Virus record (IMG/VR): IMGVR_UViG_3300036770_003397
Span: 1-26,714 of that record
Reading direction: 5' to 3' (one strand)
Length of the DNA: 26,714 nucleotides
Source: a virus
The notes under the pieces are model-generated. The model saw only the letters and a list, made by a program, of their open reading frames with translations, did no database searches and was not told where the DNA came from. Position 1 is the stretch's first letter; every line of letters begins with the position of its first letter. Both the position numbers and the translations under genes were made by a program. Positions 1 to 26,714 of the stretch are shown in pieces.

Positions 1-509
1 TGGGGCAAGGGCGCCTGGTCATCACCGCTGATGGGAAAGTGGATGCTGAGGCAAGCGATGAACTGCTCGCTGCCAGTGCCGACCCCAGTAAGGCAGGTGT
101 CGCTCAACGGCATCATCAGGATCGGGTGGAGAAGGGGGTTTATGCCCACATCGCGCCATCAGCCGCACCAAGCCCGGCTCTGGTACCACCTGGGCCTGCG
201 GGTACCACTCCGGATTACCAGAAAGCCCGGGCCCGCCGTGAGCATGCCCTCGCGCTGCTTGCCGAGGATGAGCACCGCAAGAGCCGAGGGGAGCTGGTCG
301 AACAGGCCCTCGTGGATTCCGCGGCCTTCACAGCTGCTCGCACCCTGCGCGATCTGATGCTGGGTATCCCGCCCAAAGTTGCTGGCGAGCTGGTGACACT
401 GACCGACCCCTGGGAAATCGAGCGCCGCCTGGTGCAGGCGATACGCCGTGCCCTGGAAGATGCTGACCGCCAGCTGCAGATTGCACAAGGCGACACAGAG
501 ACGAACTGA
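1..509 (+). CDS. Terminase small subunit, 5'-truncated by the window edge
   Basis: The reading frame is open from base 3 with no start codon needed, so the gene begins left of the window; the GTG at 39 is an internal valine codon. The visible part opens with a segment of the type LVITADGKVDAEASDELLAAS. That pattern (a DNA-binding domain end followed by a statement of 'D-G-x-[IV]-D-x-E') is common in Nu1-like small terminase subunits of lambda-type phages. The C-terminal half is predicted helical and charged, fitting oligomerisation and contact with the large subunit. The protein would recognise the packaging site (cos or pac) and recruit the large terminase encoded three bases downstream. The position directly before a GpA-type terminase is the strongest support. 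The N-terminal helix-turn-helix is outside the window and cannot be checked. Confidence 0.7.
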   Translation, partial: GQGRLVITADGKVDAEASDELLAASADPSKAGVAQRHHQDRVEKGVYAHIAPSAAPSPALVPPGPAGTTPDYQKARARREHALALLAEDEHRKSRGELVEQALVDSAAFTAARTLRDLMLGIPPKVAGELVTLTDPWEIERRLVQAIRRALEDADRQLQIAQGDTETN

Positions 510-512
510 GCT

Positions 513-2513
513 ATGGAACAACCGTATGCCGATGGTGCCGCCGCGTACCTGGCGGCATACCGCAGAGGGCTGATGCCCGACCCTGAGCTGTGGATCGACG
601 AGTGGGCTGACGAATACCAGATGATCCCGCCGGACACCGGAGCGGCCGAGCCTGGCAAGTACCACACCGACCGCACACCGTTTGCCCGCGAGCCGCAGCG
701 CTGCCTCTCACCGATGCACCCGGCGAAGCGTGTGGTGACCATGATCGCCTCCCAGCTTATGAAGACGCAGGTGGCGCTCAACTGGATCGGTGGCAGCATC
801 CACATGGCGCCTGCCAACTTCCTTGTGCTGCTGCCAACGGAAAAGCTGAGCAAGCGGGTTTCCGGCCGGATCGACAAGACGATCAAGGCTGTGCCGGTGC
901 TCACCCAGCGGGTAGCCAAGCCTCGCTCCCGGGATGCACGCAATACTCTGGACACCAAGGAGTTCGAGGGCGGCGCGCTTTACTGCGCAACTGCTGCTTC
1001 GGCCTCCAACCTGGCTGAGCTCTCAGCTCGGTACGTGTACGGCGATGAAATCGACCGCTGGGAACTGGACGTCGACAACGATGGCGACCCGGTAAAGCAG
1101 GCAGAGGCCCGAGGGTCCACCTTCGGGCGCCGTGCGAAGTTCTACTACTCCAGCTCGCCAACCCTGAAGGGCGTCTCGCGCATCTTCGACCTGTTCGAGC
1201 AGGGTGATCAGCGGCACTTCTATGTACCGTGCCCGCACTGCGCTACCTACCAGGTGCTGGAGTGGGAGGGGCTGAAGTACCTCGACGATTACCGCCAGGT
1301 GCAGTACCTGTGCTGCAACCCCGATTGCGGCGCCTTGATCGAGGAGCACCACAAGGCCGCGATGCTTGAGGCTGGCGAGTGGCGAGCCCATGCAGCAGGC
1401 GATGGCGAGACGGTCAGCTTCACGCTCAGTGCGCTCTATGCGCCACCGGGCTGGCTCAGCTGGACGGATATGGCCAAGGAGTACGACGAGGCCAAGAAAC
1501 TGCAGGAGAAGGGCGACCCTGGCTCCATGCAGGTTTTCTACAACACTCGGCTTGCCAAGGTGTGGGACAGCGCCGAGGAGATGACCAAGGCCGACGAGCT
1601 GCGTCAGCGCGCCGAGGCAGAAGGGCACCGGCTCGGCCTGGTGCCGGCTGGCGCCTTGATCCTCACCGCCGCTGTCGATACACAGCACAACCGGCTGGAG
1701 CTGCTGGTGATGGGCTGGGGCGAAGGCATGGAACGCTGGACGGTGGACTTCCAAGTGATCCCTGGCGACCCCGCCGACGAGCGCACCTGGGCTCTGCTCG
1801 ACGAGAAGCTGAAGGAGCGGTATCGCCACGTCAGCGGCGTCGACCTTTCGATCTGTGCCGCGTGCATCGACTCCGGCGGTCACCACACGGACGAGGTGTA
1901 CCAGTTCACCCGGCTTCGTCGTTGGCGCAACGTGCTGGCGGTGAAAGGTTCCAGCAAGCGGGGCCGCCCGGTACTGGCTCAGCGGCCCTCAAAGGTCGAT
2001 GTCACCTGGCGCGGCAACACCGAAAAACAAGGTGCCGAGCTATGGATGATCGGTACCGACACCGCGAAGGACTGGATCTACAACCGCTACCCACTGGAGG
2101 GAGGGCCGGGTGCTCTGCATTTTTCGGTAGACCTTCCGGCCGAGTTCTTCGACCAGTGCGTTGCGGAGCGCAAAGTCACCCGCTACGTGAAGGGCTTCAA
2201 GCGCATCGAGTGGGTGAAGGCCAAGTCGGAGCGCAACGAAGCGCTCGATCTCATGGTGTACAACCTGGCCGCCGCACAGTTCCTGGGACTGCATCGGTAC
2301 CACGAACCGCAGTGGAGCAACCTTCGTGCTGCAGTTGGCCAGGGCAACCTGTTCACCGCACCCCAAGCCCAGGCCACCAGCGCTGCGGATGATGAAGAGC
2401 CGATCCAGGTGACACTGCCTTCCAGGCCTCAACAGGCAGTGCCTACTGCCACACCACAGCCTAAGCCAACTGGCCGGCGTACCTCGCGCAGCGGGTATCT
2501 CAGTCGTCGATAA
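513..2513 (+). CDS. Terminase large subunit, GpA family (DNA-packaging ATPase and nuclease)
   Basis: This 666-residue protein has the full GpA architecture. A Walker-A-like segment, SQLMKTQ, lies at residues 80-86, and a Walker B acidic pair in YVYGDEID at about 164-171. A CxxC...CxxxC zinc-binding knuckle (C230, C233, C257 or C258, C262) sits between the ATPase and nuclease domains. The C-terminal nuclease domain shows the expected acidic residues in AAVDTQ (D379), CIDSGG (D443) and NEALDL (D569). The length is close to lambda gpA (641 residues). The enzyme pumps DNA into the prohead and cuts concatemers at the packaging site. The last 60 residues are low-complexity, rich in Gln, Pro and Thr, and end in a basic tail that probably contacts the portal. 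It follows the small subunit by three bases and begins the head operon. Confidence 0.95.
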   Translation: MEQPYADGAAAYLAAYRRGLMPDPELWIDEWADEYQMIPPDTGAAEPGKYHTDRTPFAREPQRCLSPMHPAKRVVTMIASQLMKTQVALNWIGGSIHMAPANFLVLLPTEKLSKRVSGRIDKTIKAVPVLTQRVAKPRSRDARNTLDTKEFEGGALYCATAASASNLAELSARYVYGDEIDRWELDVDNDGDPVKQAEARGSTFGRRAKFYYSSSPTLKGVSRIFDLFEQGDQRHFYVPCPHCATYQVLEWEGLKYLDDYRQVQYLCCNPDCGALIEEHHKAAMLEAGEWRAHAAGDGETVSFTLSALYAPPGWLSWTDMAKEYDEAKKLQEKGDPGSMQVFYNTRLAKVWDSAEEMTKADELRQRAEAEGHRLGLVPAGALILTAAVDTQHNRLELLVMGWGEGMERWTVDFQVIPGDPADERTWALLDEKLKERYRHVSGVDLSICAACIDSGGHHTDEVYQFTRLRRWRNVLAVKGSSKRGRPVLAQRPSKVDVTWRGNTEKQGAELWMIGTDTAKDWIYNRYPLEGGPGALHFSVDLPAEFFDQCVAERKVTRYVKGFKRIEWVKAKSERNEALDLMVYNLAAAQFLGLHRYHEPQWSNLRAAVGQGNLFTAPQAQATSAADDEEPIQVTLPSRPQQAVPTATPQPKPTGRRTSRSGYLSRR

Positions 2514-2525
2514 GTCGAGGTCAGC

Positions 2526-2744
2526 ATGAGCAATGCACAGCAGCGCCTGGATGAAGTCCGGGCGGCGATCACGGACATCCTGCAGAAAGGCCAGAGCGTG
2601 CGTAAGGCTGACCGCCACATCGAACGCGCCGAGCTGGCGAGCCTCCGGATGTTGGAACAACAGTACGCCGCCGACGCGGCGCGGGAGGCTCAGGTAGGGC
2701 GTCCACGTCAGGTGCGGATCTACAGCCGCGGCAAGGGGGCATGA
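2526..2744 (+). CDS. gpW-like head-tail joining protein
   Basis: This is a 72-residue, mostly helical, charged protein located between the large terminase and the portal, exactly where lambda gpW (68 residues) is encoded. It shows the gpW pattern of an N-terminal helix (residues 3-20), a short basic turn, a second helix (residues 30-50) and a basic C-terminal tail rich in Arg and Lys. gpW binds the portal vertex after DNA packaging and forms the platform for the next connector protein. The start has a GAGG ribosome-binding site eight bases upstream. The stop overlaps the portal start as ATGA, implying translational coupling. Assignment is from size, position and helical pattern. Confidence 0.8.
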   Translation: MSNAQQRLDEVRAAITDILQKGQSVRKADRHIERAELASLRMLEQQYAADAAREAQVGRPRQVRIYSRGKGA

Positions 2745-4198
2745 TGGCTCGGCGAGTTCGCGGCTCTGGCCGCCTCCGCAACAGCTACGAAGGAGCCGGC
2801 CAAGGCCGGCGCGCACAGGGCTGGGATGCCCCCGAAGCGGCGCTGAATGCCATAGCCATTCCGGCTCTACCAACCCTGCGGCGCCGTTCTCGCGCAGCGG
2901 TGCGCAATGATCCCTACGCCTTCAGCGCCATCGACCGTCGTGTCAGCAGCCTGATTGGTACGGGCATCACCCCGCGCGCCAGGATCGCTGATCCTGACCT
3001 CCGCTCGGCGCTCAACCTGCTTTGGGAAGACTGGACGGACGAAGCGGACGCCGACAATCGGACTGACTTTTACGGGTTACAGGCGGTAATTGCCCGTGTG
3101 GTGGAGGAAAGCGGCGAGTGCTTTGTGCGGTTCCGCCAGCGCAAGCTGGAGGATGGTCTGGCGGTACCCCTGCAGTTGCAGGTGCTGGCACCGGAGTTCT
3201 GCCCGACAGAGCGCAACTTCACCACCCGCCGCGGGAACATCGTTCGGGCCGGCATCGAGTTCGACCCTGTCGGTCGCCGGGTGGCGTACTGGATGTACAA
3301 GAGCCACCCGGGCGACTTCCGCGCGGCCGGCGCCACCTACAACGAGCTGCACCGCATCCCGGCGGACCAGGTACTGCACATTTTCGAACCGTTGGAAGGC
3401 GGGCAGCTACGCGGCGTTCCGCGTTTGGCTCCGGTACTACTGCGCCTGAAGTCGCTCGACAGTTACGACGACGCGGTGCTGTTCCGTCAGGAGGTGAGCA
3501 ACCTCTTCGCCGGCTTCATCACCAAGCCGCGCCCGGAAGGTGGGCCGCCGGTACTGGACCCGCTCACGGGGCAACCGATTCAGGCTGATCGCGATGGCAC
3601 ACCCATGGCAGCGATGGAGCCCGGCACCCTGCAGGAGCTGATGGAGGGCGAGGAGATCGAGTTCTCCGACCCGCCCGATGCCGGCAACACCTATGTCGAC
3701 TTCATGCGGCAGCAGCTGCAAGCCGTCGCCGCGGGCGTGGGTCTGCCCTACGAGCTGTTGACTGGCGACATGGCCGACATCAGTGACCGCGTGTTGCGGG
3801 TGCTGCTCAACGAGTTTCGCCGCCGCATCGAGCAGCTGCAGTTCTCGGTCTACGTGTTCCAGCTCTGTCGGCCGGTTCGCGCGGCCTGGTTGGACGCGGC
3901 GGTGCTCTCTGGCGCTATCGACCTGCCGGACTACGCGACCAAGCGCCGCGAGTATCTGCGCACTCGCTGGGTGCCGCAGGGATGGGCCTACATACATCCG
4001 GTGCAGGACGTGCAGGGCAAGCTGCTGGAGATCGCTGGCGGTCTTGCCAGTCGGAGCGAACACACGCTTCGCCAAGGCTATGACGCCGAGCAGATCGACC
4101 AAGAGAACGCCGACGACAAGCGCCGGGAGAAGAGCCTGGGCCTCAACTACACCACCGCAATAGCCGCCCCCACAGGTGGCAAAGAGGACGAACAATGA
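2741..4198 (+). CDS. Portal protein, lambda gpB-type
   Basis: This 485-residue protein has the lambda-type portal pattern. An N-terminal region ends in RAAVRNDPYAFSAIDRRVSS, followed by the 'LIGTGI' segment, a wing region, and the characteristic DDAVLFRQEVSNLFAGFITK stretch near residues 245-264. Next come GVGLPYELLTGD, which is typical of the clip and stem region, and a C-terminal region ending in a Lys/Glu-rich tail. Twelve copies would form the dodecameric ring through which DNA enters and leaves the capsid. It overlaps the gpW gene by four bases (ATGA) and the protease gene by four bases, so the three are translated as a coupled set. ATG codons occur at both 2741 and 2744; the overlap favours 2741. 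Confidence 0.93.
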   Translation: MMARRVRGSGRLRNSYEGAGQGRRAQGWDAPEAALNAIAIPALPTLRRRSRAAVRNDPYAFSAIDRRVSSLIGTGITPRARIADPDLRSALNLLWEDWTDEADADNRTDFYGLQAVIARVVEESGECFVRFRQRKLEDGLAVPLQLQVLAPEFCPTERNFTTRRGNIVRAGIEFDPVGRRVAYWMYKSHPGDFRAAGATYNELHRIPADQVLHIFEPLEGGQLRGVPRLAPVLLRLKSLDSYDDAVLFRQEVSNLFAGFITKPRPEGGPPVLDPLTGQPIQADRDGTPMAAMEPGTLQELMEGEEIEFSDPPDAGNTYVDFMRQQLQAVAAGVGLPYELLTGDMADISDRVLRVLLNEFRRRIEQLQFSVYVFQLCRPVRAAWLDAAVLSGAIDLPDYATKRREYLRTRWVPQGWAYIHPVQDVQGKLLEIAGGLASRSEHTLRQGYDAEQIDQENADDKRREKSLGLNYTTAIAAPTGGKEDEQ

Positions 4199-5397
4199 TC
4201 AAGCACAAGCACCTGGCGCTGGCCCTGTCCATTGCCCTGGCCTCGCCTGGCTTCGCCTTCTCGGGGCCGCCGCGCATCTTCAACAAGGCCGCCGGCACTC
4301 CTGAGTTGCAGGCCGAGCACTGGTACAGCATCCGCGACATTGGCGAGGGCGATGCCAAGGTCATCGAGGTCTTCATCTACGGCGAGATCGGTTACTGGGG
4401 CGTGACCTCGGGAGACTTCATTCGCGACCTGCAGGCCCAGGACGATGGTGTGTCGAAAGTGCTGGTCCACTTCGACACCATCGGAGGCGACCTCTTCGAT
4501 GGCATCGCCATCCACAACACCCTGCGCGCCTTGGGTGAGCGCTGCACCGGTCGTATCGATGGCGCCTGCTTCAGCGCAGGTAGCGTTGCCGTCTGCGGCG
4601 CGCACCGTATCGAGATGGCCGACAACGCCCTGATGATGATCCACAACCCCTGGACGTGGATGGCCGGCGGCAGCGAGGAGCTGCGCAAGATGGCCGACAT
4701 GATGGACAAGGCCCGCGAGGGGATCATCGCCAGCTACCAGCACCGCGAGCTTACGGTCGATGAGGCCGAGCTGAGCCGCATGATTGATGAGGAAACCTGG
4801 CTGACCCCAGCCGAGGCCAAGGCGTTCGGCTTCGTCGACGAAATCCTGGGTGCTGGCCAGCCGCTGGCCCGTAACGCGGCGATGGGCAAGATCCTCAATC
4901 GCTATCGAAACGTTCCGGAAGCCGCCCGGCAGCTTGTTGCCGAAGTAGAGCCTGACCCCGCGCCGACACCTGATCCAGAGCCCGAGCCGGCCCCGGAACC
5001 TCAGTCGCCGGAGGCTGCCGCCCTGGCCGCACAGCTCGCTGTTGACTGTACAGCCGCCGGGCTTTCGGCATGCCTCCCTGCGCTGATCAAGTCCAGCGGC
5101 TTGAAGAGCGCGGAAGCGGTCCAGGCCGAGCTGACCCGGGCGAAGGCCATTCATGCCGTCTGCGTCGTCGCCAAGTTGCCCGATGAGGCCCCCGGCCTGA
5201 TCGCTGCAGGTGCCAGCCCCGATGAAGCGCGGCTGAAGCTGTGGGACAAGCTGGCCAGCAACAGCGGCGCAGTTGAGATCAGCAGCCTGCCGCCGCTGGA
5301 CGATCTGCCGCAGAACTCTGCTTACCAACCACCGGCGCCCAGCGAGGTTTACGCCAAGCGCCGCAATCAAGCCTCTAAAGGAGGAATCACCGCATGA
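4195..5397 (+). CDS. ClpP-type (S14) prohead maturation protease with probable scaffold-like C-terminal extension
   Basis: Residues 55-218 show the ClpP fold: IYGEIGYWG, then HFDTIGGDLFDGIAIHNTL, a nucleophile segment IDGACFSAGS (Ser127), MMIHNPW (His150) and an acidic third-member region around residues 198-200 before TPAEAKAFGFVDEI. It would process the decoration, capsid or scaffold proteins during prohead maturation. Residues 251-272 are a Pro/Glu linker. The remaining 130 residues are helical and resemble the scaffold region that in lambda gpC also serves as Nu3; an internal Met at residue 230 could start a scaffold, but no good ribosome site precedes it. Oddly, the first 22 residues (Lys/His, then a run of Leu/Ala/Ile ending ASPGFAFSG) look like a Sec signal peptide. 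The ATGA overlap with the portal gene nevertheless supports this start. Confidence 0.88.
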   Translation: MIKHKHLALALSIALASPGFAFSGPPRIFNKAAGTPELQAEHWYSIRDIGEGDAKVIEVFIYGEIGYWGVTSGDFIRDLQAQDDGVSKVLVHFDTIGGDLFDGIAIHNTLRALGERCTGRIDGACFSAGSVAVCGAHRIEMADNALMMIHNPWTWMAGGSEELRKMADMMDKAREGIIASYQHRELTVDEAELSRMIDEETWLTPAEAKAFGFVDEILGAGQPLARNAAMGKILNRYRNVPEAARQLVAEVEPDPAPTPDPEPEPAPEPQSPEAAALAAQLAVDCTAAGLSACLPALIKSSGLKSAEAVQAELTRAKAIHAVCVVAKLPDEAPGLIAAGASPDEARLKLWDKLASNSGAVEISSLPPLDDLPQNSAYQPPAPSEVYAKRRNQASKGGITA

Positions 5398-6029
5398 ACA
5401 TCAAGACCGAAGGCGTACACGCCGGCGAGTTCCTCCTGTCGGAGGCATCCGGCGAACGCAGCCGCGAGAACATCATCATCAGCGCGGGTTCCGGCGTGCT
5501 GCCCGCCGGCACTGTGCTGGCCAAGATCACCGCAGCCAATGCCCTGACCTCTACCGCACAGGGGGGCAACACCGGCAACGGCACTGTGGGCTCCACCAGC
5601 GTGACCTCGGCCGCCATCACTGGCACCTATGTGCTGGAGATCACCACGGCTGCGGCCAACGGTGGCAGCTTCGAAGTCACCGACCCGCTGGGGAATGTGG
5701 TGGGCACCGGCACCGTCGGCGTTGCGTTCAGCGGTGGCGGCATCAGCTTTACGCTGAGCGATGGCTCTACCGACTTCGCGGTGGGTGACGGTTTCAACCT
5801 GGCCGTCAAGGCCGGCCTCGGCGAATACACCGCCTACGACGATGACGGCACCGACGATGGCCGCCGCGCTGCCAGCGCCGTGCTGTATGCCGCGGTTGAC
5901 GCAACCACGGAAGATGTCCGCGCCGCGGCCATCGTCCGTGATGCCGAGGTGACCGAACGCCTGCTCAGCGGCCTGGACGCAAACGGCAAGGCCGACCTGC
6001 TTGACCAGGGCATCATCGTCCGCCCCTGA
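5394..6029 (+). CDS. Head decoration protein (HDPD/gpD-like) carrying an inserted beta-sandwich domain
   Basis: Residues 1-50 and 140-211 together make a lambda gpD-like decoration protein. The first half has GEFLLSEASGERSRENIII and LPAGTVLAKI; the second half has a GEYTAYDDDGTDDGRRAASAVLY block and ends in the typical segment before a hydrophobic GIIVRP tail. Between them, roughly residues 55-138, sits an extra Gly/Thr-rich beta-strand domain starting GGNTGNGTVG and ending FAVGDGFNLAV. The same type of domain is inserted in the tail tube protein encoded at 7896. The decoration protein binds three-fold sites of the expanded capsid and stabilises it against DNA pressure. The gene overlaps the protease stop by four bases, has a strong GGAGG site, and is followed by a terminator-like hairpin. 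Confidence 0.88.
   Translation: MNIKTEGVHAGEFLLSEASGERSRENIIISAGSGVLPAGTVLAKITAANALTSTAQGGNTGNGTVGSTSVTSAAITGTYVLEITTAAANGGSFEVTDPLGNVVGTGTVGVAFSGGGISFTLSDGSTDFAVGDGFNLAVKAGLGEYTAYDDDGTDDGRRAASAVLYAAVDATTEDVRAAAIVRDAEVTERLLSGLDANGKADLLDQGIIVRP
5556..5807 (+). repeat. Shared inserted domain, copy 1 (in decoration protein)
   Basis: This is the first of two homologous segments. It encodes GGNTGNGTVG, then strands ending in FEVTDPLGNVVGTGTVG, then GGISFTL and FAVGDGFNLAV. It matches the segment at 8388-8627 position by position at the conserved Gly, Thr and aromatic residues, and the opening nucleotides (GGCAACACCGGCAA, followed by C or T) are nearly identical. Confidence 0.8.
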
Positions 6030-6052
6030 CCCGCCCCGATCCGGACAACACT

Positions 6053-6081
6053 AAACCCCGCCATTGCGGGGTTTGTCATTT
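6053..6081 (+). terminator. Terminator-like hairpin between decoration and capsid genes
   Basis: A perfect 9-bp stem AAACCCCGC / GCGGGGTTT (6053-6061 and 6066-6074) with a CATT loop is followed by GTCATTT. The downstream T content is modest, so it may be a partial terminator or an mRNA-stabilising or processing hairpin just upstream of the highly expressed capsid gene. Confidence 0.65.
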
Positions 6082-6094
6082 CTAGGAGCCCATC

Positions 6095-7093
6095 ATGGCC
6101 GAGATTCAAATTTTCGAAGACGAGGCGTTCAGCGTCTCCAGCCTTCTCACTGTCATCAACGAAGATCACACGCTGCCCGGCCAGATCGCCGGCATGAACC
6201 TATTCGAAGAGCAGGGCGTGCCCACCACCACTGTCCAGATCGAGAAGGACGGTACCACCCTGGCCCTGGTGCCAGCGGCGCCGCGCGGCGGTAACGGTTT
6301 CGCAGTGCTGGCCGACAAACGTGAGCTCATCCCCTTCAATACTGTGCATCTGCCGCAGATCTTCCAGATTCTCGCGGACGAGATTCAGGGCATTCGTGCA
6401 GTAGGCAGCACGACCGAGCTGCAGGCGGTGCAGTCGGTAGTCGCTCGTCGCGTGGAAAAAGCCCGCCGACAGCTCGATCTCACCCACGAATATCAGCGCA
6501 TTGGTGCCCTGGGCGGCAAGGTGATTGACGCCGACGGCGAAGCCGTCCTGCTCGATATCTTCCAACGCTTCGGCATCCCCCGCCCTGCTGCCTTCGCCAT
6601 GGGCCTGAATAGCGCCGACACCGATGTCAGCGGCAAGTGCGTGGAGGTGCTGGATGCCATCGAGGATGCCCTCGGAAACGTACCGAGCACCGGTTCCCGT
6701 GCGCTGTGCGGTAAAACCTTCTGGGCCAAGCTGATTGCCCACAAGAACGTGCGCGAAACCTACCTGGCAAGCGAGGCCGCCTCGGCACTGCGTGGTGACC
6801 GGCGGCAGGCCTTCAGCTTCGGCGGCATTCTGTGGGAACGCTCTGTCGGTAAGCACAATGGCGCCGCCTTTGTCGCCGATGACCGCGCCCGTGTGTTCCC
6901 GGAAGGCGTGCCGGAGCTGTTCATCAGCGCCTTCGCCCCGGCGAACTACATGGAAACCGTCAACACCGAGGGCCTTCCGTACTACGCCAAGCTCGAGCGC
7001 ATGCCGTTCGACAAAGGCGTGATGGGCGAGGCGCAGTCCAACCCCCTGCACCTGTGCACCCGTCCGTTGGCTGTGCGCGAGCTGAAGCTCTGA
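6095..7093 (+). CDS. Major capsid protein, lambda gpE family
   Basis: This 332-residue protein has a typical gpE-family pattern. It starts with FEDEAFSVSSLLTVIN, then an extended N-arm with GMNLFEEQGVPTTTVQIE. An RELIPFNTVHLPQ segment follows, then a spine helix region DEIQGIRA...RRVEKARRQLDLTHEYQRIGALGG and the C-terminal FSFGGILWERSVG and FPEGVPELF segments. Lambda gpE is 341 residues. It forms the icosahedral shell with the decoration protein encoded just upstream. The start is preceded by a TAGGAG ribosome site, and the gene stands 65 bases from the preceding gene, in a spacer holding a perfect hairpin. It ends one base before the next gene. Confidence 0.95.
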   Translation: MAEIQIFEDEAFSVSSLLTVINEDHTLPGQIAGMNLFEEQGVPTTTVQIEKDGTTLALVPAAPRGGNGFAVLADKRELIPFNTVHLPQIFQILADEIQGIRAVGSTTELQAVQSVVARRVEKARRQLDLTHEYQRIGALGGKVIDADGEAVLLDIFQRFGIPRPAAFAMGLNSADTDVSGKCVEVLDAIEDALGNVPSTGSRALCGKTFWAKLIAHKNVRETYLASEAASALRGDRRQAFSFGGILWERSVGKHNGAAFVADDRARVFPEGVPELFISAFAPANYMETVNTEGLPYYAKLERMPFDKGVMGEAQSNPLHLCTRPLAVRELKL

Positions 7094-7094
7094 C

Positions 7095-7418
7095 ATGTCC
7101 GGCTTCGGCGAACTGGTCGACGACCTCGACACTCTGGTGATGAAAAGCCTCAGCGACGGGGCTGCCACTTACCGGCCTCCCCAGATCGGGGCCGGTGAGA
7201 AGAAAGGCATACCGGTGATCATCGATCGCAATCTGGAGGTGGCGGGCGCTGGTGAGGTGTTTCAGACCTCTCTGGTGGGCGTTACCTGGCGTTGTGCCTG
7301 CCTCAAGTCCGTCGAAGCCGGTGGGGTTTTTCTGTTTGGAAGCGAGCGGTTACTGGTCCAGCGCGTCATCGCTGACGATGGGGACTGGATGACCGCTGCC
7401 TGCATGGTGCAGCCATGA
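7095..7418 (+). CDS. Probable head-tail joining protein, lambda gpFII-like position
   Basis: A 107-residue protein encoded directly after the capsid gene, where lambda has FI and FII. It begins with a helical segment (FGELVDDLDTLVMKSLSDGAA) and continues with beta-strands including IPVIIDRNLEV and FLFGSERLLVQRVIADDGDW, which fits the gpFII fold (117 residues in lambda). gpFII joins the gpW-closed head to the tail terminator. There is no separate gpFI-like gene here. The assignment depends on position, size and strand pattern, with no diagnostic motif visible. Its stop overlaps the next start by four bases (ATGA). Confidence 0.6.
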   Translation: MSGFGELVDDLDTLVMKSLSDGAATYRPPQIGAGEKKGIPVIIDRNLEVAGAGEVFQTSLVGVTWRCACLKSVEAGGVFLFGSERLLVQRVIADDGDWMTAACMVQP

Positions 7419-7885
7419 GCAACGTCATCACAGAAGTGCGCCAGGCGCTGATTTCCCGGCTGGAAACCATCCGCACCAGCAACGGCTACCGAACGGAGAT
7501 CGGCGGCCTGGTAAAGGCTGGCTGGTTCAGTGAGATCACCAAGGCCCAGGACGTGCCGGCCACCGGCATGGTGGTTGTGCAGCGCGGCAAGGGCAAGGAG
7601 CCCAAGGGTGGCGGCAACGCGTTGCGGATGCTGACCGGCTTCACCGTCATTGGCGCCGTCACGGCGGGGCTGGATGGCTACGAAGAGGCGATCGAGGACA
7701 TCGAGCTGGACCTGCTCCAGTGCCTGACACCGACCGAGGGCGTGCCTCCAGAGTGGCTGCCGAAGATGGCGCCGAACCTCACCGTTGGGGCCCCCGAACC
7801 TGTACCGCCGGGCGAGGGCCTGCCGGCCGCCACCGTGCTGATCCCTATCCACATCATCACCATCGTCGACTCCATCGACTACTGA
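7415..7885 (+). CDS. Probable tail terminator protein, gpU-like
   Basis: The 156-residue protein starts with a helix (VITEVRQALISRLETI) and has a mid-region with alternating strands (ATGMVVVQRGKG, LTGFTVIGAV). A helix follows (YEEAIEDIELDLLQCL) and a final strand, ATVLIPIHIITIVDSIDY. This is the pattern of tail terminator proteins that cap the growing tail tube and form the interface to the head connector. Its place between the FII-like gene and the tail tube gene matches lambda (Z, U, V), although lambda's gpZ has no counterpart here. It is longer than lambda gpU (131 residues). The call is by position and secondary-structure pattern. Confidence 0.65.
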   Translation: MSNVITEVRQALISRLETIRTSNGYRTEIGGLVKAGWFSEITKAQDVPATGMVVVQRGKGKEPKGGGNALRMLTGFTVIGAVTAGLDGYEEAIEDIELDLLQCLTPTEGVPPEWLPKMAPNLTVGAPEPVPPGEGLPAATVLIPIHIITIVDSIDY

Positions 7886-7895
7886 GGGCACTACC

Positions 7896-8936
7896 ATGCC
7901 GAAAGTCAAAGAAACCGCCCTGATCGGCGGCCGCTTCAAACTGGGTAAGGCCGGTGGCCGCGCGCCGACCGACTTCATGGGCCTGGTCTCTAGCGCCCAG
8001 GAGCAGATCGAGCAGACCGAGATTCGCCTGCAAGACACCACCTCTCCGCAGGGTGGGACCTACGATACGTTCTCCCGGGTGGACCGCTTCTTCATCAACA
8101 TGGCGGTACGCGAGATCAACTCCCGCAACCTGGCCAATGCCCTGTATGCCGACATTGCCGAAGTGCCAAGCACAGCGGTAACTGGCGAGGATGTTGTGCT
8201 TGGTGTTGGCCAGACCACCGCCCTGGCTCTGATGCCGTTGGAAATCACCAAAGTGGCCATCGACGGCGATGAGTACGATGAGGATATCGACTGGCGTATG
8301 ACCGGTGCCGGTATCGAGGTCATCGAGGACAGTGACCTGGCCGACTTCATCACCACCCAACTGAGCAGCAAAACCGCCAGCAGCGCGCCGAAAGCCGGCG
8401 GCAACACCGGCAATGGCACCATGGGCGCTGTCACAGTGACCTCTGCTGCCGTCGGCGCCTACTCCGTCAGCTTTACCAGCAGCACGGCCTTCAACGTGAC
8501 CGGCCCGGGCGGCGCGGTTGGCACTGGCACTGCCGGCACTCCTTTCAGCACCGGCGGCCTGAGCTTCACCATTACCGCCGGTGCGACGCCTTTTGCTGCC
8601 GGTGATGGCTTCTCGATCACCGTGGTTCAGGCGGCCGAGGTTGTGGCCAAGGTGGATTACACCAGCGCGGCATTCGATGAGATCGAGCTGCTGACCAACT
8701 CCGGCGAGGAGTGGTACCTCCTGATGGAGGGGGCCAACGCCGTGGGCGAGAAGGGCAAGTTCAACGCCCACTACTGGCGCGTGAAGTTCAGCCCCACCGA
8801 GAGTCGCGATGTGATCGGCAACGAGGACTTCATGACCATGAACGTGCGCGCCGAGGTGCTGCGCGAGGAATCCCGCGCCACCGGCGATGCCAAGTCCGCC
8901 TATGGCAAGCTGCAGAAGCAGCGGCTGGTGGGGTGA
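7896..8936 (+). CDS. Major tail tube protein with inserted beta-sandwich domain
   Basis: This 346-residue protein sits where lambda gpV is encoded. The body (residues 1-160 and 245-346) is beta-rich: GGRFKLGKAGGRAPTDFMGL at the N-terminus, a central region ending in EVIEDSDLADFI, and a C-terminal strand-rich section with HYWRVKFSPTESRDVIGNEDFMTMNVRAEVL. Between them lies a Gly/Thr-rich domain (residues about 165-244) beginning GGNTGNGTMG and ending FAAGDGFSITV, matching the one in the decoration protein. Hexamers would stack into the tail tube; the inserted domain would decorate the tube exterior, as Ig-like additions do in lambda gpV. The start has a weak ribosome site. The tail tube role is strongly supported by context, less by motif. 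Confidence 0.8.
   Translation: MPKVKETALIGGRFKLGKAGGRAPTDFMGLVSSAQEQIEQTEIRLQDTTSPQGGTYDTFSRVDRFFINMAVREINSRNLANALYADIAEVPSTAVTGEDVVLGVGQTTALALMPLEITKVAIDGDEYDEDIDWRMTGAGIEVIEDSDLADFITTQLSSKTASSAPKAGGNTGNGTMGAVTVTSAAVGAYSVSFTSSTAFNVTGPGGAVGTGTAGTPFSTGGLSFTITAGATPFAAGDGFSITVVQAAEVVAKVDYTSAAFDEIELLTNSGEEWYLLMEGANAVGEKGKFNAHYWRVKFSPTESRDVIGNEDFMTMNVRAEVLREESRATGDAKSAYGKLQKQRLVG
8388..8627 (+). repeat. Shared inserted domain, copy 2 (in tail tube protein)
   Basis: This is the second copy of the segment at 5556-5807. It encodes GGNTGNGTMG, FNVTGPGGAVGTGTAG, GGLSFTI and FAAGDGFSITV. It differs from copy 1 by small deletions between strands, so the copies are related but not recently duplicated. 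Confidence 0.8.
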
Positions 8937-8958
8937 CCAGCTGTGAAGTGATGAAGTA

Positions 8959-8989
8959 GATTCCCTTCCAATTTGAACGGGAGGGAATC
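8959..8989 (+). promoter_or_regulatory. Hairpin masking the ribosome-binding site of the secreted moron gene
   Basis: GATTCCCTTCC (8959-8969) pairs with GGGAGGGAATC (8979-8989) through 11 bp with one G-U pair and a 9-base loop. The right arm contains the whole GGAGG ribosome site (8980-8984), eight bases before the ATG at 8993. A weak promoter-like pair, GTGACC (8933-8938) and TAGATT (8957-8962) with an 18-base spacer, would start transcription inside the left arm. A transcript from it would leave the site open, while read-through from the tail tube gene would fold it shut. The hairpin is directly visible; the promoter is weak. Confidence 0.65.
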
Positions 8990-8992
8990 CTC

Positions 8993-9667
8993 ATGCGCAT
9001 GTTCCTCGCGCCCCTGGCGCTGTTTATGTCACAGCTTTGCTTGGCCGCCGACCTTATAGGCGGTGGACAACGTGTTCTGGGCGTCCATCCGCTGGACGAG
9101 ACCCGTGTGAAGATCACTGTGCAGGGTGAGAGCGGTGCGGACACCTATGTCGTCGACTGCATCGGCGCGACTTGGGGCTTCGAGGGAGGTACTCACCAGC
9201 AGGTGAAGGCCGATCAGCGATCGCAAGCGATTGCAGAGAGGGCGTGCCGAACCGTTGAGTTCAAGGCGGCACTGGTGGGCCACTCAGGCGCGTGGAAAGC
9301 CCCGGTACAACAGAAGCCTCAGACCAACAAGAAGCTGCGACCCACTTGGGTTGTTAGTGAGCCCGCCGAATCAGCCGAGGTAAGGGAGGCGCGAGCTGAG
9401 TTAAGGAAGCCCGAGAACGCCTGGGCTATCAATGCGGTTGGAGAAAAGGCCGTTCTTGCGCGCCTGAAAGACCCGGACTCAGCCTCATTCCGTGGACAAT
9501 TCGTTGGTAGATCAGGCGGAGCTTGCGGCGAAGTGAACTCCAAGAATTCCTTTGGTGGTTTTAAAGGCTACCAGCGATATATGGCATCGGGTGGAGGGCT
9601 TGTCTTCTTCGAGGAGGAAGTTGACGAAGACGAGTTTGAAAAAGCCTGGTCGAAGTTATGTAGATAA
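8993..9667 (+). CDS. Secreted 'moron' protein with signal peptide, unknown function
   Basis: The 224-residue protein begins with a Sec signal peptide: Met-Arg-Met, a hydrophobic core to about residue 17, and a likely cleavage at CLA|AD after residue 19. The mature part has a beta-rich first domain (residues 25-90) and a Pro/Lys linker. Its C-terminal domain contains ARLKDPDSASFRGQF, CGEVNSKNSFGG and FKGYQRYMA, a pattern I have seen as a C-terminal domain in phage-borne and bacterial secreted or lipoproteins of unknown role. It interrupts the conserved tail tube to chaperone order. It is bracketed by an RBS-masking hairpin and a strong terminator, the usual sign of a moron expressed on its own. 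Codon use is less GC-biased toward its 3' end. It could act in the periplasm, for example in envelope protection or superinfection exclusion; that is inference. Confidence 0.75.
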   Translation: MRMFLAPLALFMSQLCLAADLIGGGQRVLGVHPLDETRVKITVQGESGADTYVVDCIGATWGFEGGTHQQVKADQRSQAIAERACRTVEFKAALVGHSGAWKAPVQQKPQTNKKLRPTWVVSEPAESAEVREARAELRKPENAWAINAVGEKAVLARLKDPDSASFRGQFVGRSGGACGEVNSKNSFGGFKGYQRYMASGGGLVFFEEEVDEDEFEKAWSKLCR

Positions 9668-9674
9668 AACTAAG

Positions 9675-9700
9675 AAACCCGCCTCGGCGGGTTTTTTATT
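9675..9700 (+). terminator. Rho-independent terminator after the moron gene
   Basis: AAACCCGC (9675-9682), loop CTCG, GCGGGTTT (9687-9694), then a T-rich run to 9700. A strong intrinsic terminator that would separate the moron transcript from the tail chaperone gene. Confidence 0.88.
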
Positions 9701-9714
9701 GCCCGGAGATTGAG

Positions 9715-10017
9715 ATGAACGACATCGGCAATGTGGTGAACAAGCGCATTGGCGAGCTGGAGGTGGTTTGCCGTGAGCTGACGGTGGGCCGCCTGCGGGG
9801 CCTGCTTTCAACCGTTGTGGAGGTGGACGTTGTTGATGGCTGCCTGTTCGAGGACATGCGCCTGGTCGACCTGCCCATGCTCACCAACCTGACGAAAGAG
9901 CAGATCGATGGGCTTCCTCCCAGTGCGCTGCGCACCGTAATCGAAGGTTGCCGTGAGGCGAACCCTGATTTTTTCGAGATGCTGGCCAGGCTCAAGCGCC
10001 AACAGGCTACTTCCTGA
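9715..10017 (+). CDS. Tail assembly chaperone, unshifted product (gpG-like)
   Basis: This 100-residue protein lies between the tail tube and tape measure genes, as gpG does in lambda. It contains a strand-rich N-terminus (IGELEVVCRELTVGRLRGLL), a middle with FEDMRLVDLPMLTNLT, and a helical end (ALRTVIEGCREANPDFFEMLARL). This gpG-like form would coat the tape measure protein before tube assembly. Near the end of the gene is a TTTTTTC slippery site that lets a fraction of ribosomes make a longer gpGT-like product. The start has a GGAGAT ribosome site just after the terminator. Confidence 0.85.
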   Translation: MNDIGNVVNKRIGELEVVCRELTVGRLRGLLSTVVEVDVVDGCLFEDMRLVDLPMLTNLTKEQIDGLPPSALRTVIEGCREANPDFFEMLARLKRQQATS

Positions 10018-10115
10018 GCCAGCTCGACCAAGCCGTTGTGTGCCTGATCCGCCTCGGACATCACCAGGCACTCGACTATCCATGGACGCTGTTCCAGCGC
10101 GCACTGAAAGGCTGA
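9715..10115 (+). CDS. Tail assembly chaperone, -1 frameshifted gpGT-like product
   Basis: The coding path is 9715-9975 followed by re-reading from 9975 to the stop at 10113-10115. That gives 133 residues: 87 shared plus a 46-residue extension. The shift site is T TTT TTC (9969-9975), in the zero frame as gaT TTT TTC, so both P- and A-site Phe tRNAs can re-pair in the -1 frame. The extension is open for its whole length, contains LDQAVVCLIRLGHHQALDYP, and ends four bases before the tape measure start. It therefore fills an otherwise empty gap exactly as T does in lambda. The frameshift in tail chaperone genes is conserved among long-tailed phages; the specific site here is read from the sequence. 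Confidence 0.85.
9969..9975 (+). promoter_or_regulatory. Programmed -1 ribosomal frameshift site (TTTTTTC)
   Basis: The heptamer fits X XXY YYZ in the zero frame of the chaperone gene. It lies 39 bases before the zero-frame stop. Downstream bases are GC-rich and could form a stimulatory stem, but I did not find a single clear one. Confidence 0.8.
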
Positions 10116-10119
10116 AGTC

Positions 10120-12780
10120 ATGGCAGAAGTAGAACTCCGGGTTTCGGCTGACCTGGACCAGGCGACCCGAGAGGTTGCGGGCTTCCGCAAGGAGTACGCC
10201 GACCTCGTTCGCCAGGTGGAAAAACCCCTGCGGCAGGTCAATGCCACCCGTGAGTTGGAGGCCTCCCTAGAGGCCACCGGCAAGCGAGTGCAGCAGGCAA
10301 AGCAACGCCTGAGCGAGCTGCAGGCCGAGCTGATCCGCACTGACAATCCGACCGAGCGCTTGAAGCAGTCGTTCAAGGAGGCTGCTGCCGAGCTGCAGAA
10401 GCTGCAGCGTACCGAGGCGCTGCAGACCAGCCAACTCAGCCGTATGCGCGCGGAGCTTACCGGCGCCGGTGTGGACACCTCGCGGCTTGCGGCTGAGCAG
10501 CGGCGTCTGAATTCCGAGATGAGTAAAGCGCTCGGCACCGGCCGAGCAGATGCAGCCGCGCGCGGCATTCGGGAGCGTGCTGCCGCTTTGCAGCAACAGG
10601 CCATCGCACAGCGGCAGGCCAACGCGGAGGCGGCCAGGGATAACCTTGGCGTCAACCGCTACCGCGCTTTGCAGGCTGAGATCACCAAGGCCCGCCAGCA
10701 ATACGATTTGCTGCGCACCAGCGGCAAGTTGAGCACTCAGGAGCTGGCCGTTGCTCAGCAGCAGCTCACCCAGCGCATTCGCGAGAGCAAGAATGAACTG
10801 AAGGCGTTGTCTGGTGCGCAGGGAGGTATTGGCGGGCTGGAGGGGCTGACCACTGGACGCCTGGCCGGTGCCGTGGGTGGCATTGCAGGGGCCGCCGCCC
10901 TGGCAGCGCAGTACGCTGCTGCTGTTGACCCGATCAAGAACATGCGTGCCCAGCTGGATTTAGCGACTGATAGCCAGGAACAGCTCAACCAGGCACTGGC
11001 AGATTCGGCCCGTATAGCGGATGCGGCAGGTGCGCCGCTGACGGATACCGCTGAGCTTTATTCCAAGCTGATTCCGCCCGTCCGTGAGCTCGGGGGTAGC
11101 CAGCAGGATGCGGCCAACACTACTGAAGCCTTTGCCCTTGGCCTGCGCATCAGCGGTGCGACCGCCCAGCAGGCCTCAGGCGCAATGCAGCAGTACGTGC
11201 AGGCTTTGAATCGGGGTGTTTTCCAGGCTGAGGAGTTCAACTCGGTGGCTGATGGCAACATCAGGCTGATCCGTGCTTTCGCTCAGGAGCTTGGTGTAAC
11301 CGTTGGTGAGTTCAGGAACATGGTGCTGGAGGGAGAGATCACCAGCGATATGTTGCTGGAGCTGTCGAACAAGGTTCTACCGAAGCTGCGGGCCGAGGCT
11401 GAGCTGATGCCTGAGACTTGGGCTTCTGCTACCACGAAGCTGAACAACTCCTGGCAGCAGCTTTTGGGGCAATTTGACCAGGCAACCGGTGCCTCACAGG
11501 CACTGATCAATAGAATCGAGGCCCTTACAGCATCGCTCAAGCTTCTGGGTGGTGGCGATGCCGACAAGGCGGCCGCTGGGATGGCTAATATTTCCGCCGA
11601 GTTCGGGCGCCTGGTGCCGCTGCTCAACCTAGCCGCTATAGGGGCCGAAAAGCTTGGAGAGATTGCTGGTATCAAGACCTTCTCCCAGAACGCGAAAGAG
11701 GCCGTGAAAGAGGAGGGTGAGGTACTTCAGGAGCGAAAAACTCAGTTCGATATGCATGCCGCCGAAATGAAAGCGCTTCAACAGAGCGCCGCCAAGGAGG
11801 GCGCTGCGATCCTGGAACAGCAGGTAAAGGATACCGAGGCGGCTCTGAAGAGGCAGGTCGACGCCGAGCGCAAAGCCGCCAGCGAGCTGGCCAAGGCCAA
11901 GCAGGACCAGCTGGAGACCCAGCAGCGTTACAAGGAGGCGCTGGCCAGCTTGAGTGCAGGTCCGGCGCAGGAGGCATCCTACGGGCAGGCCAGTGCGCTG
12001 AAGGTGGGGGCCCGCAACGCCCTGCAGGCAGGCGATGTCGATGAGGCCAAACGCCAGGCTCAGGCGGCACTCGCCGTGCTGCAGGGGTTGGCTGCTGCTG
12101 GTGAGAACACCTACGGCTTTGCTGGCTTCATCAAGGAGTTGCAGGCGATCGAGGAGGGGGCTGACCAGAAGGGAATCGACGAGGCCCAGAAAAAGCTCGA
12201 TGCCGCTAAGGCTGCTGCCTTGCAAACGAAGGCCGCGCTTGAGGAGCTGAAGGATATCAAGGTCGCTCCGACCCTGGACGAGGAGGCTCAGCAGAAACTG
12301 CTGAATGATCTCGCAGCTTTAGCCAAGCAGGCGGGTGTGATTCTTACTATCCCGGCTACAGTGACCGCGCAGGCGCCTCAGGGTGGCACGGTCGATCCTT
12401 CCATTCCCGCGGCCGCAACCGGTGGCATCCTGCGTGGGCCTGGCACGGGTACCAGCGACAGCATCCTGGCCAGGTTGAGCAACGGCGAGGGTGTTCTGAA
12501 TGCGCGTGCGGTGCAGCACTATGGCGCGGGCATGGTTCACCAGCTCAACAGGCTGCAACTGCCGAAGTTCGCCACCGGCGGGGTAGTGGGCACGGGGCTT
12601 TCGTTGCCGCCCATTCCGCAGCCGAGCCCTGAGCTGCTAGCTGGCGGGGGTAATGCGTATCTGGGCGACACCACCCTGGTGTTCCCGGGCGGTGAATCGC
12701 TCACGGTGAGCGTGCCTGCCAGCCAGTCGGAAAACCTGCAGCTGCTTCGCCTCAAATTTGGCGGCACTCGACGCCGCTGA
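10120..12780 (+). CDS. Tail tape measure protein
   Basis: An 886-residue protein, close to lambda gpH (853). Residues 1-235 are almost entirely helical with long Gln/Ala/Glu/Arg heptad-like runs (coiled coil). A Gly/Ala-rich hydrophobic segment at about 246-268 follows, a candidate for membrane insertion during DNA ejection. Residues about 270-425 show the conserved tape-measure N-terminal domain, including GVFQAEEFNSVADGNIRLIR and LGVTVGEFRNMVLEGEITSD. A second coiled coil spans about 520-660 and a third 690-730. The C-terminus has ATGGILRGPGTGTSDSILAR and RLSNGEGVLN, a pattern common at tape measure ends. The protein sets tail length; at about 1.5 angstrom per residue this implies a tail near 130 nm (inference). 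It follows the chaperone as expected. Confidence 0.93.
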   Translation: MAEVELRVSADLDQATREVAGFRKEYADLVRQVEKPLRQVNATRELEASLEATGKRVQQAKQRLSELQAELIRTDNPTERLKQSFKEAAAELQKLQRTEALQTSQLSRMRAELTGAGVDTSRLAAEQRRLNSEMSKALGTGRADAAARGIRERAAALQQQAIAQRQANAEAARDNLGVNRYRALQAEITKARQQYDLLRTSGKLSTQELAVAQQQLTQRIRESKNELKALSGAQGGIGGLEGLTTGRLAGAVGGIAGAAALAAQYAAAVDPIKNMRAQLDLATDSQEQLNQALADSARIADAAGAPLTDTAELYSKLIPPVRELGGSQQDAANTTEAFALGLRISGATAQQASGAMQQYVQALNRGVFQAEEFNSVADGNIRLIRAFAQELGVTVGEFRNMVLEGEITSDMLLELSNKVLPKLRAEAELMPETWASATTKLNNSWQQLLGQFDQATGASQALINRIEALTASLKLLGGGDADKAAAGMANISAEFGRLVPLLNLAAIGAEKLGEIAGIKTFSQNAKEAVKEEGEVLQERKTQFDMHAAEMKALQQSAAKEGAAILEQQVKDTEAALKRQVDAERKAASELAKAKQDQLETQQRYKEALASLSAGPAQEASYGQASALKVGARNALQAGDVDEAKRQAQAALAVLQGLAAAGENTYGFAGFIKELQAIEEGADQKGIDEAQKKLDAAKAAALQTKAALEELKDIKVAPTLDEEAQQKLLNDLAALAKQAGVILTIPATVTAQAPQGGTVDPSIPAAATGGILRGPGTGTSDSILARLSNGEGVLNARAVQHYGAGMVHQLNRLQLPKFATGGVVGTGLSLPPIPQPSPELLAGGGNAYLGDTTLVFPGGESLTVSVPASQSENLQLLRLKFGGTRRR

Positions 12781-12822
12781 CCTGCCGGCGCCTATCGCTG
12801 GCGCTATTGCTCTGGAGTACTC

Positions 12823-13335
12823 ATGACATTCCCTCACCTCATGCTGGGCGGTGTGCCCATCGTGCTGCACGCTGGCGCGCCTGAGTTTTCCGCCGAGGGC
12901 GTGGAGGGTGCGAGCACTGTACGCATGAGCCTGGGCGCCCTGGTGAAGATGACGCACTGGACTGGCAAGGCGCGCGGCAGTATCACGGGCAACGGGTGGA
13001 TGCCGCCTGGGCTTGATGGCCTGGACTACAGCCAGCCACTGGAGCTGCGAAGCACCCAGCCGGAGACCATCACGACCCCGGCCTTGTCTGCAGCACTTTC
13101 CAGCGAGCCGCGTCCGGACTATGCCCCTTGGGCCTTGGCGCTGGTGGGTAAGGAGTGGATCAAAACGGCATGTACCTATGCGGCCGGAGTTGCCACGGCA
13201 GCGCCTGTCGCCGGGGCCACGCTGTATGCCTTCTACTGGTTGCCGGTGTATCAGGTGTTTGCCACCAAGCCCACGAAGAGCCTGAACAGCGGCGCAGCCG
13301 CGCATGGCTGGTCGATCAGCTGGGAGGAGGCTTAA
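12823..13335 (+). CDS. Tail protein of unknown type, first gene after the tape measure
   Basis: This 170-residue protein has no motif I recognise. It contains a Gly-rich beta-like N-terminus, an ARGSITGNGWMPPGLDGLDY segment, and a hydrophobic stretch at about residues 115-150 (AAGVATAAPVAGATLYAFYW). That stretch may be a buried strand pair rather than a membrane segment, since no charged flanks are present. Position right after the tape measure suggests a distal tail or tail-tip component. A stop/start overlap TAATG joins it to the next gene, so both are probably translated together. Confidence 0.65.
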   Translation: MTFPHLMLGGVPIVLHAGAPEFSAEGVEGASTVRMSLGALVKMTHWTGKARGSITGNGWMPPGLDGLDYSQPLELRSTQPETITTPALSAALSSEPRPDYAPWALALVGKEWIKTACTYAAGVATAAPVAGATLYAFYWLPVYQVFATKPTKSLNSGAAAHGWSISWEEA

Positions 13336-15044
13336 TGTTCGGCGGCGCCCCGATCGGGGCTACCCCGCTGGGCGGTTCGTTCGGTGGTGCCGCAGAGCCT
13401 GTTCCGGTGGGCGGTGCCAGCGCCATCCGTTGGGTGGCGCGGCTGCTGGTGGATGGCGTGGATTGGTCTTCGCGCCTGGTCGGTGAGCCACAAGTCGACA
13501 GAGAGGAAGGCGCGGCCGGCATCTGCTCCTTCGAGTTGTGCCTGCCTGCTGGTCCGGTGACGCCGACTGACTGGAAAGGCCGCAGCGTGGCCCTGGACTA
13601 CATCGGCACCATGGCGGGCGTGACCACGGAGCAGCGCCTGTTTACCGGCCGCGTGGCCGACCCTTCGTGGAATCGCACCACCAGGACGCTGTCCTGCACC
13701 TGCAGCGATCAGCTGCAGCAGCGGGTGGAGGCGATGGAGATCAGCGCGATCGACGCGCTGGTGGGCGGCTACTGGTCCGAGGATGTATTCGAGCCTGTTG
13801 CTGGCCGCAGCCGCTGGGATTACGCCCTGGAGCGGCTCAGCACCCGAGCCGCCTCCTTGGACTGCGATGCCTATGGCTCCGTGCGGGTGACCAGCTGGTA
13901 TACGGCTGCCCAGCCTGATTTCACGTTTGGCGCAGGTAGCACGGTGTATGACAGCCTGGACGTGCAGCTCAGTGACCTGAGTGTGCAGATCAATACCGTC
14001 GAGATCGAAGGCGATTACCGGTTCTCTCGCCTCTGGCAGCGCAATCTGACGTACGTCTGGGCGCACCCGGACATGGTGGGCACCAGTGGCATGACGGGTT
14101 TCTGCCTTTGGCTTCAGCACACCACTGAACTGCCGACCATCGAGATGATAGAGAGTGCGGTGAGCGGTGGCGGGCAGACGGTTATTGCCAGCGCCTACCA
14201 GGTGCTGCCGCCCAGCGGCACCTACTGCGACCCCCCAATTGGTTTCGCCGCGTCGCGCAACCACAATGAGTTGGTTCTGGCCGCTAGGGTGGTCGGTGCC
14301 AGGCGCTGGAACCAGGCTGTTACCGAGAACTACAAGCTCCGGGTAGTGGCCGACGCCAGTGTGGCGGCTGTGGGCGAGGTGATTGAGCGACAGGGTGCTG
14401 CCGTGGAGGTCGAGTCCGATCTGGCGGAGGCCTGGGAGTCTGACGAAATCACCGGTGGCACGAGCGGGCATCAGGATGTGCGGGATGAGCCGCGCCGCCA
14501 AGCGCAGCTGCTCACCCTGCTGAACCAGGCCGGCGCCACCATCGTGGCCGCCCATCGTGGCACCCAGCTCAGCTGGGATGTGCCCACCAGCTGGGTGACT
14601 GGCCTGGACCTGCGCCATACCGTGCACCTCGATGACCAGGGCGCGCGAGCCAAGGGCAAGGTGGTCCGCCTGCAGCACCGGCTGAGCTTGGAAACCGGCG
14701 TGGCGTTGACCACCGTGACCATTGCGGTCATGCGTGGTGGTGGCGCCGTCAGTGACCCGCTTGTGCCGCCGCCATTCAGCGTGCTCCCGCCCGAAGAGGA
14801 GGAGGGGCCGAGCCCCATTGAGGACTCGATGCCGTCGCAGCTGGCGGACGGCATTGGGGACCCACCCTACGACGAGACGCTCGACGGCTTCTCCGGCAAT
14901 TACAGCATGACCTCTGGTGACTATCCTCGGCGCTTTCAGGCGACGGCGGATGAGGTACTGGAGACCCTGCGCGACGAGAACGTGGTGGAGATCCCTGCGG
15001 TGTACCGGATCGCCATTCCGAACGACCTTCTGGAGTTGTACTGA
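13335..15044 (+). CDS. Probable tail hub or tip protein
   Basis: The 569-residue protein is taken from ATG 13335, which overlaps the preceding stop by one base and has a GGGAGGAGG site close upstream. The reading frame is open to 13155, but that region lies inside the preceding gene. Residues about 30-140 (ARLLVDGVDWSSRLVGEPQV, GICSFEL, RLFTGRVADPSW, LSCTCSDQLQQRVEAM) follow the pattern of tail hub proteins: a beta-barrel with 'F-T-G-R-V' and 'C-x-D-x-L'. Residues 320-470 contain strands and VRLQHRLSLETGVALTTVTI. The C-terminal 80 residues are acidic and Pro-rich with a final conserved-looking segment, IPAVYRIAIPNDLLELY. It would sit at the tail tip below the tube. The hub call is an inference from pattern and gene order. 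Confidence 0.65.
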   Translation: MFGGAPIGATPLGGSFGGAAEPVPVGGASAIRWVARLLVDGVDWSSRLVGEPQVDREEGAAGICSFELCLPAGPVTPTDWKGRSVALDYIGTMAGVTTEQRLFTGRVADPSWNRTTRTLSCTCSDQLQQRVEAMEISAIDALVGGYWSEDVFEPVAGRSRWDYALERLSTRAASLDCDAYGSVRVTSWYTAAQPDFTFGAGSTVYDSLDVQLSDLSVQINTVEIEGDYRFSRLWQRNLTYVWAHPDMVGTSGMTGFCLWLQHTTELPTIEMIESAVSGGGQTVIASAYQVLPPSGTYCDPPIGFAASRNHNELVLAARVVGARRWNQAVTENYKLRVVADASVAAVGEVIERQGAAVEVESDLAEAWESDEITGGTSGHQDVRDEPRRQAQLLTLLNQAGATIVAAHRGTQLSWDVPTSWVTGLDLRHTVHLDDQGARAKGKVVRLQHRLSLETGVALTTVTIAVMRGGGAVSDPLVPPPFSVLPPEEEEGPSPIEDSMPSQLADGIGDPPYDETLDGFSGNYSMTSGDYPRRFQATADEVLETLRDENVVEIPAVYRIAIPNDLLELY

Positions 15045-15466
15045 TGCCCAGCAGCCTTGAGCAGCAGCGCCGTGCGGTCGGCACGGCCATGACGGCCCGC
15101 CGCGGGACCGGTGATCAGATGGCCTCCAGGCGCAATGGGCGCAAGGCTGTGGAGGACATCAACAGCCTGGTCAGCCCGGCTAGCCAGCGAAAAACGCTCA
15201 CGGCTCTGGACCCGCGAGGCCGGTTGGAGGCGAAGCAGGGGCGCGGTGACTATGTGGAGCCGACCACGGGTGGCGTTGGAATCGTCAGCCCGCTAACGGA
15301 GGCTACCTACGCCACCCGTGAATACTGGGCTGAAAAGACCATTACCAGCTCTGATGGCTTGCTTTCGTTTCGCATCAAGCCGATCAAGAAAATCATCCAG
15401 GCCGATGCCAACGCCGCTGAAGTCGTTCAGTTATTCGCTGATCCCAACCCGGTACCCGCACCATGA
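15044..15466 (+). CDS. Small tail-operon protein, unknown function
   Basis: A 140-residue protein with an Arg/Gln-rich helical N-terminus (EQQRRAVGTAMTARRGTGDQ), a middle Gly-rich segment, and a C-terminal strand region (LLSFRIKPIKKIIQADANAA). No motif is recognised. It overlaps the previous gene by one base (TGATG) and the next by four (ATGA), so it is clearly part of the translationally coupled tail-tip operon. Basic N-terminus and small size would fit a connector or chaperone of the tail tip, but this is a guess. Confidence 0.7.
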   Translation: MPSSLEQQRRAVGTAMTARRGTGDQMASRRNGRKAVEDINSLVSPASQRKTLTALDPRGRLEAKQGRGDYVEPTTGGVGIVSPLTEATYATREYWAEKTITSSDGLLSFRIKPIKKIIQADANAAEVVQLFADPNPVPAP

Positions 15467-17163
15467 TCGAACTCGGCCAGCATCCGGCAGACGAGGTGAC
15501 GCTGTTCGGCCACACGGCCCATGGTCTTTTCTCGGGGAGCGGATTCCCGGTGCTGCTGGTGGATGGGCAGGAATTCCCTTTGCCACAGGGTTATTGGCCG
15601 CCGTCTCCAGCGACGCTGCAGATTGTTCGGCACCCCGATGCCGGGCCGGTTCCTCTCGATGATGAGACCCTGGAAGCCGAGCGCGCCGAAGGGCGCGTGT
15701 GGCAGAACTATGCCCTGGTGAAGGCTCAGGCCTTCCACGGGAGCACAATCTACGGTCAGCCGCTGGGTGGGTGGATTCACATCGACAGCCTCGGGCGGCG
15801 TTGGGTGCTCAGATTGGGCGCTTTGCCAAACGCCGTACCAGGCCAGCCGTACACCCTGGAGCTGGACTGCCGCCCGTTCGGCTACCTGGATGGCGCTCCG
15901 ATGGAACCAGTAAGCCTCAGTGTGTCCTGTGCGGATCTGCAGCAGCTCACGACCGGCGAGCGATTCGTCTACCAGGGGATGGCAAACAGCACCGGTAGCC
16001 GCGGCATTCTGGCGCTTGTGCCGGTGGCGCCTGCCAACGCGTTGCCGAGCGGCTTTCTGGAGCTGGCGGTGACCGATGATGATGGCGAGCTGAGCGCGAC
16101 TCTGAGCGTGCTACGCAGCCAGGCCCAGGTGCGTGGGGCGTGGGATACCACGCACCCGACGGCGGCACTGCCGGGCGAGCTGTACGATACCTGTCTGCTG
16201 CTGGTGTCCGCGCAGCTTCAGGGGGCGGTGTACCCGTATGGGCCGGACTTTCCGTACTTCCCGGAAGGTGGCGGAACAGCCACCATCAACGTCACTGGCC
16301 TCTCAGAAATTCCGGCAGATGGCCAGCTCGTGGATGCCTACCTGCGCGGGGTGCTCAGCGCCAGTTGCGGCCGCACCGGCAGAACTATCGCGCTGTTGTT
16401 CGACGAAGCCGACCAGCTAATGGAGATGAGCTTCGATACCCGCTACGAGTATCAGGGTGATCACCCTGGCTGGTCTGGAACGGCGACTGGCTCGCTCAGT
16501 GCCTACGGCGACGGTGTGGGCATCAACGCAAACCCGTGGACCAGCGTTGATGAACCGGCGGTGTCCGTAGCGCGCACGATCAGCGAGCAGGTAGAGCAAA
16601 CGCTGACCATCAAACGCAATGGCCTGAGTGTCTACAGCTTCATCAACAGGCGCAGCTACAGCGCAACGGTTAGCGCCGGAATCGTTCCGGCCGGGCTCGG
16701 TTGGGCATGGGCCACCGGCTACATAGGCCACTGGATCAGCGGCTTCATCAACCCTGAGCGCGTGGATATCTCCAGCTCCGGGACGCCAACTGCTGGGCTG
16801 GCTGAGAAAGGCGGCCCGTGGCCGCAGAGCTGGCCGACAAACCCAACCTATGTGTCTGGTGAGAGCGTGGCGCCCTATTTGATGGCGTTCCCGCTCGGAC
16901 CGGGAGAGCGCGACGCCGATACTCTGCAGTTCAGCTTCGACACCATCAGCTATGACCTGGACGGTGGAGCCGAGTCGATGACGTTGACCGAGGTCAGGCC
17001 GGCAGCGCCTGGCGTTGTGCCGCGCCGTGAGATGGCCTTGGTGTTCGCACATGCTCAGGCCTTGGCGCGTGGTGAGGGCGCGCAGTACAGCCCCGCCTAC
17101 CACCCCGTCGACCACGTGATCGCCTACGCCACCGACACCAGCCAAACCCCCAGCTTCGTCTGA
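15463..17163 (+). CDS. Large tail-tip structural protein, unknown family
   Basis: A 566-residue, beta-rich protein with frequent Gly, Pro and aromatic residues and no hydrophobic segment or catalytic motif that I recognise. The N-terminal 90 residues include a LVDGQEFPLPQGYWPPSPAT segment. Residues 95-165 (AFHGSTIYGQPLGGWIHID, RRWVLRLGALP) resemble a small barrel. The middle has repeated strand-turn units typical of receptor-proximal tail proteins. It is coupled to the preceding gene by an ATGA overlap. It could be a distal-tail or side-plate protein. A family name would need structure prediction. Confidence 0.7.
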   Translation: MIELGQHPADEVTLFGHTAHGLFSGSGFPVLLVDGQEFPLPQGYWPPSPATLQIVRHPDAGPVPLDDETLEAERAEGRVWQNYALVKAQAFHGSTIYGQPLGGWIHIDSLGRRWVLRLGALPNAVPGQPYTLELDCRPFGYLDGAPMEPVSLSVSCADLQQLTTGERFVYQGMANSTGSRGILALVPVAPANALPSGFLELAVTDDDGELSATLSVLRSQAQVRGAWDTTHPTAALPGELYDTCLLLVSAQLQGAVYPYGPDFPYFPEGGGTATINVTGLSEIPADGQLVDAYLRGVLSASCGRTGRTIALLFDEADQLMEMSFDTRYEYQGDHPGWSGTATGSLSAYGDGVGINANPWTSVDEPAVSVARTISEQVEQTLTIKRNGLSVYSFINRRSYSATVSAGIVPAGLGWAWATGYIGHWISGFINPERVDISSSGTPTAGLAEKGGPWPQSWPTNPTYVSGESVAPYLMAFPLGPGERDADTLQFSFDTISYDLDGGAESMTLTEVRPAAPGVVPRREMALVFAHAQALARGEGAQYSPAYHPVDHVIAYATDTSQTPSFV

Positions 17164-17180
17164 CCCAATCCGAGGTAATC

Positions 17181-18302
17181 ATGCAATTCATCAACTTCTG
17201 GCAGCGCGAGATCGCGCTGGCTGCCGGAGCGCTGACGGCCGCGCTGGATTTGCCGGATGGCAGCTATGTGTTGGTCCTGAGCGACGCCGTGGGCGCGTCT
17301 GCAACCCGCTGGGAGGTGGTGTTGGCCAGCGTGACTGCCGGCACGGCAACGCTCCAACGGGGGCAGGAAAATACTGCAGATCAGGCCTGGCCAGCCGGCA
17401 GCCTGATCTATTGCGCGCTCACTGCCGGCCAGATCAGCCAGATGTATGCGGCTCTGGGGGCTCTGGCGCCGCTTGCTCCACTGCCTACGGACCCCGACAA
17501 GCAGTTCGCGCTGCGCCCTGGTACAGGGTGGGTTGAGGTTGCGAGTGGAGGTGCTGGGTTCTTTAGTCGGGCGAACTTCGCAGGCCGTGTTGCCGAGGGC
17601 GTCTTCGCCGGCAGGCCAGTGACCGCCGTAGCGCTGTCTGGGATAGGCGCTGCAGTGGTGAACAACTCTTCGGCCTCTATCGGCAGCCTGTACGGACTGG
17701 ACTGGTTGACAACTGCCCCGGTGGTCGGGCCGCTATACGTTGGCGACATGGTGCTCTACGCGCCTGATGGCGAGAACGGCGGAATTGTGCGCACGGCAGA
17801 TGGATTGAGCCTGACCACAGGGGACACCAGCATCGGGCAAGCGGCCGCTGTGATCGCTGCCTACCCAAGCCTGCCAATGTCGGAGATCGACACCGCCAGC
17901 ATGAGCATTCCGGTGAAGCTGGGGGCGCTTCCAGGTGCCGTCGAGGACTTCTATGTGGCTGTGGGCCTGACCCCGTGCGCGAACATTCTTTTCGTGGTTG
18001 ACCGGAATCTGTCGGCCAGCACCTGGTCGGTGGGCTGGCTGCCGGCTGATGCGGTCGAGATGGTGTTTGAGCCAACAGCGGTGAGCCTCAGCACGTCGGC
18101 TGTGGTTCTGGACGTGAGTATCGCGGCGGGGACTCTGACCGCGCGCATCAACGGGGCAGTCGTGAAAGCGCTCGCGCTCTCTGCGCTCGACCAGTCCAGC
18201 TTCCAGTACGGGGCAAGCCTCACCATCGAGAAACGTGCGGGCAGCACGCCTGTGCACATTGCTCTCGGTGTTCCCGAGGGCATTACCACCCTGCAAGCCT
18301 GA
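17181..18302 (+). CDS. Tail structural protein with N-terminal tail-associated domain
   Basis: This 373-residue protein begins with a region (residues 1-95) containing TAGTATLQRGQENTADQAWP, ending with TAGQISQMYAALGAL. The pattern 'A-T-L-x-R-G-Q-E-x-T-x-x-x-W' is common in N-terminal parts of phage tail-side proteins. The rest (residues 120-373) is strand-rich with FSRANFAGRVAEGVFAG and a long beta region. It could be a jelly-roll or lectin-like carbohydrate-binding domain, which I cannot confirm by eye. The start has a GAGG site seven bases upstream. It stands 17 bases after the previous gene, opening the fibre half of the operon. Confidence 0.7.
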   Translation: MQFINFWQREIALAAGALTAALDLPDGSYVLVLSDAVGASATRWEVVLASVTAGTATLQRGQENTADQAWPAGSLIYCALTAGQISQMYAALGALAPLAPLPTDPDKQFALRPGTGWVEVASGGAGFFSRANFAGRVAEGVFAGRPVTAVALSGIGAAVVNNSSASIGSLYGLDWLTTAPVVGPLYVGDMVLYAPDGENGGIVRTADGLSLTTGDTSIGQAAAVIAAYPSLPMSEIDTASMSIPVKLGALPGAVEDFYVAVGLTPCANILFVVDRNLSASTWSVGWLPADAVEMVFEPTAVSLSTSAVVLDVSIAAGTLTARINGAVVKALALSALDQSSFQYGASLTIEKRAGSTPVHIALGVPEGITTLQA

Positions 18303-18317
18303 TATGCCGGAGAAGAT

Positions 18318-18887
18318 ATGCAGCCCATTCGACAGGACCTGCCCGTTGTTCCGGGCACGACCTACCGCGACACCGTGCGGCTGATGCAGCCGGACTACGC
18401 CTACAAGCTGATCACGCAGATCAGCGGGGCACCTGCCGTGCTTTCCGTGCCGCAGCATGGCCTGGCCGGCGACTGGCCGGTGTGGGTGCGCGGCGTAGCT
18501 GGCCTGCCGGCCATCAACCGAGAGCCGCCCAACGCGCTGCCGCACCGCTCCAAGCGCCTGGATGAGAACACCCTGGAGGTGAACGCGGTTTCCGCCGAGG
18601 GCGCCCGCCCTGAGGGTGGCCAGCTGATCTACCGCCTGCCAGTCGATATCGCTTCCGCTGAGGTGCGCATGCGCTTCAGCGGCCTGCAGGGTGATGACCT
18701 GGTGCTGGAGATCGGCACCGGCCTGGAGCGGCCAGCTCCCGGCACCGTTACGCGCGTGCTGACGCCCGCGCAGACGGCGCTGCTGGTGGACGATTGGCGG
18801 TACACCTTCGAGGTGGAGTTCGCTGACGGCACGATCACCCGCTACTTCGAGGGCGGCCCGGCGAAAGCGGGGGGCTGCCATGGATGA
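18318..18887 (+). CDS. Tail protein with beta-rich 'HGL' module, unknown function
   Basis: A 189-residue protein. Residues 30-95 (ITQISGAPAVLSVPQHGLAG, WPVWVRGVAGLPAIN, LDENTLEVNAV) match a recurrent phage tail module in which a His-Gly-Leu turn is followed by 'x-V-W-V-x-G-V'. The second half has a two-strand segment (AEVRMRFSGLQGDDLVLEIG) and FEVEFADGTITRY near the end. Such small proteins often sit between baseplate and fibre. The start has GGAGA just upstream. The stop overlaps the next small gene by eight bases. Confidence 0.68.
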   Translation: MQPIRQDLPVVPGTTYRDTVRLMQPDYAYKLITQISGAPAVLSVPQHGLAGDWPVWVRGVAGLPAINREPPNALPHRSKRLDENTLEVNAVSAEGARPEGGQLIYRLPVDIASAEVRMRFSGLQGDDLVLEIGTGLERPAPGTVTRVLTPAQTALLVDDWRYTFEVEFADGTITRYFEGGPAKAGGCHG

Positions 18888-19059
18888 CGGCGCCTACCTG
18901 GCAGTCCTGGAGTTCACCGACAGCGAGACGGCCGAGGTTGAGCGCGAGTACCTGGTGAGCCTGCAGCAGCAGGAGGTGCTGCTGGTGGAGCAGGGCAGCC
19001 AGGGCCCGCCGGGCCCGCCCGGCGAAGGCGCTGCCGCCTGGCAGCAAAAAGATTGGTGA
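18880..19059 (+). CDS. Small 59-residue protein with collagen-like triplets
   Basis: Starting at ATG 18880, inside the end of the previous gene, this frame runs 59 codons to TGA at 19057-19059. The first 35 residues form an amphipathic acidic helix (LEFTDSETAEVEREYLVSLQ), followed by a Gly-Pro-Pro triplet run, QGPPGPPGEG, and a short tail ending AAWQQKDW. Collagen-like triplets in phage tails usually trimerise fibres. The tight overlap and the in-operon position support a real gene. It would be easy to miss because of its size. Confidence 0.65.
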   Translation: MDDGAYLAVLEFTDSETAEVEREYLVSLQQQEVLLVEQGSQGPPGPPGEGAAAWQQKDW

Positions 19060-19081
19060 ATCACTACCGCAGGAACCCGCT

Positions 19082-19648
19082 ATGGCCCTGGTCAAATTCT
19101 ACAAAGTCACCTCGCTGCCCGGCACGCTGGAGCCGGATAGCCTCTATTTCGTCCTCAACTCGGGGTACACCGAGTCCTACCTGACCAACGCCGCCGGCGA
19201 GGCCAAGGCCATCGGCAACAGCGCGATGATCAATGCGCTGATCGCCGATGCGCTGAGCAGCCTGCCGTCCTCGGGCGCGCCTGTGCTGTATGCCGCCGAT
19301 ATCGCCGCGCGGGATGCGCTGGAGCCCAGCCTGACGCAGGCGGTGTTCGTGCTGGTGGCCGACGCCAGCGCCGACCCGACTGTGAATGCCGGCGCGGCGA
19401 TGTACGCCTGGAACCCTTCGACCAGCACCTGGATCAAGGTGGCCGAGTACGAGTCGATGGACGTGACGCTGACCTGGGCCGCGATTGTCGGCGGCCCCAG
19501 CTCGACGCCGGCCCAGATCGACAGCGCCGTGTCGGCATCGCACACGCATGCCAACAAGGCGACGCTGGACAAGTTCGGGGAGGTCGGCGGCCTCCTTCGA
19601 TTCAATGGCAGTCCGATCCCGGCGGAGTGGGACGGCGCGAACTGGTGA
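19082..19648 (+). CDS. Tail fibre-associated protein, short paralogue
   Basis: The 188-residue protein begins ALVKFYKVTSLPGTLEPDSL and continues with YFVLNSG and YLTNAAGE. This N-terminal 45-residue block is repeated in the next gene. A second segment has PVLYAADIAARDALEPSLTQ and AMYAWNPSTSTWIKVAEYES, a pattern in which a tryptophan-containing strand pair closes a small domain. The C-terminus (SHTHANKATLDKFGEVGGLL) is like the 'H-x-H-x-N-K-x-x-L-D' segments seen in fibre shafts. It is probably a fibre base-plate adaptor. A CAGGAA ribosome site precedes the start. Confidence 0.72.
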   Translation: MALVKFYKVTSLPGTLEPDSLYFVLNSGYTESYLTNAAGEAKAIGNSAMINALIADALSSLPSSGAPVLYAADIAARDALEPSLTQAVFVLVADASADPTVNAGAAMYAWNPSTSTWIKVAEYESMDVTLTWAAIVGGPSSTPAQIDSAVSASHTHANKATLDKFGEVGGLLRFNGSPIPAEWDGANW

Positions 19649-19652
19649 ACCT

Positions 19653-20990
19653 ATGGCGACGATCAAGCATTACAAGGTGGTCGCCGCACTGCCATCCACC
19701 CTTGTGGCCGATTCGATCTACCTGGTGCGCGTGGGCACTGGCTTCGACCTGTATGTGACCAACAGCTCCGGCACCATCGTGGCCTACCCGGCCAACTACC
19801 AGGCGGGTTCGGCGAACCTGAGTGCTCTGTCGGGCCTGACTGGTGCGGCCAACAAGGCGCCGTACTTCACTGGTGTCGGGGCCATGTCGGTCTACGACCT
19901 GACCGTGTTCGGCCGGTCGTTCGCGGCAGCAGCGGACCAGGCTGCTGGCCGGACGCTGCTGGGGTTGGGTACAGCTGCAACGCGCCCAGCGACCACATCC
20001 GCAACGGACACGACCAGCGAGCGGCTGTGGCGCACCAACGACCTGGTGAAGCAGACCGGCCCGAAAGACACCACCGCAGGCAGTGTTTTACTCACCGGCG
20101 CGGGCGGTTGGATGGGTACTGCGCAGACCCTTACCGGGAACGACTACAACAACGACTCCGAATACTGCGGAATCGTCAAAAACGACAACAACTCCGCCGC
20201 CGTAAACTACCCGCCTCAAATATCTGCGAACGCGCCTATGGCGGCCCTCAACGTGCGTTTCGGCGCGACTTACGGTTGGCAACTAGGTGTCCAGACGCCG
20301 GGAGCCTCGCCTAGTGACGCCAACACCAGGGCTTTTCTTCGCTGCGAGGTAAACGGCAACTGGAGTAGTTGGGCGGAACTCTGGCATTCGGGTAATTTCA
20401 ACCCGGCGGCCAAGCAGGACGCGATAGCAGCGGGCAGCACGGCGCAATTCTGGCGCGGCGACAAGACCTGGCAAGACCTGGCGGCGGCGGTTCGTGCTGC
20501 GGTGCTCACCGGGCTTAGCACTGTGTCAGCTGCTGCAGTTTCGGCCACCGATACGGTGCTGGCTGCCATCGGCAAGCTGCAGGCGCAGATCAACGGCCTG
20601 AGCGCGGCCAGTTACACCAACCTGACCCTGTTGGCGCCTTACACATGGGATTCGGCCGGGGACGCAGCCGATTACAGCCGGCCCTCCTACGCCAAGGTGG
20701 GCGATGTTGTGAGGCTGCGCGGCAAAGTGACGCTGGCAGGTACCCATGCCACTAACGCAACTGTGAACGTCACGACCATTGCGACGCTGCCAGTTGGTTT
20801 TCGTCCGGCCAAGAGAAAGGCGTTCCAAGTCTTCTGGGATTCCGACAGTCCGCTGCATTTCGCCTACTGCTTGGTATTCGTGAACACTGACGGAACGCTG
20901 GTGTTGGTTACCCCCGCTGCCAGCCAGCCTTACCCCTTCACAGAAGGTCACTTACCCCTTGATCAGATATGGTTCGACGTGGCGGCATGA
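19653..20990 (+). CDS. Tail fibre protein, probable host-recognition fibre
   Basis: The 445-residue protein is taken from ATG 19653. The frame is open to 19485 but overlaps the previous gene there. The first 45 residues (ATIKHYKVVAALPSTLVADS, then YLVRVG and LYVTNSSG) match the paralogous N-terminus encoded upstream, probably the attachment part. Residues 60-130 form a shaft segment. The middle (about 160-245) contains a fibre domain ending GNWSSWAELWHSGNFNP. This is followed by QFWRGDKTWQDLAAAVRAAV, a linker often repeated in pyocin and lambdoid fibres. The last 130 residues form the tip, with repeated beta-strands. Codon use in 20140-20340 is more AAC/TAC-rich than its flanks, suggesting module exchange. 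It overlaps the next gene by four bases. Confidence 0.8.
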   Translation: MATIKHYKVVAALPSTLVADSIYLVRVGTGFDLYVTNSSGTIVAYPANYQAGSANLSALSGLTGAANKAPYFTGVGAMSVYDLTVFGRSFAAAADQAAGRTLLGLGTAATRPATTSATDTTSERLWRTNDLVKQTGPKDTTAGSVLLTGAGGWMGTAQTLTGNDYNNDSEYCGIVKNDNNSAAVNYPPQISANAPMAALNVRFGATYGWQLGVQTPGASPSDANTRAFLRCEVNGNWSSWAELWHSGNFNPAAKQDAIAAGSTAQFWRGDKTWQDLAAAVRAAVLTGLSTVSAAAVSATDTVLAAIGKLQAQINGLSAASYTNLTLLAPYTWDSAGDAADYSRPSYAKVGDVVRLRGKVTLAGTHATNATVNVTTIATLPVGFRPAKRKAFQVFWDSDSPLHFAYCLVFVNTDGTLVLVTPAASQPYPFTEGHLPLDQIWFDVAA

Positions 20991-21517
20991 ACATAAAGCA
21001 TGGGATTAGAGAGGACAGAAGGTTCAGTTGCGACACGGTCATCGGCGAGGACGGCCGCCCGGTTGATCCCGAAGCAGACTTCTGGACGGCCGACCCGCTG
21101 CCGTTGGGAATTTGGACTCCGGTGTACATCGGCGGCGAGGTGAATCCGGAGACAGGCGAACTGATAGGCGGTGAGTGGATTGACCTGGGCAAGCCCGAAG
21201 CTGCGCCGAGAACCCAGGAAGAGCTGCTGCGGTTGCTGCGTAGTGAGTGCGACCGCAGGCTGGCCGCCTTGCGACGGGACTACCCCGACTCCGAGGTGCT
21301 GAGCTGGGACAAGCAGGAGGCGGAGGCGCGAGCTGGCGGAGGGCCTTTGGTATCCGCCCTGGCTGCTGCGCGCGGGCTGGATGAGCAGGAGCTGATCCGG
21401 CGAATTCTGGCCAAGGCCGAAGCCTTCGCGGTGCTGAGCGGCACGATCATCGGCCAGCGGCAGGCCCTGGAGGACCAGGTGCGCGCTGGCGCGGTTGAGG
21501 TGGATTGGCCGGAGTAG
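20987..21517 (+). CDS. Tail fibre assembly-like protein
   Basis: The start at 20987 is chosen because it forms an ATGA overlap with the fibre gene; an ATG at 20969 in the same frame is less likely. The 176-residue protein has an N-terminal segment (PVDPEADFWTADPLPLGIW) and a helical C-terminal half, including LLRLLRSECDRRLAALRRDY and EVLSWDKQEAEARA. Fibre-assembly chaperones commonly have this helical region, and the position right after the fibre gene fits. The 'SW-x-K-Q-E-x-E-A' stretch is shared by many such proteins. I cannot name the exact family. Confidence 0.65.
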   Translation: MNIKHGIREDRRFSCDTVIGEDGRPVDPEADFWTADPLPLGIWTPVYIGGEVNPETGELIGGEWIDLGKPEAAPRTQEELLRLLRSECDRRLAALRRDYPDSEVLSWDKQEAEARAGGGPLVSALAAARGLDEQELIRRILAKAEAFAVLSGTIIGQRQALEDQVRAGAVEVDWPE

Positions 21518-21519
21518 GG

Positions 21520-21735
21520 CTAACAAACCTCGTCGAGTCGATGATATTCCGGGCGGAGAATGTCGATGCAACCTGGCGCCTGAATGTTGATCCTGGCGGC
21601 GCCAGATCGGTACTCCAGCAGGGTGATCATGATTCCGCCCTGCAACTCCTCGAGGAGCTCTTCGGCAGTCATGCCGGCGTCCGCCTTCAGGTGGATCTGC
21701 TGGCCGGTGGTACGGGTAAGCGTCAGTCCGCGCAT
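21520..21735 (-). CDS. RsmN/RsmF-like (CsrA family) post-transcriptional regulator
   Basis: A 71-residue protein with CsrA-family core segments: LTLTRTTGQQIHL, IMITLLEY, ARINIQAP and ILRPEY. Unlike classical CsrA it has an inserted helix, TAEELLEELQGG, between strands 2 and 3. This is the feature of Pseudomonas RsmN/RsmF, also 71 residues, with a matching KAD...AEEL...GGI segment. Leu6, Arg8 and Arg61 align with CsrA Leu4, Arg6 and Arg44. The equivalent of CsrA Arg7 is Thr9. It would bind GGA motifs in mRNA leaders or Rsm-type small RNAs. The start has AAGGAGG seven bases upstream. The gene is convergent with the fibre operon, two bases from its end, and lies downstream of another minus-strand gene. 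Family call is by motif; targets are unknown. Confidence 0.8.
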   Translation of the reverse strand: MRGLTLTRTTGQQIHLKADAGMTAEELLEELQGGIMITLLEYRSGAARINIQAPGCIDILRPEYHRLDEVC

Positions 21736-21808
21736 CTCATCGCCTCCTTGCGTTGGGTGATAGCAGCATAGACCGCCAATTCACGCCCGCCAGGCGCGGC
21801 TCTGAATC

Positions 21809-22012
21809 CTAGCCTGGGTGGTCTTCGAGGTTGGGAGCCAGCAGCGCGCCAGCAATGCGTCGCAACTCGGCATGGGCTGCCAGTCGCTCCTCGGCCGTCA
21901 GTGCCTCTTCGGCGAACGCTTCGGCCGCTGCCTCGGCATCGAGCACCTGCGCCGCTGCGAACTGCCGCGCCACCCGCCTAGCCAGGCCCTGGCGTACCAG
22001 CTTGTTACCCAT
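21809..22012 (-). CDS. Small helical protein, unknown function, partner of the RsmN-like gene
   Basis: The 67-residue product from ATG 22012 (a GTG at 22018 is an alternative) has a basic N-terminus, NKLVRQGLARRVARQF, and an Ala/Glu-rich helix with AEAAAEAFAEEALTAEERLA, then ELRRIAGALLAPNLEDHPG. No domain is recognised. A GAGAGG-type ribosome site lies five bases upstream. It is read in the same direction as the RsmN-like gene, 73 bases upstream of it. The two form a reverse-strand unit inside the otherwise rightward late region. The composition is GC-biased in the third codon position as in real genes here, but the short length leaves doubt. Confidence 0.5.
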   Translation of the reverse strand: MGNKLVRQGLARRVARQFAAAQVLDAEAAAEAFAEEALTAEERLAAHAELRRIAGALLAPNLEDHPG

Positions 22013-22069
22013 AACCACCTCTCAACTTGTGCCGGCGGATTGAACCCCGCCTGCCGCGCCAATTCAACC

Positions 22070-22092
22070 GCCCGCCTTGTGCGGGCTTTTTT
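22070..22092 (+). terminator. Rho-independent terminator upstream of the endolysin gene
   Basis: GCCCGC (22070-22075), loop CTTGT, GCGGGC (22081-22086) and six T. Oriented rightward, only 15 bases before the endolysin start, so the lysis genes would need antitermination or a different promoter from the fibre operon. Confidence 0.85.
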
Positions 22093-22107
22093 GTGCCTGG
22101 AGGATTC

Positions 22108-22623
22108 ATGACCCCAAGAGAAGTCCGCAACGGCCCGGTGGCCGAGGCGCTGTTGCTGCTGCCCGCGAAGATGACCAGCCCGCAGGCCGAGCTGATGTTG
22201 CTGGCGATCGGTTTGCAGGAGTCCGAACTCAAGCACCGCCGCCAGCACGGCAATGGCCTGGCGCGCTCACTGTGGCAGGGCGAGCAGGGCGGTGGGATGG
22301 TCGCCGGCCTGCTCGGCTTCCATAACCAGGACGTGCAGGACCTGGCGCGCGGGCTGTGCGCCGTGCGTGGCGTGCCGGCGCAGCCGCGTGCTGTCTGGGA
22401 AGCGATCGAGCACGACGACGTGCTGGCCGCCGGCCTGGCGCGGCTGCTGCTCTACACCGATCCAGCCAAGCTGCCGGGCCTCGGTGACGAAGAGGGCGCC
22501 TGGCAGCTTTACCTGCGCACCTGGCGCCCCGGCGCCTTCACCCGCGGCACGGCGGCGAAGCGCGCAGAGCTGCGGCAGAAGTGGGCGAAGAACTACGCCC
22601 AGGCGCTGGAGGTGGTGCGGTGA
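22108..22623 (+). CDS. Lysozyme-like muralytic enzyme (probable endolysin)
   Basis: ATG 22108 follows a GGAGGATTC ribosome site. The frame is open to 22027 but the terminator lies in between, so the earlier codon is unlikely. The 171-residue protein has an N-terminal helical region and LLAIGLQESELKHRRQ. Glu45 in 'QESE' is in the position of the catalytic Glu in lysozyme/transglycosylase folds, followed by the conserved-looking SLWQGEQGGGMVAG turn. The C-terminal half contains a WQLYLRTWRPG segment often found in Pseudomonas phage muramidases. It has no signal peptide or membrane segment, so it would require a holin. It overlaps the next gene by one base (TGATG). The peptidoglycan-degrading role is inferred from fold pattern and cassette position. 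Confidence 0.72.
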   Translation: MTPREVRNGPVAEALLLLPAKMTSPQAELMLLAIGLQESELKHRRQHGNGLARSLWQGEQGGGMVAGLLGFHNQDVQDLARGLCAVRGVPAQPRAVWEAIEHDDVLAAGLARLLLYTDPAKLPGLGDEEGAWQLYLRTWRPGAFTRGTAAKRAELRQKWAKNYAQALEVVR

Positions 22624-23132
22624 TGGCGTGGGTGCGGGTGGTCCCGCTGTGGGCCTGGCTGGCCGTTGTCCTTGGACTGTGGATAGTGGTTGAGGAGCTG
22701 CGTCTGGCGAATCTGCGAGGCGAGCTGGTGGCCGAACAGGCTGCACACAGCGGATACCGCGCCGAGGTGGCCGAGCGTGATCGCCGGGCGGCGGTGGCGG
22801 CTCTGGCTGAGACGAAGCGCCGCCAGGTGGCGGCCGAAGGGGTAGAGAAAGATGCTCAAGGGAAACTTGGTCAGGCGCAAGGCGATGCTGCTCGGGCTGG
22901 TGATGCTCTGCAGCGCCTGCAGCAACGATACGCAGAGACTGAGCAGCGAGCCCGCCAGTGCGGTGATGCCATCACTGCCCAGCTCAGCGCGGCAGCAGAA
23001 GCCGGCGCCCGAATGCGTGCCGACCTGCTCGGCCGGCTTGGAGCGGCTGCTGGACTCTATGCTGCTGCCGCCGACGACAACCGAGTGAGGGGGCAGGCCT
23101 GCGAGGCCTCCTACGATTCGCTCACGCAATGA
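22623..23132 (+). CDS. Rz: Rz-like inner-membrane spanin (i-spanin)
   Basis: The start at ATG 22623 overlaps the endolysin stop. Residues 6-23 (VPLWAWLAVVLGLWIVVE) are a single N-terminal transmembrane anchor. Residues 24-135 are a long periplasmic coiled coil rich in Ala, Gln, Arg and Glu, and a short C-terminal part carries Cys residues. This is the i-spanin layout, 169 residues, similar to Rz and to the DUF2514-type proteins of Pseudomonas phages. It would pair with the lipoprotein Rz1 encoded inside it to fuse the inner and outer membranes at the end of lysis. The embedded second gene in the +1 frame strongly supports the call. Confidence 0.85.
   Translation: MAWVRVVPLWAWLAVVLGLWIVVEELRLANLRGELVAEQAAHSGYRAEVAERDRRAAVAALAETKRRQVAAEGVEKDAQGKLGQAQGDAARAGDALQRLQQRYAETEQRARQCGDAITAQLSAAAEAGARMRADLLGRLGAAAGLYAAAADDNRVRGQACEASYDSLTQ
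22852..23088 (+). CDS. Rz1: Rz1-like outer-membrane spanin (o-spanin), embedded in Rz
   Basis: A 78-residue frame lies entirely within the Rz gene, shifted by +1. It begins with a lipoprotein signal: basic NLVRRKAM, hydrophobic LLGLVM, then LCSAC, where the second Cys (residue 23) would be lipidated. The position -3 residue is Cys rather than Leu, which is unusual but close. The rest is Ser/Pro-rich (EPASAVMPSLPSS, PAPECVP). Rz1 proteins are short, proline-rich and embedded in exactly this way. A downstream ATG at 22885 could also serve. The protein would be in the outer membrane, contacting Rz across the periplasm. Confidence 0.8.
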   Translation: MLKGNLVRRKAMLLGLVMLCSACSNDTQRLSSEPASAVMPSLPSSARQQKPAPECVPTCSAGLERLLDSMLLPPTTTE

Positions 23133-23137
23133 AGAGA

Positions 23138-23175
23138 GCAGCCGGCCAGGGTGCGCCAACACCCGGGCCGGCTGC
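23138..23175. other. Strong hairpin without T tract after the lysis cassette
   Basis: GCAGCCGGCC (23138-23147) pairs perfectly with GGCCGGCTGC (23166-23175). Inside, GGGTG (23149-23153) pairs with CACCC (23160-23164), separated from the outer stem by a single A-G mismatch. It begins five bases after the Rz stop. No T run follows on either strand, so it may be a processing or factor-dependent termination element. The rest of 23176-23248 holds another weaker inverted repeat (GGCTCCCGC / GCGCGAGCC) around the palindrome TCGTGCACGA, and no gene. Confidence 0.6.
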
Positions 23176-23248
23176 CGAACTCGCAGACCGTACCTGCAAG
23201 CCCAGCCAAGGCTCCCGCCTCGTGCACGAAGCGAGCGCGAGCCTAGCA

Positions 23249-23264
23249 CTGTTCATTCATACAG
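23249..23264. promoter_or_regulatory. LexA-type operator upstream of the adenine methylase
   Basis: CTGTTCATTCATACAG fits CTGT-N8-ACAG with one extra flanking A/T on each side (ACTG...CAGT). It ends 15 bases before the methylase ATG, where it could block transcription. The centre is less alternating than a consensus SOS box, so binding strength is uncertain. Confidence 0.55.
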
Positions 23265-23279
23265 TAAAAAGGTTTGCAC

Positions 23280-24083
23280 ATGACCCAACCGATCATCCCC
23301 TGGATGGGCGGCAAGCGCCGTCTGGCCGATCGCCTTATCCCGTTGTTCCCGCCCCATGAGTGCTACGTCGAGGTCTTTGCCGGCGGCGCTGCGCTCTTCT
23401 TCCTTCGCCCACAGCCGGCGCCTGTCGAGGTGCTGAACGATATCAACGGCGACCTGGTGAGCCTCTACCGAGTGGTGCAGAACCACGTCGAAGAGTTCGT
23501 GCGCCAATTCAAGTGGGCGCTGTCCAGCCGGCAGCTTTTCGAGTGGCAGAAGATCACTCGGCCGGAGACCCTCACCGATATCCAGCGCGCGGCGCGCTTC
23601 TTCTACCTGCAGCACCACGCCTTCGGCGGCAAGGTGGCCGGGCAGAACTTCGGCACGGCCACCACCGGGCCGGCACCCAACATCATGCGCATCGAGGAGA
23701 ATCTCTCCGCAGCCTGGCAGCGCCTAGCCGGTGTGTATGTGGAGAACCTGCCCTGGCTGGAATGCGCCGAGCGGTACGACCGCCCCCACACCTTCCTCTA
23801 CATGGACCCGCCCTACTGGCAGACCGAGGGCTATGGCGTGGACTTCCCCTTCGATCAGTACCAGGCGATGGCCGACTTCATGCTGCGCTGTAAGGGCAAG
23901 GTGATGGTGAGCATCAACGACCACCCCGATATCCGCGAGGCGTTCGCTGGCTTCCACATGGAGCGCATCGACATCCGCTACAGCAACACCAACCAGCGGC
24001 AGGGCATGGCCGAGGTGAGCGGGGAGCTGGTGATCATGAACTGGGTGCCAACTGCTCTTGGCGGGCTGTTTGATGGGCTATAA
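23280..24083 (+). CDS. D12-class adenine-N6 DNA methyltransferase (Dam-like, orphan)
   Basis: The 267-residue protein starts at ATG 23280 with an AAAGG site seven bases upstream; a TTG at 23274 is in frame but less likely. Motif X and I are IPWMGGKRRLADRLIPLFP (6-24) and YVEVFAGGAALFF (29-41). The catalytic motif IV is MDPPYW (D176-Y179). These define the D12 class of adenine methylases, which includes E. coli Dam (278 residues). It would use S-adenosylmethionine to methylate adenine in a short site, perhaps GATC. No restriction endonuclease gene is adjacent, so it is an orphan. It lies after the lysis cassette, in the accessory right end, downstream of a LexA-type box. Possible roles are protection from host restriction or regulation of phage genes. 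Confidence 0.9.
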   Translation: MTQPIIPWMGGKRRLADRLIPLFPPHECYVEVFAGGAALFFLRPQPAPVEVLNDINGDLVSLYRVVQNHVEEFVRQFKWALSSRQLFEWQKITRPETLTDIQRAARFFYLQHHAFGGKVAGQNFGTATTGPAPNIMRIEENLSAAWQRLAGVYVENLPWLECAERYDRPHTFLYMDPPYWQTEGYGVDFPFDQYQAMADFMLRCKGKVMVSINDHPDIREAFAGFHMERIDIRYSNTNQRQGMAEVSGELVIMNWVPTALGGLFDGL

Positions 24084-24131
24084 CAATCTGATGCCGCAAA
24101 TGGTCATGGCAGCTTGAGGCAGGTGTTATGC

Positions 24132-24162
24132 CTAGTAGACGTGCTTACTAGCGGCCTTTTTT
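24132..24162 (+). terminator. Possible weak terminator after the methylase gene
   Basis: CTAGTA (24132-24137) pairs with TACTAG (24146-24151), and GCGGCC-type bases are followed by six T (24157-24162). The stem is AT-rich and separated from the T run, so it is a weak candidate. 24084-24131 contains no gene and only a short AGGC...GCCT repeat. Confidence 0.4.
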
Positions 24163-24191
24163 CTGCATCCCAGCCTGCTATGCAGCGTCAA

Positions 24192-24207
24192 CTGTATGTG
24201 CCTACAG
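24192..24207. promoter_or_regulatory. LexA-type operator next to the TPR/HEPN promoter
   Basis: CTGTATGTGCCTACAG fits CTGT-N8-ACAG and differs from the E. coli recA box (CTGTATGAGCATACAG) at two central bases. It ends one base before the -35 element TTGACT at 24209, so bound LexA would compete with RNA polymerase. Confidence 0.55.
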
Positions 24208-24208
24208 G

Positions 24209-24238
24209 TTGACTTGCGTACGGTTGAAAAGCTCTAAT
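24209..24238 (+). promoter_or_regulatory. Sigma-70-type promoter for the TPR/HEPN cassette
   Basis: TTGACT (24209-24214) and TCTAAT (24233-24238) with an 18-base spacer. The local region is AT-rich, and the promoter lies about 75 bases before the first gene. The leader (24239-24314) holds no other feature besides a GCAGGAGCG ribosome site near the start. Confidence 0.6.
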
Positions 24239-24314
24239 GTCAACAGGAATTGTGGAAAAAATGTTAGCAACCTGTGGATAAGTTGATTTCCGCGGGGGTT
24301 TCGCAGGAGCGCAG

Positions 24315-25115
24315 ATGGCTCAGCCTCAAACGACGTCGAACGACATTATTGAGCGTCTCAATGCTTTAAGCGAAATGGATTCAGCTCCTACAGAGTTCCA
24401 AATTGCGAGCCTTCGACGTGATATTGAAGCGTTGAAGCGTGTCGATATGGCGACCGGTTTAATGGTCCAGGGGGTTTTCCACGCTTGTCTTGGGTCTCCC
24501 GAAGACAGTATGGATTGCCACCGTCGCTCAATTGCTGCTAGTGGTGGTCAAGCTCGATTTTACGAGAACTTTGCTGTTTCGCTAAAACGTCTTGGGCGCT
24601 TTATCGATGCCTGCGACAACTACTTGGCAGCACTCCGAAAAGATCCAGCCAACAGGCTTCTGCTGCTAAAGCTTGCAAACACTACTTTTTACACTGGTAG
24701 GGTTTCATGCTTTCAGGAAGCTGTTGAGAGATATATTGCTGCTACTGGTGATGATTCAATTACGCAGAGGCATTTGATTGCAATCAATTTTACTCTGATG
24801 GATCAAATGGCTGCTCTTGATCTTCGAGAGGCTGACTTTGTGTCGGCTTTTGCAAAGGTCGAAGATGTAGTTCGAAGTCATTCCAAGGAGCTGATTGGTG
24901 CGTCTGGTAGCTTGATTTCTGATCACGAGTCAAGCTATCTGTTTTGTCAGCTCAAGGTAGACGCGTCGCCATCGGAGCTGGTCCAAATGTCCGATGAGTT
25001 GGCGTGCCTAGTCGCGGAGGATATTGAGTTCTCAGTCTGGAACAAAATTGTGCATGCTTTTGTTCCTGTGGGTGACGCGAAGCTTATGAAGCTTCATGAG
25101 GAGTTGGAAGCTTAA
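24315..25115 (+). CDS. TPR-like protein of an accessory two-gene cassette
   Basis: A 266-residue soluble protein whose residues about 45-150 form TPR-like helix pairs. LMVQGVFHACLGSPEDSMDC is followed by ARFYENFAVSLKRLGRFIDA, CDNYLAALRKDPANRLLLLK and LANTTFYTGR, with the small residues at helix contacts expected for TPRs. The C-terminal 110 residues are helical with no recognised domain. The gene is visibly richer in A and T than the phage genes on both sides, indicating recent acquisition. It is three bases upstream of a HEPN-like gene with which it forms one transcript. TPR proteins bind partners or peptides, so it could sense or hold the second protein in check. The start has an AGGAGCG site. 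The exact function is unknown. Confidence 0.75.
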   Translation: MAQPQTTSNDIIERLNALSEMDSAPTEFQIASLRRDIEALKRVDMATGLMVQGVFHACLGSPEDSMDCHRRSIAASGGQARFYENFAVSLKRLGRFIDACDNYLAALRKDPANRLLLLKLANTTFYTGRVSCFQEAVERYIAATGDDSITQRHLIAINFTLMDQMAALDLREADFVSAFAKVEDVVRSHSKELIGASGSLISDHESSYLFCQLKVDASPSELVQMSDELACLVAEDIEFSVWNKIVHAFVPVGDAKLMKLHEELEA

Positions 25116-25118
25116 ATT

Positions 25119-25511
25119 ATGCCGGTGTCCCCAATGGATTTTATTGGAGAGGCAAGCCGTGCCCTTGAGGGTGGTGAGGAAATATCATTCAGGGCTGGTA
25201 TTAGTCGAGCGTATTACGGCTTGTATAGTGCGGCAATAGCATATGCGGATACGCTAAGTGAAGTTCCAATATCGGCGTGTTCTGGAAGCACACACAAAAA
25301 ATTAGTGGACTTTCTTGCTGAACAAATGGTAGGTGGGCGGGAGCTTGTTCTCAAGCATCGGCAGTTGTCCTATAAGCTGAAGGCGATGCATGCGCAACGT
25401 GTTAAGGCAGACTACCATCTGGATGATGAAATTCAACGAGAAGAGGCTGAGACGGTACTTTTGACCTGTCGGGACATGATCGAGAAGATCAGTGTGCTTG
25501 GGGCAGTTTGA
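25119..25511 (+). CDS. HEPN-like protein of the accessory cassette
   Basis: The 130-residue all-helical protein begins after a three-base gap from the TPR gene, so it is likely translationally coupled. It has the HEPN layout: an N-terminal helix (FIGEASRALEGG), a signature helix with AGISRAYYGLYSAAIAYA (25-42), a loop, HKKLVDFLAEQ, then KLKAMHAQRVKADYHLDDEI, containing Arg94-X5-His100. In active HEPN nucleases an R-x4-6-H motif cuts RNA. In related 'R-x-x-A-D-Y' proteins it may lack catalytic function. An alternative start is Met at 25134. HEPN proteins are common as toxins or effectors in anti-phage defence and toxin-antitoxin pairs. Here the pair with a TPR gene at the right end of a prophage suggests lysogen-encoded defence, which is inference. 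Confidence 0.78.
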   Translation: MPVSPMDFIGEASRALEGGEEISFRAGISRAYYGLYSAAIAYADTLSEVPISACSGSTHKKLVDFLAEQMVGGRELVLKHRQLSYKLKAMHAQRVKADYHLDDEIQREEAETVLLTCRDMIEKISVLGAV

Positions 25512-25537
25512 TGGTCTGAGTGTAAATGCACTAGGAA

Positions 25538-25570
25538 GGCCTCGCGGTGTATGCCGTGAGGCCTTTTTTA
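25538..25570 (+). terminator. Rho-independent terminator after the HEPN gene
   Basis: GGCCTCGCGG (25538-25547), loop TGTATG and CCGTGAGGCC (25554-25563) form a 10-bp stem with one G-U pair, followed by TTTTTTA. It closes the TPR/HEPN transcription unit. Confidence 0.92.
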
Positions 25571-25699
25571 TTTTCTTACTGATATGGGTAGGCGTTTCCA
25601 TTGACAGGTTCTGATGGGGCGTTTGCTTAAGGTGCTGCGGTGTGGGGCGGGGCTGGATGAGGCTGTCTGCTCGATGGCTGCCAGTGCTGTTCAGGCTCT
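25571..25699. other. Junction region between accessory cassette and SOS locus
   Basis: No supportable gene is seen. A TTGACA at 25601-25606 has no good -10 partner. This is the most likely place for the right prophage boundary, because phage-like genes and the cassette terminator are on the left and degraded SOS genes on the right. No attachment-site repeat can be named without the other end. The minus-strand reading may hold the eroded downstream part of the SRAP pseudogene, but similarity is not convincing here. Confidence 0.4.
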
Positions 25700-25880
25700 G
25701 GGCTGCATCGATCGCCAGCGTACTGGGGGGGGGGGCACTAGGCCGCTGGCGGGTGCTCTTAAGCAGCTGCACAGGGTGCTCAGAGCCACGTTGCAGCGCT
25801 CGATAGGCTATTCACCGACCAGGCCGATCATCTCCTGTTCCCGCAGATAGTCCTGCATGCTGGTCGAACCTCCCGCACAT
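25700..25880 (-). pseudogene. Decayed SOS response-associated peptidase (SRAP/YedK/HMCES family)
   Basis: On the minus strand ATG 25880 has AGGAG eight bases upstream and encodes MCGRFDQ, the invariant SRAP start whose Cys2 is the catalytic residue. One extra base then shifts the frame. The next part reads MQDYLREQEMIGLVGE (25858-25811), followed by an in-frame TAG (25810-25808). After the stop comes PIERCNVALST, corresponding to the family's 'P-x-x-R-x-N-x-A-P-x-x' segment. A second shift gives VQLLKST, and VRW reappears beyond an 11-base C run. So at least two frameshifts and a stop are present, and the distal catalytic residues are gone. Intact SRAP proteins (about 220 residues) bind abasic sites in single-stranded DNA. 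The gene diverges from umuD, and both could have used the same LexA box. Confidence 0.75.
25735..25745. repeat. Homopolymer of 11 G
   Basis: An uninterrupted G11 tract lies inside the SRAP pseudogene (C11 on its coding strand). It coincides with one of the frame changes, and is prone to slippage or miscounting. Confidence 0.9.
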
Positions 25881-25904
25881 CTACCCATCTCCTGTCGTTC
25901 GACA

Positions 25905-25945
25905 TTGACGGCTGTCTGATTCGCCAATACTGTATTTATATACAG
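25905..25945 (+). promoter_or_regulatory. SOS promoter and LexA box of umuDC
   Basis: The LexA box CTGTATTTATATACAG (25930-25945), extended by TA and T flanks, is nearly a perfect match to TACTG-(TA)5-CAGTA. A TTGACG -35 candidate lies at 25905-25910 with TACTGT (25928-25933) 17 bases after it, so the operator overlaps the -10 region. The box is 19 bases before the umuD start, and about 50 bases from the divergent SRAP pseudogene start. Confidence 0.88.
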
Positions 25946-25964
25946 TTAGCTCAGGCATTGAACC

Positions 25965-26402
25965 GTGGACAGCGTTACCATCCTCGGCCCCGTCGCGCCC
26001 TCGTCGGTCACCATTCCCTTCTTTCTGCCGTCCGTCCCGGCCGGTTTCCCAAGCCCCGCCCAGGACCACCTCGAGCAGCGCATATCGCTGGACGAGCTGT
26101 TCGGCCTGCATCGCCCGCAGATTTATCTCGTGCGAGTAGCTGGCAGCAGCCTGCAGGGGTTGGGTGTCCATGACGCCGACCTGGTGCTAGTCGACAAGGC
26201 GCTCACGCCACGCCGTGGCGACGTCGTGGTGGCCTGCGTGAATGGCGAGCCCCTGCTGAAGATTCTCGGCGGCGACAAGCACCAGGTAATCCTGCTGTCC
26301 GCCAACCCGCAGTACCCGCCGCGCTACATCATGGAGTCCGAGGAGTTCCAGATCTGGGGCGTCTACATCGGCCTGTGTAGGGTAGGGCGCGCCAGTGGCT
26401 GA
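25965..26402 (+). CDS. umuD: UmuD/RulA-type SOS mutagenesis peptidase (S24 family)
   Basis: The 145-residue protein starts at GTG 25965; a TGA stop two codons upstream excludes an earlier start. It has the self-cleavage site VPAGFPSP (Ala26-Gly27). The catalytic Ser62 is in [10 protein letters not shown] and the catalytic Lys99 in NGEPLLKIL, with the same 37-residue spacing as Ser60 and Lys97 of E. coli UmuD. After RecA-stimulated cleavage, UmuD' activates the translesion polymerase UmuC. The Met after the catalytic Ser in E. coli is Leu here. The gene is headed by a near-consensus LexA box and overlaps umuC by eight bases. In Pseudomonas such pairs are often called rulAB. Since umuC is truncated, UmuD here is probably without a partner from this locus. 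Confidence 0.93.
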
Positions 26403-26640
26403 CCGCGCCTTCGCCCTGATCGACTGCAACTCGTTCTACTGTAGCTGCGAGCGTGTCTTCCGCCCGGAGCTTGCTCGCACGCCCATCGTGGTGCTGAGCA
26501 ATAACGACGGCTGCGTGGTCAGCCGCACGGCCGAGGCCAAGGCGCTAGGGGTGAAGATGGGCGAGCCCTGGCACCAGATCCGGAAGCGCTACGAGGCCGC
26601 CGGCGGCATGGCATTCAGCTCGAACTACGCCCTTTATTAA
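26395..26640 (+). pseudogene. umuC: umuC/rulB, truncated after 81 codons
   Basis: The start is GTG 26395, overlapping the umuD stop. The first 81 codons are a clear Y-family polymerase N-terminus: [20 protein letters not shown] with the metal-binding Asp10, then [20 protein letters not shown] and FSSNYALY. An intact UmuC has about 420 residues and continues with 'ADMS' after 'NYALY'; here the next codon is TAA and the DNA changes character. The catalytic 'S-[IV]-D-E' site and all finger and thumb parts are missing. So the locus cannot make a functional polymerase V. The cut is most simply explained by insertion of a mobile element at about 26637. Confidence 0.9.
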
Positions 26641-26714
26641 GTTAGGTGGAATGCTTTTGAGCTAGGCTGAATCCGTTGACGCTCAGGGGGCGCCCATGAC
26701 CACCACCCCATTGC
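26638..26714 (+). mobile_element. Possible left end of an element inserted in umuC
   Basis: From about 26638 the sequence no longer resembles umuC. It has an imperfect direct repeat TAGGTGGAAT / TAGGCTGAAT (20 bases apart), such as recombinase-binding ends may have. It then has an AGGGGG ribosome site and an ATG at 26697 starting MTTTPL, cut by the window edge. rulB genes of Pseudomonas are known insertion points for integron-like elements with XerC-like recombinases, and this could be one. Too little sequence is visible to name the element. Confidence 0.4.
26697..26714 (+). CDS. Start of an unidentified gene, 3'-truncated by the window edge
   Basis: ATG 26697 follows AGGGGGCGCCC and opens MTTTPL in the last 18 bases. 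Only six codons are visible. A tyrosine recombinase is a possibility on context alone; nothing in the six codons proves it. Confidence 0.35.

What the first reader, a model, noticed from the sequence alone, without database searches (positions are those of the whole stretch)
21520..21735. Phage-borne RsmN/RsmF-like RNA-binding regulator
The 71-residue protein has CsrA-family strands and the inserted helix between strands 2 and 3 that distinguishes Pseudomonas RsmN/RsmF. The conserved Arg is at position 61. It lies on the strand opposite to the tail operon. Such a protein could redirect the host Rsm regulatory network, or control phage or lysogen mRNAs with GGA motifs. Its Thr in place of CsrA Arg7 may change RNA selectivity.
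Basis: partly seen in the sequence, partly recalled or inferred. Interest (0 to 1): 0.7.

Follow-up and report, generated by a model that had tools for sequence, protein, structure and literature searches.

The report
Phage-borne RsmN-type RNA-binding regulator
A Pseudomonas phage carries a small protein built like the bacterial RNA-binding regulator RsmN, in a two-gene cassette whose own messenger RNA bears the binding site such regulators recognise, which suggests the phage is wired into its host's main mRNA-control (and phage-defence) network.

Summary
The 71-aa ORF at 21735..21520 (-) scores above Pfam's CsrA cut-off. Its best PDB sequence hit is RsmF/RsmN. An AlphaFold model (pLDDT 88) has the RsmN strand order b1-b2-helix-b3-b4-b5, and its only significant Foldseek PDB hits are the RsmN/RsmF entries. 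Arg61 matches RsmN Arg62; Arg9 is Thr.

(1) The gene is the second of a reverse-strand pair between tail and lysis genes. A 67-aa helical protein precedes it by 73 nt, and this pair recurs in at least seven other phage contigs. (2) Its Shine-Dalgarno is an Rsm-type site, CGC-AAGGAG-GCG. CANGGANG sits there in 13/24 RsmN-type genes, and in 30/45 more in an independent test that includes an rsmF gene, against 6/290 control genes. Translational control by host RsmA and/or itself is therefore the best reading. (3) RsmN-type genes are common cargo of mobile elements: prophages, next to cI, and beside umuDC/SRAP SOS genes.

RsmN-like proteins and other phage CsrAs were already known. RsmN-type phage genes with this cassette and leader site I did not find described. 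What the protein does to the host (for example, damping Gac/Rsm-controlled defences) is inference.

The parts
21520..21735 (-). RsmN-type CsrA-family gene, 71 aa (b1 2-9, b2 15-18, helix 24-31, b3 36-43, b4 46-53, b5 57-60; Arg48, Ile59 and Arg61 correspond to RsmN Arg49, Ile60 and Arg62)
   Evidence: key-residue numbering of RsmN from PMC3791407
21741..21752 (-). Putative Rsm-binding hairpin CGC-AAGGAG-GCG over the Shine-Dalgarno; first G of GGA at -12 from the ATG
   Evidence: formed in the MFE and the centroid fold of the leader
21809..22012 (-). Partner gene, 67 aa (ATG at 22012; GTG alternative at 22018), predicted two-helix hairpin, function unknown; 73 nt before the RsmN-type gene
22070..22092 (+). 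Terminator-like hairpin plus T-run on the + strand, between the cassette and the lysis gene at 22108
   Evidence: 1 found, 0.6 expected in shuffles: weak

Best explanation
The gene encodes an RsmN/RsmF-fold, GGA-binding RNA regulator carried as an accessory ('moron'-type) gene by a temperate Pseudomonas phage. It lies in a reverse-strand two-gene cassette with a 67-aa helical partner. Its own Shine-Dalgarno sits in an ANGGAN hairpin, so its translation is held down by host RsmA (as shown for rsmF in P. aeruginosa) and/or by its own product. When the host's Gac system makes RsmX/Y/Z and RsmA is titrated, the phage protein would be released, would re-occupy GGA sites in host leaders or decoy RNAs, and so would act as a second, phage-supplied Rsm protein that damps or biases the host's Gac/Rsm output. 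That output includes antiviral and antibacterial defences in Pseudomonas. Shown here: the fold class by prediction, the cassette and its recurrence, the leader site and its enrichment, and host RsmA and RsmZ in the one host genome identified. Inferred: RNA binding by this protein, repression by RsmA or itself, expression in the lysogen, and the effect on the host.
For: Family and fold: Pfam CsrA above cut-off; RsmF/RsmN best PDB sequence hits; AlphaFold model with RsmN strand order, pLDDT 88; the only PDB Foldseek hits with E<1e-3 are 4k59, 4krw and 4kji, TM about 0.75-0.84. Invariant L4, R8, G34, I35, P54, R61 and E63 across 24 RsmN-type proteins. Cassette: the partner ORF is present in six other IMG/VR contigs, five of them with an RsmN-type gene 72-73 nt downstream, and a diverged pair (36-42% identical partner) in two more loci, L050 and L130. 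Leader: CANGGANG at -22..-4 in 13/24 RsmN-type genes vs 6/290 control genes (p=1.5e-12); independent set 30/45 (p=9e-26), including an rsmF gene (L191); still 16/25 after 60%-identity clustering (p=4e-16); second pair G-C in 12 and C-G in 4 of 18 cluster sites; pairs 1-3 Watson-Crick 30/54 vs 19.7+/-3.1 when 3' arms are permuted (4/5000 reach it). Precedent: RsmA represses rsmF translation (PMC6715622 citing Marden 2013). Host: RsmA and RsmZ in the P. alcaligenes genome that carries the sister prophage. Activating Gac/Rsm restricts phages, and phage-defence systems are in its regulon (preprint PMC11888443).
Against: No experiment. Two of the four basic RNA-contact residues of RsmN are absent here (Arg9->Thr9, Arg56->Gly55), so affinity or specificity may differ. 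The leader hairpin has only 3 bp, and the whole leader does not fold better than shuffles; in L038, L045 and L050 the ANGGAN hairpin is not in the MFE. No consensus sigma-70 promoter was found for the cassette, so expression in the lysogen is unproven. The diverged allele group L132/L134/L135 lacks CANGGANG at the SD (a GGA loop lies a little upstream). Control genes were called with a crude home-made caller, and sequences are related by descent.
Confidence: 0.6

Rival explanations
1. The protein mainly serves the phage itself: an autoregulated RNA-binding protein that times phage or prophage transcripts, independent of the host Rsm network.
For: RsmN-type genes lie directly downstream of cI-type repressors in other prophages (L038, L045, L178), so linkage to phage regulation is real in part of the family. 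The leader site would give autoregulation.
Against: In the window no other of 32 called genes has CANGGANG at its Shine-Dalgarno, and only two others have ANGGA. The cassette is on the strand opposite the late genes.
Confidence: 0.2
2. The protein is part of a mobile SOS/mutagenesis module: RsmN-type genes travel with umuD, umuC and an SRAP (YedK/HMCES-type) gene and tune translation of the error-prone polymerase.
For: In Pseudomonas, 10 of about 23 full-length RsmN-type genes lie next to SRAP and/or umuDC, usually SRAP<- ->rsmN-umuD-umuC; more. The window has a LexA-boxed umuD and umuC 4 kb to the right.
Against: In the window the two are 4.2 kb apart on opposite strands. Most island umuD genes have their own LexA box and none has CANGGANG at the start codon; the rsmN leaders have no convincing LexA box. 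umuDC is common cargo of Pseudomonas mobile elements, so co-carriage may be passive.
Confidence: 0.12
3. The gene is a non-functional or selfish relic, passively carried at a recombination junction between the tail and lysis modules.
For: The RsmN part is the variable half of the cassette: against contig L135 the lysis gene is 95% and the partner 89% identical in DNA, but spacer and rsmN only 61% and 56%. L133 has the partner with no RsmN-type gene after it. The stem branch of the window clade is long.
Against: The frames are open in all copies, core residues R8, R61, P54 and E63 are kept, and the leader hairpin is kept in the relatives G002, L136 and L137 with changed loop bases.
Confidence: 0.08

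Closest known systems
RsmN/RsmF of Pseudomonas aeruginosa (PDB 4k59, 4kji, 4krw; Morris et al. 2013, PMC3791407)
   Same: 71 aa, helix inserted between strands 2 and 3, no C-terminal helix, Arg49/Ile60/Arg62 equivalents kept, GC-AAGGAC-GC hairpin on the leader of an rsmF gene (L191)
   Different: phage-borne; 38-39% identical in the structure alignment; Arg9->Thr and Arg56->Gly; partner gene upstream; rsmF is a conserved chromosomal gene of P. aeruginosa
RsmM of P. aeruginosa phages, and RsmD/RsmL in prophage contexts (Sobrero & Valverde 2020, PMC7366521)
   Same: CsrA-family proteins carried by Pseudomonas phages
   Different: canonical strand order, RsmM with C-terminal extension; that survey reports RsmN as the only subfamily with a different topology and assigns the P. 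aeruginosa phage alleles to RsmM, not RsmN
RsmN-like proteins of other Pseudomonas (nine in Morris et al. 2013; island-borne rsmN of P. mendocina NBRC 14162 in PMC7366521)
   Same: same insert, same family
   Different: reported as chromosomal paralogues that arose by rsmA duplication; the present data show many copies on phages and islands
CsrT of Legionella ICEs (as described in PMC7366521)
   Same: CsrA-family regulator carried by a mobile element
   Different: linked to type IV secretion genes of ICEs; topology not compared here

Membership tests
CsrA/RsmA family (Pfam PF02599) | profile score above the curated cut-off | tested here: met
   28.2 bits vs 27
CsrA/RsmA family (Pfam PF02599) | RNA-contact Arg at the end of strand 5 (CsrA Arg44) and Arg of strand 1 | tested here: met
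   Arg61 and Arg8, invariant in 24 RsmN-type proteins
canonical CsrA/RsmA (NCBIfam TIGR00202) | equivalog cut-off 70.1 bits | tested here: not met
   18.7 bits
canonical CsrA/RsmA | b1-b2-b3-b4-b5 then C-terminal helix | tested here: not met
   helix predicted between b2 and b3, C-terminal end low confidence
RsmN/RsmF type | inserted helix between strands 2 and 3, order b1-b2-a-b3-b4-b5 | tested here: met
   AlphaFold model pLDDT 88; only RsmN/RsmF in the PDB fold search at E<1e-3
RsmN/RsmF type | basic RNA surface Arg9, Arg49, Arg56, Arg62 | tested here: not met
   2 of 4 kept: Arg48 and Arg61 kept, Thr9 and Gly55 changed (residues from PMC3791407); these two columns also vary in other RsmN-type proteins, so it lowers 'same specificity', not 'RsmN fold'
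RsmN/RsmF type | monophyly with P. aeruginosa RsmF | tested here: inconclusive
   window clade 100/100 but deep forks unresolved
RsmN/RsmF type | non-domain-swapped homodimer that binds ANGGAN RNA | not testable with these tools
   needs protein biochemistry
prophage 'moron' gene | accessory gene on the strand opposite its module, variably present among related phages | tested here: met
prophage 'moron' gene | own promoter and terminator, expressed in the lysogen | tested here: inconclusive
   no consensus promoter, one + strand terminator-like site; no transcript data

The most novel reading that the evidence does not exclude
RsmN-type proteins are primarily a mobile-element family: phages and islands of Pseudomonas use them as plug-in Rsm proteins whose translation is gated by the host's RsmA through a conserved ANGGAN hairpin on the Shine-Dalgarno. 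They would thus sense Gac activation and counter it, including Gac/Rsm-controlled phage defence. P. aeruginosa RsmF would then be a domesticated member.
Probability: 0.25. Interest if true: 0.78.

Novelty: new variant of a known kind. Interest (0 to 1): 0.55.

Why it matters
Gac/Rsm is the master post-transcriptional switch of Pseudomonas and, by a 2025 preprint, coordinates its defence against phages and rivals. A phage-supplied second Rsm protein whose own message carries an Rsm site would be a direct molecular handle of the phage on that switch, testable with one reporter fusion and one deletion. It also bears on an open question: why Pseudomonas keeps several Rsm paralogues and where RsmN came from.

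Tried and rejected
LexA control of the gene: no CTG-N10-CAG box with an A/T-rich core upstream in the window or the umuDC-linked island copies, though umuD and the Dam methylase do have one. A phage decoy sRNA: Rfam gives a sub-threshold rsmX match at 9570-9697 (25.6 vs 56 bits), but the alignment is carried mainly by the terminator and the stretch overlaps an ORF's 3' end; rejected. Phage or plasmid relatives in annotated collections: tblastn of the window protein and of three other RsmN-type proteins gives no convincing hit in INPHARED; PLSDB gives none for the window protein and only weak ones for an island type. Scanning viral contigs with the diverse alignment was not possible. Identity of the partner: no significant Pfam, PHROG or NCBIfam hit (in one search the partner was pasted in slightly altered form at its N-terminus) and no PDB fold hit at E<1e-3. 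A tree to place the window next to RsmF: unresolved. PF02599 control hits outside known csrA carriers at E<=10 are noise of the loose threshold.

Full report
WHAT IS THERE. The window is a whole 26,714-base IMG/VR record: terminase, portal, ClpP-like protease, head and tail genes, then lysis genes, a Dam-type methylase and, at the right end, umuD and the start of umuC. Over the head genes it is 77% identical to Pseudomonas phages such as Meadow and Lodos. Between the last tail gene and the first lysis gene two small genes run the other way: a 67-aa ORF (22012..21809) and, 73 nt further, the 71-aa ORF of the finding (21735..21520), with a strong Shine-Dalgarno.

THE PROTEIN. It passes Pfam's CsrA cut-off narrowly (28.2 vs 27 bits) and fails the canonical CsrA equivalog by far. 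Its best PDB sequence relatives are RsmF/RsmN of P. aeruginosa. An AlphaFold model built with 23 homologues from fetched loci (mean pLDDT 88) gives b1 2-9, b2 15-18, helix 24-31, b3 36-43, b4 46-53, b5 57-60, the order published for RsmN. Foldseek finds only RsmN/RsmF structures with E<1e-3; the best viral model is an uncultured phage protein annotated just 'CsrA'. Of the RsmN residues that contact RNA (Arg9, Arg49, Arg56, Arg62; PMC3791407) two are kept (Arg48, Arg61) and two changed (Thr9, Gly55). So it is RsmN in architecture, with an altered contact surface.

RELATIVES. The closest is 73% identical, at the same tail/lysis position and strand in a prophage of P. alcaligenes RU38D; there a HicB-like gene takes the place of the partner. 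Two more window-type copies are in L136 and L137 (66%). A profile of RsmN-type proteins separates them cleanly from canonical Csr proteins: in 399 Pseudomonas genomes about 23 full-length hits of 57-107 bits, against at most 35 bits and the second half only for the rest. By my reading of that table they occur almost only in genomes with a single canonical Csr protein; lineage may explain this. In a family-wide sample 65 of 398 genomes have one.

WHERE THEY SIT. Gene neighbourhoods fall into recurring types: (a) between or beside tail and lysis genes of prophages (window, G002, L042, L044, L050, L130, L132, L134-L137); (b) directly downstream of phage repressors (L038, L045, L178), with tandem arrays of two to three copies in L173, L175 and L176; (c) next to SRAP and umuDC in islands and P2-like prophages (L031-L034, L037, L039-L041, L048, L049); (d) conserved chromosomal places, including an rsmF gene (L191) and a group beside purC and a catalase (L185 type). 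The family is thus partly chromosomal, largely mobile.

THE PAIR. The 67-aa partner occurs in six other viral contigs (76-94% identical). Five of these have an RsmN-type gene 72-73 nt downstream; L133 has none. A 36-42%-identical partner stands before a different RsmN-type allele in L050 and L130. The partner is predicted to be a two-helix hairpin without known relatives. Against L135, DNA identity is 95% in the lysis gene and 89% in the partner but falls to 61% and 56% in spacer and rsmN: the RsmN half has been exchanged, apparently together with the tail side.

THE LEADER. Rsm targets are recognised by a GGA, ideally ANGGAN in a loop (PMC3791407). The window's start region reads CGC-AAGGAG-GCG (21752..21741), a 3-bp stem with the Shine-Dalgarno as the loop; it is in the MFE and the centroid structure. 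I noticed the same in relatives and tested it: CANGGANG at -22..-4 occurs in 13 of 24 RsmN-type genes but 6 of 290 other genes in the same loci (p=1.5e-12). On 45 genes gathered afterwards it occurs in 30 (p=9e-26), among them an rsmF gene. After clustering proteins at 60% identity it is 16 of 25 (p=4e-16), and stem pairs change together: GC/CG at the second pair, CG/AU/UA at the third. The umuDC-linked group has a variant with stems such as CGAA/UUCG, GCAA/UUGC and GGAA/UUCC around AGGA. Rows share descent, controls come from a simple gene caller, and the leader as a whole is not unusually stable. For P. aeruginosa, repression of rsmA and rsmF translation by RsmA is reported (PMC6715622 citing Marden 2013), so a function for such a site is known. 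In the window no other gene has this motif at its start.

MECHANISM. The simplest reading is that host RsmA, and perhaps the protein itself, sits on this leader. When Gac-dependent RNAs titrate RsmA, the phage protein is made and adds Rsm activity of its own. The P. alcaligenes host has RsmA and RsmZ. Gac/Rsm activation restricts phages in P. protegens, and defence systems are in the regulon (preprint PMC11888443); RsmA also controls CRISPR-Cas in Serratia (PMC8450108, abstract). So a phage-supplied Rsm protein could keep defences or rival weapons down, or simply stabilise host physiology in the lysogen. None of this is shown.

NOVELTY. RsmN-like proteins in Pseudomonas (PMC3791407) and CsrA proteins in Pseudomonas phages (PMC7366521, RsmM with canonical topology) are known. 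I found no report of RsmN-type proteins in phages, of the partner cassette, or of the leader hairpin as a family-wide feature. The library searched is incomplete.

Noticed in passing
window 23249-23264 and 25930-25945: LexA-box-like CTG-N10-CAG sites just before the Dam-type methylase gene (23280) and before umuD (25965): two phage genes likely under SOS control.
   Followed up: partly
L031-L034, L037, L039, L040 and others (Pseudomonas islands and prophages): Recurrent cassette SRAP(YedK/HMCES-type) <- -> rsmN-type - umuD - umuC, with LexA boxes before most umuD genes but not before rsmN.
   Followed up: partly
L081-L084, L087, L088, L090, L092 (other Gammaproteobacteria): A chromosomal CsrA-like family with a different insert after strand 2 (..MTVxELFxxGPI..), often near lpxB/rnhB: helix-inserted Csr proteins seem wider than Pseudomonas.
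   Followed up: no
L173, L175, L176: Tandem arrays of two to three RsmN-type genes in prophages (in L175 beside a nuclease-like gene and a repressor), most copies with their own CANGGANG leader.
   Followed up: no
window 21809-22012 versus L132, L134, L135: Partner ORF about 93% identical while the RsmN-type gene behind it is only about 36% identical: allele exchange at the cassette, RsmN allele travelling with the tail module.
   Followed up: partly
L002 1237-1710: In the closest relative a HicB-like gene replaces the 67-aa partner before the RsmN-type gene; no obvious HicA next to it.
   Followed up: no
window 9570-9697: Sub-threshold Rfam rsmX match, carried mostly by a terminator; judged chance.
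   Followed up: yes
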